This document shows positions 1 through 64,000 of a stretch of DNA of 64,000 bases, piece by piece. Source of the stretch: a virus; IMG/VR virus record IMGVR_UViG_3300026512_000002, positions 1 to 64,000 of that record. One strand, written 5' to 3'. How positions within the stretch are numbered: the stretch's first letter is position 1; each line of letters opens with the position of its first letter. Below the pieces are notes generated by a model, which was given only the letters and a program-made list of their open reading frames with translations, had not been told where the DNA came from and did no database searches. The translations under genes were made by a program, and so were the position numbers.

Positions 1-862
1 ATTAAGTATACAATATAAAAAACCTGATGATTATTGGAAAAGGATAAAATACGATAATGGATTAAAGACATATTTTGAAAGCTCTAAGAAGTATTGGAAG
101 AAGTGGGAGTATGATGAAAATGGGTTAGAAACTTATTATGAAGACTCTAATGGTTATTGGGAAAGGATAAAATATGATGAAAATGGACTGGAAACATATC
201 ATGAAGACTCTAATGGTTATTGGGAAAAGACGGAGTATGAAAATGGGTTGAAAACATATTTTGAAAAATCTAATGGTTTTTGGGAAAAGTGGGAGTATGA
301 AAATGGGTTAGAAACTTATTATGAAGATTCTAATGGTTATTGGGAAAAGTGGGAGTATGAAAATGGGTTAGAAACATATTTTGAAGACTCTACTGGTTAT
401 TGGAAGAAGTTGAGGTATGATGAAAATGGATTGGAAACTTATTTTGAGGACTCTACTGGTTATTGGAAGAAGTGGGAGTATGAAAATGGGTTGAAAACAT
501 ATTTTGAAAAATCTAATGGTTTTTGGGAAAAGTGGGAGTATGAAAATGGGTTGAAAACATATTTTGAAAACTCTAATGGTTTTTGGAAGAAGTGGGAGTA
601 TGAAAATGGGTTAGAAACTTATTATGAAAGCTCTAATGGTTTTTGGAAGAAGTGGAGGTATAATGAGAATGGATTGAAAACTTATCACGAAGACTCTGAT
701 GGTTATTGGAAGAAGTGGAGGTATAATGAGAACGGGTTAATGACATATTATGAAAATTCTGATAATGAAAAAAGAAAGTGGGAGTATGATGAAAATGGTG
801 AATTGATATATTTTACCAATTTCACTAAAAGAGATATTAATATAGATATAGAGTACAAATAA
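1..862 (+). CDS. 20-residue-repeat protein, 5' end outside window
   Basis: The frame is open from base 2 with no start, so this is the 3' part of a gene beginning before the window. It consists of tandem units of about 20 to 21 residues built on Y-E-N-G-L-K-T-Y-[YF]-E-x-S-[ND]-G-[YF]-W, rich in Tyr, Trp, Glu and Lys, ending in a non-repeat cap (D-S-D-N-E-K ... Y-F-T-N-F). Its first residues, L-S-I-Q-Y, match the point in the next gene where a ~55-residue N-terminal domain gives way to repeats, so probably only a similar short domain is missing. The next gene is a tandem paralogue 13 bases away. Such YD/MORN-like repeats suggest a beta-rich scaffold or surface protein. No enzymatic motif is visible and the function is unknown. 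Confidence 0.8.
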   Translation, partial: LSIQYKKPDDYWKRIKYDNGLKTYFESSKKYWKKWEYDENGLETYYEDSNGYWERIKYDENGLETYHEDSNGYWEKTEYENGLKTYFEKSNGFWEKWEYENGLETYYEDSNGYWEKWEYENGLETYFEDSTGYWKKLRYDENGLETYFEDSTGYWKKWEYENGLKTYFEKSNGFWEKWEYENGLKTYFENSNGFWKKWEYENGLETYYESSNGFWKKWRYNENGLKTYHEDSDGYWKKWRYNENGLMTYYENSDNEKRKWEYDENGELIYFTNFTKRDINIDIEYK

Positions 863-875
863 TAAAGGAGAAATT

Positions 876-1946
876 ATGAATAAAACAGAGATATTAGTAA
901 ATGCATGTAGAAGTGGTTTAAACGACTATTTTCAAAGTGGATTAGATAAAGTAGATCTAGAAAAAGTGAAAAAAATAACAGTGTATGATAGCAATGATTT
1001 TAGTAATCTAAAATGGTTAGTTGAAAAAATGAAACTGACATTAAGCATACAATATGAAGACTTTAATGGTTCTTGGGAACTGTTGGAATATGAAAATGGG
1101 TTGAAAACTTATTATGGTAAATCTGATGGTTCTTGGGAACTGTTGGAATATGAAAATGGGTTGAAAACTTATTATGGTAAATCTGACGGATATTGGGAAA
1201 AGTGGGGATATGAAAATGGGGTGGAAACTTATTATGAAAACTCTGATGGGTTTTGGAAGAAGATAGCATATGAAAATGGGTTGAAAACCCATCATGAGAA
1301 ATCCAATGGTTCTTGGCAAAAGTGGGGATATGAAAATGGGTTGAAAACTTATTATGAAAATTCTAATGGTTATTGGGAAAAGTGGGGATATGAAAATGGG
1401 TTGAAAACTTATTATGAAAATTCTAATGGTTATTGGGAAAAGTGGGGATATGAAAATGGGTTGAAAACTTATTATGAAAGCTCTAATGGTCATTGGCAAA
1501 AGTGGGGATATGAAAATGGGTTGAAAACTTATTATAAAAATTCTGATGGATATTGGGAAAAGTGGGGATATGAAAATGGGTTGAAAACTTATTATGAAAG
1601 CTCTGATGGTCATTGGGAAAAGTGGGGATATGAAAATGGGTTGAAAACTTATTATGGTAAATCTGACGGATATTGGGAAAAGTGGGGATATGAAAATGGG
1701 TTGAAAACTTATTATGAAAGCTCTGATGGATATTGGAAGAAGTGGGGATATGAAAATGGGTTGAAAACTCACCATGAGAAGTCCAATGGTTCTTGGCAAA
1801 AGTGGGGATATGAAAATGGGTTGAAAACTTATTACGAAGATTCTGATAATGAAAAAGGGAAGTGGGAATATGATAAAAAAGGCAACTTTATATATTTCAC
1901 CAATTTCATTAAAAGAGATATTGCGATAAATATAAAATATAAATAA
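876..1946 (+). CDS. 20-residue-repeat protein (paralogue of preceding gene)
   Basis: A 356-residue protein starting at ATG 876 after a good AAGGAG ribosome site. Residues 1-55 form a non-repeat domain. Residues ~56-335 are 14 units of exactly 20 residues (60 bases), consensus Y-Y-E-x-S-[DN]-G-Y-W-E-K-W-G-Y-E-N-G-L-K-T. The last unit is degenerate and passes into the same C-terminal cap as the preceding gene. Many units differ by only one to three bases at DNA level, so the array looks recently expanded and prone to copy-number change. A strong terminator follows directly. The repeat style resembles YD/MORN-like beta repeats; binding or scaffolding is an inference and no function is known. Confidence 0.85.
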   Translation: MNKTEILVNACRSGLNDYFQSGLDKVDLEKVKKITVYDSNDFSNLKWLVEKMKLTLSIQYEDFNGSWELLEYENGLKTYYGKSDGSWELLEYENGLKTYYGKSDGYWEKWGYENGVETYYENSDGFWKKIAYENGLKTHHEKSNGSWQKWGYENGLKTYYENSNGYWEKWGYENGLKTYYENSNGYWEKWGYENGLKTYYESSNGHWQKWGYENGLKTYYKNSDGYWEKWGYENGLKTYYESSDGHWEKWGYENGLKTYYGKSDGYWEKWGYENGLKTYYESSDGYWKKWGYENGLKTHHEKSNGSWQKWGYENGLKTYYEDSDNEKGKWEYDKKGNFIYFTNFIKRDIAINIKYK

Positions 1947-1958
1947 TATTTATATTAA

Positions 1959-2000
1959 AATAACACATATTTATTAATAAATATGTGTTATTTTTTTTTT
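1959..2000 (+). terminator. Intrinsic terminator after the repeat genes
   Basis: A perfect inverted repeat (AATAACACATATTTA with its complement, 1959-1992) runs into a ten-base T tract. It lies between the rightward repeat genes and a convergent leftward gene. Confidence 0.85.
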
Positions 2001-2009
2001 AATTTATTA

Positions 2010-3227
2010 CTATAATAATAACATGTTATTATATATTTTTTTTATAATATATATAATTATCATAATATTATACAATCCTTTATAATCATCATCAAATTCT
2101 AACATTTCTAATTCATCAATTATGTTGTTTTTATCAATATTATTATTTATATATTTAATAATAAAATCTTCAAACATATGTATATTATCAGCATATAATA
2201 TATTATTCTGAATATTATTTATTAAAGCACTGTCATATAAGACATATGGATTACTGCCTAGGTTACCATAATATGATGTAATCATATTATCTTCATGATC
2301 CCAATTTAATCTATTTTTTTTAGTATTAAATAAACTCATAAAGTTAACATATTGTATATTAGAACCATTTTTATTTTCTATTGCCCAATATAGTGTTTTA
2401 TCATATAGTTTGGTATAAAATAATCTATGATCCTCTTTACCGATATCTATTCTATCTAAGTAAATAGCATTATAAATATCTTTTATTTTTAATGGAATTA
2501 AAATGTTATTATTATTGGTAAATATGTTTAACATTGGGTCATATATCTTACGATTACTACTATCTGTAAAGTATATATAATTTAAGTCTTTATGATATAA
2601 GTAATCTGTTACAAATAGTAATAAATCCATATGAGTATTTACTAAACTATCTATTAAAATCCTATCATTCTCAGCAATAACTGGATTGTGTCCTGTGCCT
2701 ATATTATCATAATCTACTGTAAATTCTTTAGTAGATTTTCTATCTAATAATTCTTCAACTGTTCTATGATCTAATATAAAGCTTATACTGTAAAATTTAG
2801 CACCAGTTATTTTATCTGATTTAACATCAGTGACTTGGAATAAATGATGTTCATTATCATAATTTATTGTAAAAAAATCTTCTGGATAAGGATCTATTAA
2901 ATGTGGTATTATTATACCATTACCTTCTACAGAAGTGTCAGATCCAAAATCAGTATCTTCAACATTGACACTATCAATACCTTGAAATTGATATATTGGT
3001 AAATCATTAATTATATCAAATCTAATAGATGAATCTTTACCTAATAAACCAATTGTAGAATCTAATGAGCTTTCTATTGTCGATTGTTTAAAATTTTGAT
3101 GATAATATGTAACAAATGTTGGTTTATCTGTAAAATATATGGAATAATCCATAGTTGCCATATGTTGTCTTTTATTAATATTATCATTGAATATGGTCTG
3201 TTCTTTTTTAAGTGATATCTTAGCCAT
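2010..3227 (-). CDS. Probable virion structural protein
   Basis: A 405-residue protein with no recognised catalytic motif. It is acidic and rich in Asn, Tyr, Asp and Ile, with many short beta-like stretches and no signal peptide or membrane segment, which fits the virion proteins elsewhere in this window. The hydrophobic C-terminus (M-I-I-I-Y-I-I-K-K-I) is probably helical. The start ATG at 3227 follows an AGGA-like site. About 650 bases of non-coding, hairpin-rich DNA separate it from a leftward promoter near 3.9 kb, so its mRNA may carry a long structured leader. The assignment as structural rests on composition and context only; it could be a neck, tail or baseplate component. Confidence 0.55.
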   Translation of the reverse strand: MAKISLKKEQTIFNDNINKRQHMATMDYSIYFTDKPTFVTYYHQNFKQSTIESSLDSTIGLLGKDSSIRFDIINDLPIYQFQGIDSVNVEDTDFGSDTSVEGNGIIIPHLIDPYPEDFFTINYDNEHHLFQVTDVKSDKITGAKFYSISFILDHRTVEELLDRKSTKEFTVDYDNIGTGHNPVIAENDRILIDSLVNTHMDLLLFVTDYLYHKDLNYIYFTDSSNRKIYDPMLNIFTNNNNILIPLKIKDIYNAIYLDRIDIGKEDHRLFYTKLYDKTLYWAIENKNGSNIQYVNFMSLFNTKKNRLNWDHEDNMITSYYGNLGSNPYVLYDSALINNIQNNILYADNIHMFEDFIIKYINNNIDKNNIIDELEMLEFDDDYKGLYNIMIIIYIIKKIYNNMLLL

Positions 3228-3239
3228 TATTATATCCTA

Positions 3240-3870
3240 ATTAAGTTTATATAATTGTTAAAAAGGAAATTTAATATACGTTTCAAATAGCTTTTAATTA
3301 TATAAAATATATATCTAGTACCGTTTAACGATTCGTTTCGGACTATCACGCCATTTTATGATGGCTAATAGCCTACACTACTCTTATAAACTAGATCAAA
3401 CTCATTGTAAATCATATGTAAATTGTTAACTGTCGTTAACTTCTTACATATAATTTATACATATTGCTAGTTTAAAAGTTTTTTTGTGATTATGGAATGT
3501 AGACGTAACAATATCCCCCTATTCACAATTTTTAATAAAAAAAAAGTAAATAAGGAGATATGAGAAATACCAATTAAGAGTACCACAGGTTCTGCCTTGG
3601 AGTACCGGATAGTTTATGATCGTCAACTAACACATATTCAACATATCCTTCTATTATATAGAACAGGACGGGTATACACCAATTCAATTATTTTAAAAGA
3701 TAATCATCATGGTTCTGTTACTCAACTATATATGAACAGTTAACCTAGTAAAACTGTTTATTATCATATACCATGTCTTTTATGGTGAAGACATGTTAAT
3801 TAAAAACCTTTCCAAAGAAACTAGGTTCAAATTATTATCCAATATAAAAATATGGATAATGATCATTACT
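3240..3870 (-). ncRNA. Structured non-coding leader or RNA candidate
   Basis: About 630 bases without a plausible gene. Read on the minus strand from the promoter at ~3.9 kb it holds several stems: CATGTCT with AGACATG (loop of ten), AACAGTT with AACTGTT, GGCT-att-AGCC, GCCAT with ATGGC, and a CCAAGG/CCTgTGG hairpin flanked by GTACTC copies. There is a T tract near 3538-3546 on that strand but no strong GC stem in front of it. It may be a long 5' leader of the leftward gene or an independent RNA. No known family was recognised. Confidence 0.4.
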
Positions 3871-3873
3871 ATA

Positions 3874-3903
3874 AACATATCATATGTTTAAAATATGTGT
3901 CAA
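3874..3903 (-). promoter_or_regulatory. Leftward sigma70-like promoter
   Basis: On the minus strand TTGACA (3903-3898) is followed 18 bases later by TATGTT (3879-3874). It points toward the structured region and the gene ending at 2010, and is divergent from the nrdJ promoter about 70 bases away. Confidence 0.5.
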
Positions 3904-3971
3904 GTTTTTTTTTATAATTCAAGATAATTAATATTTACATATTAATATTATAGCTATTAATATGTTTTTAC

Positions 3972-4004
3972 TTGACATAATATTTATACTAATATAGTAT
4001 AAAT
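3972..4004 (+). promoter_or_regulatory. nrdJ promoter with overlapping palindromic operator
   Basis: TTGACA at 3972-3977 lies 15 bases before TATAGT (3993-3998). Overlapping the -10 is a perfect inverted repeat: ATTTATACTA (3982-3991), three-base centre, TAGTATAAAT (3995-4004). A dimeric regulator bound there would block transcription. The downstream gene itself begins with a helix-turn-helix-like segment, so self-regulation is likely. Confidence 0.7.
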
Positions 4005-4034
4005 ATTGTTTTTATATGAATATAGGAGTTAATT

Positions 4035-7000
4035 ATGGTAAGAGAAAAAGTTCGTGGATTAAAAAGGCGTGAAATTCGAGATATTAAACTTTATATTTTA
4101 GCTAAAAAGATTAGTATTGATAAATTATCAAAACTGGTTAATATAAGCAAATATAGATTATCCAAATGTCTTAAATATGGAAACAACAAATTTACAATGT
4201 ATGAAATTTCCAATATTAAAAAAATTATTAATGATAATAACAATGAACAAATGAAAAGTGTGGAATTAAATAATAGTGATTTTTTTAAACAAAATATATC
4301 TGAAGAAATATGGAGAAGTAAATATAAAGCGGTTAAAGATAAAACAGTATTTGATACATTTGATAGGATTATCGGAACATTGTTTGACAATACTGATGAG
4401 TTTGATATAGTTATCGCATCAAAATTACGCAATATGATGCATGAGAACAGATTTTTACCTGCTGGCAGAATATTATCCAATACTGGTGATGACACTAAAC
4501 CTATTGCTAGTTTAATAAATTGTCTTGTTATGGAACAAATACCTGATTCTATGAATGGTATAATGAGTATTGCTAGAGAAGCTGCTTTAAGTCTTCAAAG
4601 AGGAAATGGTGTCGGTTATGACTTTTCATCGATAAGGCCTAAAGGTGCTTATGTAGCTGGTGTTGGTGCGGATACTAGTGGACCATTACCATTTATGGAA
4701 ATATTTAACACTATGGCTAAAACTATAATGTCTGCTGGTGGCAGAAGATCTGCTCAGATGGGAGTTATGGATATACATCATCCCGATATTGTAGATTTTA
4801 TTACATCTAAACAAAAAGAGGGTGTTCTGAAACAATTCAATTTATCTGTCAATATAACTAATGATTTTATGAACCAATTAAAATTATTCCAAAAAACTGG
4901 TGATAAAAAATATGAGTTATGGGAATTGTGGTTTTGGGTTAAATTATCACCAACAGATACTGTTCATAGAAGTAGAGTTAGTGTTATTAATAAAGGTGAA
5001 TTACCATATGATCTTAAACATAGAGATAATAATTATTTTGTATTTGATAAAACTCATATCGAAGTAAAATATGGTAATTGTTCTCATAATACTATTTATG
5101 AGAAAAAAGTTTTTAATATTATTAGAATTACAGAATTATGGGATATTATAATGCGTTCTACTTATGATTATGCTGAGCCTGGAGTATTGTTTTTAGATAG
5201 AGCAAATGAATATAATCTGCTAAAGAATTATGAAAATATTAGAGCTACAAATCCATGTGTTGTTGGGGATACGAAAGTTGCTGTTGTCAATAGAGGGGCT
5301 GTTACTATAAAAGAGCTTGCTGATAAAGGTGAGGATGTTATGGTATATGCATATGATAATGATCTTAACAGAAGAGTTGTTAAAAGAATGAGAAGGCCTA
5401 GATTAACTGGTGAAAATATTGGCGTGTATAAAATATTATTTAATTCTGGAGATAGTATAATAGTTACAGGTAATCATGAAATTTTAATGAGTAATGGTGG
5501 TTATGTTGAAGCTAAAGATTTAGAACGTGGTAGTAGCGTCCATGTGTCACAGATTAATTTTGATAAAACGTCTCATATCGAGTTTAATCCCAATGATTAT
5601 GATATTAAAGTCACTAGAGTTGATGATGAGGATGTTTCGTTTATAGAACGTACTTGTGAGCATTGTGGTAAAAGTTTCTGGGTGAGATATGACGAAAGAG
5701 AAAAAGCATTCTGTTCTGGTAAATGTTCCGATAGTTATACTGAAATTAAAAATGGTTGGAGGAACAATGTTAAATCTAGAGTAGATTATCAAAACATGGG
5801 TACCATGTTCGAATATTTGGTTGTTGATATAGAGTATGTTGGTACTAGAAATGTGTATAATGGTACTGTTGATGATGTTCATAATTTTTATGTTGTATTA
5901 GATGATAGTGATCCTAATAATGTTACTATGCTGAATAATATGCAGTGTGGTGAGCAAATATTACCATTTAATGGTGCTTGTTTATTGGGATCCATGAACC
6001 TTGTTAAGTATATTGATGGTGATAGTTTTAATTTTGCTAATTTTTATAATGATACTATTTTTGCTAATATTTTATTAGATAGGGTGGTTGAACGACATGG
6101 GTTAGCATTAACAGGACAAATTGCTGAAATAACTAGTAAACGAAGGCATGGTTTAGGTTTTACTGGATTAGGATCTATGTTCCATATACTAGGTATTGAT
6201 TATGGCAGTATTGAATCAATAGAAATGACTAGAAATATAAGTATGATTTTAGCATATGGTAGTTTAGTTGCTAATGCTAAGTTATCCAAGATTTCAGGAT
6301 CTTTTAAAATTGATAATATGAATAATTTTATTGAAGAATTTAATAATAGTAAATATTATACTCATCTTATAGATAATATTAAGAGTAGTGGGTTTGGTGA
6401 TCATATTATGAATGTTGATACGTTATTAAATATGGTCAATACATATGGTTTGAGATATTCACATGCTACATCAATAGCGCCTACTGGGACTATAAGTTTG
6501 GTTAGTAATAATGTTTCTAATGGTATAGAACCACCGTTTGCATCAGCATATAGTAGAAATGTTGTTGACGCAAACGATACTAGTATAAGTAAAACTGAAC
6601 GAATTATGGATTATGCATTTATGATGGCTTGGGAAAAATCCAACATGGATTATGATGAATTTCTTAAAGAATATAATATGAGTCATAAATTTGCTCAAGA
6701 TATATCACCTAGTGATCATATTGCTATTCAGGCTGCTGCTCAAGAATTTATTGATTCAAGTATTAGTAAGACTATAAACTGTCCCACTAATATGAAATTT
6801 GAGGATTTTAAAAATATATATTTGGAAGCATATGATAATAATTTGAAAGGTCTGACAACATTTAGGTTTAATCCTGAAGTTAGATCTGCTGTATTAATAA
6901 CAGATGACGATATGATGAATATGAATATAAAGATTATGTTTAAAGATGGTTCTAGTAAAATATATAAAGCTAGTGATCAAGTGGAATATAAAGGAAGAGT

Positions 7001-7037
7001 TGTGACAGCATATAATTTATACGATATGTATAAATAA
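4035..7037 (+). CDS. nrdJa: Class II (B12-dependent) ribonucleotide reductase, N-terminal catalytic part, with HTH fusion and intein
   Basis: A 1000-residue precursor of the adenosylcobalamin-dependent reductase that makes deoxyribonucleotides. Residues ~14-65 look like a Cro-type helix-turn-helix (I-S-I-D-K-L-S-K-L-V-N-I-S-K-Y-R-L), not normally part of NrdJ. The catalytic barrel follows, with N-C-L-V (Cys163), G-x-G-V-G-Y-D-F-S, A-G-G-R-R-S-A-Q-M, H-H-P-D-I and A-E-P-G-V-L-F-L-D. The active-site A-T-N-P-C-G-E-Q is interrupted by an intein at residues 408-637, leaving a ~770-residue mature enzyme. The A-P-T-G-T-I-S motif is downstream. The protein lacks the C-terminal redox cysteines, which are encoded in the next gene: a split NrdJa/NrdJb. 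ATG 4035 follows AGGAG. The class II assignment is firm; the HTH is by motif only. Confidence 0.93.
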   Translation: MVREKVRGLKRREIRDIKLYILAKKISIDKLSKLVNISKYRLSKCLKYGNNKFTMYEISNIKKIINDNNNEQMKSVELNNSDFFKQNISEEIWRSKYKAVKDKTVFDTFDRIIGTLFDNTDEFDIVIASKLRNMMHENRFLPAGRILSNTGDDTKPIASLINCLVMEQIPDSMNGIMSIAREAALSLQRGNGVGYDFSSIRPKGAYVAGVGADTSGPLPFMEIFNTMAKTIMSAGGRRSAQMGVMDIHHPDIVDFITSKQKEGVLKQFNLSVNITNDFMNQLKLFQKTGDKKYELWELWFWVKLSPTDTVHRSRVSVINKGELPYDLKHRDNNYFVFDKTHIEVKYGNCSHNTIYEKKVFNIIRITELWDIIMRSTYDYAEPGVLFLDRANEYNLLKNYENIRATNPCVVGDTKVAVVNRGAVTIKELADKGEDVMVYAYDNDLNRRVVKRMRRPRLTGENIGVYKILFNSGDSIIVTGNHEILMSNGGYVEAKDLERGSSVHVSQINFDKTSHIEFNPNDYDIKVTRVDDEDVSFIERTCEHCGKSFWVRYDEREKAFCSGKCSDSYTEIKNGWRNNVKSRVDYQNMGTMFEYLVVDIEYVGTRNVYNGTVDDVHNFYVVLDDSDPNNVTMLNNMQCGEQILPFNGACLLGSMNLVKYIDGDSFNFANFYNDTIFANILLDRVVERHGLALTGQIAEITSKRRHGLGFTGLGSMFHILGIDYGSIESIEMTRNISMILAYGSLVANAKLSKISGSFKIDNMNNFIEEFNNSKYYTHLIDNIKSSGFGDHIMNVDTLLNMVNTYGLRYSHATSIAPTGTISLVSNNVSNGIEPPFASAYSRNVVDANDTSISKTERIMDYAFMMAWEKSNMDYDEFLKEYNMSHKFAQDISPSDHIAIQAAAQEFIDSSISKTINCPTNMKFEDFKNIYLEAYDNNLKGLTTFRFNPEVRSAVLITDDDMMNMNIKIMFKDGSSKIYKASDQVEYKGRVVTAYNLYDMYK
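5256..5945 (+). other. Mini-intein within nrdJa, with zinc-finger insert
   Basis: The segment encodes residues 408-637, about 230 residues, exactly between N-P and C-G-E-Q of the reductase. Block A begins C-V-V-G-D-T-K-V. Block B is G-D-S-I-I-V-T-G-N-H-E-I. Block F is V-Y-N-G-T-V-D-D-V-H-N-F-Y-V, and the +1 residue is Cys638. No LAGLIDADG or HNH endonuclease motif is visible. Instead there is a four-cysteine zinc-binding segment (C541-x2-C544 and C560-x3-C564). The last intein residues are N-N-M-Q, so the usual His-Asn end is replaced by Met-Gln. Gln-ending inteins are known, but the missing penultimate His may slow splicing. Confidence 0.88.
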
Positions 7038-7139
7038 TGAAATTGATGATCCAATCATAGTGTATTAACATACGTTATGGTTGGATTACTTATAATGTTT
7101 AATATGGGGCAATATGTTTCATTTATTTATAGGAGACTT

Positions 7140-7784
7140 ATGGATAAGATAGAAAAAAGCATTGAAAGAGCTATTATGATTAAAACAACGGATGATGTTA
7201 TTAAAAATGTTGATAATGTAGCTAAGAAAAGACCTAGAGAATTGAATGGTATAACATATGCTGTTAAAACTAGGTTATTGAAACATACTTTATATGTAAC
7301 AATAAATAGTATTAGTGAAAATGGTATAACTAGACCATTTGAAATATTTATGAATAGTAAAGATAGTAGAAAGCATATTGATTTAACAATATTGTCTAAA
7401 TTATTATCATCATCTTTTAGACGTGAATTAAATATATGCTATTTAATAGACGATCTAATGTCTACCAATTCTAATAATCCTGATTCAGGATATTTTAGAC
7501 CGCCTAGAACTGAACTGGGTGAAACTAAAGGTATGCATGTTCCATCAATATATTATGAAATTGGTGAAATACTTAAAGAATTTTTAGATAAACATATTGG
7601 TGTTAAGTGTGATGGTAAGCGTATTGATAATACTATTATCATGCCTACTGAAACGGTTAATATTAAAATGAATGGTGATGACATTGTTAATAAATTTGAA
7701 TGTCCAGAATGTTTTTCTAAAAATATTTCTATGACAGGTGGTTGTAAAACATGTCTAGATTGTGGATGGAGTGCTTGTAGTTAA
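7140..7784 (+). CDS. nrdJb: Class II ribonucleotide reductase, C-terminal subunit
   Basis: A 214-residue protein matching the C-terminal part of NrdJ: R-P-R-E-L-N-G-I-T-Y, then L-Y-V-T-I-N, P-F-E-I-F-M-N-S-K-D, and a zinc-ribbon end C-P-E-C ... G-G-C-K-T-C-L-D-C-G-W-S-A-C-S that carries the redox-active cysteines missing from the upstream gene. It would complete the B12-dependent reductase in trans, as in split NrdJa/NrdJb systems. The start at ATG 7140 is chosen because AGGAG lies five bases upstream; an in-frame ATG at 7077 lacks such a site. It is ~100 bases downstream of nrdJa and ends at a hairpin terminator. Confidence 0.9.
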   Translation: MDKIEKSIERAIMIKTTDDVIKNVDNVAKKRPRELNGITYAVKTRLLKHTLYVTINSISENGITRPFEIFMNSKDSRKHIDLTILSKLLSSSFRRELNICYLIDDLMSTNSNNPDSGYFRPPRTELGETKGMHVPSIYYEIGEILKEFLDKHIGVKCDGKRIDNTIIMPTETVNIKMNGDDIVNKFECPECFSKNISMTGGCKTCLDCGWSACS

Positions 7785-7795
7785 ATATATCTAGT

Positions 7796-7834
7796 AATAA
7801 GGTTATTAAACATATTTTAATAACCTTATTTTAA
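7796..7834 (+). terminator. Hairpin terminator after nrdJb
   Basis: A perfect 15-base stem (AATAAGGTTATTAAA at 7796-7810, complement at 7816-7830) is followed by a weak T-rich tail. Confidence 0.65.
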
Positions 7835-7901
7835 AGATAGTTGTTGTATGATAAAAAAAATTGTGGTTAAATTGGAATATTGAATAATATTGGGAGTTTT
7901 T

Positions 7902-8528
7902 ATGAAAATAGATGAATTAACTTTTATTACAGAATTTACAAAATATGTTACTATTAATCATCCTACTATAAGTTTGGATGTTGGTGATTTAGAAAATTAT
8001 AGCGATGATCTTATATTAACGTGTAGTGATATAATAGATTATTTTTATGGTAAACATGATCGTATACTTAGAGAATGGTGTGGGTCGAAACATGTTGGTG
8101 TGGTGGAGATTGTTAAAGATAATCCTAATGTTAAAACACCTGTTATGGGTGCTGTTGGTTCTGCTGGTTATGACATATATGCTACAGACGACACATATAT
8201 ACCACCATTTGAAAGAGTGCTTCTTGATACTGGTATCAAGCTGTCTATACCAAAAGGTTTTGAAATACAAGTTAGGCCTAGAAGTGGTTTAGCTTATAAA
8301 AAAGGGATCACTGTTTTAAATACACCTGGTACTATAGATGCCTATTATAAAGATAATGTTAAAATATTGTTAATGAACACTACATCTGAGCCAGTTTCTA
8401 TAAGTGAAAATGAACGTATAGCACAACTTGTATTAAAACCAGTTTATGAAATATATTTTAAAACAGTTACATCGTTTACAGATAAGACAGATAGAGGTGG
8501 TGGTTTTGGTTCTACAGGTGCCATATAG
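7902..8528 (+). CDS. dut: dUTP diphosphatase (dUTPase)
   Basis: A 208-residue homotrimeric-type dUTPase that hydrolyses dUTP to dUMP, keeping uracil out of DNA and feeding dTMP synthesis. All five motifs are present: S-A-G-Y-D-I-Y-A, R-P-R-S-G-L-A, G-T-I-D-A-Y-Y-K-D-N, E-R-I-A-Q-L-V-L and R-G-G-G-F-G-S-T-G. The catalytic Asp of motif 3 (G-T-I-D) is kept, while the next usual Asp (I-D-x-D-Y) is Tyr. The first ~65 residues are an extension not typical of the family. The start ATG 7902 has GGGAG upstream; the longer TTG start at 7890 would overlap that site. A GAAA-loop terminator follows. Confidence 0.93.
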   Translation: MKIDELTFITEFTKYVTINHPTISLDVGDLENYSDDLILTCSDIIDYFYGKHDRILREWCGSKHVGVVEIVKDNPNVKTPVMGAVGSAGYDIYATDDTYIPPFERVLLDTGIKLSIPKGFEIQVRPRSGLAYKKGITVLNTPGTIDAYYKDNVKILLMNTTSEPVSISENERIAQLVLKPVYEIYFKTVTSFTDKTDRGGGFGSTGAI

Positions 8529-8538
8529 GTAATAATTT

Positions 8539-8562
8539 GGGCTCGAAAGAGCCCTTTATTTT
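8539..8562 (+). terminator. GAAA-tetraloop terminator after dut
   Basis: GGGCTC-gaaa-GAGCCC (8539-8554) followed by TTTATTTT. The same design recurs at 14933 and 17666. Confidence 0.85.
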
Positions 8563-8602
8563 AAAAACAACTATGATGTTATAATATGCTTTTAAAAAAA
8601 AC

Positions 8603-8631
8603 TTGACAAATACATTACAATGTCATATATT
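8603..8631 (+). promoter_or_regulatory. Strong sigma70-like promoter for the HU-like gene
   Basis: TTGACA (8603-8608), a 17-base spacer and TATATT (8626-8631). The spacer holds the palindrome ACATT-ac-AATGT, a possible operator. A gene with an AGGAGGAG ribosome site follows about 45 bases later. Confidence 0.75.
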
Positions 8632-8678
8632 CATTATAGTTATTTATAAAATAACGTATTTTTTTATTAGGAGGAGAT

Positions 8679-8948
8679 ATGACAATTAAAGAAATTATTA
8701 AAGCAGTAGAAGAAAAAACAGAATTAACTGGAAATGAAGTGAGGCGTGTATTAGATGCATATCATGATGTTATTGTAGATACTGTTGTTTCTGAAGGAAA
8801 GTTAACGTTTCCTAAATTTGGAACATTCAAAATGACAACTAGATCAGCACGTGAGGGTATTAATCCTAGAACAAGGGAAATGATTCAAATTAAAGAATCT
8901 AAATCGATATCATTCAAACCATCTAGCGTTGTAAAAGATAGGTTGTAA
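8679..8948 (+). CDS. HU/IHF-family DNA-binding protein
   Basis: An 89-residue protein of the usual HU length. It has the N-terminal helical half (I-K-E-I-I-K-A-V-E), the F-P-K-F-G-T-F beta saddle and the arm motif G-I-N-P-R-T-R-E-M-I-Q-I, with the conserved Pro that intercalates into DNA, then I-S-F-K-P-S. HU-family dimers bend and compact DNA and assist replication, packaging or regulation. Its own sigma70-like promoter and AGGAGG site suggest high expression. It ends ten bases before the next gene, so the two are probably co-transcribed. Confidence 0.93.
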   Translation: MTIKEIIKAVEEKTELTGNEVRRVLDAYHDVIVDTVVSEGKLTFPKFGTFKMTTRSAREGINPRTREMIQIKESKSISFKPSSVVKDRL

Positions 8949-8959
8949 AAGGAGTTTAT

Positions 8960-9460
8960 ATGTCAAAAAATATTGATGATAATTTTGATACCAGAATTGA
9001 TGATAATACTAGTACCGAAATTAATGATGTTGTTGTAAAATCATTTGTTTTTACAGTTTCTAATGATATGTTAATAACATTGACAGATAGTGAATTATAC
9101 GCTATTAAAAACAATGTTAATAATTTTCTATTATTTTTAAATAGCATGTTTTTACCTTTATTTTATCAAGATAACAATGGATTTGTTTTTTATTTTGATG
9201 ATAATAATGGTGCTAAGTATAATGATAGAATTACTAATGGTGTTTTAGATACAGTGTTAGAAGGTGATTATGTGTCTTTTATAATAGATAATGTTAAAAA
9301 AACTGTGACTGTGAAAGGATTGATTGTTGATAGAAATTGTGTGTTAAATAATAATGTAACACAATATATCGATACATATATATCTAATATAGATGTTATT
9401 TTAGCAAGGAGAAAAACTTCAGCTGATATGAGTGAGTTTTTTCAAAATAATTTTAGTTAA
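8960..9460 (+). CDS. Hypothetical protein
   Basis: A 166-residue acidic, Asn/Asp-rich protein beginning at ATG 8960 after AAGGAG, ten bases after the HU-like gene and probably in the same operon. The first ~30 residues are polar and likely disordered. The middle has hydrophobic beta-like stretches (F-L-L-F-L-N-S-M-F-L-P-L-F-Y). No membrane topology, catalytic motif or family was recognised. It overlaps the convergent gene at 9457 by four bases. Confidence 0.7.
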   Translation: MSKNIDDNFDTRIDDNTSTEINDVVVKSFVFTVSNDMLITLTDSELYAIKNNVNNFLLFLNSMFLPLFYQDNNGFVFYFDDNNGAKYNDRITNGVLDTVLEGDYVSFIIDNVKKTVTVKGLIVDRNCVLNNNVTQYIDTYISNIDVILARRKTSADMSEFFQNNFS

Positions 9461-10125
9461 TTATTTTTTTTATTATAATCATTCATTGCTAATATAAAAT
9501 CGTCTACAGTTTTTTTCATCAAGTTTATTAAAGATTCATATAACACCTCTCTGCGTTTCCATGTAATTTTATCATTTCTTATAGATTCAATAATCGCATT
9601 CATAAAATCTTTTGTATTATTATCATGTACTTTATTGAAAATGTTTATAAAATCTTCAGACAAACCTGCATTTTTCATATCATTAACATATAACTCCACA
9701 GTTTGTATTGCTATGGTTTTAAGAGTAGCTACTTCAATTTCTTTATCATATTTACTGGTTCGTAAAAATTGCATACTTAATAAACTTTTTATAAAATACT
9801 GTTTAACTCGTATAAATTTAAATTTAAGAATTTCTTTTTTAGCTTCATCCATATCATAGTTGCTAAGATAACCTATTTCTATTTCGTATAAACCACCTAT
9901 TATTTTATCATAAAATGATGTAACGCTAGCACTAAATATATTTAGTACTGCATCCACTGATATATAATTCAGTATTGTGAAAAAAATAAATAATGTTAAT
10001 TTATCATTGGTTAATTCAAATATTGATAAAAATAACATTATTGTTGATATAAACATGGAAAATATTAATTTCATGAACATCATTTTAAAATCTAGTTTTA
10101 TTATAAAACTATGTAGTTTATTCAT
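9457..10125 (-). CDS. Predicted inner-membrane protein
   Basis: A 222-residue protein with two hydrophobic segments near the N-terminus (about residues 12-35 and 40-62), then a long, charged, mostly helical domain likely facing the cytoplasm. ATG 10125 follows AGGAG. It is the last gene of a leftward operon beginning with thymidine kinase, and the gene before it is also a membrane protein, so the two may work together. No family was recognised. Its size and topology do not match a classical holin. Confidence 0.65.
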   Translation of the reverse strand: MNKLHSFIIKLDFKMMFMKLIFSMFISTIMLFLSIFELTNDKLTLFIFFTILNYISVDAVLNIFSASVTSFYDKIIGGLYEIEIGYLSNYDMDEAKKEILKFKFIRVKQYFIKSLLSMQFLRTSKYDKEIEVATLKTIAIQTVELYVNDMKNAGLSEDFINIFNKVHDNNTKDFMNAIIESIRNDKITWKRREVLYESLINLMKKTVDDFILAMNDYNKKNN

Positions 10126-10143
10126 TGGATACTCCTATTTATT

Positions 10144-10644
10144 TTAGATATCATCATATGGTTTAGTTATTATTTTTTTCTTATCGGTCTTATCATTATC
10201 ACATGTATCGTTTATTTCTATTTTAGTTTCTTTATTGAATAAACCTTTAGCATATAAGCCTATTTTTAATAATTTTCCGATACATATAAATATTTTATTG
10301 AATTTGACACGTGTTGTAGCTGATAGTGCTAGATCGCCTAATATTGGTAATATACTATAAAGAAACATTTCTATAAATACAGGACTATAAAATATAATAG
10401 TATTGTTTTTTTTAATTGTTTTCAAATTATATATGTTTAAGAATCCTGCAACATGGATAATTCCAACTAATAATATATTTAAAAATAATAGTCTTAACAT
10501 ATCGTGAAACGAATGTTTTATTTGCATTTTCATATCACCTGTAAAACGACTTTTATTGGTAACTATGTAATAAACTGTCTTGTAGATAAAAATAACTACA
10601 GGTAAAGAAATCATTATTAAACCATGTAAAAGTCTAGTAGACAA
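10144..10644 (-). CDS. Predicted multi-pass membrane protein
   Basis: A ~166-residue protein with about four hydrophobic segments (starting I-M-I-S-L-P-V-V-I-F-I-Y, then L-F-L-N-I-L-L-V-G-I-I, then M-F-L-Y-S-I-L-P-I-L, then I-F-I-C-I-G) and a charged tail. The start is uncertain: TTG at 10644 has GAGG six bases upstream and is preferred, while GTG at 10656 is also open but lacks a good site. It sits between the 92-residue gene and another membrane protein in a leftward operon. Function is unknown; holin or superinfection exclusion are possibilities only from size and topology. Confidence 0.6.
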   Translation of the reverse strand: MSTRLLHGLIMISLPVVIFIYKTVYYIVTNKSRFTGDMKMQIKHSFHDMLRLLFLNILLVGIIHVAGFLNIYNLKTIKKNNTIIFYSPVFIEMFLYSILPILGDLALSATTRVKFNKIFICIGKLLKIGLYAKGLFNKETKIEINDTCDNDKTDKKKIITKPYDDI

Positions 10645-10763
10645 AATATACCTCACAATTGCTTATATTCTTGTTATATGTAAAACATAATATATTGCGT
10701 TGTTTGGTTAGTAGTAGTGGTGTTTATAGAAATGATAATTAAAAAAATAGGTTAAAAATGAGA

Positions 10764-11042
10764 TTATTCAAAATCGGTAACAATGCTTGTAACTGCTGCT
10801 AATTTAATAATAGCATCACCGATATTTCTATCTACTTCTGATGATCCTAACATTAATACTGTAAAATGCTTTTTCGTAGCGATGTTCGTAATATTAAGTC
10901 GACTCATTTTATTTGTGATGATATAGTCTAGAGTGTAAGTGTCACTTTTTAACGATATCGCATCCGTGTTGATGTCTGATATTATAAAGTGATCATTTTC
11001 TAACATTTCGAGTGTTTTGTCTTTTAGTTCAGAAATAGTCAT
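10764..11042 (-). CDS. Small hypothetical protein
   Basis: A 92-residue acidic soluble protein starting at ATG 11042 after AAGGAG, 26 bases downstream of thymidine kinase in the same leftward transcript. It has an N-terminal helix (I-S-E-L-K-D-K-T-L-E-M-L) and alternating beta stretches. No known family was recognised. Confidence 0.65.
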   Translation of the reverse strand: MTISELKDKTLEMLENDHFIISDINTDAISLKSDTYTLDYIITNKMSRLNITNIATKKHFTVLMLGSSEVDRNIGDAIIKLAAVTSIVTDFE

Positions 11043-11068
11043 ATGACTCCTTAAAAGTTATAGGTTAA

Positions 11069-11659
11069 TTAGTTAGTGGTTTTACCACTATTTTTTAAAT
11101 AAAAATGTTTATTGCATAATGGTATGTAGTTATAACCTATGGATATAATATCACCATCAGTTATAATATTACCATCAATATCTATTCTAGCATTTTGTTT
11201 AGCATTAACACCGCACCAACATTTAACAGGACCGATTTCAGATATTTCATCAGCTATTTCAAATATACGTTTAGTTCCTGAAAATAATTGTCCTTTAAAA
11301 TCTGTTTTTAGACCATATAGTAAAAATGTTATACTATCTACATTTGAGCTTATTTCATATATTTGATTAAGTTGATCGTTTGTTAAAAACTGTGCTTCAT
11401 CTATTATGACTAAATCATATTGTCTAGCTGGTATACCATCATCGATACTTTGTAATATGTTATAAATACCATCATTTTCGTTAATCATGTTACATTCAAC
11501 TTTCTGATCGCCAAATCTAGTATAAATATATTTACCATTTCTAGAATCTATAGATGGTTTTAATAAACATACTTTTAAAAAATCTTTATTTTTCCACCAT
11601 TTTAATAATACTTCTGCAGATTTTCCACTATTCGTAGTACCGTATTTAAATTTTATCAC
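11069..11659 (-). CDS. tdk: Thymidine kinase (type II)
   Basis: A 196-residue enzyme that phosphorylates thymidine to dTMP, salvaging precursors for phage DNA. The P-loop is Y-G-T-T-N-S-G-K-S near the N-terminus, the Walker B is V-I-I-D-E-A-Q-F, and the nucleoside-binding/zinc part is Y-G-L-K-T-D-F, then C-W-C-G and a later C-N-K-H. The start is taken as GTG at 11659 because GGAGG lies five bases before it; the longer ATG form would place that site inside the gene. It is the first gene of a leftward operon whose promoter is probably at 11731-11759. Confidence 0.92.
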   Translation of the reverse strand: MIKFKYGTTNSGKSAEVLLKWWKNKDFLKVCLLKPSIDSRNGKYIYTRFGDQKVECNMINENDGIYNILQSIDDGIPARQYDLVIIDEAQFLTNDQLNQIYEISSNVDSITFLLYGLKTDFKGQLFSGTKRIFEIADEISEIGPVKCWCGVNAKQNARIDIDGNIITDGDIISIGYNYIPLCNKHFYLKNSGKTTN

Positions 11660-11730
11660 TTTAACCTCCACTATAAAGAAAATCAAATATATGTTTAATT
11701 AGAACATATATCTTAAAAATGTTATAAATA

Positions 11731-11759
11731 TTTTTATCATAATATATAAGATGTGTCAA
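11731..11759 (-). promoter_or_regulatory. Leftward promoter for the thymidine kinase operon
   Basis: On the minus strand TTGACA (11759-11754), 17 bases, then TAAAAA (11736-11731), about 70 bases before the kinase start. The CTTGACA context matches the other promoters in this window. Confidence 0.5.
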
Positions 11760-11930
11760 GTTTAATATATATGTATATGTGATAATAGTTTAGTATTATA
11801 GTATTTATATATATTATATGTATATATTACATAAATGTAATAGGTGTTCCGGAAATAGTATGGGTTTTATTTTTTTTTGAAAAAAAGGTGGAAATCACAA
11901 CATAGTATTAAATATGTTAGTGGGAATATT

Positions 11931-12692
11931 ATGAAAAATGGTGTAAAAGGTTTTAAAAGCAAATATACTGCTGAAGAAGTAGAGGCTATTTTAGATGGTG
12001 CTAGTGGTGGTTCATGTACACAACCATGGGACCCTAGTAAAGCTGGCGGTTATGCTGATCCGTGTTTAGCAATATATTCGCTATTTTATGTTGCTCCAAT
12101 AGTGTCGGTTAGTAACAATGTTAATGTTGTAGAAATTGGCTCTACCGTTAATAATGTAACTGTTAATTGGTCTATAAGTGGGTCCGGTGTTGTGATGTCA
12201 CAATCATTAACAGATGTTGGTTCTGTAGCTGTAGGCACATTATCACATGATTTCACAGGATTAGGTTTAACCAATAATAAAACATGGTCAGTTTCTATTA
12301 CTGACGATCACCCAACTTCTGCTAATGGATCAACTACAATTTATTTTAGACACATGCGTCATTGGGGTACAGATTCCAACGATTCAGCAACAGTAAATAC
12401 CATGACAGATGCACAAGCTACTACATTGGTGTTAGGTTTAGCTAATGAAGAGTTTGCTACTAGTAGGGGAAAAAATTGGACACAAAACGGTAATGGTGAA
12501 TATATAATATATTCATATCCAGTCAGTTGGGGTGAAAGTGATCCACCATCAAATGTAAATGGTTTACCAAATACTGCATGGACTAAAATTGTTAAAAATA
12601 TAACTAACTCTTCTGGACATATCGAACCGTATAATATTTGGATCAGTAACACTGTTCAAAATGGTACCGGCATAAATATCATATGGTTATAA
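11931..12692 (+). CDS. Fibre-like or Ig-like virion protein
   Basis: A 253-residue protein, taken from ATG 11931 (GGGA upstream); an open TTG start at 11877 lacks a ribosome site. The first ~40 residues are basic and helical, a G-A-S-G-G-S linker follows, then a Ser/Thr/Val-rich Ig-like beta domain (V-S-V-S-N-N-V-N-V-V-E-I-G-S). The C-terminal half, rich in Trp and Asn, resembles receptor-binding tips. It stands apart from the main fibre cluster. Assignment is by composition and fold style only. Confidence 0.5.
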   Translation: MKNGVKGFKSKYTAEEVEAILDGASGGSCTQPWDPSKAGGYADPCLAIYSLFYVAPIVSVSNNVNVVEIGSTVNNVTVNWSISGSGVVMSQSLTDVGSVAVGTLSHDFTGLGLTNNKTWSVSITDDHPTSANGSTTIYFRHMRHWGTDSNDSATVNTMTDAQATTLVLGLANEEFATSRGKNWTQNGNGEYIIYSYPVSWGESDPPSNVNGLPNTAWTKIVKNITNSSGHIEPYNIWISNTVQNGTGINIIWL

Positions 12693-12753
12693 ATTAAAAA
12701 AAAAGAAAATAAAATATATTTTATTAAGGATTATTTAATAGTTAACTTATATT

Positions 12754-12791
12754 ATGTGTACATATTATCATGTTGTATAATATGTACACAT
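12754..12791. promoter_or_regulatory. 15-bp inverted repeat upstream of the 12823 gene
   Basis: ATGTGTACATATTAT (12754-12768) and its exact complement (12777-12791) with an eight-base loop; the right arm contains TATAAT. It is 32 bases before the next start, so it could be an operator over a -10 box or a terminator for the fibre-like gene (TTTTATT follows). Confidence 0.5.
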
Positions 12792-12822
12792 TTTATTAAA
12801 TAGAAATATTTGGAGGTTAATT

Positions 12823-13725
12823 ATGACTAATTTAAATCAAAACACATATTCTCGTAAATTAGATCTGTTAAGTATTTTCAACATATGGTACACCCATATA
12901 TTGAAAAACGAAGATGATGTTGATCGTAATTATAGCGTTGATACTTACTGGTCCGATGATTCGGAAGATCTGTTATATAATAAATATAAACATAATATGG
13001 TGTTTTTTATGGAAAGGATGTTAACTGATATTGATTTTGTTGAGATTATTGTTAATGTTTTTAAATTATATGATATAACGTTAAATAATGTAACATTCTA
13101 TTCACCTAATGAGTATAATTATAAAACAGATACTATTATAGTGTCTGTTGAAATGGAAAAAGATATTTATAATAAACCACTTGTGCTTAATGGCGATATG
13201 CGTGAATATGTGCAATATTATATTGATAATATACGTGTAGGTTCTAGGGATGGATATATATCAGTAGAACCATCTGTTGTATCGGATGTTGTTAGAGATG
13301 ATTATGTATATATGTATGCTATTGGTAAAGTTATTTATAACACTTATGGTGATAGGTTTAGAGCTTTAATGGATACTATATATGAACATATGTTATATAT
13401 TAGATCAATTTGCATGTGTTATTGTGAAGATGCGAAAACCGATATATTGTTATCTAATGACGAGTTATTAAGTTCTGATTATGATAAGGAGTATGTTGTT
13501 AGTATATTAAAAGATTGTTCTACTATCAACGACTTTAATGAAGATGGTGACATTATTACATACATAGATATATTTGATGTGAAAACCATGTCTGATGGTA
13601 TATTAGTAGAAGTAGAAGTACATGGTCATAGGATAGATGATGATTATATAACAATGCTTATAATGTCTAGCTTATCAACATTTTGTAAGACTGTTAACCT
13701 ACCTAGTAATCTATCAATAAGGTAA
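12823..13725 (+). CDS. Hypothetical protein
   Basis: A 300-residue acidic protein starting at ATG 12823 after GGAGG. It has no membrane segment or signal, and no Walker, zinc or nuclease motif was found. The pattern of Tyr, Asp and aliphatic residues suggests an alpha/beta globular protein. It is preceded by a strong palindrome (12754-12791) and followed by a structured RNA region. Family unknown. Confidence 0.7.
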   Translation: MTNLNQNTYSRKLDLLSIFNIWYTHILKNEDDVDRNYSVDTYWSDDSEDLLYNKYKHNMVFFMERMLTDIDFVEIIVNVFKLYDITLNNVTFYSPNEYNYKTDTIIVSVEMEKDIYNKPLVLNGDMREYVQYYIDNIRVGSRDGYISVEPSVVSDVVRDDYVYMYAIGKVIYNTYGDRFRALMDTIYEHMLYIRSICMCYCEDAKTDILLSNDELLSSDYDKEYVVSILKDCSTINDFNEDGDIITYIDIFDVKTMSDGILVEVEVHGHRIDDDYITMLIMSSLSTFCKTVNLPSNLSIR

Positions 13726-13774
13726 AATCGTAATATTGATGATCATAAATATATATTATAATAATAAGTTATTT

Positions 13775-14112
13775 AATAATGAATCGTGCATTGGCAAGTG
13801 TTTCCGGCGGTTCATAGCATAGAATGCTACTTATAGGAAACAACACACATTTGTGTGTTCCATTGTAAAGTTGTAGCTCTGGTAGGAAGGAGCAGTGAGC
13901 GGACATTGTGTGTCGAAACATGTCGCGGCTCTTGGTAGAAATACCAGCGGTAATCAATCCGTCAGAACACGTAAACATGGCTGACTACCATGATTGCTGG
14001 AGTTGCTATCCTAAAAGCAACTCTTGAGTAAATATATACAACCCTATCTGCGTTTGCGATAGGGTTGTATATCATTAAGAAAAGAGGTTGATCCCCTCTT
14101 TTCTTTTTTTTT
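13775..14112 (+). ncRNA. Compact structured RNA (~340 nt) with its own terminator
   Basis: The segment is more GC-rich than its surroundings and is almost entirely stem-loops: GTTTCC...GGAAAC enclosing TAGCAT/ATGCTA; AACACAC-attt-GTGTGTT; GCTC/GAGC; GGTA-gaaa-TACC; CCAGC..AATCA with TGATTgCTGG enclosing GTCAG/CTGAC; GAGTTGC/GCAACTC; a 15-bp stem at 14034-14072; and a final AAGAAAAGAGG/CCTCTTTTCTT hairpin with a T tract (14077-14112). The terminator sets the plus strand. No tRNA, tmRNA or RNase P signature was recognised. It ends ~100 bases before a KH-domain gene. Confidence 0.7.
14077..14112 (+). terminator. Terminator of the 13.8-kb RNA
   Basis: An 11-bp stem with loop TTGATCC followed by about eight T residues. 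Confidence 0.85.
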
Positions 14113-14175
14113 GATTATGGACGACATATGTTGAAATCATTTTCAATTATATATTATAGTAATAGTTAATGTGTT

Positions 14176-14201
14176 TATCATACAATATGGTATGATATAA
14201 T
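14176..14201. promoter_or_regulatory. Palindromic operator overlapping a -10 box
   Basis: TATCATAC (14176-14183), six bases, GTATGATA (14190-14197), overlapping TATAAT at 14196-14201, 19 bases before the KH-domain gene. The arrangement mirrors the palindrome over the nrdJ promoter, with a different sequence. Confidence 0.6.
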
Positions 14202-14219
14202 ATTTATATTGGAGGAAAT

Positions 14220-14924
14220 ATGCGACAAGAAGTAGAATTAACATTAGAAGATGGTACAGTATATGGTACCTTTTCGTATGAAAAAAAATTGGACATTAGC
14301 GATGATAATATGTTCAATAATGTGAAAATTGGATCAATAACCGTATTATACGGTTATGATTTAATACCAACGAAAATACCTACATATACAATACCTATAT
14401 GTAAGGCAAACTCCAAACATTTTAATGATGAACTATTGGGGTTTAGAGAACAACTTAAGAAAAAGTTGGAAACGTGTGTCTATTATTCAGCCAAATTTGT
14501 ATTTACAACATTTGAGGATCTACAAGTTGGATATATGTGTGGAACAGCCAGTTATGATGTTGATCATGCAAATCAAGTGTTATCGTATACAGAAAATTGG
14601 ACTCATGGTGAGTTTTTAGAAAAATGCGGCGATGACAGTATACAGATGTACGCGCCAAGATCAAATTGGGGTATGGTTATACGTTATCCATCAACATCTT
14701 GTGATAAATATAGTAGTAAAAGATATGTGTTATTTGAAGCTATTGGCTTTATAACAGGTCTAGATAAGAAAGACTATGAATTAAAATGGCATATCGCAAC
14801 TAATATATTTACACTATCATCACCTACCTCTAAAAAAGGTAGGTTGATAGGAAAACGTGGAAGAACGATTATGAAAATCGAACATGTTGCTAAATATCTA
14901 AATGTTAAAATAATACTTAGATAA
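14220..14924 (+). CDS. KH-domain RNA-binding protein, otherwise unknown
   Basis: A 234-residue protein starting at ATG 14220 after GGAGG. The C-terminus has a KH-type RNA-binding signature: residues ~205-234 read L-I-G-K-R-G-R-T-I-M-K-I-E with the G-x-x-G loop (G-K-R-G), then a strand. The first ~200 residues are not recognised; they have mixed alpha/beta composition with several Cys and Trp. Its position just after a structured RNA gene, in a genome with several such RNAs, makes an RNA-partner role plausible but unproven. A GAAA-loop terminator follows, and a palindromic operator lies over its promoter. Confidence 0.65.
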   Translation: MRQEVELTLEDGTVYGTFSYEKKLDISDDNMFNNVKIGSITVLYGYDLIPTKIPTYTIPICKANSKHFNDELLGFREQLKKKLETCVYYSAKFVFTTFEDLQVGYMCGTASYDVDHANQVLSYTENWTHGEFLEKCGDDSIQMYAPRSNWGMVIRYPSTSCDKYSSKRYVLFEAIGFITGLDKKDYELKWHIATNIFTLSSPTSKKGRLIGKRGRTIMKIEHVAKYLNVKIILR

Positions 14925-14932
14925 TTATAACT

Positions 14933-14960
14933 ATGGGATCGAAAGATCCCATTTTTTTTA
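14933..14960 (+). terminator. GAAA-tetraloop terminator
   Basis: ATGGGATC-gaaa-GATCCCAT followed by T8, nearly identical to the one at 17666. The two bracket the split methyltransferase locus. Confidence 0.88.
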
Positions 14961-14970
14961 AAGAGGACAA

Positions 14971-16476
14971 ATGAAATTATACGAAGAATTACAACGAATA
15001 GAGAATCGGGTAAATTTTACAGAACACGATATAGACCCAGTATGGGTTAATTTTATTAGGAAGTCATTTGGTGACAAATATGAAATTAAAACTGATTATA
15101 AAAGTGATGGGTTTTTATTTGATGTTGAGCGTGATATGTATATTGTTATTATGGAATTTAAACGTGATAAATTATTAGGTAAAAATAATATTGATTTAAA
15201 CGAAGTAATAGTTCAAGTTATTTATTATTTAAAGAAAGTTGAGAAGGATGGTAAAATTTTACCGAAGGTTGTTTTAATTGGAGATGTTAACGAAGTTGTT
15301 ATTTTTCCAACATATACAATCGAAAAATATTTGAGAATGGAGAATGTTGATTGGAATATCGCAGCTAGTGAAGCATATAAAAGTAATCGCGATATGTTGG
15401 ATATGTTAAAGGACGATGTACATGTTAAGTTTAAAGTTGAAAACGTGGATGTTTCTTTTAACGAGGAAAAATTCATCAATAATTTAAAAAGAATGGTTTA
15501 TGATTCGTTTTCTAAAATAAAGATTACTAAAATTAATATTGGAGAAGTATTTGTGAATCATATTAAAGGGTTGTTTGTTGACGCGAATGACTCGACTATA
15601 TTCAATTTCTTGCAGATAATGAAAGGTAATTATGCTCTTGCGATTAAGAAAAGGAATAAAAGTAAATATGTATTATATATAGAAGATGGTAATGTTGTTC
15701 AAGTGAATAGGGATAAATATGCTATATTGGAGAATACGTTTGAGCTCAATATGAGTAATCGTGAGTTTAAAGAAATGTTGCGAAATAAGGACGAGTTCGA
15801 AGATAGTGTTAAAAGAGTGAAAGAAGGGATTTTCTATACACCGTTACCGTTTGTGGATTTAGCACATCAATATATTGAAAAGGAATTTGGTAAAAATTGG
15901 AAAAGCGAATATTCTGTATATGATCCTGCGTGGGGAATGGGGAACTTAACTAGGGATTATGTATTTGATGACTTATATTGTTCAACATTGGATGGGGACG
16001 ACTTAAAATTAGCGAAGAATTTCAACAAGGGATCTAGGAAATTCCAGATGGACTTTTTGAACGATGATTTGCCAGAATTTATGGTGGAAGCTTTTAAAGA
16101 TAAAAGTAAGAAGTGGATTGTGTTTATGAATCCGCCGTATAAAAATGGTCCGTCTGGAATAAATCATAATAATGGAGTTGGATTTAATGTTAGTAAAACT
16201 AGTAATAAATTAGATATGAAAAAAGATGGAGTTAATGGTAATGACTTATATGTTCAATTTATATATAAAGCTATTAAGTTAAGATCCGAATATGGTGCAG
16301 ATCTAACCATATGCGTTTTTAGTAAAGCAACATATTTGAATGGTAAAGAAGGGAAAGGTTTAAGAAAATATTTAAGAAATAACAATGTTGAGTTTAAATG
16401 TGGATTTTTAGTAACTGGAAAGGTATTCAAGGGACTTGATGCTAAATGGCCAGTTAGTTTTACAATTTTAAAATAA
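14971..16476 (+). CDS. Type IIG-like nuclease-adenine methyltransferase, N-terminal part of a split gene
   Basis: A 501-residue protein. Residues ~1-150 look like a PD-(D/E)xK nuclease-type domain (G-F-L-F-D-V-E-R-D ... I-V-I-M-E-F-K-R-D-K). The middle is a helical linker. From ~285 lies an N6-adenine methyltransferase core: F-Y-T-P-L-P-F-V-D, then Y-D-P-A-W-G-M-G-N-L-T (AdoMet-binding motif I, usually D-P-x-x-G-x-G), then F-M-N-P-P-Y-K-N-G (catalytic N-P-P-Y). It stops at 16476, where related single-chain enzymes continue into target-recognition sequence, and that sequence is found in the next open frame, shifted by +1. ATG 14971 follows AGAGGA. Likely roles are protecting phage DNA or restricting rivals. 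Confidence 0.82.
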   Translation: MKLYEELQRIENRVNFTEHDIDPVWVNFIRKSFGDKYEIKTDYKSDGFLFDVERDMYIVIMEFKRDKLLGKNNIDLNEVIVQVIYYLKKVEKDGKILPKVVLIGDVNEVVIFPTYTIEKYLRMENVDWNIAASEAYKSNRDMLDMLKDDVHVKFKVENVDVSFNEEKFINNLKRMVYDSFSKIKITKINIGEVFVNHIKGLFVDANDSTIFNFLQIMKGNYALAIKKRNKSKYVLYIEDGNVVQVNRDKYAILENTFELNMSNREFKEMLRNKDEFEDSVKRVKEGIFYTPLPFVDLAHQYIEKEFGKNWKSEYSVYDPAWGMGNLTRDYVFDDLYCSTLDGDDLKLAKNFNKGSRKFQMDFLNDDLPEFMVEAFKDKSKKWIVFMNPPYKNGPSGINHNNGVGFNVSKTSNKLDMKKDGVNGNDLYVQFIYKAIKLRSEYGADLTICVFSKATYLNGKEGKGLRKYLRNNNVEFKCGFLVTGKVFKGLDAKWPVSFTILK

Positions 16477-16490
16477 TAGGAGTGATAAAA

Positions 16491-16511
16491 TGAACATACT
16501 AGTTGAGTAAA
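16491..16511 (+). other. Six-codon open frame between the methyltransferase halves
   Basis: ATG AAC ATA CTA GTT GAG TAA with an AGGAGTGATAAA ribosome site. It may be a by-product of the break, or may permit reinitiation toward the downstream half at 16538, which lacks a clear site of its own. Confidence 0.3.
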
Positions 16512-16537
16512 TTAATATATGTAGCGATGATATTAAA

Positions 16538-17659
16538 ATGGGTATATTTGTAAATAATGATAACTATACTGAATTGTTGACTAATAAACATTGTATAAGG
16601 TTAACAATACATCAGTGGTTAGTAATAGGAGAAATAATGGATAATTTTAATAACTTTAAATTTGATGTTTATGATGTAGATGCAAAATTAATTGGGGATG
16701 TTATATTGTATAATATGGATGATGAAATCTCACTAACAGATTGGTTGAAAGATGTTAGAAGTGAAAACAAAACAACTAAAGGGTTATGTGTTAAATCACC
16801 ATTGAGAACATCATATAGTGAACGAGGAACCATGGTAGATAAAGCATTAGGATATTTATTAAATGCTGGAAATAACATGGAGAAATCAGCTAGAAGTGTT
16901 GGTTTGATGAGTATAGCATTTTCCAATGCACATGGAGAATCTATTGAATCTACTAACCTTAAGCGAGCATTTTTAACTATGGCTTTCCGTAGAAGCTATG
17001 CAAAACATCAATGGTTTGAAGAGAAGAAGGAATTTATCGCACCAACTTTCAAGTCCAAACAACATCAACAACAAGTTTATACCGATGCTATCATCTTTTC
17101 CATTTTCAACAACCAAAACCAAACAGGTTCGCTCCGCGACATCAAATACGACAATAAAACCTTTCAAGTGGAAAACCACTTCTTTCCTTTTAGCAAGAAA
17201 ATAGTTCAATCTTTAATAGATTTATATATTGATGAAGATGATAGGTTTGACCTAATAGAAGAAGATATGAATCGCTATGGTCGTAAAGATAGAATCATGA
17301 ATAGAATAATCGAAAGATATTTGCGTTCCGATTCATTTAGTGAAGAAGCGTTAGATGTTTACAATAAAGCATTGTCAATGTATAAGAATGCGTTTAAGTA
17401 TTTTGTAGATGAAGAATATCAAGAAAAGGATGTGAACGGAACATTATGTACAACTTATTTAAACGAAGTATGGGACACATCATGGTATCAGATGAAGATT
17501 GTTATAGAAAACCGATTTAAAGATGATTATAAGGAGTTTAAGAATCTCTATAATAAATTAGAGAAACGAATGAGGCAACATGTTATTGATTGTGGAGTTA
17601 TAATTCCTAATGAAGGTGAAAAATATTATGATTTTGAAACCAATATGGTGATTGAGTAA
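16538..17659 (+). CDS. C-terminal half of the split methyltransferase (target-recognition part)
   Basis: A 373-residue frame in +1 relative to the upstream half. Its sequence has the style of C-terminal regions of large phage and type IIG adenine methyltransferases, notably H-Q-W-F-E-E-K-K-E-F-I-A-P, Y-T-D-A-I-I-F-S-I-F-N, Q-T-G-S-L-R-D-I-K-Y and N-H-F-F-P-F-S-K. No strong ribosome site precedes ATG 16538, and the frame is open back to a TAA at 16508, so it is either a decayed half or expressed by reinitiation. Bases ~17030-17210 use many C-ending codons, unlike the T/A-ending codons on both sides, suggesting a patch of recombined DNA. A GAAA-loop terminator ends the locus. Confidence 0.7.
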   Translation: MGIFVNNDNYTELLTNKHCIRLTIHQWLVIGEIMDNFNNFKFDVYDVDAKLIGDVILYNMDDEISLTDWLKDVRSENKTTKGLCVKSPLRTSYSERGTMVDKALGYLLNAGNNMEKSARSVGLMSIAFSNAHGESIESTNLKRAFLTMAFRRSYAKHQWFEEKKEFIAPTFKSKQHQQQVYTDAIIFSIFNNQNQTGSLRDIKYDNKTFQVENHFFPFSKKIVQSLIDLYIDEDDRFDLIEEDMNRYGRKDRIMNRIIERYLRSDSFSEEALDVYNKALSMYKNAFKYFVDEEYQEKDVNGTLCTTYLNEVWDTSWYQMKIVIENRFKDDYKEFKNLYNKLEKRMRQHVIDCGVIIPNEGEKYYDFETNMVIE

Positions 17660-17665
17660 TTGATT

Positions 17666-17691
17666 ATGGGATCGAAAGATCCCATTTTTTT
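17666..17691 (+). terminator. GAAA-tetraloop terminator
   Basis: ATGGGATC-gaaa-GATCCCAT followed by a T tract; a copy of the 14933 terminator. Confidence 0.88.
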
Positions 17692-17911
17692 AAATAAGAT
17701 ATCACGTGTTATTGAGATACGAACATGTGATAAGAGTAAACATGTTCAATAGTACTATAAAATCTGATCATGGTTACGATGAAGTATCTTTTTATTAATA
17801 ATATGACTGGAAATAGTTTGAATAAAGATAAAATTGTTGAAGTAATAAAAACAGTTTTTTATTTATAGTTGTTTATATAGTATATGTTATAATAATTGTA
17901 ATTGGAGTTAT

Positions 17912-18235
17912 ATGATTAAAGAAGTCTACAGTAATGCAATTTTCTGTTCAAATATTGAAAATTGTGAAAACAGAGAGTGTGTGTTTAGGTTTAATGGTTA
18001 TAGAAAAGAAGTAGACCAAATACATGATATTGATAACTATGTGATAAAATTAGATAATTTAAAATCTAATGATTGTGGTTTTATAATGCCAAATCTTATG
18101 TGTGATATTAACCATGATGGTTCTATAACAGTATCTGATATTGTTGGCAATATGCGAGTTGTAGAAACGTATTATGGGTATGATAAACAAGAATGTATGA
18201 TTTTGTTTAGCAGAGAGCATTGTATGGGTGAGTAG
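17912..18235 (+). CDS. Small hypothetical protein with a dockerin/EF-hand-like loop
   Basis: A 107-residue protein starting at ATG 17912 after GGAG. It is Cys-rich (C-S-N-I-E-N-C-E-N-R-E-C). Near residue 68 it has D-I-N-H-D-G-S-I-T-V-S-D-I, matching the calcium-binding loop D-x-N-x-D-G-x-I-x-x-x-D of dockerin/EF-hand proteins. Only one such loop is visible, whereas dockerins usually have two. Calcium binding is an inference. The gene is isolated between terminators and followed by a structured RNA. Confidence 0.6.
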   Translation: MIKEVYSNAIFCSNIENCENRECVFRFNGYRKEVDQIHDIDNYVIKLDNLKSNDCGFIMPNLMCDINHDGSITVSDIVGNMRVVETYYGYDKQECMILFSREHCMGE

Positions 18236-18309
18236 TGATTAATATATTTAATGTGGTAAAAATGAAAATTCTTTACTAGATGTTACAAAATAGTAGTAAA
18301 ATGATTAAT

Positions 18310-18672
18310 GAATACATATTATAGTTGTGTCTGTAGGTTATAATACCATAACTTATGGATAATGGAACCGTTTGCGTGTTCCTCAGCTGTCAAGCTGTCT
18401 TCAATAGGAGGAGATATGAAGAATTTATAGATTAGCGATTCCGGTGGTGAATCGTTAATAAGCTTGAGGTTTGATAATACCTCGTAAAAAAAATATCCGT
18501 ACACTAGGGTGCGGTTCCCTAGAAATTGTTGGTTAAGTGTAAGCGCATACATTTGACCACTTTTCCAATCAGCCAATAGGCATGTGTGTTCTAATATACA
18601 CAGCCTAGCATCTTGCGGTTGATTGTAGAAAAAAGAGAGGTTCTGATGCTACCGTAGTTCTCTTTTTTTTTA
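18310..18672 (+). ncRNA. Compact structured RNA (~360 nt) with its own terminator
   Basis: A run of hairpins: GTTAT/ATAAC, GGAAC/GTTCC, AGCTG..CAGCT-like, CGATTC/GAATCG, GAGGT/ACCTC, CTAGG/CCTAG, and GGC..TGTGT with ACACA.GCC. It finishes with an AAAGAGA..TCTCTTT hairpin and T tract (18631-18672). The plus strand is set by the terminator. It shares an ATTCCGG(C/T)GGT-like segment with the 13.8-kb RNA (TTCCGGCGGTT) and has similar size and layout, so the two may be related. No known family was recognised. The ~265 bases from 18673 to the next gene hold nothing I could identify. Confidence 0.65.
18631..18672 (+). terminator. Terminator of the 18.3-kb RNA
   Basis: AAAGAGA...TCTCTTT stem with an inner GGT/ACC pairing and about nine T residues. 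Confidence 0.75.
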
Positions 18673-18936
18673 TTAAATAACTAGTTATTTGCTGCAGATA
18701 ATGCTAAAATTGATATATTGTAACATATTATGTTGAAATATTAAGAATATTGCTGACGCGATAATATGATGATAATATAGTGGATTGTAAATCTGTTAAT
18801 CGTAGATTGCTGATAGTGAAAATTGAAGTAAAAATTAAATGTATATTATGAAGGTGTAGTTGTTATATAAACAAATAATGAATATTGTATATATTACTCT
18901 CTCATTATTTATGTTATTTTTTTATTAGGAGGAAAT

Positions 18937-19293
18937 ATGAAAATTTTAGAACTCAAAACTTTAGATACAGCAACAACACAAGATTTTGATAAAGTGAAAA
19001 ATAACTTATATCAGAGATATATGGTTATTGATTCAAAGTTAAATAGAATTTTAGATATTTATATTGGTTATCGAGGTAGTTATACAATGGTTGTTTTGCA
19101 AGGATCAACTTCAACAGAGTCATTTTCAGGAGTATCAGTTAGTAGGAATGGTTATTTATCATATTGTTTACTAAGTGCCTTTAAAAAGGCTGGTTTTAAA
19201 TTCGATAACTATGATTATGGGGAAGAAACGCGTAGTATTATAGAACTTGTAGCCAAAAAAATAACTAGAAAAAAATTCAAAATATTTTGTTAA
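18937..19293 (+). CDS. Hypothetical protein
   Basis: A 118-residue protein starting at ATG 18937 after an ideal AGGAGG. It is predicted alpha/beta and soluble, with a basic C-terminus (K-K-I-T-R-K-K-F-K). No family was recognised. It ends directly before a GC-shifted insert at ~19.3 kb, so the insert may have landed just after it or have truncated it. Confidence 0.65.
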   Translation: MKILELKTLDTATTQDFDKVKNNLYQRYMVIDSKLNRILDIYIGYRGSYTMVVLQGSTSTESFSGVSVSRNGYLSYCLLSAFKKAGFKFDNYDYGEETRSIIELVAKKITRKKFKIFC

Positions 19294-19295
19294 GG

Positions 19296-20175
19296 AGCTA
19301 ATAGTCAGGTTCCTATAATCGTATATATATGTATTACATATATATATTATACTATTGTATGGCGGAAATATTTTACGAAACGTCAATACTATGGGAAAGC
19401 GTATCCCTAAAAAAAACAGGCCGCACTGGCGTACCAGGAACACCAAGTAGAGATCTTGGTCAACAAAAAAATCCGTTTGGCCAACGAAAATGATCCATGT
19501 TGTCTGGGAGTATTAGTATGCTCCATTGAAGGACAGTCTCTGGTGATAATGGCAAAAGGTCGAAAGGCCTGGAAAGAAGACGAAATTCGTAACAATGTCT
19601 AAGATAATGGCATTGGGGTATAAAGGGCGGTGGCCTGGAAGTCCTACGATATAAGTCTTTTTTACATAGGTGTATCTTTGATATATTTATGTAACGCTTT
19701 TTCCGTTCAAATGATGAGAAAAGCTATGCTTAATGGCGAAAGCCAAAAAGTAAGCTTTAAGATCATCAATATTGATCGGGTGAAGCAACTCCTACATAAT
19801 AATGATTGGACAAGTGCCATTGGGCACGAAGATGTCGCAATCATTGTTTCTAAAGAATTGGGAATGGAGGTTAAACATAACCGAATTTCCCATTCTTTAG
19901 AAAAGGAGGATGTCTTGATTTTAAGGCAGTATTTCGGAGGGCGTTTGCCCGAAGGAACTACTACCTTAAATGAAGATCAGCTCAAGTTATTGAGCTGGGT
20001 AGAAATTACTCTTAGCAAGTAATTTCTATTTATCCTTCTAAGCTAACAGTTTAATTCGGTTTGACTAACCGAAGTATATTGTTAGTAGGAGTGGAAACAA
20101 AAAAACCTAATAGGTCGGCCAGGTAGGAATGGCCGTTGACTAGACATAGTCTTAAAGAGAGTTAGTCACTCTCAA
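19296..20175 (+). mobile_element. Compositionally foreign insert: structured flanks around a ring-nuclease gene
   Basis: This ~880-base segment is clearly richer in G+C than its neighbours. Left of the gene there are stems such as CTGG-cgta-CCAG, CCAAG/CTTGG, GGAG..CTCC inside TGTC/GACA, and GGTC-gaaa-GGCC. To the right come CTAACA/TGTTAG enclosing TTCGGTT/AACCGAA, CGGCC/GGCCG, GACTA-gaca-TAGTC and GAGAG/CTCTC. An ORF embedded in structured RNA is the style of self-splicing introns and HEARO-like elements, and A-G-A-C-A-T-A-G-T-C resembles the last core strand of group I introns. I could not assemble a full group I core, so the class is open. No flanking direct repeats were found. Confidence 0.45.
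19678..20022 (+). CDS. DUF1874/YddF-family ring nuclease, probable anti-CRISPR AcrIII-1
   Basis: A 114-residue protein of the family that includes archaeal-virus AcrIII-1 (SIRV1 gp29 type) and bacterial YddF. Known members degrade cyclic tetra-adenylate and so switch off type III CRISPR effectors. Family hallmarks are present in order: I-Y-L-C-N-A-F-S at the start, S-A-I-G-H-E-D-V with the conserved active-site His, N-R-I-S-H, and Q-Y-F-G-G-R-L-P-E-G near the end. The start is taken as TTG 19678, giving family-typical length with AGGTG five bases upstream; an in-frame GTG at 19630 would add 16 residues. Codon choice differs from neighbouring phage genes, indicating recent transfer. Confidence 0.85.
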   Translation: MIYLCNAFSVQMMRKAMLNGESQKVSFKIINIDRVKQLLHNNDWTSAIGHEDVAIIVSKELGMEVKHNRISHSLEKEDVLILRQYFGGRLPEGTTTLNEDQLKLLSWVEITLSK

Positions 20176-20188
20176 TATTCCGATCCAT

Positions 20189-20220
20189 CAAAAAAAAACA
20201 CCACCCGTTCTGGGTGGTGT
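20189..20220 (-). terminator. Strong intrinsic terminator, leftward orientation
   Basis: ACACCACCC-gttct-GGGTGGTGT with the A/T tract on the left, so on the minus strand the hairpin runs into T residues. On the plus strand a T tract appears only ~10 bases later, so it may also work weakly rightward. It seals the insert from the next gene. Confidence 0.75.
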
Positions 20221-20276
20221 TACTAATCCTTTTTTTTATCATTAAACAATCTATTAATACATTATATAGGATTAAT

Positions 20277-21398
20277 ATGGAATTTGTAAAAGGCAATATA
20301 GAAATAAGTGATTTACCTACAGGTTTATCAGATGAGATATTGAGTAAAATAGATACTATTATTAAAATAAATGATAGTATTAAAGGTTTTATATGCTCCA
20401 CTGAACCAATACCTATCTTTGTGGGGTATAAGAATTTTGGTTTACCATCAGGTTGTTTTGAAGAATATTGTAAAAAACTTAATTTAAAAACAATGGTTAT
20501 TGAGTATAATGGTGAGCGTATATTTATAGATATTAGATCAAAATTATTTGTAGATACAGTAAATGGTGATTCTATACAACCATATGTTGATTATGATCTA
20601 AATCCTGATATAATAAATATATCTACAAATACTGTTGGTAACATCACCATTTATGGTGAATGTTTTGATAGTAATATGGGTGTTATTATTGATGATGTGT
20701 TAGATGTGGTTAATATAGTATGTGATAAACCAAATGAAATAATATTGACATATAATACATATGACGATGTTGGTGAAACGGTGATAGAACTTGTACGGGG
20801 AAGTACTAGATCTTTTGGTAAAAAAATAAAAGTAAAAATATCGGATATTGTCAAAGGTAGTGGCCAACCTGGTGTTTTTTTAACAAATTTTGAAAATTGT
20901 AAAAATGGTGAGAATTTATGGGGTGTTGAATGGGATACAAAAGTATTTGGTAAAATATCTTCAGTTGAATCATTTTTTAAATCATCAAAAGCTGGTACGC
21001 CTAGTGTTGGTACAGGTCCTAATGATGTAAATGTTTTTACTAACAGTAAATGTTATATGTACACTGAGCGTAGTGGTGAAAATTATAATAGTGGTCAATA
21101 TGCTACTGTTACTACTAATAATTTTGCTATATTAGATGAGGTAACCTTTGAATACCATCTAGCTACTAATAATACCAATGTTGAAGTGTTTTTAAGAGCA
21201 TATAATGTCAAAACCATGAATTGGGACATTTTATGGTCACATTCTGGACCTGGTGTTCATAAACAAAATGATAAAGCAAGTTTGATAGAAATAAAAAATA
21301 TAAATAATAATTATAATATGCTTCAATTTTATTTTGGAGAGACTAATAATTGGGGTGGTGATCTAGCATTAAGTAATATTAAAATAGTGTCTAAATAA
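20277..21398 (+). CDS. Receptor-binding-like protein, IPT/TIG plus MAM-like domains
   Basis: A 373-residue protein; ATG 20277 has AGG seven bases upstream and is preferred over an open GTG at 20214 that lies in the terminator. Residues ~1-115 are unrecognised. Residues ~120-200 are IPT/TIG-like (N-I-T-I-Y-G-E-C-F-D ... V-I-E-L-V-R-G). From ~205 there is a jelly-roll MAM/LamG-like domain (F-F-K-S-S-K-A-G-T-P-S ... T-G-P-N-D-V-N-V-F ... Y-M-Y-T-E-R-S-G-E-N). It is paralogous to the gene at 24397 over the last two domains. Such modules bind surface glycans or proteins, so a virion adhesion role is likely. Confidence 0.7.
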   Translation: MEFVKGNIEISDLPTGLSDEILSKIDTIIKINDSIKGFICSTEPIPIFVGYKNFGLPSGCFEEYCKKLNLKTMVIEYNGERIFIDIRSKLFVDTVNGDSIQPYVDYDLNPDIINISTNTVGNITIYGECFDSNMGVIIDDVLDVVNIVCDKPNEIILTYNTYDDVGETVIELVRGSTRSFGKKIKVKISDIVKGSGQPGVFLTNFENCKNGENLWGVEWDTKVFGKISSVESFFKSSKAGTPSVGTGPNDVNVFTNSKCYMYTERSGENYNSGQYATVTTNNFAILDEVTFEYHLATNNTNVEVFLRAYNVKTMNWDILWSHSGPGVHKQNDKASLIEIKNINNNYNMLQFYFGETNNWGGDLALSNIKIVSK

Positions 21399-21519
21399 GA
21401 GATTTTTTTGTAATAGTTTTGGTTAAACATATTGATGATAAATATGTTGTTTGGATAGATGAGAACGTATAATCTTTAATCGTTCCAATATCTGATTTAG
21501 ATGTGTTAGTAAAAGAAGA

Positions 21520-21800
21520 AATGTTGTAAATATACAAAATAAAGAGGGTAAAATTCCTTTACATACAGTTATTCAAGATAGTCGATCTGAAATGGTAAAA
21601 CTGCTTATTAGAAATGGAGTAGACTTAAATACTCAAGATAATGAAGGTAAAATTCTTTTATATTTAGTTATAAAGGAAAGATAGTTTGAAGTAGTTAAAG
21701 TGCTTATTAAAAATGGTGTAGATATAGTTATACAAGATGATGAAGACAAAACCTTTTTGCATATGGATATAAGAGAAATGTAATTCAAAATGGTAATTTT
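21520..21800 (+). pseudogene. Decayed ankyrin-repeat protein gene
   Basis: Reading one frame gives three 33-residue ankyrin units: N-K-E-G-K-I-P-L-H-T-V-I-Q-D ... M-V-K-L-L-I-R-N-G-V-D; D-N-E-G-K-I-L-L-Y-L-V-I ... V-V-K-V-L-I-K-N-G-V-D; and D-D-E-D-K-T-F-L-H-M. Two in-frame stops (TAG in the second unit, TAA in the third) and the lack of a start make it a pseudogene. Ankyrin repeats are rare in phages and common in secreted effectors and in some AT-rich host-associated bacteria, so it probably came from a host. It lies in a ~1-kb stretch without an intact gene. Confidence 0.8.
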
Positions 21801-22084
21801 TTTTTAATCAAAAAGGTGTAATCATAAAGAAAAGAAATAAAAAGAAAATATTTTTTAAGAGCGTCTTCGATTAATAAATATCACACATATTATAAAGAAA
21901 CATACATTATTAAAATAATTATACTTTTACTGGTAAATCTTTATAAGAGTTTGAATATTCTTTAGAATCTTTGCTTTTTTTATTAATAAATCTATTTTAT
22001 TATGATTTAAACAATTTCTATTTTTAGTAAATTCTTGTCTGATAATATACTTATTAATTAACTATGATCCTAAAAAAAACATCT

Positions 22085-22385
22085 TACCATATCACATTAT
22101 GTCTAGGTGACATAACATGACTTAGGTTTTTTAGAATAAGAGATTGCTCTCTCGCGGATGATCGATGTTTAGCATCCGTCATGGTTCCTACACCATATTC
22201 TTACATGTTCGACAATTTAAAGGATCATTATGTCAGATGATCCTACCTTTATTGGTTTGCCTTAAGTTGGTTAGACTCAACGTGACTCTAGCTACAATGC
22301 TTATTTCACCCTTTCGGGTAGATATCACGATTAACCCATTACCAATGGGTTTATATTATAGGATAAATAATATACCCTATCAATG
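22085..22385. ncRNA. Structured intergenic region, RNA candidate
   Basis: About 300 bases with clear stems: CTAAAAAA..GGTTTTTTAG enclosing TTATGTC-tagg-TGACATAA; GGATG/CATCC; GGATCAT/ATGATCC; ACCC-tttc-GGGT; and AACCCATT-acc-AATGGGTT. It lies between the ankyrin pseudogene and the patatin gene. No terminator fixes the strand; it could be a patatin leader or a separate RNA. Confidence 0.45.
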
Positions 22386-22473
22386 ATATAATATATGTTT
22401 GAATGTATTATATATACGATTTTTTTATTTACTATATTAAACAATTTATTAATGAAACTATGAGGTGTATGAA

Positions 22474-23454
22474 ATGGAAAAGTATAAAGGTTTGGTAATA
22501 GAAGGCGGTGGTGCCAGAGGTATTGTTTATGGTGGAGCATTACAGGCTATGGGAAAAAAAGGTGTATTGGGAAATATAATACATTATATGGGGACATCTG
22601 TAGGATCGATAACCGCATTGATGTTGGTATTGGGATATACTCCTCAAGAAATTGTTATTAAAACGGTTAATTTGCGAAGTGATGATATATTGAAAAAAGA
22701 TTTTTTTTTCTATATAAACGATGCTAAGAACTCGGAAAATGTTTTTAGTATTGCTAAATATATCATGTTAGGGTTAACCATAGGTTTATTTAGGGTTCCT
22801 GTGAATTTAATACATTTATTTTTTTTTGAAAATGGTTATTATGATAATGCTCCGTTGCGAAAATGGATTGAGAAATTGTTAGTCGATAAAGGTTTCGATA
22901 AAGATACTTCATTTAAAACAATATGGGAAAAAACTGGAAAAAAATTATATATTACAACAACTAATTGGGACCGAGAATATGTTAGAGTTTTTAGTGTTGA
23001 TGATGACAATGTCTCTGTATTAGATGCTGTTATGATCAGTGTATCTATACCCTATTTTTTTAGATCTGTAAATATAGGCGGTGAAAGATATGTTGACGGT
23101 GGTTTAGTGGCTAATTATAATATAGATTATTTATCTGATAATAATATTATAAATGCTAAGGATATAATAGGTTTACGTGTTGATGATAAATCTGAAATAG
23201 CTGGATTCAATGAAGGAAAATTATTTAAAGTTAAAAAGAAAAAAAAGAATTTTTTACAAAGTTTAATTAATACTATAGATATCATGTATGCTGGTGCCAA
23301 TACTCCTACATTGAGAGGAAAACATGAGCAAACAACAATACGATTATCTGATCACGGTATAGGGGTTGTTGATTTTTCAATGAATAAAGAAAAAAAACTA
23401 TATTATAGTGATTTGGGATATATTGATTTTTCAAACAAATATAAACATCAATAA
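22474..23454 (+). CDS. Patatin-like phospholipase
   Basis: A 326-residue patatin-fold lipid acyl hydrolase. It shows the oxyanion-hole motif E-G-G-G-A-R-G near residue 11, the nucleophile elbow G-T-S-V-G-S (Ser of G-x-S-x-G) near residue 45, and the catalytic Asp in Y-V-D-G-G-L near residue 210, in the right order. It would cleave membrane phospholipids. No signal peptide is present, so it acts in the infected cell or as part of the virion. ATG 22474 has GAGGTG upstream; GTG 22465 is less likely. It is followed 13 bases later by a virion-like gene and sits between two receptor-binding paralogues. Roles could include membrane damage at lysis or entry; none is proven. Confidence 0.88.
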   Translation: MEKYKGLVIEGGGARGIVYGGALQAMGKKGVLGNIIHYMGTSVGSITALMLVLGYTPQEIVIKTVNLRSDDILKKDFFFYINDAKNSENVFSIAKYIMLGLTIGLFRVPVNLIHLFFFENGYYDNAPLRKWIEKLLVDKGFDKDTSFKTIWEKTGKKLYITTTNWDREYVRVFSVDDDNVSVLDAVMISVSIPYFFRSVNIGGERYVDGGLVANYNIDYLSDNNIINAKDIIGLRVDDKSEIAGFNEGKLFKVKKKKKNFLQSLINTIDIMYAGANTPTLRGKHEQTTIRLSDHGIGVVDFSMNKEKKLYYSDLGYIDFSNKYKHQ

Positions 23455-23467
23455 ATAGAGGACAAAT

Positions 23468-24388
23468 ATGAATGAATTACAGAAAGATGAGCTTAAAGTA
23501 TTGGAAACTAGTTTTAGAGAATTAAAAGAGTCCGTATTGGACAATATAAACCCAACATTACTATCTCGTGAATTAGGTTTTATGAATCCAATTGCAATAA
23601 ATATAAAACAGTGGTCTATGGATCTATATCTATATTATATTAATAAGAAAAAAGATATTTTAGATAATCCTGATAGTGAAATAGATATAAATTTTGATGA
23701 AGTTGGGATGTTGCAATATGATAATGATGATTTAGTTAAAAGTATAAGTTCGGTATCTATGTATAAAATTGCTAATTATATTGATAAACCTTTTACTGAT
23801 ATTAAAATAAATCAAGTTGATTTTAAAAGAGATTTGAAAGCTGATATTGTTTTAAACAAAAAAGTGACAAGGAGTGCTAATGGTAGACCTATTAAATCAG
23901 AATATTTTCTTGTTGATGAATTAATGGCAGTAATATACTTTGATTTTAAAACAGATTCGTCTAATCTAATAGTTGAGAGAACAGAAACATTATATTATAT
24001 TAAAAAGGATAATACTAAAGGAACTCCTATCATAATTAAACAAAAAAAATATGATCTAACCAATCCGACTGATGCAGCATTAGCTATTAAGGAACGTGTT
24101 AATAGTAGAAAATTTATTACAGAAGCTATAATGGTTTTTATAAATGGGGTACTACAGCAATATCATCCTGACAAAACACAGTACCAAATAATTTTAATGA
24201 CGCTATCATATTGGAATTATTCTGAAAAAACTAGATTAGATTTTATAAATTTAGGATTAGAATATTGGGAAGATGATTTGAGAAATATGGTGTCGCCAGC
24301 ACCAGATGACTATGCATGGTTAGATTATACTATAGATGATAACGGTACTAGTGTTAAAGATTATATGATAGCAATGTTGTCATATTAA
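23468..24388 (+). CDS. Probable virion structural protein
   Basis: A 306-residue acidic protein starting at ATG 23468 after AGAGGA. It is alpha/beta and soluble with no catalytic motif seen. Segments such as M-V-F-I-N-G-V-L-Q-Q-Y resemble the 'ngv' beta stretches of tail proteins. It is coupled to patatin upstream (13 bases) and to the IPT/MAM protein downstream (eight bases), so these three form one operon. A tail or fibre-assembly role is inferred from context. Confidence 0.5.
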   Translation: MNELQKDELKVLETSFRELKESVLDNINPTLLSRELGFMNPIAINIKQWSMDLYLYYINKKKDILDNPDSEIDINFDEVGMLQYDNDDLVKSISSVSMYKIANYIDKPFTDIKINQVDFKRDLKADIVLNKKVTRSANGRPIKSEYFLVDELMAVIYFDFKTDSSNLIVERTETLYYIKKDNTKGTPIIIKQKKYDLTNPTDAALAIKERVNSRKFITEAIMVFINGVLQQYHPDKTQYQIILMTLSYWNYSEKTRLDFINLGLEYWEDDLRNMVSPAPDDYAWLDYTIDDNGTSVKDYMIAMLSY

Positions 24389-24396
24389 GGGGGTTT

Positions 24397-25527
24397 ATGA
24401 AATTTATTGATTTTACATTAAATGATGATAGTTTATTAGAAATAAATGATAAGCACTATTATGCTGATGTTAATGTTAAGGTGACTGATGATTTTGATAA
24501 TACATTATGCTATATAATTGTCAATACTATACCTATTGTATTAAATGATATTAATGTTGGTGATGTAAACGTTTACAATATTATAAATGAATATTTATAC
24601 GCTTATAATATTAACGTTGTCGGTATATATATTGTATACAAAGATGTTAGTAAATATGTGTTGAATAATAATATGATAAATGTTAATGGTGCTGATAAAT
24701 ATCGTTTACAATATATTAAACCATTCATATATAATGATACTAATATTAAATTACCAAAAAAAACAACTGCTGATATAACTATAACTGGTGGTAATTTTGA
24801 TGATAGTATGATTTTTAAAATAGATGATGTTATTATTAATAGTTTTAATATAATATCAGATTCAACCATTATTATAAATGTAACAACTCCAGATACTGCA
24901 ATTGGTGTTAGAGAGCTTACTATAAGTAGAGCTGGTATGGTAGCTTTTGGCGGATCTATTAATTTGGAAATAATTGATAATGTTATTGGTGATGGTCCTA
25001 GTGGTGAGTTTTTAACTGATTTTAATATGAATACAAGTGGTGGTGATCTATGGGGAAGTTCTTGGGTGTTGGAGACTTTTGGAGGTGCTAGTAATATCGA
25101 TGGGTTTTTTAAATCATCTAATGTTGGAACACCATCTGGTAAGACTGGTCCTAATAGTAAAAATGTATTCAGTTATTATAATGATAGATATATGTTTACT
25201 GAACGTTCGTCTGAAAATTTTGGAACTGGTAAATATGCTATCGCAACTACTAATTACTTTAGTGACTTAACTAAAATTGAATTAGAGTATCATCGGTATG
25301 GTAGTAGTATGGCTGATTTTATTATAGAGTGTCGCGATAGTTTTGGATCCTGGATTGAGAAATATAGATTATCTGGACAACAACAGAGTAAAAATAATGA
25401 TGTTGGAACATATGTGTCTATCGATACTACATTATGGGATTGTGATATGGTTAGATTTGTTTTCGGTGAAGCTAGTAATTATGATTCGGATATGGCTATT
25501 AGTTTTATTAAATTAACATCCGTCTAA
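24397..25527 (+). CDS. Receptor-binding-like protein, IPT/TIG plus MAM-like domains
   Basis: A 376-residue paralogue of the gene at 20277. Residues ~125-195 are IPT/TIG-like (I-T-I-T-G-G-N-F-D ... R-E-L-T-I-S-R). From ~205 comes the MAM/LamG-like domain (F-F-K-S-S-N-V-G-T-P-S-G-K-T-G-P-N, Y-M-F-T-E-R-S-S-E-N-F-G-T-G-K). The N-terminal ~115 residues differ from the paralogue and may anchor each protein to a different partner. ATG 24397 follows AAGGGGG. Two copies with different N-termini suggest two adhesins with similar tips. Confidence 0.7.
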   Translation: MKFIDFTLNDDSLLEINDKHYYADVNVKVTDDFDNTLCYIIVNTIPIVLNDINVGDVNVYNIINEYLYAYNINVVGIYIVYKDVSKYVLNNNMINVNGADKYRLQYIKPFIYNDTNIKLPKKTTADITITGGNFDDSMIFKIDDVIINSFNIISDSTIIINVTTPDTAIGVRELTISRAGMVAFGGSINLEIIDNVIGDGPSGEFLTDFNMNTSGGDLWGSSWVLETFGGASNIDGFFKSSNVGTPSGKTGPNSKNVFSYYNDRYMFTERSSENFGTGKYAIATTNYFSDLTKIELEYHRYGSSMADFIIECRDSFGSWIEKYRLSGQQQSKNNDVGTYVSIDTTLWDCDMVRFVFGEASNYDSDMAISFIKLTSV

Positions 25528-25617
25528 ATAATTTATAACTAATATTGTTTGAATATTAAATTAATAATGACCCATTATTTTAGCAACAACTAAATAAGCA
25601 ATATAGTAGAGTGAGAT

Positions 25618-25824
25618 ATGAATGAAGTTGAGATAAAAAGTTTAAGTTTAGCAGCATACATTATGACTAGTGGAGTCAAACTTATTAAGATTAATGATAA
25701 TAGAACATATATTCTTAATACAGACAGAAGTGAAGATGAGTGGATGTTGGAATATGTTTCTTCTAAATGTAGTGAATTTGATAGAAACATTATGAATCTA
25801 AAATGGTTCATGAAAAAAAAATAA
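25618..25824 (+). CDS. Small hypothetical protein
   Basis: A 68-residue protein starting at ATG 25618 with a weak GTGAG site. The composition (S-L-A-A-Y-I-M-T-S-G-V-K-L-I-K-I) resembles a family of small phage proteins of unknown function with an alpha/beta fold. It is 23 bases upstream of a fibre gene, so probably translated from the same message. Confidence 0.55.
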   Translation: MNEVEIKSLSLAAYIMTSGVKLIKINDNRTYILNTDRSEDEWMLEYVSSKCSEFDRNIMNLKWFMKKK

Positions 25825-25846
25825 TATTAATTTTTAGAGGTAAATT

Positions 25847-27625
25847 ATGGCAATTACACAATTAAGAGGAAATACCCAAATAATGGACAATACGATTATA
25901 TTGGGGAAAATGCAATCAGATTTTTTATCTGGGCAAACATGGAATTTATCATCTGCTAACGATGCTGTTTTAACAGGATTGGGATCACCTACTTCAAACA
26001 ACGATGCTGCTAATAAAGCATATGTTGATGGTTTAGTTGATACTAGTATGAAAGCACCTGATGGATATAGTACTAATGCTGCAGGAGATTACCCAACAGA
26101 TTATAAGGGTACAGGTTTAGTTTCTGAAGGCGACACTTTTTACATTACAAATGTATCTAATGGTACAACTGTTGGTGCAAAAACTGTTAATGTTGGCGAT
26201 TTATTAGTAGCATTAGTTGATACACCGGGCAATACTGATAATAATTGGGTTATCATGGAAACCAATAGAGATCAGGCTACTGAAACAATTAAAGGTGTTG
26301 CTGAAATAGCAACACAAACTGAAGCAGATACTGGTACAAATGATACTAATATAATAACACCTTTGAAATTAGCAACATATTTATCAAATGCTAATATAAG
26401 TTCTATTACAGCATCCAATGGTTTAACTAAAACTGGTAATGATATACAATTAGGTGGTACATTAACTGGTAATGTTAGTGTAGACACACAAGATCATGAT
26501 ATAACTATTGCTAATACGGTTACTGATAATACCGGTACAATAACTTTAGGCGATGATGCTAAAACCAATACTACTGTTATTGATGCTAATACGGCTATAA
26601 ATATAGGTATTGGAACAAGTAGTGGTAATATTTCATTAGCAACTGGTATGAGTGGTAATAATGTTACTATAGGCTCTGCTAGTTCAAGTGGTACTCTTAG
26701 TGTTGAGATGGGTGTTGTGAATGTAGCATCTAGTAACAATTTAGTGCTTAATTCACTTAGTGGGCAAGTTGTACTAGGTAGTGGTAGTAGTACTGCTGTT
26801 ACATTCAACGATAGTGAGGTTGGTGCTGCTGCAACAACTACAGCTATACCTTTTGCAATTACAGATAGTGCTAGTGGGACAGCTGGGAAAATTATAGATG
26901 ATTTTAGAGCAGCATTTACAGATGAAGGTGTTGTAAATGCAATTGTTGCTAACTACAATGCAATTGCATCAAGTTCTACTACAGCATCCAATGGTTTAAC
27001 TAAAACTGGTAATGATATACAATTAGGTGGTACGTTAACTGGCGACACTACAATTGATGTTGTTGGTAACGCTTTTACTATTAATGATGGTTATGGTTTA
27101 GGAACATTTAATGTTGGTGATAACACCAATCCTATGAGATCTACTTTTATAGGTCAATTTAGAGTTCTTAATGATGGTGATAATATTATCTTAAAATCTG
27201 GTGATACTGGTGGTTTAAATAGTGCTGGTGATATCACTTTAAGTGCTATAGGTGCATCAGGTGGTGATGGTAATGTTTTACTAGAAACAGGTGGTGGTAA
27301 TACTATTAAGTTTACAGCTAATTCAAACGATGTTGTATTAGACGCACAACCAGATGGTACTGTTGCATTAGCAGTCGCTACAACACAATATGTTGACACA
27401 GCTGTAGGTGGAACTAAAGTTTTTAATGAGTTACCTACTGTTACAAATGCTTCTACTGATGTAACACTAGCTAATGCTCCAGCAACTAACACACAAGTAG
27501 TATATCTTAATGGTATTGTACAAGCACCTGGTGCTAGTAACGATTATACTGTTTCTGGTACAACTATTACATTTAGTTCAGCTCTTCAAACTGGTGATGT
27601 TGTATTAGTTAATTATTTATATTAA
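25847..27625 (+). CDS. Tail-fibre-like protein
   Basis: A 592-residue Gly/Thr/Asn/Ser-rich protein starting at ATG 25847 after AGAGG. Near the N-terminus A-A-N-K-A-Y-V-D is the common fibre/collar motif. The body carries repeated beta stretches, with a ~20-residue block (A-S-N-G-L-T-K-T-G-N-D-I-Q-L-G-G-T-L) present twice, typical of trimeric fibre shafts. The last ~50 residues (V-V-Y-L-N-G-I-V ... Y-T-V-S-G-T-T-I-T-F) form a small domain also found at the end of the gene at 40180. Base composition is less AT-rich than its neighbours. A strong terminator follows. Confidence 0.82.
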   Translation: MAITQLRGNTQIMDNTIILGKMQSDFLSGQTWNLSSANDAVLTGLGSPTSNNDAANKAYVDGLVDTSMKAPDGYSTNAAGDYPTDYKGTGLVSEGDTFYITNVSNGTTVGAKTVNVGDLLVALVDTPGNTDNNWVIMETNRDQATETIKGVAEIATQTEADTGTNDTNIITPLKLATYLSNANISSITASNGLTKTGNDIQLGGTLTGNVSVDTQDHDITIANTVTDNTGTITLGDDAKTNTTVIDANTAINIGIGTSSGNISLATGMSGNNVTIGSASSSGTLSVEMGVVNVASSNNLVLNSLSGQVVLGSGSSTAVTFNDSEVGAAATTTAIPFAITDSASGTAGKIIDDFRAAFTDEGVVNAIVANYNAIASSSTTASNGLTKTGNDIQLGGTLTGDTTIDVVGNAFTINDGYGLGTFNVGDNTNPMRSTFIGQFRVLNDGDNIILKSGDTGGLNSAGDITLSAIGASGGDGNVLLETGGGNTIKFTANSNDVVLDAQPDGTVALAVATTQYVDTAVGGTKVFNELPTVTNASTDVTLANAPATNTQVVYLNGIVQAPGASNDYTVSGTTITFSSALQTGDVVLVNYLY

Positions 27626-27657
27626 TAAACAGTCTAAAGTAATACATATATAGAATT

Positions 27658-27686
27658 AAGGGTGGTGTTATATCACCCTTTTTTTT
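27658..27686 (+). terminator. Terminator after the fibre gene
   Basis: AAGGGTG...CACCCTT followed by T8. Confidence 0.88.
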
Positions 27687-27787
27687 ACAACTCCTTATAA
27701 TGATTGATTATAGTTCACTAATCATATTTATTATTAATATTATTTAAATTAATATAACTCATCTTCATATTATATATAATATGTTGT

Positions 27788-27821
27788 AAAAAAAAGGAAT
27801 TTAAATATGTTAAATTCCTTT
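27788..27821 (-). terminator. Leftward terminator of the 27.9-28.4 kb pair
   Basis: AGGAATTTAA..TTAAATTCCT with an A tract on its left, i.e. a T tract on the minus strand, just past the end of two leftward genes. Confidence 0.75.
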
Positions 27822-27858
27822 AATGTGCAACATATATCACATCCTATCATTTTATAAA

Positions 27859-28104
27859 TTAACCATAATAAATAGTTTCAATATTATAGCTAATGCATGG
27901 CACATCAATCACCATGTTAATCCAATTATTTTTTAGTATGTTATTATATTTAAAATATATAAAATTAAGATGTTTTTCTGTTTTAAAAATAATATTGTCG
28001 TATCGATCCAATATTGTATATTGGGATATTTCATCTAGTATTGTTGTTTTACGGCTTGGTACTTTGACCAATTTTAAGAACTCTGTTTTTTTAATAATGT
28101 ACAT
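27859..28104 (-). CDS. Small hypothetical protein
   Basis: An 81-residue basic protein taken from ATG 28104, which has AGGAAA nine bases upstream; the longer frame from 28131 overlaps the preceding gene. It follows the 28441 gene by seven bases in a two-gene leftward operon ending at a terminator. Its composition is rich in Ile, Lys, Asn and Tyr. No family was recognised. Confidence 0.55.
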   Translation of the reverse strand: MYIIKKTEFLKLVKVPSRKTTILDEISQYTILDRYDNIIFKTEKHLNFIYFKYNNILKNNWINMVIDVPCISYNIETIYYG

Positions 28105-28111
28105 AGATTTC

Positions 28112-28441
28112 CTATTTCTGATTTGGAACATAGTATTCTATGTAATCGGCACCATCTGTGATAGCAGTGTTTGCAATATCTAATATGGTAGATATATCGT
28201 CATCATTATCATAAACCTTAAACAGCGTAGATTCATGTGATAATAATCTGAATATACCGATTTGGTATCCAGTGTCTCCATATATTGAAACTCTAACTAA
28301 TTCGCCATCTTTATCACTATATCTAAATTCTAATATATTTGAATATTCGAGTGTGAATTTATCAAATAACATTGCTAATTCTTCATCGTTTATATATGCG
28401 ATAGACATCATTTCCATTGTATTGATTATTTCATTTCTCAT
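28112..28441 (-). CDS. Small hypothetical protein
   Basis: A 109-residue acidic protein starting at ATG 28441 after GGAGGG. It is predicted alpha/beta (helix, then several strands around V-R-V-S-I-Y-G-D-T). No known family was recognised. It is the first gene of a two-gene leftward operon; ~60 bases upstream lies AACTTG-g-CAAGTT, a possible operator. Confidence 0.6.
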   Translation of the reverse strand: MRNEIINTMEMMSIAYINDEELAMLFDKFTLEYSNILEFRYSDKDGELVRVSIYGDTGYQIGIFRLLSHESTLFKVYDNDDDISTILDIANTAITDGADYIEYYVPNQK

Positions 28442-28514
28442 TTTCCCTCCGTTAAAAAAGATTTATTTGTAACTATATGTTATCAATCATATTAATTAGT
28501 CACATATATGTAAC

Positions 28515-28527
28515 TTGGCAAGTTTAC
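28515..28527. promoter_or_regulatory. Palindrome upstream of the leftward pair
   Basis: AACTTG-g-CAAGTT, about 75 bases before the 28441 start. Possible regulator site; no clear -35/-10 pair could be assigned. Confidence 0.3.
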
Positions 28528-28699
28528 ATTGTCATACTAAATGTCTCCCACAATATATGTAGAGGTTATCAGTTTGTAAAAATTTATTATAGTTTGTTAA
28601 TGAATATGATACATGATTATAGAAATAATATGTAATTAATTAATATATAAAATTATACTATCATTAGTCTATAATAGCATAATAGCTATATTTAAACAT

Positions 28700-29375
28700 A
28701 TATTAAGGTGTTGTAGTAGGACATATATACGAGGTGATCGTTTTATATGATCCGTAAATGTTTGAGCATGATAGTCAACGATCATGTTAATTTACAACTA
28801 CAAACATCTATCTAAAGCCAGCATAGATGTAAAACTTAATGCTGGGTAGACGTAATAGTTCCATTGGGGAGTGATTTACGCTAAGTTCGGATAGAAGGTT
28901 GGATTATGAGTTGTGTGTTACGCAATGAATATGAAAACTAGGAATATGAACTTAAGGCACCTCATGAGTATAACTTCTCATAATTGGTGTTTGAATATAC
29001 TGGATACTAGAGAAAAGTGTCCAGTATGTGGTGAAACCACCACTTGTTTAGCCGTAATGGTTACTCAAGAAGGTGGTCTAACCACTTCACTTAAAGAGGA
29101 GTGCCCTAGTTGTTTTAAAAAAAGAACTGGGTCTTCTTTAAGCGAAGTTATAACACTAGACTATTGGGATATAGTCTAGTATCACCAATATGACCAACAG
29201 TCTATAATGGTCATAGAACGCTTAATTCCGGCAACTAATAGGGATTCGCAGTAATAGGCGTTAGTGGTAACACCACAAAGGAGCTATAAGAAATAGCTGA
29301 TGATGAGTCTACTTGTCTGTAGTGGATAATTCAAAGGGAAGCAGTTGATCAACTATTCCCATTTCTTTTTTTTTA
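28700..29375 (+). ncRNA. Large ornate structured RNA (~670 nt)
   Basis: A dense chain of helices: TGTTGTAGT (28711) pairing with ACTACAA (~28800) around inner hairpins; ATACTGGA/TCCAGTAT; GTGGT-gaa-ACCAC; GTGGT-cta-ACCAC; a long helix CTTAAAGAGGA..CCTAGTT with AACTGGG..TCTTCTTTAAG that needs G-U pairs; ACTAGACTA/TAGTCTAGT; TGACCA/TGGTCA; AATTCC/GGGATT; and a final GGGAA..AGTTGATCAACT..TTCCC hairpin with T9 (29336-29374). Wobble pairs within an otherwise perfect helix favour an RNA over a protein. The size and style resemble the GOLLD/ROOL class of phage RNAs, but I cannot assign it. Function is unknown for that class. Confidence 0.8.
29336..29374 (+). terminator. Terminator of the 28.7-kb RNA
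   Basis: GGGAA-gc-AGTTGATCAACT-a-TTCCC followed by ATTTCTTTTTTTTT. Confidence 0.85.
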
Positions 29376-29591
29376 TTATATATAATAAAAATTGTATGGT
29401 AAAATATTTTATAATAGCATGGAATTAGATAAAAAACATACAAATCTCTAAAGTACAAATATTAGGATTGTGTAAAGAATATTGTTGAAAATCGTAATAG
29501 TTTAATGTTCGATTACATATTAGTTATATGATTGTAATTGTGCAATCAACGTGCGAGCGTTACTCGTTGAATTTTTTTTAAAGGAGGAATT

Positions 29592-29714
29592 ATGAAATAT
29601 TCTGATTTTAAAAAAAGACTGGCAGAAATGTCAGCCTTAGAGAAATCCATTTACTTAACTGCGTCACTGCAGTCAAGTAAATGGATTTCTATTCATCTAA
29701 AATATTTTAGATGA
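29592..29714 (+). CDS. 40-codon ORF overlaid by perfect hairpins (small RNA or leader peptide)
   Basis: ATG 29592 has an ideal AAGGAGG site and encodes a 40-residue basic peptide (M-K-Y-S-D-F-K-K-R-L). The coding part is almost wholly hairpins: CTGGCA-gaaa-TGTCAG; a ~21-bp stem (AGAAATCCATTTACTT at 29641-29656 with its exact complement at 29675-29690, plus inner ACTGC/GCAGT); and a perfect 30-base palindrome at 29689-29718. A GGGGG-taa-CCCCC terminator follows. A ribosome crossing the ORF would open the stems, so this could be a translation-sensing leader. It could equally be a structured small RNA with a chance frame. Confidence 0.5.
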   Translation: MKYSDFKKRLAEMSALEKSIYLTASLQSSKWISIHLKYFR

Positions 29715-29719
29715 ATAGA

Positions 29720-29744
29720 GGGGGGTAACCCCCATTTTTTTTTT
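29720..29744 (+). terminator. Terminator of the hairpin-rich short transcript
   Basis: GGGGG-taa-CCCCC followed by A and T10. Confidence 0.8.
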
Positions 29745-29814
29745 CGCATTCACTATATAATAATTGTGTTTTCATAGAAAGTTATTAACCAATTAATTAA
29801 AAAAAAATCTTTTA

Positions 29815-31290
29815 CTATAATGCTTCTTTTATAGTTATCCATGTCTTACTATTACCAATAACCGGTGATTGTATATCATCATCTTTAATAACAAATAGCT
29901 CTATATAGTCTCCACTAGATAAGTTAACATATATTCCAGATGCATTAGCAACACCTTCTTTGTCATAGTTATATCCTCTAGTATAAGTTGCACCATTTGA
30001 ATAATCCAAAACAACCCCATTTTTTTTTATGTATGTAACTATTGTATTTCTAGCATTATCACCAGAATCCAATAACATATGTACACTATAATCGATCCAT
30101 ACATTCATATTCCTATTAGCAGTTATTCTACCAGCACCACTTCTAGTGAAATCGGCATGTGATTTTATATCAGTATTGAATACAACAACGGCTTCTGTTC
30201 CAGATGGTGTTTGAGTATTGTTTTTACCATAACTAACGGATATTGGTTTAGTAGGTATAATTACACTTATATCAACCACACCGCTGCCCGCATCTGTAAC
30301 TATTATATCATTTACAAAATTCAATGTTCCGTGTGGTGTGTTTGGTATATTAGAACCTTCTTGTTGAACAGTTATCGTTGCTCCAGCACCATCCGAACCT
30401 TTCTTAGACATCAAGTTCCAACCTGTACCAGGACTTGATGGTGATCCAGGATTATTAGTATTATTGTTTATGATTGAAACAAATGATGAACCTTGATATT
30501 CTACAGCCATATTTTCATCATAACCGTTTCCCGAATTAAAATTGGAGTCCCATGTACCTTCCCATGTCACATCGCCATCAGCACCAGTATCTCCTTTAGG
30601 TCCTTGTGGCCCAATATCACCTTTACTACCCTTACCACCTACATTGATTACAATTAAATTATATGTGTCGGTTTCAAGTGTTGCGCTGCCAATATATCGG
30701 ATTGTTTGTATTTTTAATTTATACCCTATATTCAAACTTAATATTGCAAAATTGGAACCAGTGTTCTCGTCACTATTGTCCTGTCGATGGTATAAACCTA
30801 TTTTGAAATTATCGACATCAACATAACCACTACCATCATCTATTTGTAAGTATACTTCTGAACCACTTCTAGATGTTGATGATCCATTTATCTGATTAGA
30901 TGCTGAAAGCATAACAACATAGTTACCGTTTTCATTACATGTTACTTCGCCAGTACTGGTGTTTAGTGTAAATTTATCACTTGTTGTACGTTCAGTATCT
31001 AATAAAATATCGATTCTGGTGTTTGTGAATGTTTGTATCGTGGATGGATATACATTATACATGACAAATGATTCGGATTTCCAATTAGCCGATAAATGTG
31101 GAGCATTAGATAGATCACCTTCAACTCCACCACTTATATTAGCTTGAGCTATAAATATTTTATTTTGCCAAGCAACTTTATCACCTGTATTATAATTAAC
31201 AGTTTCATCATAAAATCCAAGATCTTGAACAAAAGACGCTCCTGTTAAATTACCGTTTAATAATTGCTCTTTTCTTATTTGCATAACCAT
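29815..31290 (-). CDS. Tail-fibre protein with collagen-like segment
   Basis: A 491-residue protein starting at ATG 31290 after AAGGA. Residues ~5-75 hold an anchor plus carbohydrate-binding-like module (F-Y-D-E-T-V-N-Y-N-T-G-D-K-V-A-W, L-S-N-A-P-H) that recurs at the N-terminus of the gene at 34186. A C1q/TNF-like beta domain follows. A short collagen-like stretch (G-P-Q-G-P-K-G-D-T-G-A-D-G) sits near residue 230, with a second carbohydrate-binding-like module after it. The C-terminal ~150 residues form another jelly-roll-like tip. Such proteins trimerise and bind the host surface. Confidence 0.82.
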   Translation of the reverse strand: MVMQIRKEQLLNGNLTGASFVQDLGFYDETVNYNTGDKVAWQNKIFIAQANISGGVEGDLSNAPHLSANWKSESFVMYNVYPSTIQTFTNTRIDILLDTERTTSDKFTLNTSTGEVTCNENGNYVVMLSASNQINGSSTSRSGSEVYLQIDDGSGYVDVDNFKIGLYHRQDNSDENTGSNFAILSLNIGYKLKIQTIRYIGSATLETDTYNLIVINVGGKGSKGDIGPQGPKGDTGADGDVTWEGTWDSNFNSGNGYDENMAVEYQGSSFVSIINNNTNNPGSPSSPGTGWNLMSKKGSDGAGATITVQQEGSNIPNTPHGTLNFVNDIIVTDAGSGVVDISVIIPTKPISVSYGKNNTQTPSGTEAVVVFNTDIKSHADFTRSGAGRITANRNMNVWIDYSVHMLLDSGDNARNTIVTYIKKNGVVLDYSNGATYTRGYNYDKEGVANASGIYVNLSSGDYIELFVIKDDDIQSPVIGNSKTWITIKEAL

Positions 31291-31365
31291 ATTACAATCC
31301 TTATAGTAATCATAAAAAAAATCAATGTATGATACACATACATATTAATATGTAGACTTATTAGT

Positions 31366-32148
31366 CTAGTTTAAACTAGTACCGTTTAACATTTTAGAAT
31401 TCAATATGTTTAATTGTACTGGAACGGCAGGTGCTAAACCAGTGTCTTCGACACAAGTTATAAAGATAGCCCAAGTACCACTTATTGGAGTAATAGATCC
31501 TAAGTCTAATTCAATCATATTGGTATTAATGTCTTTTACATTATCTATACCAATATGGTTACCAGCATTATCTCTGATAGAAACGCTTGTGATATTATTA
31601 AGAGCTTTAAGATTGTGTTGTATTGTTAATTTACCACTATTTAAATCAGTATTGCTAAATGTTGTCGTATAACTAACACTACCAGCCCCTGAACCATAGC
31701 CTTTTTTACCAATATATTTGTAAAAAGTTATCTTAGGTGGCATGTTACCTGGATTGCCTGAATAAAAATATAATAACCCAGTAGCGTTGTCGACAACCCA
31801 ATCGCCTTGACCAAAAAAAATCTGATTATTAGAATTATCTCTTAACGTATAATTATATGATCCATCACCAAAATTGAAAGGTATTGAGTCTACTAAATCA
31901 GCTAGGTAAAATGCATCAGTTGTACCTGGTACAGATATCATTGTTTTATTCTCAAAGTATTGAACAATACCTAGTGTCTCACCGTCATTCAATATGGGTG
32001 CTGTTGTAGGTATTAAATCTTTTTGAACCCATTCTAGTGGACGGTAACCATATGGTTCTTCAAAAAAAGCTCTATTTATATCTGTTTCACCAACACCCAT
32101 TAATTTTTTAAATAAATTACTAGCTCTTTGATTTGTAGTTAATGCCAT
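31366..32148 (-). CDS. Virion or tail-fibre-associated protein
   Basis: A 260-residue protein; ATG 32148 has GGAG six bases upstream and is chosen over TTG 32160. The N-terminus (L-T-T-N-Q-R-A-S-N-L-F-K-K-L) is helical. The middle contains a D-A-F-Y-L-A-D-L-V-D-S-I-P and G-N-P-G-N-M-P-P-K-I-T-F-Y pattern common in phage fibre-connector proteins. The C-terminal third is Asn/Ile-rich beta sequence. It is the gene before the collagen-like fibre in the leftward order and is probably co-expressed. Confidence 0.65.
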   Translation of the reverse strand: MALTTNQRASNLFKKLMGVGETDINRAFFEEPYGYRPLEWVQKDLIPTTAPILNDGETLGIVQYFENKTMISVPGTTDAFYLADLVDSIPFNFGDGSYNYTLRDNSNNQIFFGQGDWVVDNATGLLYFYSGNPGNMPPKITFYKYIGKKGYGSGAGSVSYTTTFSNTDLNSGKLTIQHNLKALNNITSVSIRDNAGNHIGIDNVKDINTNMIELDLGSITPISGTWAIFITCVEDTGLAPAVPVQLNILNSKMLNGTSLN

Positions 32149-32287
32149 TTGTAACTCCAATATTAATTATGAATTGTTTCTTTAATAAATTGTTATCGTA
32201 TAACATCAAGGAATATGTTAAACTATTAATAATGTCTGTAACAATATGTTATTGTCATTCAACCATATCGTTTTAAAGGAGTTTGTT

Positions 32288-32608
32288 ATGGAAAAAGAAA
32301 ATGTTGAAAAAAATAAAACCATTATAACTGTTTGTAAGGATACTGATACTAAAGAGTATTTAGTAAAAAATAAACATGTTAACAATATTGTAAAAACACC
32401 ATATATTGCAATAGTTGGAACACTACATCATATATGGTCACATATAGGTGGAAACACCAATCATGCTAAAACTCATATTGCTGTTAATATTTTTTCAAAA
32501 ATAGTGCTCAACTTATATAATAATACACATGTTAATATTGATATTGATGAGGCTATTAATGGTTTTAAAAAAGATATTAGAAAAATGCTAGATAACAAAT
32601 CTAAGTAG
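32288..32608 (+). CDS. Small hypothetical protein
   Basis: A 106-residue protein; ATG 32288 has AAGGAG eight bases upstream, so the longer open frame from 32246 is rejected. It is helical and charged, with H-H-I-W-S-H in the middle. It is the first of three small rightward genes between fibre clusters (32.3-34.1 kb). No family was recognised. Confidence 0.6.
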   Translation: MEKENVEKNKTIITVCKDTDTKEYLVKNKHVNNIVKTPYIAIVGTLHHIWSHIGGNTNHAKTHIAVNIFSKIVLNLYNNTHVNIDIDEAINGFKKDIRKMLDNKSK

Positions 32609-32631
32609 ATTGAAATATAAAGTGGGAATAT

Positions 32632-33090
32632 ATGAAAATATTAAAAATATTAAAAATCAGAAATATGTTACCTAGAGTTATGGATTATTATAACAATAAT
32701 AACATAGAATATGATAAAGATAGCGTTATTAACATATTTAATACGCTTAAACGTAAGAAATATAAAAACATTAATATACCAGCAACTATTGTATGTGATA
32801 ATATGATCCATTATATTGATTCGGATAAAACATCTTTATATGAGGTATCCGTTATTATGAATGATAATATTGGTGATAAATATTCAATAGTATTGATACC
32901 ATATAGTGTTTTAGTAAATCTTGACATTAAAGAAGATATCGTATATGTTGAAAATCTTGTTACTATTATAGCATCAATTATATATGAAATACTTAATTAT
33001 AATATGAGTGAAAACAAAATATTAAAATATAATATTAAGATGTATGGATTGTTTAAAACATTTAAACGATACCATGGAAATATATTATAA
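32632..33090 (+). CDS. Hypothetical protein
   Basis: A 152-residue basic protein starting at ATG 32632 after GGGA, 23 bases after the previous gene. It is predicted alpha/beta, rich in Ile, Asn, Tyr and Lys. The arrangement of a polar N-terminal half and a hydrophobic helix (L-V-T-I-I-A-S-I-I-Y-E-I-L) is not a clear membrane anchor. No family was recognised. Confidence 0.6.
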   Translation: MKILKILKIRNMLPRVMDYYNNNNIEYDKDSVINIFNTLKRKKYKNINIPATIVCDNMIHYIDSDKTSLYEVSVIMNDNIGDKYSIVLIPYSVLVNLDIKEDIVYVENLVTIIASIIYEILNYNMSENKILKYNIKMYGLFKTFKRYHGNIL

Positions 33091-33302
33091 CATGTTGGAT
33101 GTAATAAACTGTCCGTAGAGGATGAATATAACATGGTTATTCACGGAGATATAAGTGTTTTGTATCATAAAATATTGATCAGTGTAAGTAACAAGGCAGT
33201 ATGATAATGCGTTAAAATAAAAGAATTGATGTTGATTAAAATCAAATGTGTTTTATTAATTTGATTAACTTATATGTTGATCATTATTTAAAAGGATCTA
33301 TG

Positions 33303-34061
33303 ATGAAGGATAATGGAATAGTTGCTGGAACTCAAAACCAGAAAGAAGTTGTGAAAGTATTAATGGGTGAAGAAACTAATATGTTAACATTTGACGATGT
33401 TCATAATTGTCTTGAAAATGGTACATTTAAATGGAGTACTATGAGACCGATTGAAAATAAGAGAGATAGTTTCAATACATTAGTATTATCTGAAAAAAAA
33501 TTTAATGATGAGCATATTGTGATTCCATTTACTGATATGCGATTAAAGGATGCGAAAGAATGGAAAGCGAAAAATATAGAATTGCTAAAAACTAGGAAAA
33601 ATATAAAACTATCAGATCTTGATAAATTGCAAGAAATGGTGTCTACAATATATGATAATCCGATAGTTCCTAATATGACGAAGAATCCGATTAAAATTGA
33701 AAAATTGGTAATCGGTAAAGTGGTATTTACACAACCTATGATGGTCGTTGACAATGTAATCTACATTATAGTTCCAGCATCTAAGATTACAAAAAATCAT
33801 ATTAAATATTTAATTGATAACAAGTTGATGTATCAGGCAACATACTCTCAAGTGGTACTAAATGATACTAATATTAATGAGGTTGTAGTTATATTGATAG
33901 AGGATTCTGATCCATATCAAATAGTTAACATTAAATTCAATATATCTGATAATACTGAAATGGTAAATTATTTAACCAGTTTATCAAATTCTATAGTATC
34001 CGGAAACATGAATCCATTATACCCTAATGATAAAATTATCAATTATTCAGATATTGTATAA
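33303..34061 (+). CDS. Hypothetical protein
   Basis: A 252-residue protein. Two adjacent ATGs occur at 33300 and 33303; the second has better spacing (six bases) from AAGGA, and the open frame upstream to 33246 has no site. It is predicted alpha/beta and soluble, and no catalytic motif was recognised. It ends before a bidirectional hairpin terminator shared with the convergent fibre gene. Confidence 0.65.
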   Translation: MKDNGIVAGTQNQKEVVKVLMGEETNMLTFDDVHNCLENGTFKWSTMRPIENKRDSFNTLVLSEKKFNDEHIVIPFTDMRLKDAKEWKAKNIELLKTRKNIKLSDLDKLQEMVSTIYDNPIVPNMTKNPIKIEKLVIGKVVFTQPMMVVDNVIYIIVPASKITKNHIKYLIDNKLMYQATYSQVVLNDTNINEVVVILIEDSDPYQIVNIKFNISDNTEMVNYLTSLSNSIVSGNMNPLYPNDKIINYSDIV

Positions 34062-34121
34062 TTGATAACTATGAGTTTAATAAGAACTTAATGAATTATG
34101 AAATATCATGGGGTTAGGGTG

Positions 34122-34160
34122 AAAAAAAAGATGGTTTATAAAACAACCATCTTTTTTTTT
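34122..34160. terminator. Bidirectional terminator
   Basis: AAAAGATGGTT...AACCATCTTTT with A and T tracts on the two sides, between convergent genes. Confidence 0.85.
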
Positions 34161-34185
34161 ATTAAAGATATATAATTGTGCAATA

Positions 34186-36450
34186 TTAGTTAACTTCCAT
34201 TGCAATTTTCTTAAGATCTTCTTCAGTAAATCCTAACTTTGCACCTAAAACCTTAGTTATATTATATAGTTGAGTTATAGATCCAAAAACTAGTGCCGAG
34301 TGTTGTTGCATGTCAACATGTCCATTATTGCTAATAATATTAAGATCTTTAACACGTTTAATATGCTTGTTAGATATTTTTTTATTTTTAAAGTTTTTAG
34401 GTGTTTGATATTTATTAGGATCTAATACTAATTTAGTTACATTGTTTTCAATATAATCTACTTCCTCACCCATCATAAATTTAGTAGCTTCTACTAATGA
34501 TAAATCGTCTTCTACATCAAGAGTTGAGACTGTAGTATACGCTGCATGGATATGACCGTCACCTGTTATATAAAATTTACTAGAACCATTGTTTCTAACT
34601 CTAAATATAACATCTGAATTACTCAAAGAACCTTTAGTATTGGAACCGTTATGTTTTGAACCATCTACAACTACAGCGGCATATTGATCACCATCAGTCC
34701 TTTCTTTAGGTATACCATGTATCATCACGCCAGGAACATTACTAGTACCATCCCCATAATCAGTTATACCAATTATATCTAAACCACCATAATCATTATT
34801 AGTTTTTTTAAAACCACCATATGTATAAGTGTCTATTGAACCTAGATTTGAACTGGATGTTAAACCGTGATCTATATCAAAACTAGAAAATAGTACAATA
34901 GGTTTATCTTCAGAACTCTGATATAGTGACAGACCACCTGGCGAAATGTTAGTTTGATTATGTACAGTCCCATTAGGAGTTGTCATAATGGAACCATTTC
35001 CTTGCAACATATATCTCACACTACCATTATTTCTAATATCTAATACAATCTTATTAACCGGAACATTACTAACACTATCATTGGAACCATCATGAATATG
35101 TGCATCCATATTTATAACACCCATTGTAGACATACCTTTGCTATAACCATTTAATCTAATAGCATGTGAAGTACCTTCATTCAAACCAACAATGTCTAGC
35201 GATCCATAATCTTCGTCAATTTTTCTAAAACCACCATATGTTGAACCATCAATATCTCCTAAACTTGATGCTGATGTTAATGGGTGAACAACATCTGAAC
35301 TTGAAAATAACATAATAGGAGTGTCGGCATCATCCTGATTCAGAGCCACACCTCCTGGTGAAATATTGGACTTATTCAAATTAGAAACTGTTAATATAGC
35401 ACCATTACCTAGCACCATTAATTTTGTATCATTCAAGTTATTGACGCTCATAAGCGTTCTGGTATCAGGGACAGTATTATTATTATAGATTGATTTTAGA
35501 CATATTATACCATCGGTAGCCAATCCAGTTCCGGTATTATTATATCCTACTAATTCCAAACCGCTAGAAAAATCTTCGCTTATACCCATGATTCTCATAC
35601 CACCAGACGATGTATCTGCCATGGATAATGTGCCATAAGTCGATGTGTCTATGGTACCAGCTAGTGTATTAGTCGTACCATGATCTACTACCGAATTCAC
35701 TAACATTGTAATTGGTTTTGTATCATCACCTTGATTCAACACTAATCCGCCTGATGATATATTAGTATCATTTACAAAAGCCCCATCGGTACTAGTTAAT
35801 ACTGATCCGTTTCCTTGTATCTTAAATCTAATACTATCATTATTCAATATACCTAGTACCGTATCATCATCTGGTAGTGATAACGTATTATCATTGGTAC
35901 CATCGTGTGCGTGAGCGTTCATATAAATATGAGAATCTCCGTTTTGACTATAACTGTCAATACTGACACCTAAGCCTAAATCAGATCGTATACCCACAAT
36001 TGATAAACCGCCATTGGCAGAGGTTTCCATTATCCCACCATATGTTATATTAGATATAGTTTTCAACACACTATTGCTTACTAAAGGATGTGTGTGTTTA
36101 GTACTAGACATCAATATTGATGGTGCATCATTTGCAGCTAAGTTTAATGTTAGTCCACCATCAGATATATTACTAGCATTAGGGAAAATACCGTTGTGTG
36201 ATACATCTAAATGCGATCCTAGAGTAATACTACTATACCAATCAGAAGATACATTAGGGGCGTTACTCATGTCACCTTTTGCTGACGGAGTAACAGCTGC
36301 TTTTGCAACATACACATCCCCATTCCATATTACTTTATCATCAATATTGTATGAGTTGGTTTCATCATATATACCAATATTATCATTAAGAGAACCACCA
36401 GTTATTGTGTCTTCCCTAATTTGATCATTACGTGTTGTAGTTGTACCCAT
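34186..36450 (-). CDS. Large tail-fibre protein with internal repeats
   Basis: A 754-residue protein. The N-terminal ~70 residues (I-G-I-Y-D-E-T-N-S-Y-N-I-D-D-K-V-I-W ... M-S-N-A-P-N-V) match the anchor of the fibre at 29815. The body has about five repeats of roughly 110-125 residues, each containing I-S-x-G-G-L-x-L, an I-L/V-x-S-S-x-D-x-x-H motif, then T-Y-G-G-F/I, then an H-x-G-x-N-D segment and a G-N-G-S sequence. The C-terminal ~100 residues are helical and charged with a possible coiled coil. This is a long repetitive shaft with a distinct end, likely trimeric. Confidence 0.8.
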   Translation of the reverse strand: MGTTTTRNDQIREDTITGGSLNDNIGIYDETNSYNIDDKVIWNGDVYVAKAAVTPSAKGDMSNAPNVSSDWYSSITLGSHLDVSHNGIFPNASNISDGGLTLNLAANDAPSILMSSTKHTHPLVSNSVLKTISNITYGGIMETSANGGLSIVGIRSDLGLGVSIDSYSQNGDSHIYMNAHAHDGTNDNTLSLPDDDTVLGILNNDSIRFKIQGNGSVLTSTDGAFVNDTNISSGGLVLNQGDDTKPITMLVNSVVDHGTTNTLAGTIDTSTYGTLSMADTSSGGMRIMGISEDFSSGLELVGYNNTGTGLATDGIICLKSIYNNNTVPDTRTLMSVNNLNDTKLMVLGNGAILTVSNLNKSNISPGGVALNQDDADTPIMLFSSSDVVHPLTSASSLGDIDGSTYGGFRKIDEDYGSLDIVGLNEGTSHAIRLNGYSKGMSTMGVINMDAHIHDGSNDSVSNVPVNKIVLDIRNNGSVRYMLQGNGSIMTTPNGTVHNQTNISPGGLSLYQSSEDKPIVLFSSFDIDHGLTSSSNLGSIDTYTYGGFKKTNNDYGGLDIIGITDYGDGTSNVPGVMIHGIPKERTDGDQYAAVVVDGSKHNGSNTKGSLSNSDVIFRVRNNGSSKFYITGDGHIHAAYTTVSTLDVEDDLSLVEATKFMMGEEVDYIENNVTKLVLDPNKYQTPKNFKNKKISNKHIKRVKDLNIISNNGHVDMQQHSALVFGSITQLYNITKVLGAKLGFTEEDLKKIAMEVN

Positions 36451-36640
36451 TATATTATCTCACTGTATTGTTTAATTTATTGTTGTAACGATAATTATGA
36501 TTGGTGGATAGTTATAATATGATAACAGATGTGATATGTGAAACAAAAGTATTTATTATCATTTAGTTTTTAATAACATATGAGCACTAATGTTGGTAGT
36601 AAAAACGTAGTTGTATGAGAATCATATTAAACATGTTATT

Positions 36641-38365
36641 TTAAACAATATTACTTATGATTATGTTTCCAAATTTTTTATCAGAATTATTGGGTAGTCC
36701 TATACGTATATATAGTTCTCCACTTCTCACAGTTGAACCAAATGTACATTTTTTAATATTTGTAGTTGATTCGGAATATACCATACCTTTATCACCATCA
36801 TTGACTGGTGACCCTACACCAGGATATGAAGAGTTGCCATTTAACCACCCTGTAACACCTTCAACTTTATAGTATATTTCAATCCCATTGGTTTCAACAC
36901 CTGACCATGTACCAATGGGATTTGGCAATGTTAATGTGAACGCACTGTTATTGTTCAATGTTACTGGTTTAAATGTAACCCATCTAGTACCACTGCCCAT
37001 ACCGGTACTATAGTCTGGTCCAGCAGTAGGGTTGTTTGTACTATAATCTCCATTAGGTGTACCGTATCTATTATCTAACATTTGTAATTCATCAACATAT
37101 GTTGATCGTAATGAAACAGTTGAATCAAATGAACCACCGTAGCCATTGGTAGGATATTGACCTGTTCCACTTATCACTCTAGGAGTTTCATCGCTAATAG
37201 TATCTATTCTAGCATTAGTATTAGTAGCTAACGGTGTTCCAAGTATAGATTTAGAATTACGACCCATTATATTTATAATTATATTTTCAACATAAATATT
37301 ATTGATAGTTGTTGTAGTAATATTATTCATAGTAACAGATGTGTAGGCTGTCGGTATAATAGATAGTGACACATCTATATTGTTTATTGCTAATGATTCG
37401 ATTCTAGACAAAGCGTTAATATAATGGCTACGAACAGCATCATCTATAGTATATGTACAATCTAATGTATCACCAACATCTAAACTAGGTACACCTGAAA
37501 CATATCTGGTGCATGATGCTGGTAAACCTATACTTGGCGAACTGATATTTGCATTGTCAGGATCATCAATATGCACATGTTTATCTGGAGTATTACCTGT
37601 AATACTATGTTTCATCACAAAAATATGTTCATCTACACTCAATGGTGTAACTGGTAAAATATATGCTTCTAGTTGAGAATATAACCCTTCACCAGCAACA
37701 CCTACATATGGATCAGTGTCAGATGTTATGAATAGATCATTATCTGAACCAACATCGTTATTGGTTGTTAACGTTATCGACCCCATATTCGTACTATCTA
37801 TTTCAGCATCTAAAACACCGTTAGCACCATCACCGAAAGCTTGAGACACATATGCTCTAGGCGTATTGTCATCAATACAATCAGCATGTGTTGTTCCTGT
37901 ACCAGATTCTAATGCTGTATAAAGATTATCTATTATCAATACTAATGTTGATAGATCTGGTGGTGGTGGTGGTGCTAATTTTTTCAACATTGTGTTTAAA
38001 TCATCTATAGCATCATCTTTTTTATAAGTGTTGTCGGCTGGCCATTGAAAAAATCCATCAGTATAGGTACCATCTGTAGGTGACCCTAATGTATCACTAC
38101 CACTACCACTAGAAAATTCAACCCACCCAGTATTATCTAATGTATTTAGCAGTTGATATGTTTTAGCTGAACCTGTACCATCATCTTCAACTGTACAAAA
38201 CATACCAATATATCTTCGTTCTGGTATTATACTGTCTCTATCAACAATATCTAGTTTATGGTGAACACCTCCCAATATTTCATTAGAATGTGCTGATGGT
38301 ATTGGATCATTGGGATCTTGAGGTCTAATAGGTGCTGTGATTAAGGTTCCGATATTATTAGGCAT
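36641..38365 (-). CDS. Virion/tail structural protein
   Basis: A 574-residue protein starting at ATG 38365 after AGGAGA. The N-terminal ~70 residues (G-G-V-H-H-K-L-D-I-V-D-R-D-S-I-I-P-E-R-R) are a phage structural segment, probably for attachment. A Pro-rich linker P-P-P-P-P-D-L-S is near residue 135. The rest is Asn/Thr/Asp-rich beta sequence with a C-terminal jelly-roll-like tip (T-G-M-G-S-G-T-R-W-V-T-F). It follows the 33-base repeats and a terminator in the leftward order. Confidence 0.7.
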   Translation of the reverse strand: MPNNIGTLITAPIRPQDPNDPIPSAHSNEILGGVHHKLDIVDRDSIIPERRYIGMFCTVEDDGTGSAKTYQLLNTLDNTGWVEFSSGSGSDTLGSPTDGTYTDGFFQWPADNTYKKDDAIDDLNTMLKKLAPPPPPDLSTLVLIIDNLYTALESGTGTTHADCIDDNTPRAYVSQAFGDGANGVLDAEIDSTNMGSITLTTNNDVGSDNDLFITSDTDPYVGVAGEGLYSQLEAYILPVTPLSVDEHIFVMKHSITGNTPDKHVHIDDPDNANISSPSIGLPASCTRYVSGVPSLDVGDTLDCTYTIDDAVRSHYINALSRIESLAINNIDVSLSIIPTAYTSVTMNNITTTTINNIYVENIIINIMGRNSKSILGTPLATNTNARIDTISDETPRVISGTGQYPTNGYGGSFDSTVSLRSTYVDELQMLDNRYGTPNGDYSTNNPTAGPDYSTGMGSGTRWVTFKPVTLNNNSAFTLTLPNPIGTWSGVETNGIEIYYKVEGVTGWLNGNSSYPGVGSPVNDGDKGMVYSESTTNIKKCTFGSTVRSGELYIRIGLPNNSDKKFGNIIISNIV

Positions 38366-38382
38366 ATTATCTCCTAAAAAAA

Positions 38383-38420
38383 TAAAAAAAAAGGAGGATA
38401 GTTATTAAAACTATCCTCTT
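38383..38420 (-). terminator. Leftward terminator after the 33-base repeats
   Basis: AGGATAGTT-attaa-AACTATCCT with an A tract on the left (T tract on the minus strand), between the tandem repeats and the next gene. Confidence 0.82.
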
Positions 38421-38429
38421 ATATAATAA

Positions 38430-38574
38430 TATTTAAATAATAAGAAGTACTAAAAAAAACTCATTCCATTGCTTATGGTATTTTAATCATAACACATTCC
38501 ATTGCTTATGGTATTTTAATCATAACACATTCCATTGCTTATGGTATTTTAATCACATTTTCAATACTTCTTAT
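38430..38574 (-). repeat. Three 33-base tandem repeats held in a 12-bp inverted repeat
   Basis: Copies begin at 38462, 38495 and 38528: two exact 33-base units and one of 28 bases. Each contains the dyad CCAT-tgctt-ATGG. Outside lie TAATAAGAAGTA and its complement TACTTCTTATTA, so the array forms the loop of a stem. On the minus strand it sits in the 3' untranslated region of the gene at 38608, directly before a terminator. There are no spacers, so it is not a CRISPR array. Tandem RNA repeats of this size before a terminator resemble type III antitoxin RNAs (ToxI-like), but the next gene is not a toxin. Confidence 0.7.
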
Positions 38575-38607
38575 TAAAAAATTGAAAACACATTATTTAT
38601 TATATTG

Positions 38608-40161
38608 TTATATAAAACTCTTTATTGTTGAAACTCTAAACATCCTATGTCGTCTTCTTTCAGTAACTATGCCACTATAGCTTAATTCACCTACTTTACC
38701 TGTACTTTTATCACGTAATCTGAATCTTACAGTATGTGGTTTTCTTTCAGGAGACCACTTAGTTGCCATATTATCGTTACAAGTACAAAGCCATTTGTTT
38801 GAAGTTATTCTTAGCCTAGAAGTAGCTGTATCCATATCAGTATTACTATCGAAATCACTAGATGTTAATCTTTTAATATATACATAGTTTTGCATATCAC
38901 TATTACTATATACAATTTCTAAATCATATTTAGACCAATCGAATAAATTTGTTACAATTGTATCAATACCCATAGGTCTGACTACAATAGCTTTTTTTTT
39001 ATTATCAGATTCATCTTCAACACCAATTATTGCTAGAACACTAGCACCGTTATTCATGTCTTCATTTATACTTTTTCTATCATTAATCAGATCATCTAAA
39101 ACATAATATGATGATGGTGTGTTAAAAACTAGATATTGTGGTAGGGTAGATTTAATGTATCTACCAGCACCACCTCCCCAACCATCATTAGCTGAAACAT
39201 ATGCTTTATCAGTATCGTTATATGCATACCTACTGTTCCCAGTACCATATGGGAAATATATTGAATATGAGTCAAATATTTTATCAAATCCAAAATAACC
39301 ATATTTATTTTTTTTAGCATTACCAACCCAAATAGTACCAAGTAAATTTGAACCATCTGTACTTGCAACAGGTGTTGCTGGACCATGTACATTATTATAC
39401 ATGTCGGCACAAGCATCCAACATTTGATCATTAGCATGAATAGCTGAACCTGTACCAGCTACAGTGTATCTAAGTTTACCTTTGAGAGCATAGAAACTTC
39501 TGTTAAACCCATTCATTTTTGTGATATGTGGAATACTATTATCTATTTCATCATATGGTAACAAGATCATATTATGTGCAGATACTCCGCCTGGTGTATT
39601 ATCATTCAACCATGTTATAATATCGTTTAATGTTGTGAATTTTAAACCATCGTATTCGTCATCTGTGGTCGTGTTTAAAATTTTACATTTAACACTAGGT
39701 CCCCAAATAGCATCCCATTGATCTAATAATAATGGTGCAAATTTTTGATTACGGGATCTAAGTTCTGATGTTGATGTCGGATAAGCTTGTCCAGACATAG
39801 CTAAAATAACTTCATCAAGATATATTCTTTTATCAGTTTTTTTATTCAAATCAACTAATGTTGAGTTAGTTAATCTCATTTCAATGATATCTCCTATTGT
39901 TGCGGAAATAGCACTTGTACCATCAACACCTCGTTCAACAGTTAAGGTATCTCCACTCACTGCTGTTACTTTCATGATTTCAAGAACTTCTGGATATATT
40001 CCTAATGAATTTTTTTCTACAACTGTGATATAAAACCAGTCTGATGGACCTAATACTGGGAAATCTGATCCTGTACCAGTATCAACACTTATACTTGTAT
40101 CTGTTGTATTAATATCTGCTGCTAATTTAGTTCTTATGTTGTTTTTTAATAATACACTCAT
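38608..40161 (-). CDS. Tail-fibre / virion protein
   Basis: A 517-residue protein. The N-terminal ~105 residues are a common phage tail-protein module: T-K-L-A-A-D-I-N-T-T-D-T-S-I-S-V, then I-M-K-V-T-A-V-S-G-D-T-L-T-V-E-R-G, then E-M-R-L-T-N. The body, with W-G-G-G-A-G-R and many aromatic residues, resembles a receptor-binding or jelly-roll domain. ATG 40161 follows GAGG. It is 18 bases from the 40180 gene in the same leftward operon. The 3' region carries the 33-base repeats. Confidence 0.8.
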   Translation of the reverse strand: MSVLLKNNIRTKLAADINTTDTSISVDTGTGSDFPVLGPSDWFYITVVEKNSLGIYPEVLEIMKVTAVSGDTLTVERGVDGTSAISATIGDIIEMRLTNSTLVDLNKKTDKRIYLDEVILAMSGQAYPTSTSELRSRNQKFAPLLLDQWDAIWGPSVKCKILNTTTDDEYDGLKFTTLNDIITWLNDNTPGGVSAHNMILLPYDEIDNSIPHITKMNGFNRSFYALKGKLRYTVAGTGSAIHANDQMLDACADMYNNVHGPATPVASTDGSNLLGTIWVGNAKKNKYGYFGFDKIFDSYSIYFPYGTGNSRYAYNDTDKAYVSANDGWGGGAGRYIKSTLPQYLVFNTPSSYYVLDDLINDRKSINEDMNNGASVLAIIGVEDESDNKKKAIVVRPMGIDTIVTNLFDWSKYDLEIVYSNSDMQNYVYIKRLTSSDFDSNTDMDTATSRLRITSNKWLCTCNDNMATKWSPERKPHTVRFRLRDKSTGKVGELSYSGIVTERRRHRMFRVSTIKSFI

Positions 40162-40179
40162 ATTTTTTCACCTCATTTA

Positions 40180-40554
40180 TTAGTATTTATATTTTACTAT
40201 TATTTTATCATTAATTGTTAATGTAAATGTTGCATCAAACGTGATTCTCGTCCCACTTATACTATAATCGTTTCCAGTACCATCATCTAATATTATACCG
40301 TTGTATATGACATTTAAATGTTCATTAGTTTTTGGAGTTTGTGATAAATCAATATATGTGTTAGTTATTATTGTACTGTTTACAATATATTTATCTGTTA
40401 CAACTATACCATTGGTTGATGCCGTGTTAACATATAATCCACTACTATCAGATTCGATACCACCATTTGGTTTTAGCAATAATGCTAAAACCTTTTTACT
40501 GGTTTCATTAAAATGTTGAGTATTTTTTGCAATAAATCCTGAAAAGATTTTCAT
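40180..40554 (-). CDS. Small fibre-type protein
   Basis: A 124-residue protein starting at ATG 40554 after AGGTG. The N-terminal half has a helix (A-K-N-T-Q-H-F-N-E-T-S-K-K-V) and a G-L-Y-V-N-T segment. The C-terminal ~50 residues (V-I-Y-N-G-I-I-L ... Y-S-I-S-G-T-R-I-T-F) are the same small domain found at the end of the fibre gene at 25847. It is the first gene of the leftward fibre operon and may be an accessory or assembly protein. Confidence 0.65.
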   Translation of the reverse strand: MKIFSGFIAKNTQHFNETSKKVLALLLKPNGGIESDSSGLYVNTASTNGIVVTDKYIVNSTIITNTYIDLSQTPKTNEHLNVIYNGIILDDGTGNDYSISGTRITFDATFTLTINDKIIVKYKY

Positions 40555-40671
40555 ATAGTCACCTGTAATGTAAGTTATATAATTAATAATTTGTTATTTA
40601 ACATATTGTTGATTCATATATGTAATGTTACAAGCAATAAACATATTATTAAATAAAGCGGGGTCGTATAT

Positions 40672-43149
40672 ATGAAAAAATACAAATGTCCTTTTGATGG
40701 TCGCAAATACGTTACTAAAGAAAGTTTATATGAACATTTGGAATATAAACATAAAAAAGAATTGAATGGTTTATATCCAGCCCAATTAATGTTTAATATT
40801 AGAAATCATAAAACTGGTGGTAAATGTATAGTATGTGGTGCTCCAACTAAATGGAATCCAGTAACAGAAAAATATAGTCGTTTGTGTGGTAAAGAATCAT
40901 GTCGTAAAGAATTAGCTAATATTGCTAAAAAAAATATGATTAAAAAATATAATAAACCTCATTTGTTAGGAGATCCTGAACAACAGAAAAAAATGCTTAA
41001 AAATCGAAAAATATCCGGAACATATCAATGGAAAAATGGGTATAAGCACGATTATGTTGGTAATTATGAAAAAGATTTTTTATTATTCACAGAATTTGTA
41101 TTGAATTGGACAAATCCTGAAGATATAGTTATGCCGGCACCAATTAGTTTCAAATATTATTTGAATGGTGAAGAACATTTTTATATACCTGATGTATACA
41201 TTACAAGTGTTGATCTATATGTTGAAATAAAAGGTTCGAATAATCATTATCAAAAACGTGATCACGAAATGGAAGTAGCTAAAGATGAGATGATGATCAA
41301 TAATAAAGATATTAATTACATTAAAATATTGGATAAATCATATGCTGGCTTTGTCGAATATTTACATAAGCGTATTAATGGTACATCAAAATATGTGTTA
41401 AAAGAAGAGTTGTATAGATATAATGTTAACTTAAGTGTTTTAAATGATAGTGAGGTACACGATATTGGCGATACTGATGATGTTGTAAATGAATGGCCAC
41501 TGTATTTTGAAGAATCAAATCACGAGTATTTTTTAGGACAGATGTTAGCATTTGGTTATACTGATAATGCCCCAACATTTGCATATAGGACTTTGTATGG
41601 AAAAAATCCAACTGAACGATTAAATGGTATGACTAATGCTCCTAAAAAAAAATGGAATAATTTAAAGGTAGATGCTTGTTTGAAAGATAAATGGTTGGAT
41701 AGAATAAATAATTTGCCAGTAGAAATACGAAGTACAGATTGTGGTAAAAGTTCCGAACGACCAGCATTCGTAATATTTAGGATGAAATCTGGTGAAGATA
41801 TATTAGCTACTAAGTTAAGTGATGAATTAAATAAATTAAAAAATATTAGTAGTTTAGCTGAAAAAGGTCGTGCTGGCAAATATAGGGTTAGTGTTGTCGG
41901 TAATACATGGGAAGGTCAATCTGATTGGAAAAAATGGTGGGATAACGTACATATAGCAATATTGAATAGTTATAATAAAGTGGTTAAACGTGAGGGGTTA
42001 TCAGAAAATCAATACGACTATTATGATAACAGTAGTGGTGAAAACATGCTTTTAACGGAAGATAAACATAATCCCTATAAGAAAAATGTTGCCAATAATA
42101 GTTTATATTACCATGCTAGTCCTTATCAAAATATAGATAAGTTAAAAATAAATAAGAGTAAGGTCAAACATACTAAAGATGGTAAACCTAAAATATATGC
42201 TAGTGATGATATGTCATATGCTGCTGGGTTTTGCTTTAAATGGGATGGCGATATTAAATATTATAGTAAAAAAAACGGAACATGGGTGTTAGAAATACCT
42301 AAATCTGCCAAGGTTACACTTAATGAGCCAGCTAGTATGTATTTAGTTGAACCTGATAGTTTTAGAAAAGCATCAACTCCAACACCTGAAGTTATATCAT
42401 TTAAAGATGTGAATATTGTTCGTGAAATAAAATTTAAAACTGCTAGAGATTGTTTGAAAAATTATGGTGTTGATGTTATCTTTGTAGATAATAAGAATGT
42501 GAAGAAGGGTAATATTGATGCGTTATTGGAGGTGTTAAAACATAATGCTAGGACCAAAGATAATGGTTTAGGTAAAATATACTTAGCAACTCATAATGAG
42601 TTTAAAATAAACGATTTTCAGAAATATAATGATGGAGCATTTTTTGTGTTAAAAGATATACCAGATATCGATGAAGTTGATTCTAAAAACGTGATCGATA
42701 TAGCTAAATATAAAGCATTGGATATGTATAAAATAGTGAAAGATCAAATACCTCCAAAAGCATCAATTGCAATTGAAGACACTTCATTAGATGTTAACGG
42801 TGAAGATGTTGGTGGTAATATTAGGTGGCTAATAAATGAGTTGGATAAATTTGTGGGTAAAAAAGCTACCGTAACTATATGTGTTGGCGTATGCGATGGT
42901 AAATATGTTAAGGTATATAAAGCTGATTTAAAAGGAAAAATGATCTCGCCAACAGTTAATGGTTATGGTTTTGACCCATATGTTGAAATAGATGGAATAC
43001 CTCTATCATATATAGCTAAAAACAAAAGATTGTCTGATAAATATTCATTGCGTAAGAGAATTGTTGCTAAAATGAAAAAAGATGATTATGTAGAAATCTT
43101 CGATGTTGACAATATTAAACCTTGGACAGGTAAATATCAACAACATTAG
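40672..43149 (+). CDS. Multi-domain fusion: zinc fingers, PD-(D/E)xK nuclease, ADP-ribosyltransferase-like region, HAM1/ITPase-like domain
   Basis: An 825-residue protein. Residues 1-30 are a degenerate C2H2 finger (Y-K-C-P-F-D-G ... H-L-E-Y-K-H). Residues ~58-85 are a second zinc site (C-I-V-C ... C-G-K-E-S-C). Residues ~125-235 are a PD-(D/E)xK-type nuclease (I-P-D-V-Y-I ... L-Y-V-E-I-K-G). A helical region (~270-450) is unrecognised. Residues ~480-600 have L-Y-Y-H-A-S-P, I-Y-A-S-D-D and P-E-V-I-S-F, in the style of ADP-ribosyltransferase folds (tentative). Residues ~640-825 match HAM1/RdgB non-canonical NTP pyrophosphatases: I-Y-L-A-T-H-N-E-F-K, S-I-A-I-E-D-T-S-L-D, G-Y-G-F-D-P-Y and S-L-R-K-R. 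The tail would hydrolyse dITP/XTP or modified nucleotides. It is a lone rightward gene among leftward fibre genes. Confidence 0.75.
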   Translation: MKKYKCPFDGRKYVTKESLYEHLEYKHKKELNGLYPAQLMFNIRNHKTGGKCIVCGAPTKWNPVTEKYSRLCGKESCRKELANIAKKNMIKKYNKPHLLGDPEQQKKMLKNRKISGTYQWKNGYKHDYVGNYEKDFLLFTEFVLNWTNPEDIVMPAPISFKYYLNGEEHFYIPDVYITSVDLYVEIKGSNNHYQKRDHEMEVAKDEMMINNKDINYIKILDKSYAGFVEYLHKRINGTSKYVLKEELYRYNVNLSVLNDSEVHDIGDTDDVVNEWPLYFEESNHEYFLGQMLAFGYTDNAPTFAYRTLYGKNPTERLNGMTNAPKKKWNNLKVDACLKDKWLDRINNLPVEIRSTDCGKSSERPAFVIFRMKSGEDILATKLSDELNKLKNISSLAEKGRAGKYRVSVVGNTWEGQSDWKKWWDNVHIAILNSYNKVVKREGLSENQYDYYDNSSGENMLLTEDKHNPYKKNVANNSLYYHASPYQNIDKLKINKSKVKHTKDGKPKIYASDDMSYAAGFCFKWDGDIKYYSKKNGTWVLEIPKSAKVTLNEPASMYLVEPDSFRKASTPTPEVISFKDVNIVREIKFKTARDCLKNYGVDVIFVDNKNVKKGNIDALLEVLKHNARTKDNGLGKIYLATHNEFKINDFQKYNDGAFFVLKDIPDIDEVDSKNVIDIAKYKALDMYKIVKDQIPPKASIAIEDTSLDVNGEDVGGNIRWLINELDKFVGKKATVTICVGVCDGKYVKVYKADLKGKMISPTVNGYGFDPYVEIDGIPLSYIAKNKRLSDKYSLRKRIVAKMKKDDYVEIFDVDNIKPWTGKYQQH

Positions 43150-43178
43150 TATAATGTTAATAATAGGATATTGTGGAT

Positions 43179-43277
43179 ATGTTTGAAATAATAAATGTTA
43201 TAATAAAAAAACCTGTTTCAGGTAACACTTTGTCAGAGGCACTACAAAACGGTGTTGACAATATAAAGGAAAAGTAA
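43179..43277 (+). CDS. Possible 32-residue peptide
   Basis: A short frame starting at ATG 43179 with AGGA ten bases upstream, encoding M-F-E-I-I-N-V-I-I-K-K-P-V-S-G-N and on to a TAA at 43275. It lies 29 bases after the fusion gene. The composition is protein-like, but spacing is poor and nothing is recognised. Confidence 0.3.
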   Translation: MFEIINVIIKKPVSGNTLSEALQNGVDNIKEK

Positions 43278-43360
43278 ATAACCTCGTTCTTCGTAATCTA
43301 AATACCATATCGAGTATATATTATATTTAGGTATGCTAGTATTATTTATAGGAGAAGAAT

Positions 43361-43981
43361 ATGGGCAAGAAAAAAAACAGTACGAAAAAAACAATTGAAG
43401 AAATTTTCGCAGAACTTAAAGAACTCAGTTTCAATGAAAAAATTAAAATAACTATTACCGAAATGGGACAAGAAAAACCTTTAAAAGAATTAATATCTTT
43501 GCTACCGAATATATTCGGTAGCAAAATAGTTAAAGGTGGTTTATTCACTATAAAAAATAGAGTGAACAAATTAAAAATAAATACATTGGTACCAATATTA
43601 AGTGAACAGTTAAATCCTGGTGGTACAATTTTTGTATATTATTTAAAATCTACAAATAAACTTATGTTATTTGCTAATGGCCTAGATGCAGAACTATCTA
43701 AAGATAATGCAATATATAAATATTATGATATTACGAGCGATTTAAATATACCCGAATATATTATATTTATGGGTTTATTCGGAGACACTTTTAATGAAAA
43801 CGAAATATTGAGTTTACAACACAAATATAGCAATTATTTAAATTTGACTAAATCAGGTAATTCTCATATGCTTAAAATGACACCAGTAAAATATAAAGAA
43901 TTTATTACCGAGTTAGGTAGAAGTTTAAGTAGTCCAAAATATATAAAAATAATAGTAAGAGAAAAGAACGCTTTTGAATAA
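43361..43981 (+). CDS. Hypothetical protein containing a perfect palindrome
   Basis: A 206-residue basic protein starting at ATG 43361 after AGGAGA. The Lys-rich N-terminus (K-K-K-N-S-T-K-K-T) is followed by a helix (I-E-E-I-F-A-E-L-K-E-L) and alpha/beta sequence. No family was recognised. Bases 43498-43525, encoding part of L-L-P-N-I-F-G-S-K, form a perfect 28-base palindrome. A strong terminator follows. Confidence 0.6.
   Translation: MGKKKNSTKKTIEEIFAELKELSFNEKIKITITEMGQEKPLKELISLLPNIFGSKIVKGGLFTIKNRVNKLKINTLVPILSEQLNPGGTIFVYYLKSTNKLMLFANGLDAELSKDNAIYKYYDITSDLNIPEYIIFMGLFGDTFNENEILSLQHKYSNYLNLTKSGNSHMLKMTPVKYKEFITELGRSLSSPKYIKIIVREKNAFE
43498..43525. repeat. Perfect 28-base palindrome inside a gene
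   Basis: TTTGCTACCGAATA followed immediately by its exact complement. It could be a protein-binding site, an mRNA hairpin within the gene or a recombination target. Confidence 0.7.
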
Positions 43982-44017
43982 CAGACATGTTTTATAAATA
44001 AATAGTAGCATATGTAT

Positions 44018-44054
44018 ATGGGTATTGATAGTATGTCAATACCCATTTTTTTTT
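44018..44054 (+). terminator. Intrinsic terminator
   Basis: ATGGGTATTG...CAATACCCAT followed by T9, between convergent genes. Confidence 0.88.
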
Positions 44055-44056
44055 CT

Positions 44057-47000
44057 TTATACATAATATGTTATGTTCACATCAATGGTATCAAATATTT
44101 CACCATCTAAACGCAAACCATTCCATGTTACTCTAGTATTATCACCACTATCTATTTCGTAATCAACACCATTGATTTGACTAGGAGCGCCTTCCACTTC
44201 AAATGATTTTATTTTTTTAATAGGTTCTCCGACACCAATATACTTGTTAGCGATGTCTGTAGACGTTAAAGTTGTAGAGTATACTTTTTCTACAATACTA
44301 TGTAGTCGACCAGTATCAGTATCCACTATAACTTTAGCATTATTGTTTGGTAAACTATTTGTTGTTTTAAGAGCATTTATAATCATACCGTTTGTATCTA
44401 TAATAGCTTCGGTGATTATTGATCCATATGAATCACCCACAATAAAAGTTAACTGTTTAGTATTATCAACAGTACCTATTAAAATATTTTGATCGGTCAA
44501 TAATGCACCGTTTCCAGCTAATTCAGATATATAGAAATTATCACTATATATTCCAAAATATACATTGTCCTTATAAGCTATTGTTGATTTGTGTAATTCT
44601 ATAACACTGCCAGCACTATTACCAGTATTAGTATTTTGCATTGTTAACCAAGTATATCCATTATGGTTATTTATGATTTCAATACCTTCAACACTGTTAT
44701 TTATCGGAGTCAACCTATCTCCATTGGTAAACTGCCATTGGATATTAGCCATTGAATATGTTTGAACAACATTTAAATCATCTACATTGACAACATCGTT
44801 TACATTATTATTGCTAATCATCCAACTTGTATTAGTATTAGACGACCCTTCCAGTACTTCAAAAGTGACACCAGCAGATTTATAACCAACAGGCATATCA
44901 GCTGTTCTTACCCAGTTACCAGAATCGTTTACAGTGTAAAAACCATCTTCACTTGTAGTTGTTTGAGCAAAAACACCAACTCTATCTCCATCTGTAGTCG
45001 TCACACCATCTATAGTTCGATTCCCATTTAATGTAACATTATTTGTTATATCAATTAATCTGATTGGTTTTTTAGTTAATTGATTTAAATCAGAATATGC
45101 TCTTGTGATTAATTCCTTATGTGCATCACTCATAGGAGTATTTGAACTATCAATACTTTTATTATCATCATCTATTATATGGTCAATCTCTTTTATTTTA
45201 ATAATATCTTTAACAGGATATTTATTTAATTTTACAAGCTCAAACCATGGGCTGTCAGCAATAGGGAGAGTGTTACTCTGGACAAGAATACGAAAACCAG
45301 CAAATTGATATCCACGACCTTTTGGGAACAAATATCTATATAAATAACTTCCATCGGGCAACAATGTAGTTTCTTCAGGTCCCATATATGCGCCGTTATG
45401 ACCATATACACATAGACATGTTTGTGTTATACTAGGATCCATGTTTGTTATCAAGTAACCATTCCAGTTCGTAGGATTGTCATTATAATCTGTGCCACGT
45501 AAAACATCTTTGTTATATGTTTCACAGTAACCACTACCATCATCAGCAAGATTTAAAGATATACGACCATTGACAAGTGTTGCAGGCGAAGTACTTGTAT
45601 CAAATGTAAAACCAGTAGTTGCTATATCATGTTTCCATGCGTCATTGACTAATAAGTTATAATCATTTTCAGTAGATCTATAGATCATGCTATTTGAAAT
45701 GGCTTCGATTGTCACATTGTCTACATTATTTTTTGTTACATCTACATATTGTCTAGTAACGAGTTCTTTATATGATACTTCATCATTTGCATTAGTAATG
45801 AAACTATCTATACTGAATTTATCAGCACCAATGATTTTATCAATACTAACTATTGATATCTCGCTTCCAGTAGTAGGATACGCACCTTTTTTAATGAATT
45901 GTAGGAATGTTGCTTGGGGTGGAGCTGATTCAAGTCTCATATCTGCAAATCTAAAATCACCATATGTTACTGTAAATTTATGCAAATATCTACCTTTTTC
46001 TAAAACAGATGTTGCATAAATAGTTCTAGGGTTTGAATATGCTACTGATTCCATTATTTTTAAATTATATGGAACTAAATCATAATTACTATATAGGTAG
46101 TATGTTCCGTTTCCTAATATAGGGGTATTGTTATTCGTAGGAGGAGGAGAAACAGGATCAGTATGAATGGAAAAATATGTGGTTTGATTTCTAGGAGCGA
46201 ATAAAACACCATTACTTGCACTTGTTCCCGTGTTCAACCCAACATAATTGGAAAATGTTGTATCAATGTACCATGTCTCTAACAGGATGTTTTTTATATA
46301 ATCATTGGTAGACACATCTGCTTTAGCATCAACATATTCTATTGTATCATAGTCTACTTTAGTAGGATCTAATTGTACTACAGTTTCTTGAATTATAGTC
46401 CAACCACCTATATTAGAATACCTGATTCTTAATATACCGTAGTTAGTATCAATTATAGTGCTTATATCACCATTTAATGTGTTAACCACACCACTACCAG
46501 GTGAAGTAGAGACAGTAACAGTAATATTATTTATTGCAGCATTTCCTTTAATGTCTATAAATGTGTATTCTAGAGCATCATATGGTTCTGGTGGTAGTTC
46601 CAATGATATAACATTAGAAGAAGTGTCACATTCCACATTTAGGTTTAGAGGAGGTACTATAAAACCACTGTTATGACTTATTGTATTATTATTAATCACC
46701 ATTCCTGAAAAGGCATCTTCTACCATCGTACCTTTTATATCACTATTTGTCACAACAGGAAAGTATACTTCATTACCAGTACCTTGTGATCCTTCCATGT
46801 GCCCAGACCATTCCACATTCTCAATCGTTATATCTTTAAAATATACATATCTTGTCATATCACTAGATTTGGTATAAAATGATGAATTTATTATTTGAAC
46901 ATTGTCAAACATGATATCGGATACTGACCCTACACCATTCATCTTAAAGCCTTGTAACAATGAACCGTTCTGGATAATACAGTCGTTTAATTGTAAATGA

Positions 47001-48640
47001 GAACCACTAATATTAGCGTTATCGTACATTGCAAATACACTAAAATATCCATTAGTATTCGTAATACGTGTAGAATCATTCATATGAAGATGCCAAATAT
47101 TGGAAACATTGACATTGCTTAATATATTTATTAAAGATCTATCGATTCTTCCTATTTCGCATCCAGTTATACCATTTTTTTGAATAATTGATGTCATCTC
47201 CTTTATATGACTATCTACCAACTGAGAACCTGGTAAAAATATAGAACCTACAACATAATCGATTTTTGTATTTCTAGCATATGTGTTTAGGAAATACACG
47301 CCATCAGCATTATATATTTCAAAATTATTCATGTTTACATTTTCAAATATAATAAATCGACTATTTTTTATCTTTATATTTTTCAAGTCACAACTTCCAC
47401 TCAACATCGTTTTAACAATGTAGTCATTAGTTCTAACATCATGTAAAATTTCTCGATGGGGGTTGCTTGAAGGATAATCTATTCTAGGACTAGACATCGT
47501 AATGCTGTATTTAGTTGGAGAACAGTACCATAAATTATCACTATTATAAAAATCTATTCGAGCGTTATATAAACCGAAAGAATAATTTCTAAAATCAAAA
47601 TCAACATCAATATTATTTCGTAAATCATGTCTTTGTAATATACATCCTTTTCTAAACTCCGGAGAAGCAAACATACCACCTAATTGAACAAAATATCTGT
47701 CAGTGGATAATTTAAAAGTATATCCGTTTAGTAGTGTCAGTATGTTTGTTGTCTGATCCCAAGTAGCATCTACGCCTATTTGTAAATAAGCATATGAACC
47801 ATCATCTCCAACGGTTACATATTGATCGCTCTCTAAAACAGTGTCCTCTCCTAAATATAATTCAGTATCGCTAAGAAAATTTATTGTAAAGTAAGGGGTG
47901 TTGTTAAAATCCCATACATAACCATTACTGAAACCATAGTCGCTATCATATATTGAATTATCACTTCGATACACGTCAACATAGAACCAACCTTCTTTTG
48001 TCATACTTGGTGTATATATGACCAAATCATCAGGATGATCCAAATCAGTTACAGATGCTTCTAACATATTATTACTAATTGCTTGTGCTAATAAGGTGAT
48101 ATCATTAGATTGATGTGTTATACCACTATTTTTTAAAATTTCATTATTTGTTTGAATATCAGATATCTTATAAAGGTTTCCTGGTATCAATGATTGGTTT
48201 CTTATCAATAATCTTAATTCATCATATGTAACATTAATTATAGTTTGACTGGCTGTTATATTGCTCCACTGGCTACCATTGAAAGTATATATTTGGTTTT
48301 CTGCTTTAACATATACTCCCCATCCTTGTTCAGGTGTAGTGAACTCCCATACGTTATCTACTGGGTTCCATGTTCCGATCTCTTGTTCATGACCAGTCCA
48401 ACTTCCAACTGCTCCTGTTGGAATAATATACCTGCCCCAATTCACTAATGTTAGTGTGGCCGGATCTGTTGTATTAACTGTTTCAGCTGGTATTTCCCAA
48501 GTATGCGTGATAGTACGTTTTCTACCATCAGAATATATTACTTGTAAACTATTATCTAAACCTGTTTTAAGTCTTACATAATTCGATTCGGGAGATATAT
48601 TGTTTTTACTAGTTTTAATATCTATAATACTATTTTTCAT
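44057..48640 (-). CDS. Very large tail-fibre/tailspike-like protein with beta-helix
   Basis: A 1527-residue protein starting at ATG 48640 after AAGGA. Residues ~40-130 contain a DUF2793-like capsular/fibre module (V-N-W-G-R-Y-I-I-P-T-G-A-V-G-S-W-T-G ... G-W-G-V-Y-V). The next ~500 residues include strand-turn repeats rich in Asn, Ile and Asp (D-C-I-I-Q-N-G-S-L-L-Q-G-F), typical of a right-handed beta-helix that binds or degrades surface polysaccharide. The C-terminal half has two related lectin-like segments, then a small terminal domain (V-T-W-N-G-L-R-L-D-G). No chaperone-like self-cleavage motif was recognised. It is the largest fibre gene here. Confidence 0.78.
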   Translation of the reverse strand: MKNSIIDIKTSKNNISPESNYVRLKTGLDNSLQVIYSDGRKRTITHTWEIPAETVNTTDPATLTLVNWGRYIIPTGAVGSWTGHEQEIGTWNPVDNVWEFTTPEQGWGVYVKAENQIYTFNGSQWSNITASQTIINVTYDELRLLIRNQSLIPGNLYKISDIQTNNEILKNSGITHQSNDITLLAQAISNNMLEASVTDLDHPDDLVIYTPSMTKEGWFYVDVYRSDNSIYDSDYGFSNGYVWDFNNTPYFTINFLSDTELYLGEDTVLESDQYVTVGDDGSYAYLQIGVDATWDQTTNILTLLNGYTFKLSTDRYFVQLGGMFASPEFRKGCILQRHDLRNNIDVDFDFRNYSFGLYNARIDFYNSDNLWYCSPTKYSITMSSPRIDYPSSNPHREILHDVRTNDYIVKTMLSGSCDLKNIKIKNSRFIIFENVNMNNFEIYNADGVYFLNTYARNTKIDYVVGSIFLPGSQLVDSHIKEMTSIIQKNGITGCEIGRIDRSLINILSNVNVSNIWHLHMNDSTRITNTNGYFSVFAMYDNANISGSHLQLNDCIIQNGSLLQGFKMNGVGSVSDIMFDNVQIINSSFYTKSSDMTRYVYFKDITIENVEWSGHMEGSQGTGNEVYFPVVTNSDIKGTMVEDAFSGMVINNNTISHNSGFIVPPLNLNVECDTSSNVISLELPPEPYDALEYTFIDIKGNAAINNITVTVSTSPGSGVVNTLNGDISTIIDTNYGILRIRYSNIGGWTIIQETVVQLDPTKVDYDTIEYVDAKADVSTNDYIKNILLETWYIDTTFSNYVGLNTGTSASNGVLFAPRNQTTYFSIHTDPVSPPPTNNNTPILGNGTYYLYSNYDLVPYNLKIMESVAYSNPRTIYATSVLEKGRYLHKFTVTYGDFRFADMRLESAPPQATFLQFIKKGAYPTTGSEISIVSIDKIIGADKFSIDSFITNANDEVSYKELVTRQYVDVTKNNVDNVTIEAISNSMIYRSTENDYNLLVNDAWKHDIATTGFTFDTSTSPATLVNGRISLNLADDGSGYCETYNKDVLRGTDYNDNPTNWNGYLITNMDPSITQTCLCVYGHNGAYMGPEETTLLPDGSYLYRYLFPKGRGYQFAGFRILVQSNTLPIADSPWFELVKLNKYPVKDIIKIKEIDHIIDDDNKSIDSSNTPMSDAHKELITRAYSDLNQLTKKPIRLIDITNNVTLNGNRTIDGVTTTDGDRVGVFAQTTTSEDGFYTVNDSGNWVRTADMPVGYKSAGVTFEVLEGSSNTNTSWMISNNNVNDVVNVDDLNVVQTYSMANIQWQFTNGDRLTPINNSVEGIEIINNHNGYTWLTMQNTNTGNSAGSVIELHKSTIAYKDNVYFGIYSDNFYISELAGNGALLTDQNILIGTVDNTKQLTFIVGDSYGSIITEAIIDTNGMIINALKTTNSLPNNNAKVIVDTDTGRLHSIVEKVYSTTLTSTDIANKYIGVGEPIKKIKSFEVEGAPSQINGVDYEIDSGDNTRVTWNGLRLDGEIFDTIDVNITYYV

Positions 48641-48736
48641 GGGTAGTTCCTTTAAATATGTGAAATAAAATTAATTAATGAAACATTATTTAATGTTATG
48701 TTAAATGGTTTATTTTTTTTAACACAATTTTATCAA

Positions 48737-48768
48737 TTGACATGAGATAATGGTTGTGGTAACATTAT
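48737..48768 (+). promoter_or_regulatory. Lysis-gene promoter with inverted-repeat operator
   Basis: TTGACA (48737-48742), 17 bases, TAACAT (48760-48765). GATAATG and its complement CATTATC, ten bases apart, straddle the spacer and -10. Confidence 0.6.
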
Positions 48769-48790
48769 CCATTCATTTATGGGGTTTACT

Positions 48791-49570
48791 ATGGATAACG
48801 AGATATTGCAGTTACAGAAAAATATTAATACTATAAATTTTACAACAACTTTAGTCGAAGACGGTATTGATGGGTACAATACCCAAGAAGCATTAGAAGC
48901 ATATTATACATATTTTAAAAAATTAGATATAGCTGCATTAAGTCGAGTTGTTAAAGATAATCGTAACAGAATAAAATATATAACTCAACGAGGACCATAC
49001 AAATATTCATATAGAATGTGTTCAATTGCTAGTACCTTAATGTTACTCAACTTATATTCTGATGTGGATATGAGTATACCTATATTAGATAACTTAATAG
49101 ACAATGATAATGAATTGATAAAATGGGCTGCAAAATATGGTTTAGAGCATTTTATTAAATCACATAAATTAGAACAGGTTTCAACAGTAATAGCCAAAGT
49201 GTTGACAAAATTAACTCCTAGTGAATATAGTTTCTCACTTAAATATTTATCACGTTCAGAGATTTCAAAATACTTGGAAAATGGTCACCCACTGATAACA
49301 TCTACCAGATTTCCAGGTCGTAAAACAAATAATATGAAATCAGGACACTATATTGTAATAACAGCTGAATTGTTATCTGGGGTATACACTATACAAGATC
49401 CATGGGGTATGTGGGAAAATTATTATAAACATACTGCTGATGTTAATATTAAAGGTAAAGATGTGACTATTTCTGGTGACATATTATTTGGTAAATGGGG
49501 TTCTAAAACGGAATATTCTGATAATGGTGGTTGTTTGAATAAATTTAGAACGATTGGAATTGATTTATAA
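48791..49570 (+). CDS. Putative endolysin: peptidoglycan-binding plus C39-like cysteine peptidase
   Basis: A 259-residue protein; ATG 48791 has GGGG six bases upstream and is preferred over ATG 48779. Residues ~3-40 fit a peptidoglycan-binding type 1 motif (L-Q-L-Q-K-N-I-N ... D-G-I-D-G-Y-N-T-Q-E-A-L-E-A-Y). Residues ~65-240 resemble a C39/papain-like peptidase: catalytic Cys in Y-R-M-C-S-I-A-S, His in S-G-H-Y-I-V-I-T, and Asp in I-Q-D-P-W-G. It would cut peptide cross-links in the cell wall. No signal peptide is seen, so release would need a holin. An HTH gene and spanins follow, giving a lysis-region context. Confidence 0.7.
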   Translation: MDNEILQLQKNINTINFTTTLVEDGIDGYNTQEALEAYYTYFKKLDIAALSRVVKDNRNRIKYITQRGPYKYSYRMCSIASTLMLLNLYSDVDMSIPILDNLIDNDNELIKWAAKYGLEHFIKSHKLEQVSTVIAKVLTKLTPSEYSFSLKYLSRSEISKYLENGHPLITSTRFPGRKTNNMKSGHYIVITAELLSGVYTIQDPWGMWENYYKHTADVNIKGKDVTISGDILFGKWGSKTEYSDNGGCLNKFRTIGIDL

Positions 49571-49594
49571 TGTTTATTATTTTAAGGAGTATAT

Positions 49595-50095
49595 ATGAAA
49601 GATGAAAGACGTTGTTTTACTAATAAAGAACTTGGAACCATTAAAGCTTTTATGGAAAAATATGAACTATCATGGACCAATTTTGGGGATATTTTAGGTA
49701 TATCACCACAAGTTATTAGTAGGTATGTTAAACTTAAACAACACATCCCAGCCAGTGTTGTAGAACGAATATTTAATAGTATCGAAATATACGACATAAC
49801 TATGTCATATTCTGAACAGGATAATAGTGTGGTTGCCAATAAACAAAGTTATATTATTAGTAATAATATTGCCAAGGAAATTGATGGTTATTTTAAGAAC
49901 CAACTTTATAAAAAAAAGAAAAATCCCTACCAAGATATTGATAACGATTATCCAATCAATAGTGGTTATGATGATATTGACATAATCCTTAAAGATATGT
50001 TTTGTTTAAAAAAGAAAATGTCACATATGATAAAAGAATGTGGTGATAAATATGATAAATTGATAGATTTGTATGAAGGTATATTTGAAAGTTGA
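49595..50095 (+). CDS. Helix-turn-helix transcription regulator
   Basis: A 166-residue protein starting at ATG 49595 after AAGGAG, 24 bases after the putative endolysin. Residues ~10-55 are a Cro/C1-type HTH (L-S-W-T-N-F-G-D-I-L-G-I-S-P-Q-V-I-S-R-Y). The C-terminal part is charged and helical, possibly for dimerisation. It probably regulates the lysis promoter, whose inverted repeat lies at 48745-48768. The target is an inference. Confidence 0.7.
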   Translation: MKDERRCFTNKELGTIKAFMEKYELSWTNFGDILGISPQVISRYVKLKQHIPASVVERIFNSIEIYDITMSYSEQDNSVVANKQSYIISNNIAKEIDGYFKNQLYKKKKNPYQDIDNDYPINSGYDDIDIILKDMFCLKKKMSHMIKECGDKYDKLIDLYEGIFES

Positions 50096-50195
50096 TCTGA
50101 TGATTAAAATCAGTATACTTTATTATAACTATATTTATATTCTGTTTCATAAATTAAAATATAATTTAAATACATATTATGTTGGTAACAATCAT

Positions 50196-50606
50196 CTATT
50201 GCGTTTTATAATACTTGGTTGTTTTTGAATTATTACGTTCATTATAGTATTTATTGTAATTTTCAATACTTTTAGAAATAGTTTTGAATTTAGCTAGTAC
50301 ACTTATAATATCAAAACCTATATCAGTAAATCTATCATAATCACACAATATGTATATTTTTTTCAGATCATTGCATTTAACATGGTATTTTTTAGCTATA
50401 CCACATTTCATACTACCTACAATAGTTTTAGTGAGTTCTGTTATTATTTTTTTTTCATCATCAGTTAATTTGGGCAATCTAGTTAAATTAGGTATATCTT
50501 CTTTAAGATATATGTTTTTATAAACAGTTTTTTCAACAATTTTTGGTTTGCAACATGCTGAAGACATTAACAATATACCTGTAATAGTTACGAATATTTT
50601 AAACAT
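50196..50606 (-). CDS. o-spanin (Rz1-like outer-membrane lipoprotein)
   Basis: A 136-residue protein with a signal peptide and lipobox near residue 18 (L-L-M-S-S-A-C-C), then a V-E-K-T-V-Y-K stretch typical of Rz1-type spanins. It would be lipidated and anchored to the inner leaflet of the outer membrane, joining the i-spanin to fuse the two membranes in the last step of lysis. It is longer than most Rz1 proteins, with a ~100-residue globular part. ATG 50606 overlaps the i-spanin stop (TAATG), so the two are translationally coupled. Confidence 0.75.
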   Translation of the reverse strand: MFKIFVTITGILLMSSACCKPKIVEKTVYKNIYLKEDIPNLTRLPKLTDDEKKIITELTKTIVGSMKCGIAKKYHVKCNDLKKIYILCDYDRFTDIGFDIISVLAKFKTISKSIENYNKYYNERNNSKTTKYYKTQ

Positions 50607-50959
50607 TAACAATCTCCTTTTTCACAATCTTCTATTCGTTTACTCATAGCTTCTGAAAAACGATATCTAGCTTCAACAACGCTATCGTCACCAGTATCAA
50701 TATTGTCAGATATTGTTCTATTCACAGCAGCAACTTTAGTGTTCTGATGTATTAGAAGTAGTGTTGTTTTAATATTTTCGTTATTAACACTCATTAAGCG
50801 TTTATTTGAATCAACTAATTGTATTATACGGTTTTCTAATTTAGCTATTTCCTTATTTTTTTTCTTATATTTTAAATATAAACGCACTAATCCTAACAGT
50901 GTTATTAATGCAACAATATATTTTCCCCAAGTGTATATTTTTCTTATCATATTAAACAT
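50606..50959 (-). CDS. i-spanin (Rz-like inner-membrane protein)
   Basis: A 117-residue protein with one N-terminal membrane helix (residues ~12-30, Y-I-V-A-L-I-T-L-L-G-L-V) followed by a periplasmic coiled coil (K-K-N-K-E-I-A-K-L-E-N-R-I-I-Q-L), the classic Rz layout. ATG 50959 follows AGGAGA. Its end overlaps the start of the lipoprotein gene in the same leftward operon. The spanin pair indicates a host with an outer membrane. Confidence 0.75.
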   Translation of the reverse strand: MFNMIRKIYTWGKYIVALITLLGLVRLYLKYKKKNKEIAKLENRIIQLVDSNKRLMSVNNENIKTTLLLIHQNTKVAAVNRTISDNIDTGDDSVVEARYRFSEAMSKRIEDCEKGDC

Positions 50960-50971
50960 GTTGTCTCCTAT

Positions 50972-51109
50972 TTATCCATTTAAAATAGCTTTATCTGTTT
51001 TTTTGTTTTTCTTATCCTCTTCAGAACATTCTTTAAGATAATCTTCTAATATTAAATTGTTATCGTGTAAAACTTTAATATCTTGGTTATTCTTTTTTTG
51101 ATTACTCAT
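50972..51109 (-). CDS. 45-residue small protein upstream of the spanins
   Basis: ATG 51109 has AGGAG six bases upstream and encodes a hydrophilic, Lys/Asn/Asp/Glu-rich 45-residue peptide (M-S-N-Q-K-K-N-N-Q-D-I-K), ending 12 bases before the i-spanin start. It is the first gene of the leftward lysis operon. No membrane helix is present, so it is not a holin. Function unknown. Confidence 0.6.
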   Translation of the reverse strand: MSNQKKNNQDIKVLHDNNLILEDYLKECSEEDKKNKKTDKAILNG

Positions 51110-51897
51110 AATATACTCCTTTATGAAATTTATAATATTGTCATTGTTATTGTTAAGTATATAGAATTATTTTAAATATATATTAATTAAATGTTGGATA
51201 TTAGTAATGTTCATAGATTTCTCTATGAAGCATTATCTAGGCGATGTATGCTGCAGAGGGTGAAACCTCTTACGCTATCAATGTCGTTGAACATGATGTG
51301 GATAAGGAATTTATCATAACACAAAGTATCTGACCGTCAAGGAAATGACGTTAACACCCGCTAGGATAGCGTAAAGCCTATGGCTGTAAACGGTAACTGC
51401 CGCAGCAAGTCAGACCTAGTTGGTTATTGGCGTAACATATTCATCGAATATATTTGAATATGTTTATAGTTAGACACACATGAAGTGTGTATTATTGATA
51501 TGAAGACATCCCCATGTTTCCACAAATGGTGAGGTGTGTATACTTGAGATAATATGTATGGAATGGAATATGTTGAGTTATGTTTTGCTTGATATGTTCA
51601 TGTGTTAAACTATGAATATGTTCGTATATAGTATGAATATTGTTATTAGAAGGACAACTATAAACCCGTTCACGGTTGTAACGTGTAATCGTTCTACTTA
51701 TGTTTTGGTAGATACGAAGGTGTGAGAAAAGTAGGATATAAACTACTTCACCAACTCCAGATAATAATGGGGGGACATGCGGTCTTAAAACGTATCGGTT
51801 ATTTCAAATAACCGGGTTGGTAACCTAAAACCTGGCTAGCCGAAGCCAATGTATAAATGAAACTATCATATATTGTGTTATGATAGTGGATTATGGT

Positions 51898-51945
51898 AGG
51901 ATTGGGCACCCTTGAGTATTTTCGGATACTCTTAATTGTCTATGG
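51898..51945 (+). repeat. Copy 1 of 48-base RNA module
   Basis: It begins AGGATTGGGCACCC and contains GAGTAT-ttcgg-ATACTC-like hairpin sequence. It differs from copy 2 (52130-52177) at two positions only. Its end (CTATGGT) can pair with a downstream ACCAT. Confidence 0.85.
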
Positions 51946-52129
51946 TCATAAAAACAGGTCGAACATGCGACATGACCATGATGCTCTAACAAAGCATCAA
52001 GGCGGTTTTCATAACGCCATGTTTTATCCTCAGAAAATCGAGGGGACGGTGGTCCTTAAACATTTGACCAAGTCATTGGTCAAAGTATAAGTGAAGTTGT
52101 TGCTGGCGAGTAATGATTGATCAAATGGC

Positions 52130-52177
52130 AGGATTGGACATCCTTGAGTATTTTCGGATACTCTTAATTGTCTATGG
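52130..52177 (+). repeat. Copy 2 of 48-base RNA module
   Basis: It begins AGGATTGGACATCC and otherwise matches copy 1, including the GAGTAT/ATACTC hairpin. Its CTATGGT end can pair with ACCAT at ~52209, repeating the architecture of copy 1. Confidence 0.85.
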
Positions 52178-52272
52178 TATGGGGTGCTAGTCAGGAGTAT
52201 TTGACTAACCATGGTGTTTCGCAAAACATCAAGACAATATGTCGAGCCCCCTTTTTTTTGTATTTACTACTA

Positions 52273-53487
52273 TTAATCTACAAAATCATTAATATTGACA
52301 TCAGTAACATTAACACTTAAATCATGAAAAGACTTCATCGATTTCAACATAATAACATTAGCTGGTTTAACAAAAATTAACCCAATATTCACAATACCTA
52401 ATTTATAATAAAGGTCGCCGGAACATACGTTACAATAACTCTCATTTCTACAATATAATGGTGATCGCATTTTTACAGTCTTATTTAAATATTTGTGTAT
52501 AATATCAGGGTCTAATCTAACTAATTTATTATTCTCCATAATATATCTGTATGTGTATTTATTTTGTTTTATATCAATTTCTGATATCATAACATCCATA
52601 TATGCTTTACTACCACAATCACTTTTTTTTTCACCTAAAACAGTTGATTGAAACGCTCCAGCATATAATTTTGCTAAATAACCACCAATAGCTGTATCCT
52701 TAGCTCTACCAAAACTACCAGCAACCATTAGATTAGCATGCTCGTGTATTTCATCTTTAGGTATCCCTTGTGATAAACTTTTCTTAGATATGAAAAATTT
52801 ATTTTTATCTTCTGGATCTATTATAATACCTCTCATTATATTAGTTACTTTATAATTGTTTTTAAAACTACCTCTGGCTCCTGATTCATAAATATCCATT
52901 GTCGGATTATCTTTAAATTTTTTTTTAGCCATATTTATTAGTTCTGTTTCAATCATATCGACTGTTTCGACAGGTCTGGTTTTTATCTCCTCAGAATATT
53001 TATCAAACAATTCTTTTTTTCTTTTTTCTATTTCTGGGTCATTTTTAGTCATATCGCTGGTCATTGGTGACGCTAATAAAATTACAATATTATAAGCTAA
53101 CCAATCTCTAGCATTGATATATTTCATATTGTCATCAAAACTTATTACATCATTAAGAAATGCTGTTGCCATATTATTATCAATTTTATATATAGCATCT
53201 TCATCAAGTATATTGTTAACATATCCATTAACTTTATAAAAACCTATGTCTCCAAATACCTCACTTATAAACATATTATATATGTACGAACCAACTGTAG
53301 TGGTTACTACACCCTTATCATTCTTATCAAACCTACTAAGTGGTATTGTCATCACTTGATCGGTATCAAATTTAGGAGGAACACCGTCTACTTCATTGAA
53401 CAAACTACTTAAAATTTCAAGCGTTATATCACTACCTTTTAAATTTAATAAATAATCAATACCCTCTTTATCAACTGTTTTATACAT
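52273..53487 (-). CDS. RNA polymerase beta-prime-like subunit (bridge-helix/trigger-loop part)
   Basis: A 404-residue protein homologous to the catalytic C-terminal part of bacterial beta-prime. Residues ~205 on read Y-E-S-G-A-R-G-S ... M-R-G-I-I-I-D (bridge helix). Then come F-G-R-A-K-D-T-A-I-G-G-Y-L (trigger-loop region), S-D-C-G-S, and M-R-S-P-L-Y-C ... C-N-V-C-S-G-D-L ... V-N-I-G with K-S-F-H-D at the place of beta-prime T-F-H. The N-A-D-F-D-G-D active-site loop is absent, so other subunits must be encoded elsewhere, as in jumbo phages with split multisubunit polymerases. ATG 53487 has GAGG six bases upstream (preferred over TTG 53499) and overlaps the previous stop. Position beside virion genes is compatible with a virion polymerase. 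Confidence 0.75.
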   Translation of the reverse strand: MYKTVDKEGIDYLLNLKGSDITLEILSSLFNEVDGVPPKFDTDQVMTIPLSRFDKNDKGVVTTTVGSYIYNMFISEVFGDIGFYKVNGYVNNILDEDAIYKIDNNMATAFLNDVISFDDNMKYINARDWLAYNIVILLASPMTSDMTKNDPEIEKRKKELFDKYSEEIKTRPVETVDMIETELINMAKKKFKDNPTMDIYESGARGSFKNNYKVTNIMRGIIIDPEDKNKFFISKKSLSQGIPKDEIHEHANLMVAGSFGRAKDTAIGGYLAKLYAGAFQSTVLGEKKSDCGSKAYMDVMISEIDIKQNKYTYRYIMENNKLVRLDPDIIHKYLNKTVKMRSPLYCRNESYCNVCSGDLYYKLGIVNIGLIFVKPANVIMLKSMKSFHDLSVNVTDVNINDFVD

Positions 53488-53731
53488 GAAGTACCTCAAG
53501 ATTGTTGTTGATAGATATTACACTATTTGATATATCATTATTTTTAGCAATATCGCTAAAAAATTTGTTAATCATATCTTTATCAAACACTTTATTTTTA
53601 AGAGTTTTTATTACAAACTCTTCTTTATCTATTAACGTATAAATATATGTGTTTACACCATCACATGTTACATTAATATAAGACAATTTATTTTGATTGA
53701 TTAAATAATTATTAGAACGGATCCATGCCAT
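53480..53731 (-). CDS. Small hypothetical protein
   Basis: An 83-residue protein taken from ATG 53731, which has GAGG six bases upstream; the open frame up to 53764 overlaps the preceding gene. It overlaps the polymerase-like gene by eight bases, so the two are coupled. Alpha/beta composition; no family was recognised. Confidence 0.6.
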   Translation of the reverse strand: MAWIRSNNYLINQNKLSYINVTCDGVNTYIYTLIDKEEFVIKTLKNKVFDKDMINKFFSDIAKNNDISNSVISINNNLEVLHV

Positions 53732-53741
53732 AATGTACCTC

Positions 53742-55382
53742 TTATGCAAAAATGTAATATTCAAACTTAACTGCTTCAGTATCTTCTAAATTTTTGGAAC
53801 TAAAGGTAATTTTGCTAAAAACCTCATCAGTGCCTAAAACAGTATGATTATTATTGTCCAATTCTGCAAAACATAATGCTAATTCACTAAAAGTAGCAGC
53901 ATACTGATAAAATAAATTCATATTAGCTGAACCTATAAATGATCCAGTAGTGTTATTATAGAATCTTAACAAGTTACCATTACTAACATCCTTCAAAGAT
54001 GTTGTATTTGATTTAACTTCAAAACCATTTTCTGTTATAGTTGTAGATGATATTTCGAAAATGTTATCCACGCCCATAACATCCTTATAGTAAACTGTGC
54101 TACCTGTAGTTAATCCAATGACATCGAGATTACGGACAACATTCACTGTTGCATTAGCACCAGTATTATCTAATACAGTATTATAGGTATTACCATTATC
54201 ATTAGAATGTTCTATTGTAACAGCCGATGTATAATCTGTAAAAGTAAAATCAGTAACATTTTTTTCAATTATGATAAAATCTGCTGGTGAAGGTATTGTA
54301 TTAGGATAATCATTAGTTGATATTTTATATACTTCAGCAATACCTGTTGTAGGATTAGTAAATCTAATTAAATCACCAGAGGACATGATAGATGTTACTA
54401 TATGGTTAACATTATTAATTTTTAATATCGCTTTTACACCATCTGGTGTAATCTGTCCTCTACGTTCAACATTATTTCTATGTGTAACAGTTGTTCCAGA
54501 TATAACATCTCGCAAATCTTCAACACCTACGGTAAATTCTAATTTCTTAGCAATTTTATTTCGTACAGTATCAACAACCCATATAGGATCTTTCACATCA
54601 AAATATTTCCCAAAATAACTATCTATGTTACCATTGGTTTGTTTTAAACAATATGTGTCACTATAATCACTATTATCTACTGTGGTGTCTATATTTCTAA
54701 AAGCAATTTGTTGATTTAAATCAACTTCTGTTGGACTCACAACTAACGGTTCCAGTGGGTTACCTGTTGTGCCTCCAGTACCTACTTTAAAAAAAGCTAT
54801 TTCATAGTTACCAAAATTATTATTTGTAATAAATGTATATATATCATGTTGCTCTGGAGATGTTTCATTTAAAACATCGGTACGCAATGGATCTTTAGTA
54901 TATACAGTATATACAAATGTCCCATCTGGATTCACAGATGTTAAACCATCGTGTCTTGTAGGAGTTGTTGTATTATCCAATAAATCATAGGTAGACATAC
55001 CACTATTATATATATAGATATCAGTTGTATCACCATCATATCCAACTCTATCACCATCCATTACATATGAATAAGTATCATTATCTGTGAGTAAATGATA
55101 ACCACCATTAATTATAATATAAACATCTCCTACTATGGTAGATCTGTCACCAGTGTTATCATCAAATAACCTGTAATATTTAACATTAAATTTTGATATA
55201 GCCTCATCACCAGCATTATAAAAATCGTTAAATATCTTTTCTAGTGTAAATAAACGACCTCTATGTAAAACCATATTTTCTCTTTCAAACAAAACCTTAC
55301 CAGTTTTAGGATTAATGGCTCTTATAAAATTTTTATAACTATCTTGTAATGAGATTTGTTCATATATTTTTTTTTTTTTCAT
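53742..55382 (-). CDS. Virion structural protein
   Basis: A 546-residue acidic protein starting at ATG 55382 after GGAG. The N-terminus (N-P-K-T-G-K-V-L-F-E-R-E-N-M-V-L-H-R-G-R) resembles baseplate or tail proteins with an initial 'tail-hub' segment. The rest is rich in Thr, Asn, Asp and Val beta sequence, with repeated small barrel-like segments. It lies between two larger virion genes and the polymerase-like gene in one leftward operon. Baseplate or fibre-connector is the best guess. Confidence 0.6.
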   Translation of the reverse strand: MKKKKIYEQISLQDSYKNFIRAINPKTGKVLFERENMVLHRGRLFTLEKIFNDFYNAGDEAISKFNVKYYRLFDDNTGDRSTIVGDVYIIINGGYHLLTDNDTYSYVMDGDRVGYDGDTTDIYIYNSGMSTYDLLDNTTTPTRHDGLTSVNPDGTFVYTVYTKDPLRTDVLNETSPEQHDIYTFITNNNFGNYEIAFFKVGTGGTTGNPLEPLVVSPTEVDLNQQIAFRNIDTTVDNSDYSDTYCLKQTNGNIDSYFGKYFDVKDPIWVVDTVRNKIAKKLEFTVGVEDLRDVISGTTVTHRNNVERRGQITPDGVKAILKINNVNHIVTSIMSSGDLIRFTNPTTGIAEVYKISTNDYPNTIPSPADFIIIEKNVTDFTFTDYTSAVTIEHSNDNGNTYNTVLDNTGANATVNVVRNLDVIGLTTGSTVYYKDVMGVDNIFEISSTTITENGFEVKSNTTSLKDVSNGNLLRFYNNTTGSFIGSANMNLFYQYAATFSELALCFAELDNNNHTVLGTDEVFSKITFSSKNLEDTEAVKFEYYIFA

Positions 55383-55439
55383 ATACTGTACTCCATCATA
55401 TTTTTAATTATAGTATTGTTAAAATCTCTAATTTATGGT

Positions 55440-58400
55440 TTATGGTGCTGTGAGCGTTGTTGATGATAATGCAACTTCTCTGTTCACAACACTTTGAAGT
55501 TTGGTATCAAATTCAGGTGTTCTTAATATAGATGATATCATTTCGCTCATATTAGATTTGCTAACAAAATTATCATTCATAGTATTTATAGCATCTGTTG
55601 TCGAATCTATTTGATTCTGTAAACCACTCACACTTGTCGCTACAGTACTTATACTATCTGTTAAATTTTGTTGATCTAATGATAATTGTCCTTGTATTGA
55701 TAATAGACTTAAATTAACTTTATCCTCAATTAATGAGTTTATGGAGTTGTTGCTAGTTCCGTCATGAGTGTATTTAAAACTAACAGTTTCGCTCCAATTA
55801 GATTGTAACATGTTTTCAGATATAGCTGCCACTGCTATACGATAATTAACATTAGCAACAATCGGTATTTCAATCTTATTAATTTGAAAATCCATGTCAT
55901 AACCAATTTGTCTTGTTTTAGGGTTGAATATTTTAACCGGTCGTTTAGGACCATATATGATTTTTTTACTAATATTTGGATTAATGTTATTACTATTAAC
56001 AATCTCATACATCACCATATATTGAACAATCATATTGTTACTGTTAACATTTGATTCATCAAATTCTATGATTGCATTATACTGGGCATCTGTACCAGAT
56101 GTATTACTAGTCATACTTTCTCTAAGATTAACATTATCCATAAGTAGTCGTGTTAGCGATTTTTTAGTAATACCGTTCTCTATAAAAGTACCATCATCAT
56201 TGTTTCCAATCCTATACATTGTTATTAGTCTAGTTATTCTGTTTTTTTCAACAATACATGTGTTATTACAATTATCTGTTGATAAGCTACTTAATTCTTC
56301 TTGAAGAGAACTTATTTTACTATTCAACGCATCTATCTTAAGCATATTGCTTTCTATCATAGCAATTGTTGCATTTAAATCTATGTTTGAATTTATACCA
56401 ACTTCATTAACATTGTATACGAAAATATTAGAAGCGTCCAATGTTGGTGGATTAGGTTCCATTTCGTCCAATAACGTGTAATCGGTGGATATGTCTAGCA
56501 CCTCATTTAAATATGCTAAAAATAATCTATTAGAATCCTTATACTTAATATTAACTGGACTTATTTTAACAAACTTAGACCAATCGCCATACACACCTAG
56601 TTCTGTCAACGGTCTAATACTAATTAACAAATGTTCATCTAGATCAACATTATTTAATGTCAACATAGTTGGATATGTCGCATCTTCAGAATATTTGGCA
56701 GATCTGTCCCTAATAAACATAGGTATGCTCGTGTCGCTACCACCAACATATGGTTTATCTAATACAACCATATTAGAACCAATCCATTCTTTAACATAAA
56801 ATCTGTCGTTATGATTATTATTTATTACAATATATCTTCGATAGTATACGTCATTACTATTGAATATTGCTCTATCAACAGTTATGGTTGTTCTATTATT
56901 AGTTAATGATATTATGTTAGCTGTTACTTTTCTTATATTTTTCTCTCTAACCACAACATCATAATTTTCATCATATGATACTAGTCCAGCATGATTATCG
57001 TTTATGTATTGTATTAAACCACCTGATAAATTATCATAGTTAGCAGGTTGTATGTTTTTGACAATCGATGTTAGGGTGCCAACATTACTACTAGTTGTAT
57101 GTTTAACATTAACCTGATATCCAACTATTTTCTCATTTTCAATAAATGCTGGTTCATTCCAAACTAATTCCATTTTCGTAACATTGCGTAATTCGTCTAA
57201 AGTCATATAGTTTTTATTATCATATTTTCGATATGACGAAATATCGTTATTAACATTATTTAATTCCATGTTAACACCATTTGTTATATCTTCACAAGCG
57301 TTGTAAGTTTTTTGTGGTGTTAATTGTAATATTGCTTCCTTATTAGAGATAATACCATCGTCAACAAGTGTTGTAACACTATAGTATATGTCTGAAATAA
57401 CTGATGGGGCTTTAAATACATTAGGTTGACCAACATCACTGCTATTATAACCAACAGGTATATTGGTTAATAATGAATCTAATTTTAACTCATCAATGCC
57501 TGTGCTAATCACTATCTTACCATAATATCTGGAATCACCATTTATGGCTTTAATTAAAATATTATCACGTTCACTATTTAAAATTGGTTTGAGAGTAATA
57601 TATGTATATGTGGTTGGGTCATAATACTCATCAATATACAACGTAATAGATTCGTTCACATTACCTATTTTATATGAATAATATTCGTTGGTTGGTACGG
57701 TAACAGTATTATTATTTGATTTAACTTTATAGAATTTATTATTAAGATATACAATATTTGTAACTATCCCACCTGAGATATAATCTCCAACACCAGTATG
57801 TGCTTTCAAGATGTCAGTATTAGGTTCACCTGTGAACACTATAGGTGTAGTGTTATCGGATTTGTAATATATTTCAGTATCATCTGACCACTCGGTGTTA
57901 TTTAACATATATGTCTGTATTTTTTGCTGAATATCTTTTACTGCTTTTTTAGCATTTATGAGTTTATTTTTTCGCATCATTAAAGCTGCTTTATTATCAA
58001 ACTCCTTATTTTCTGGTATATTAGCTGTAGGTATATATGCTGTAGCTTTTAAAGTTTCGCTAACAACAGTGTTAGGTATGTTTGGTACTTTATCTATTTT
58101 TATTTCAAAATCACCTTCACCATCATCAAAATTGAAAAAGAGTTTGTGATTAGCAACATCCATTTTAATACCTTTATTAATTTGATACATATAATCTAAC
58201 TCATCATAATCTATTAACACAACATTCTGAAAATTAGATCTCTCATATACATCTACAACCGTTCCACTAATATCTGTTTGACCCATAAAGAGTCTAACTA
58301 GTTTAGCTGGTCCACCAGTAAAATTATATCTTAATTTATACACCCCTTGTCCAATTTCTTCAGGATTATCACCAGTTATAAGATTTAATTTATATAATTC

Positions 58401-58676
58401 AGGATACTTGTATCCTATAGCTGGTGCTACGTTCATTAGTGTAAGTGCGTCTGAACGTGTTGGTATTGTAGATTTATTAAGATGTATATATTCACCATCT
58501 TTTATAATAAACACTGGTTGATATAACGTGTTTAACATATTCCTTTCACTATCAACAATCTTAATGTAATCAGCATCGACTAAGAACATTTCTTTAATAC
58601 CCGTTACAGGTTCTCCATTATAGTTGATAATCTTAACTATTTTAGTATTCATTGTATCTTTTTTGGATATACTCAT
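55440..58676 (-). CDS. Large virion protein with fibronectin III-like domain and coiled coils
   Basis: A 1078-residue protein. Residues ~510-560 resemble a fibronectin type III strand set (W-N-E-P-A-F-I-E-N-E-K-I-V-G-Y-Q-V), with other beta domains before it and a second FN3-like segment near residue 900. Coiled coils are likely near ~780-830 (K-I-D-A-L-N-S-K-I-S-S-L-Q-E-E-L) and at the C-terminus (L-Q-N-Q-I-D-S-T-T-D-A-I-N-T-M). Its start lies three bases past the stop of the 1259-residue gene, so the two are coupled. Likely a baseplate or fibre-anchoring component. Confidence 0.65.
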   Translation of the reverse strand: MSISKKDTMNTKIVKIINYNGEPVTGIKEMFLVDADYIKIVDSERNMLNTLYQPVFIIKDGEYIHLNKSTIPTRSDALTLMNVAPAIGYKYPELYKLNLITGDNPEEIGQGVYKLRYNFTGGPAKLVRLFMGQTDISGTVVDVYERSNFQNVVLIDYDELDYMYQINKGIKMDVANHKLFFNFDDGEGDFEIKIDKVPNIPNTVVSETLKATAYIPTANIPENKEFDNKAALMMRKNKLINAKKAVKDIQQKIQTYMLNNTEWSDDTEIYYKSDNTTPIVFTGEPNTDILKAHTGVGDYISGGIVTNIVYLNNKFYKVKSNNNTVTVPTNEYYSYKIGNVNESITLYIDEYYDPTTYTYITLKPILNSERDNILIKAINGDSRYYGKIVISTGIDELKLDSLLTNIPVGYNSSDVGQPNVFKAPSVISDIYYSVTTLVDDGIISNKEAILQLTPQKTYNACEDITNGVNMELNNVNNDISSYRKYDNKNYMTLDELRNVTKMELVWNEPAFIENEKIVGYQVNVKHTTSSNVGTLTSIVKNIQPANYDNLSGGLIQYINDNHAGLVSYDENYDVVVREKNIRKVTANIISLTNNRTTITVDRAIFNSNDVYYRRYIVINNNHNDRFYVKEWIGSNMVVLDKPYVGGSDTSIPMFIRDRSAKYSEDATYPTMLTLNNVDLDEHLLISIRPLTELGVYGDWSKFVKISPVNIKYKDSNRLFLAYLNEVLDISTDYTLLDEMEPNPPTLDASNIFVYNVNEVGINSNIDLNATIAMIESNMLKIDALNSKISSLQEELSSLSTDNCNNTCIVEKNRITRLITMYRIGNNDDGTFIENGITKKSLTRLLMDNVNLRESMTSNTSGTDAQYNAIIEFDESNVNSNNMIVQYMVMYEIVNSNNINPNISKKIIYGPKRPVKIFNPKTRQIGYDMDFQINKIEIPIVANVNYRIAVAAISENMLQSNWSETVSFKYTHDGTSNNSINSLIEDKVNLSLLSIQGQLSLDQQNLTDSISTVATSVSGLQNQIDSTTDAINTMNDNFVSKSNMSEMISSILRTPEFDTKLQSVVNREVALSSTTLTAP

Positions 58677-58679
58677 ATT

Positions 58680-61600
58680 TTAAGCTCCTAAATTATAGAA
58701 ATTAGATAATGTTAGTTTTTCACTCATATTAACATCATCTAGCACATCAACATTACGTGTAATTATATGGTCATCGTAAACCTTTATATTATTGTCGGAA
58801 AACTCATTAAGCTTAAATATAGATCTATTTAACATTATATCTATGGTATATGATTTAAAGAATAATAACACTGTTCTTATATGTTCCTTCATATAGTGTG
58901 AATAATTACTATTATTTAAAAATGTCTTAACTTCTGTATTATCTATAAAACTTATCATACTTTCTATAAGTTCAATCAATCTATTTTTATATTCAGTATT
59001 TCGTTCTTTAAAAGAAGCATTGTCAAAATCATCAACATCGACACAATTAATCCAATCAACAAATGTTGATAATCCTTTATCTAATAAATATTCTGAATAT
59101 GTTTCATAAAATATTCCTGGTTGACCCGGTTTTTCAAAAAACATTCTACTATATTTAATTTTATATTGCATATCCATAAAGCTTCTAACCTTGTTGTATT
59201 CTTCAATATCAGATACATTAGACATTATATCATCATGTGAGCGTTTAGCGTGTAGCAGTGATGTTAGGTTATCAAAAACGTAATTCTGTGTCAATGCGTA
59301 ATCACCATATAGTGTGTTATAATTATCTATAATATATTTCACAGTATCCAACCTATCTATATGGTTAACATATTGCATGATGTTATTATTATTATTATTA
59401 TTAATAATGACATCTAATCCTAGTAGTTGCATGTGAACATAGGTATTAGCAGCATCATATGTAAAAACATGTCTATCACCAGATAATGATTCAACTTTTA
59501 CAATACTATTAGAAATATTTTCATGATCTATTATTAAATCATAAACAGCTACTTCAGAATATGAGCCTACGGTACCCAATAAATAATCTATTTTTAAATG
59601 CTGTCCAACATATATATTTGTACAATCACCCCTCAATGTATCAGACATATCACCACTAGGTGTCACCAATTTAGTAAAAGATGCAACATTTCCATTATGT
59701 GCTTTAATATCATATACATTATCATATGTATTGTTAAAACCATATATGTATTTTATATCAGAGTCGTCCATAATAGTTACATCTTGTACACCCATAGTCT
59801 TATTAACTAAAATTGCCATACCGATTAAACCATCCATTATGGATATAGGAATATTCGATATATCTATATTGGTGAATTTTATTTTATCATCTATTAACGG
59901 ATTTATATTCATATAGAGCGATTTTAGGTAACTAAACATATATACTAGTTGGTTTATAGTAATGCTATTACCCACCACATTTTCAACAGAATAATATTTA
60001 GTATTTATAAAATTGAATTCTTTTTCTTTAATTTCGGTCTCACTAGCTTTCCAACTACTATCAGCATCTACTATTTCATGATAATCATAAATGTTATCAG
60101 CATCAGCTGTTATTGCTGCTGCTTGTATGTCATATTCATCATATGGTATTCTTATAAATTTTAAATCAGTCATTGTCTCCATACTTGGATTTGTCTCAAC
60201 AATTCTTTTCTTTAGAAGACCCAACCATTCAACATCACTATACCAAATATTTAACACTTGAGATAGTTTAACAGTTTTGGTATATTCTGTACCGTTTATC
60301 GAGTTGGTACCACAATTATTGATCATTATATAATTAGATAGGGTATTGATATGTATGTCTATATTGTTCAATGCTATTAATTTCAAACTATCGTATATGT
60401 TTTCACATATCATAATAGTTTCATCAATACCAATCATGTCACCATCAACGTTTTCTATTTCACGTATAAAACTATTTATAAGTTCATTTATATAATCATA
60501 GTTGCAACTTACATCACCATTAGTATCTATAGATATATAGTCATCAGATATAATATGGTCACGCAAGATATCTTTGAAAGTTTGTTTAAGAAGACTATCG
60601 ATACGGGATTTATAACTTATATTAGACATATCTAATAATTTTTTAATGGAACTAGTATTTAATTTCAACACATTTGGTCTTATTATATCTTTGAGAATAT
60701 TTTTATTAAACTCAACATATTTAGAGTTCCATGAATCAATGTTTAACATATTGTCGTTTATATAAGACATCATATTACTAATACTGTCATCTTTTAACGA
60801 ATTTATATCTACAATAGGTTCGCTTGTAGTGGTTAATTCATATGCTGGGTTATAGTATAAAACTAATGTGTTTTCTGTCGATATCATAACATCTTCATAT
60901 TCATCATACGTTCCCATTTTTATAACATTTACAACTTCACCATTTTTCTCAATAGCCTCTTTTCTACTTAAGATAGGCGTATTATATAGTTTAAAATATT
61001 CAACATATTCATTATTATCACCATATTCAACTTTCATATATAATTCTTTTTCTATCACATATGGTGAACCATCCAATTCATATGGTCTACTGGTTTGATT
61101 TTTTATATCTTCTAATAGTCTTGTTGGTAACTCAATTTTATTTTCATCAACAATCGTCATATTGTGATCGCTTAAATTGAATTTAGTATACGGTATCGAT
61201 TTAAATATAGTAACACCATTTAAAACATCATATTTAGATGGTAAACTATATGTAACTCTATTCCTGTCCAATAATTCGATAAAATTATGTTCGATATTAT
61301 CATATATGAATAATTTATTATATTTATCTAATGTTGTTTTATCAACACCACCATCCAGTTGTAAAAATCCGGATGTTTTAATTTTTTTTTCATTATAAAA
61401 TTCAAAATTGATTTTTTTTTTAGTCTGAATTAGATTGTTTAATCTATATTCTAAACGTTTTTGTTTCTTTTCAATTTTCTTAATAAAAGAAAAGAAATAT
61501 TTAGTAGACTTTTCCAATCTTTTAATTTTATCAAACATTACACCATCTTCGGTTTCACCATTTGAATTGGTAGTTGCACGTTGTCTACTCAATTCTGATA

Positions 61601-62459
61601 ATTTAGCATTAAGTTTATCAAATATACTTATACCATCACCATCACTACCGAAAGATAGTGATAGATACTTCCATGACTCTGCTAAACCATAAATGTATTC
61701 AGTGTTACCTGAAAAATCAATATTGGCCATACTTGTTGATCCATATGCGTTACTATAATTATTAATAGTTTCTTCGTCTACATTAAAAATTTTTGATATT
61801 TCCAACAACACATCATCCCAATTATTATTATTTTTATTATATTCTAATACAACTTTAATTCTATCAGTATTATTAGCATCATCCATTCTATCTTTCCACA
61901 TTTGGATTTGTGGAGAATATGCTGCTAGTTTTAAAAAACTAGTATTGCCATCATTTTGTAAACCTGATATATAATCAGTAACATTGTTTAAATGTTTTTT
62001 CAATTCATCTGTTTCATTAAAAAAGGTATCATCGTAAACTAATTTCTTGATTTCTAATAGATAAGTATTTATCATACTCAATAATCCATATATATCCTGT
62101 TGTGTTGAACGCATGTTTTGGTCATCAATATCAACCCAGTAGTCAACCAAACTAGTATTAGGTATTGGATCACCGTTTTCATCAACCCAACCAACACTAC
62201 TGGCTTCATCAGGATCCATATCAACAGGATCAACACATGTTTTATTATCATCAGTATTAGTGTTATCATTGTCAGCGTTTTTAGTAATATCTGGTAAATT
62301 AATAATGCTAGTAGCACCATTTGAATTATTATGAGATATTTCTTCAATAATTCTCATTCTTTCAATAGTTGTTAGATTGGCTTTATCAAATTGTTCTGAT
62401 AGTCTACTATCATCAATAATACCGTTTATCGTAAACATATCTTCATATATGTTGCTCAT
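58680..62459 (-). CDS. Very large virion protein
   Basis: A 1259-residue acidic protein, the first gene of the leftward virion operon. It is rich in Asn, Asp, Ile and Tyr with long helical parts (e.g. K-K-I-E-K-K-Q-K-R-L-E-Y-R-L near residue 330) and no enzymatic motif found. The C-terminus (V-D-V-L-D-D-V-N-M-S-E-K-L) is polar. Its size and position beside the FN3 protein suggest a baseplate wedge or other tail scaffold. ATG 62459 has a weak GGAG-like site. Confidence 0.6.
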   Translation of the reverse strand: MSNIYEDMFTINGIIDDSRLSEQFDKANLTTIERMRIIEEISHNNSNGATSIINLPDITKNADNDNTNTDDNKTCVDPVDMDPDEASSVGWVDENGDPIPNTSLVDYWVDIDDQNMRSTQQDIYGLLSMINTYLLEIKKLVYDDTFFNETDELKKHLNNVTDYISGLQNDGNTSFLKLAAYSPQIQMWKDRMDDANNTDRIKVVLEYNKNNNNWDDVLLEISKIFNVDEETINNYSNAYGSTSMANIDFSGNTEYIYGLAESWKYLSLSFGSDGDGISIFDKLNAKLSELSRQRATTNSNGETEDGVMFDKIKRLEKSTKYFFSFIKKIEKKQKRLEYRLNNLIQTKKKINFEFYNEKKIKTSGFLQLDGGVDKTTLDKYNKLFIYDNIEHNFIELLDRNRVTYSLPSKYDVLNGVTIFKSIPYTKFNLSDHNMTIVDENKIELPTRLLEDIKNQTSRPYELDGSPYVIEKELYMKVEYGDNNEYVEYFKLYNTPILSRKEAIEKNGEVVNVIKMGTYDEYEDVMISTENTLVLYYNPAYELTTTSEPIVDINSLKDDSISNMMSYINDNMLNIDSWNSKYVEFNKNILKDIIRPNVLKLNTSSIKKLLDMSNISYKSRIDSLLKQTFKDILRDHIISDDYISIDTNGDVSCNYDYINELINSFIREIENVDGDMIGIDETIMICENIYDSLKLIALNNIDIHINTLSNYIMINNCGTNSINGTEYTKTVKLSQVLNIWYSDVEWLGLLKKRIVETNPSMETMTDLKFIRIPYDEYDIQAAAITADADNIYDYHEIVDADSSWKASETEIKEKEFNFINTKYYSVENVVGNSITINQLVYMFSYLKSLYMNINPLIDDKIKFTNIDISNIPISIMDGLIGMAILVNKTMGVQDVTIMDDSDIKYIYGFNNTYDNVYDIKAHNGNVASFTKLVTPSGDMSDTLRGDCTNIYVGQHLKIDYLLGTVGSYSEVAVYDLIIDHENISNSIVKVESLSGDRHVFTYDAANTYVHMQLLGLDVIINNNNNNNIMQYVNHIDRLDTVKYIIDNYNTLYGDYALTQNYVFDNLTSLLHAKRSHDDIMSNVSDIEEYNKVRSFMDMQYKIKYSRMFFEKPGQPGIFYETYSEYLLDKGLSTFVDWINCVDVDDFDNASFKERNTEYKNRLIELIESMISFIDNTEVKTFLNNSNYSHYMKEHIRTVLLFFKSYTIDIMLNRSIFKLNEFSDNNIKVYDDHIITRNVDVLDDVNMSEKLTLSNFYNLGA

Positions 62460-62620
62460 ATTATGACTCCACTTGTACTGAAATTAATGTTGGTTAAAAA
62501 AATATGTAAACTGAAATATCTTTTAGTAACATATTAATGTAGTGTTTATGGCTACTTGTTAATTTAATCTAAGAGGATTGAATAAGTAGGTGAAAGTAAT
62601 GGTTAGTAAATTTGAGACAT

Positions 62621-62658
62621 GTATTAATATATATATATATATATATATATATTAATAC
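62621..62658. repeat. 38-base perfect AT palindrome
   Basis: GTATTAAT, then a run of AT dinucleotides, then ATTAATAC: an exact palindrome 25 bases before the gene at 62683. It could extrude as a cruciform, melt easily, or form an mRNA hairpin just ahead of the ribosome site. Confidence 0.75.
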
Positions 62659-62682
62659 ACTTATTCAGTTAAAGGAGTTAAA

Positions 62683-63078
62683 ATGAAGAAAAGTGAAACA
62701 GTAAAAACAAGTGTAGATGATCTACGTTTTATCAGATTAAACCTCAGTATTGATATTTTAGATAAAGATATTGATAGAGTTAATCTTGAAGTTGTATCAA
62801 AAACTATTAACGATTTAAAAAGTTTTATTAATAAATATGACAATATTGTAACGTTTAGTAAAAGAAATAGTTATAATATCAAGGTAAATGATCCATATAT
62901 TACGGATGCTATTGATGTAAAGATATATCATACACTTAAATTGCTTGAGATAAATACATCTGAAAAAGATATATCTAAAGCTGTTAAGTTATTAATTGCT
63001 AAATATGTTAAACGTATGAAATTTTTGCAAAAAGATGTGGGAATAACTACAGATGAGTATGAGATATTAGGTAGATAA
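62683..63078 (+). CDS. Hypothetical protein
   Basis: A 131-residue, highly charged, mostly helical protein starting at ATG 62683 after AAGGAG. The sequence L-S-I-D-I-L-D-K-D-I-D-R-V-N and the Lys-rich C-terminus suggest a DNA-associated or assembly helper, but no family was recognised. It is divergent from the virion operon and begins a cluster of small rightward genes. Confidence 0.65.
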   Translation: MKKSETVKTSVDDLRFIRLNLSIDILDKDIDRVNLEVVSKTINDLKSFINKYDNIVTFSKRNSYNIKVNDPYITDAIDVKIYHTLKLLEINTSEKDISKAVKLLIAKYVKRMKFLQKDVGITTDEYEILGR

Positions 63079-63164
63079 ACGTTGATTATGTGTGGGGATT
63101 ATATGTTTCCACACATAATCACATTGATTAATTATAATAGTTAAAAGAACTTTAGAATAGAAAG

Positions 63165-63332
63165 ATTATCGAGAAATTAGCCCACCAATTAGAAATACAA
63201 TATAATAAAGGCAAATATTCATATTGTAATAATACTGATAATAGTGATGTTGAATTAGTTGTCATATCATCTGAGTGGAGCGGTTATGTGTATATGATCG
63301 ATAATATAAAATTAGTATGGGAGATAGTATGA
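63165..63332 (+). CDS. Open frame without a standard start codon (possible pseudogene)
   Basis: From a TAG at 63153 to TGA at 63330-63332 one frame stays open and reads like protein (I-I-E-K-L-A-H-Q-L-E-I-Q-Y-N-K ... E-W-S-G-Y-V-Y-M-I-D-N-I). Its stop overlaps the ATG of the next gene (ATGA), the usual sign of coupled phage genes. There is no upstream ATG, GTG or TTG. The start could be ATT 63165, or the gene has lost its 5' end. Confidence 0.4.
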   Translation: MIEKLAHQLEIQYNKGKYSYCNNTDNSDVELVVISSEWSGYVYMIDNIKLVWEIV

Positions 63333-63538
63333 ATAAAATTGATTTTAGAAAAAAATCACAATATATTGGTAATATGTATATATGGATAGGTAAACATCTT
63401 GTCCGATATGGTGTAAATGGAACATCTTTTCACGATTCTATATCTAGAGATGAGTTTTCAAATGAAGACATTATGTATATGATTTATAAAAAAATTAATA
63501 ATGATCATAAGACAATTGTTTTTGAAAATAAATTTTAA
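63329..63538 (+). CDS. Small hypothetical protein
   Basis: A 69-residue protein; ATG 63329 has GGGAG upstream and overlaps the previous stop; ATG 63317 is less well placed. The motif I-W-I-G-K-H-L-V-R-Y-G-V-N and H-D-S-I-S-R-D-E-F give no family match I know. It is probably part of the small-gene operon. Confidence 0.55.
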   Translation: MNKIDFRKKSQYIGNMYIWIGKHLVRYGVNGTSFHDSISRDEFSNEDIMYMIYKKINNDHKTIVFENKF

Positions 63539-63555
63539 TTTAACGGAGAAATAAA

Positions 63556-63981
63556 ATGAGCAGATATTATAACGGAGATATAAGTGGTAAGTTTATGTTT
63601 GGAATTCAAGATTCTGATGCCGCAGATCAATTTGGAGTAGAAGGTGTGAGACCAAATATATTAGAATATTATTACGATATTGATGATTTACCAAAAGTAG
63701 AAAAAAGATTAGATGAGCTTAATAATATATTAAAAGGTGATGGTAATAAAGTTGAAGATTATATAAATAAAAAAAGAGTAAATGAGCTTAATGATATATT
63801 AAAAGGTGGTGATAATAGAATAAATAATTCATATACCACTACTGATATAGCATCTGCTCTTAATATGAGCGAGAAACATGTTAATGAGCTTTTGTTATAT
63901 ATTGCTGATAAAAGATTGGGAAAAGAAATATATGATGCTCTTATTGAGCTTAAACAATGTTATTTTGAAGCGGAATTATAA
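63556..63981 (+). CDS. Conserved hypothetical protein
   Basis: A 141-residue protein starting at ATG 63556 after CGGAGA. The opening R-Y-Y-N-G-D-I-S-G-K-F-M-F-G-I-Q-D-S-D-A-A-D is characteristic of a small protein seen in several phages and bacteria, function unknown to me. Two R-L/V-x-E-L-N-x-I-L-K-G repeats follow and form a predicted helical hairpin. The C-terminus resembles an HTH-like segment (D-I-A-S-A-L-N-M-S-E-K-H-V). Confidence 0.7.
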   Translation: MSRYYNGDISGKFMFGIQDSDAADQFGVEGVRPNILEYYYDIDDLPKVEKRLDELNNILKGDGNKVEDYINKKRVNELNDILKGGDNRINNSYTTTDIASALNMSEKHVNELLLYIADKRLGKEIYDALIELKQCYFEAEL

Positions 63982-64000
63982 TTAAGTAGAAGTGTGGTTA

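Follow-up and report, generated by a model that had tools for sequence, protein, structure and literature searches.

The sequence analysed here (hereafter the window) covers the first 64 kb of the virus record IMGVR_UViG_3300026512_000002, which is 227,696 bases long. In the whole genome, no ORF-free gap is longer than the one at 50960–52272 (counting ORFs of at least 80 amino acids), which is located between a gene for the C-terminal part of an RNA polymerase β′ subunit and small genes of the minus strand (Table 1). The β′ protein is 35–38% identical to its counterparts in Listeria phage LPJP1, Staphylococcus phage SA1 and Bacillus phages BpSp and AR9, and the source is therefore an AR9/PBS1-like jumbo phage that encodes multisubunit RNA polymerases of its own. 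In the AR9 annotation this counterpart is a virion RNA polymerase subunit. The gene is intact, reaching the normal C-terminus, and its stop codon is separated by 13 nt from the T tract of the convergent unit described below. On the other side of the gap are an endolysin-like gene and two overlapping small ORFs; these ORFs have no family match above cut-off in Pfam or PHROG, and appear to be a spanin-like pair, as read from their layout. No tRNA gene was found in any piece of the 227.7-kb record.

Table 1. Features of the gap and its surroundings, in window coordinates.
Feature	Position	Strand	Basis or properties
Endolysin-like gene (Peptidase_C39_2)	48779–49570	+	Pfam E 8e-8; phrog_10051 E 9e-7
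Spanin-like layout, two overlapping small ORFs	50196–50959	-	Lipobox-like N-terminus; N-terminal membrane segment
Predicted early (virion RNA polymerase) promoter core, AAATATATATTAA	51174–51186	+	12/13 to AR9 consensus; 6-nt spacer; start G51193
Putative giant structured non-coding RNA, 1,066 nt	51193–52258	+	z -7.3; GC 38% versus 29% for the window; no + strand gene within 4 kb
5′ domain, predicted closing helix GUUGG/CCAAC	51193–51757	+	Domain z -5.3
3′ domain	51768–52251	+	Closed by GGGGG-GACAUG-GUCU (51769–51785) with AGAC-UAUGUC-CCCCC (52232–52251)
Module A, copy 1 of duplicated unit	51847–52001	+	70% to module B over 157 aligned positions, E 8e-18
9-bp hairpin of module A	51862–51887	+	Counterpart of 52096–52117
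Near-invariant 54-nt core, copy A	51893–51946	+	94% to copy B, spacing 232
Module B, copy 2 of duplicated unit	52081–52233	+	70% to module A over 157 aligned positions, E 8e-18
9-bp hairpin of module B	52096–52117	+	Four G.U pairs, would be C.A on the minus strand
Near-invariant 54-nt core, copy B	52125–52178	+	94% to copy A
T8 tract, presumed 3′ end	52252–52259	+	Sequence
RNA polymerase β′, C-terminal part	52273–53499	-	phrog_2962 E 2e-66

A first-pass annotation of this DNA had described a kilobase of non-coding sequence, packed with about 20 stem-loops, as a giant structured RNA of modular build next to the lysis genes. The non-coding kilobase was borne out, and the modular RNA in its lysis-gene setting is supported. 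ORFs inside 51193–52258 reach at most 65 amino acids, and none has a Shine-Dalgarno site or gives a Pfam or PHROG match. The + strand folds at -328.6 kcal/mol, with a z-score of -7.3 to -7.8 against dinucleotide shuffles (-5.0 when 20 shuffles were used), against -2.1 and +0.5 for two coding controls of equal length, and each half is significant alone (z -5.3 and -6.4). The strong folding thus stands, but the number of stem-loops is ordinary, with 21 hairpins versus 18.5 in shuffles; the unusual trait is stability, not hairpin number in itself. The minus strand folds as well (z -7.6), so that folding energy alone cannot pick the strand, and since other gaps of the same phage are also structured (13726–14219, 29180–29814 and 3228–4034), structure alone is not peculiar to this region.

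Within the predicted fold, the closing helix of the 5′ domain is not significant alone (230 of 2,000 shuffles), while that of the 3′ domain has a pair probability of 0.86 and a duplex that beats 1,990 of 2,000 shuffles. The rightward T tract, previously taken to close the block, is present, but no local terminator hairpin was found there by scan; instead, the CCCCC preceding T8 is predicted to pair with GGGGG (51769–51773), 480 nt upstream, in an interrupted 15-bp helix equalled by 10 of 2,000 shuffles.

Early promoters of AR9 have the consensus AAATATATATTAT-(6N)-G, with the start at G; they are used by the virion RNA polymerase and are active without protein synthesis (PMC5312081). The motif AAATATATATTAN7G has its sole exact match in the window at 51174–51193, abutting the 5′ side of the structured block. 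This is the best match of the window to the AR9 early promoter, agreeing at 12 of 13 positions (mismatch at position 13) and with G at +1. Genome-wide, 11 sites have at most one mismatch and G+1, against ∼3 expected. The likely 5′ end of the RNA is G51193, 19 nt past the start of the promoter match, which shifts the start from the 51190 first proposed. Strong early promoters mostly sit a short way ahead of a gene that has a ribosome-binding site (median distance 68 nt in this phage, 40 in AR9 and 59 in SA1), and no such + strand gene follows here (Table 1). From its promoter match, the RNA appears to be switched on by the injected virion RNA polymerase.

A blastn comparison of the RNA against itself identified an internal duplication. 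The duplication had been noted before, as a 48-base module, but its size needs revision: a 54-nt core is embedded in two diverged copies of ∼157 nt, modules A and B. Folded separately, each module gives a 9-bp hairpin after a common GUAUAARUGAA. The hairpin arms differ at 12 of 18 positions between the modules, yet all nine pairs are kept, through four double changes and four one-sided changes to G.U; under random replacement at the same sites, the chance of keeping 9/9 pairs is P ∼5e-4. Four of the module hairpin pairs would be C.A mismatches on the minus strand and are valid only on the + strand, and additional G.U pairs in the core stem and the last hairpin likewise favour the + strand. RNAalifold, applied to a MAFFT alignment of the modules made independently of the hairpin reading, reports five double-changed pairs. 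As no homologue was found (see below), this covariation rests on the two internal copies; coming from two sequences, it supports the fold locally rather than the whole model, and in sequence terms it is internal evidence for an RNA.

Membership of the GOLLD class, as suggested earlier, is not supported: there is neither a GOLLD covariance-model match nor a tRNA-array setting. The Infernal scan of the window against Rfam gave nothing at gathering thresholds, and in the region, to E 10, only snoR09 (E 6.5), a chance match. GOLLD (RF02032) was absent from the window (at gathering and to E 10) and from the whole record, in searches without a strong GOLLD positive control; a GOLLD match of 16.8 bits in another record (G020) is weak, and corresponds to a short promoter-terminator unit, not GOLLD. 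ROOL (RF03087) matched neither the window nor the whole genome. The positive control for this model is a ROOL RNA of 311 bits in a related 306-kb AR9-like jumbo phage (G027, IMGVR_UViG_3300032030_000005), between tRNA-Glu and tRNA-Asn (L200:6222–6803), and giant RNAs therefore occur in the AR9-like lineage. OLE (RF01071) gave no match in the full Rfam scan to E 10.

Homologues were sought more broadly. Blastn of the RNA against phages and plasmids returned promoter-sized matches only, exact or gapped motif scans of IMG/VR gave nothing or chance matches, one pattern scan of GTDB genomes was empty, and no homologue was found among ∼50 AR9-like records. A covariance model of the two modules, searched against 49 records, recovered only its own two copies; the next matches (L204, 19.6 bits; L202, 16 bits; L243, 25.1 bits) either fall in coding sequence or are weak. 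A gap at the same gene in LPJP1 was rejected as a homologue, being a group II intron; in that phage an ORF-less group II intron lies near the 3′ end of the RNA polymerase β′ gene (L002:7188–7783), and the annotated protein is cut short there. Among the records searched, the RNA so far appears to be an orphan, the single member of its kind, and since it matches no catalogued family, it seems to be a giant phage RNA of a new kind.

The promoter-to-T-tract layout recurs at two other places in the window, with unrelated sequences. At 13747–14112 (+), a perfect 13/13 early promoter core is followed by a gene-less structured unit of ∼338–347 nt, starting at 13766 (z -7.4 to -7.9, GC 0.40), which ends in a hairpin and T9 and has no Rfam match. 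At 22400–22072 (-), a 12/13 early promoter with G+1 precedes a gene-less structured unit of ∼302–310 nt, starting at 22381 (z -4.7 to -6.0) and ending in T8; the resemblance between this unit and module A (GGUAGGAU...AAUUGUC) lacks statistical significance. These two units had been omitted from the first-pass annotation, as had the early promoter and the adjacent virion RNA polymerase β′ gene. By the same test, AR9 contains nothing comparable to these gene-less early structured units. A further promoter-to-terminator early unit is present twice, in the window (28671–29373) and elsewhere in the genome (115463–114690, minus strand). Between the copies, its 5′ 300 nt are 99.7% identical and its 3′ structured 157 nt 88% identical, but the ORFs enclosed differ, one of them having two CxxC motifs, so that it resembles an RNA frame whose coding cargo can be exchanged. 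Genome positions 68272 and 69094 have the same early promoter and leader, a moderately structured leader of ∼500 nt (z -3.0) precedes the ORF at 71064 (L047:6563–7063, genome 70563–71063), and window 1–1948 and genome 68480–68930 have common coding repeats of the YENG.KTYYESSNGFWEKWE type.

Structured units were also identified in related phages. In SA1 (L262:9537–10640) and at loci L289–L294, an unannotated 1.1-kb early-promoter unit with repeated modules (a CATTATATGAATACGTATAATG hairpin in several copies) lies between endolysin/two small genes and a retron-type reverse transcriptase (RT) with a 200-aa N-terminal extension. This unit is conserved in 10 Staphylococcus jumbo phages, and the consensus fold from seven of them has -125 kcal/mol, versus ∼-19 for column-shuffled alignments, with 54 double-changed pairs. 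Also in SA1, a tRNA-Ser and then a structured gap of ∼570 nt follow the virion RNA polymerase β′ gene (L004:6374–7020); the gap is partly conserved in other Staphylococcus jumbo phages and has no Rfam match besides the tRNA. In another related record, a structured RNA of ∼367 nt directly follows an RNA polymerase gene (L027:9279–9645); it starts like an early-promoter unit and ends in a hairpin and T tract. Early structured units, occurring in the source phage and in Staphylococcus jumbo phages, appear to be a recurrent theme of AR9-like phages, with unrelated sequences.

The RNA was compared with the closest known systems. GOLLD is likewise phage-borne, longer than 800 nt, composed of 5′ and 3′ domains, and of unknown function; of these traits, the RNA here has the length (1,066 nt) and a supported 3′ domain closure, with the 5′ closure not significant. 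It differs in having no model match or tRNA neighbourhood, and in its early promoter and internal duplicated module. tRNA islands are a usual, though not obligatory, trait near GOLLD. ROOL is also phage-borne, large and ornate, and occurs in the same jumbo-phage lineage, but its model is unmatched here, the kin ROOL is embedded in a tRNA array and has no early promoter, and ROOL RNAs measure ∼580–660 nt. OLE, a large structured RNA of Gram-positive origin, differs in that its model is unmatched and that it is encoded on bacterial chromosomes and has protein partners. The Staphylococcus unit (SA1, MarsHill, S6 and others) shares the early promoter, the size of ∼1 kb, the repeated modules, the position beside an endolysin and the lineage; in contrast, it is followed by an RT gene, its sequence is not similar to that of the RNA here, and no RT was detected in the source phage. 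Those AR9 early transcripts that have long 5′ leaders have the promoter type in common, but these leaders are 26–491 nt and precede genes (PMC5312081), whereas the unit at 51193–52258 precedes none.

Non-coding, folded, containing a duplication that co-varies on the + strand, and running from a promoter match to a T tract, the stretch 51193–52258 is very probably a genuine structured early RNA, read on the + strand. An RNA gene is supported by the folding z-score with its coding controls, the promoter motif at the 5′ edge and its genome-wide enrichment, the gene-less downstream region, the covariation between paralogous modules and the recurrence of the promoter-to-T-tract layout in this genome; against it count the homologues not found, the promoter mismatch at position 13 and the lack of a classical terminator. 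The fuller reading, which on balance I favour, is that of a dedicated gene for one untranslated, folded early + strand RNA, probably acting in trans with its doubled module. The virion RNA polymerase would enter with the DNA and transcribe the + strand from the 51174 early promoter, and since this polymerase is injected, synthesis of the RNA would precede that of all phage proteins. The RNA would fold into 5′ and 3′ domains, the latter closed by the long-range helix and carrying the duplicated module, with its core near-invariant and the surrounding helices co-varied. The stable RNA would then act in trans, alone or, via the doubled module, on a host or virion protein; in the first minutes only host and injected proteins are present, and a trans-acting RNA would thus work alone or with these. 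Because the core is near-identical, flanked by diverged neighbours and present twice, it looks like a two-copy recognition element, which favours a scaffold or decoy for a host or virion factor. I propose this function tentatively, and the binding partner is a guess.

The main rival to such a scaffold or decoy is an RNA-only assembly, namely a protein-free homo-oligomer (a nanocage or similar) that would resemble GOLLD and ROOL in function, with another sequence and fold. GOLLD forms 14-mers and ROOL 8-mers (PMC12286853). The size, the two-domain layout, the phage origin and the lack of a partner protein would all agree with this, and a true ROOL in a related AR9-like phage suggests that giant RNAs are useful to the lineage; however, the RNA has no Rfam match, lies outside a tRNA array, and has its own early promoter, unlike the kin ROOL, which lies between tRNA genes without one. 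I regard an RNA-only assembly as rather unlikely. A long untranslated or antisense region that regulates in cis either the lysis genes or the convergent gene for the RNA polymerase subunit is less probable again. The proximity of the T tract to the convergent stop codon would suit it, and late minus-strand read-through would be antisense to the RNA, but the unit has its own promoter match, its compact fold far exceeds what a terminator needs, and a duplicated co-varying module would be unexpected in an antisense RNA.

The 1.1-kb modular early unit between endolysin and retron-type RT in Staphylococcus jumbo phages of the lineage raises the question of a retron-like template or partner RNA. This is very unlikely here, as no RVT_1 (PF00078) match exists in the whole 227.7-kb record, while the same search detected RTs in SA1, LPJP1 and phiR1-37 (records W01, W03 and W05), and as there is no sequence similarity to the Staphylococcus unit, the RNA finding only promoter-sized matches in the phages that carry it. 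Small peptides are highly improbable. Both 54-nt cores open with ATG, where the repeat starts, and could read M(V/A)GL(G/D)(T/I)LEYFRILLIVYG, but there is no Shine-Dalgarno site, the downstream frames differ between the copies, and no family is matched. Moreover, all three differences between the cores fall at second positions of the possible ORF and are non-synonymous, and one of them turns G.U into A-U inside a helix, which fits RNA rather than protein constraint. The least probable reading is that a self-splicing intron, or another mobile RNA, left this stretch as a remnant; introns do occur at or near the same gene in AR9-like relatives (group II in LPJP1, group I-like in L034 and L035), but group I and group II models gave no match at E 10, and the RNA lies outside the neighbouring gene, which is uninterrupted.

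Few giant RNAs are known from phages, and for none of them is a function known. The RNA at 51193–52258 lies outside a tRNA array and is seemingly driven by a virion RNA polymerase. If fired by that polymerase, it would act within minutes of the start of infection, with host and injected proteins as the only ones present. It may, with a likelihood that I place a little short of even, represent a new class, a giant immediate-early RNA machine (assembly or host-factor decoy) of AR9-like jumbo phages, and one of several unrelated early structured RNAs in the same genome. Since SA1, S6 and MarsHill carry an analogous early kilobase unit beside an endolysin, the function of giant early RNAs can be asked in isolated phages.
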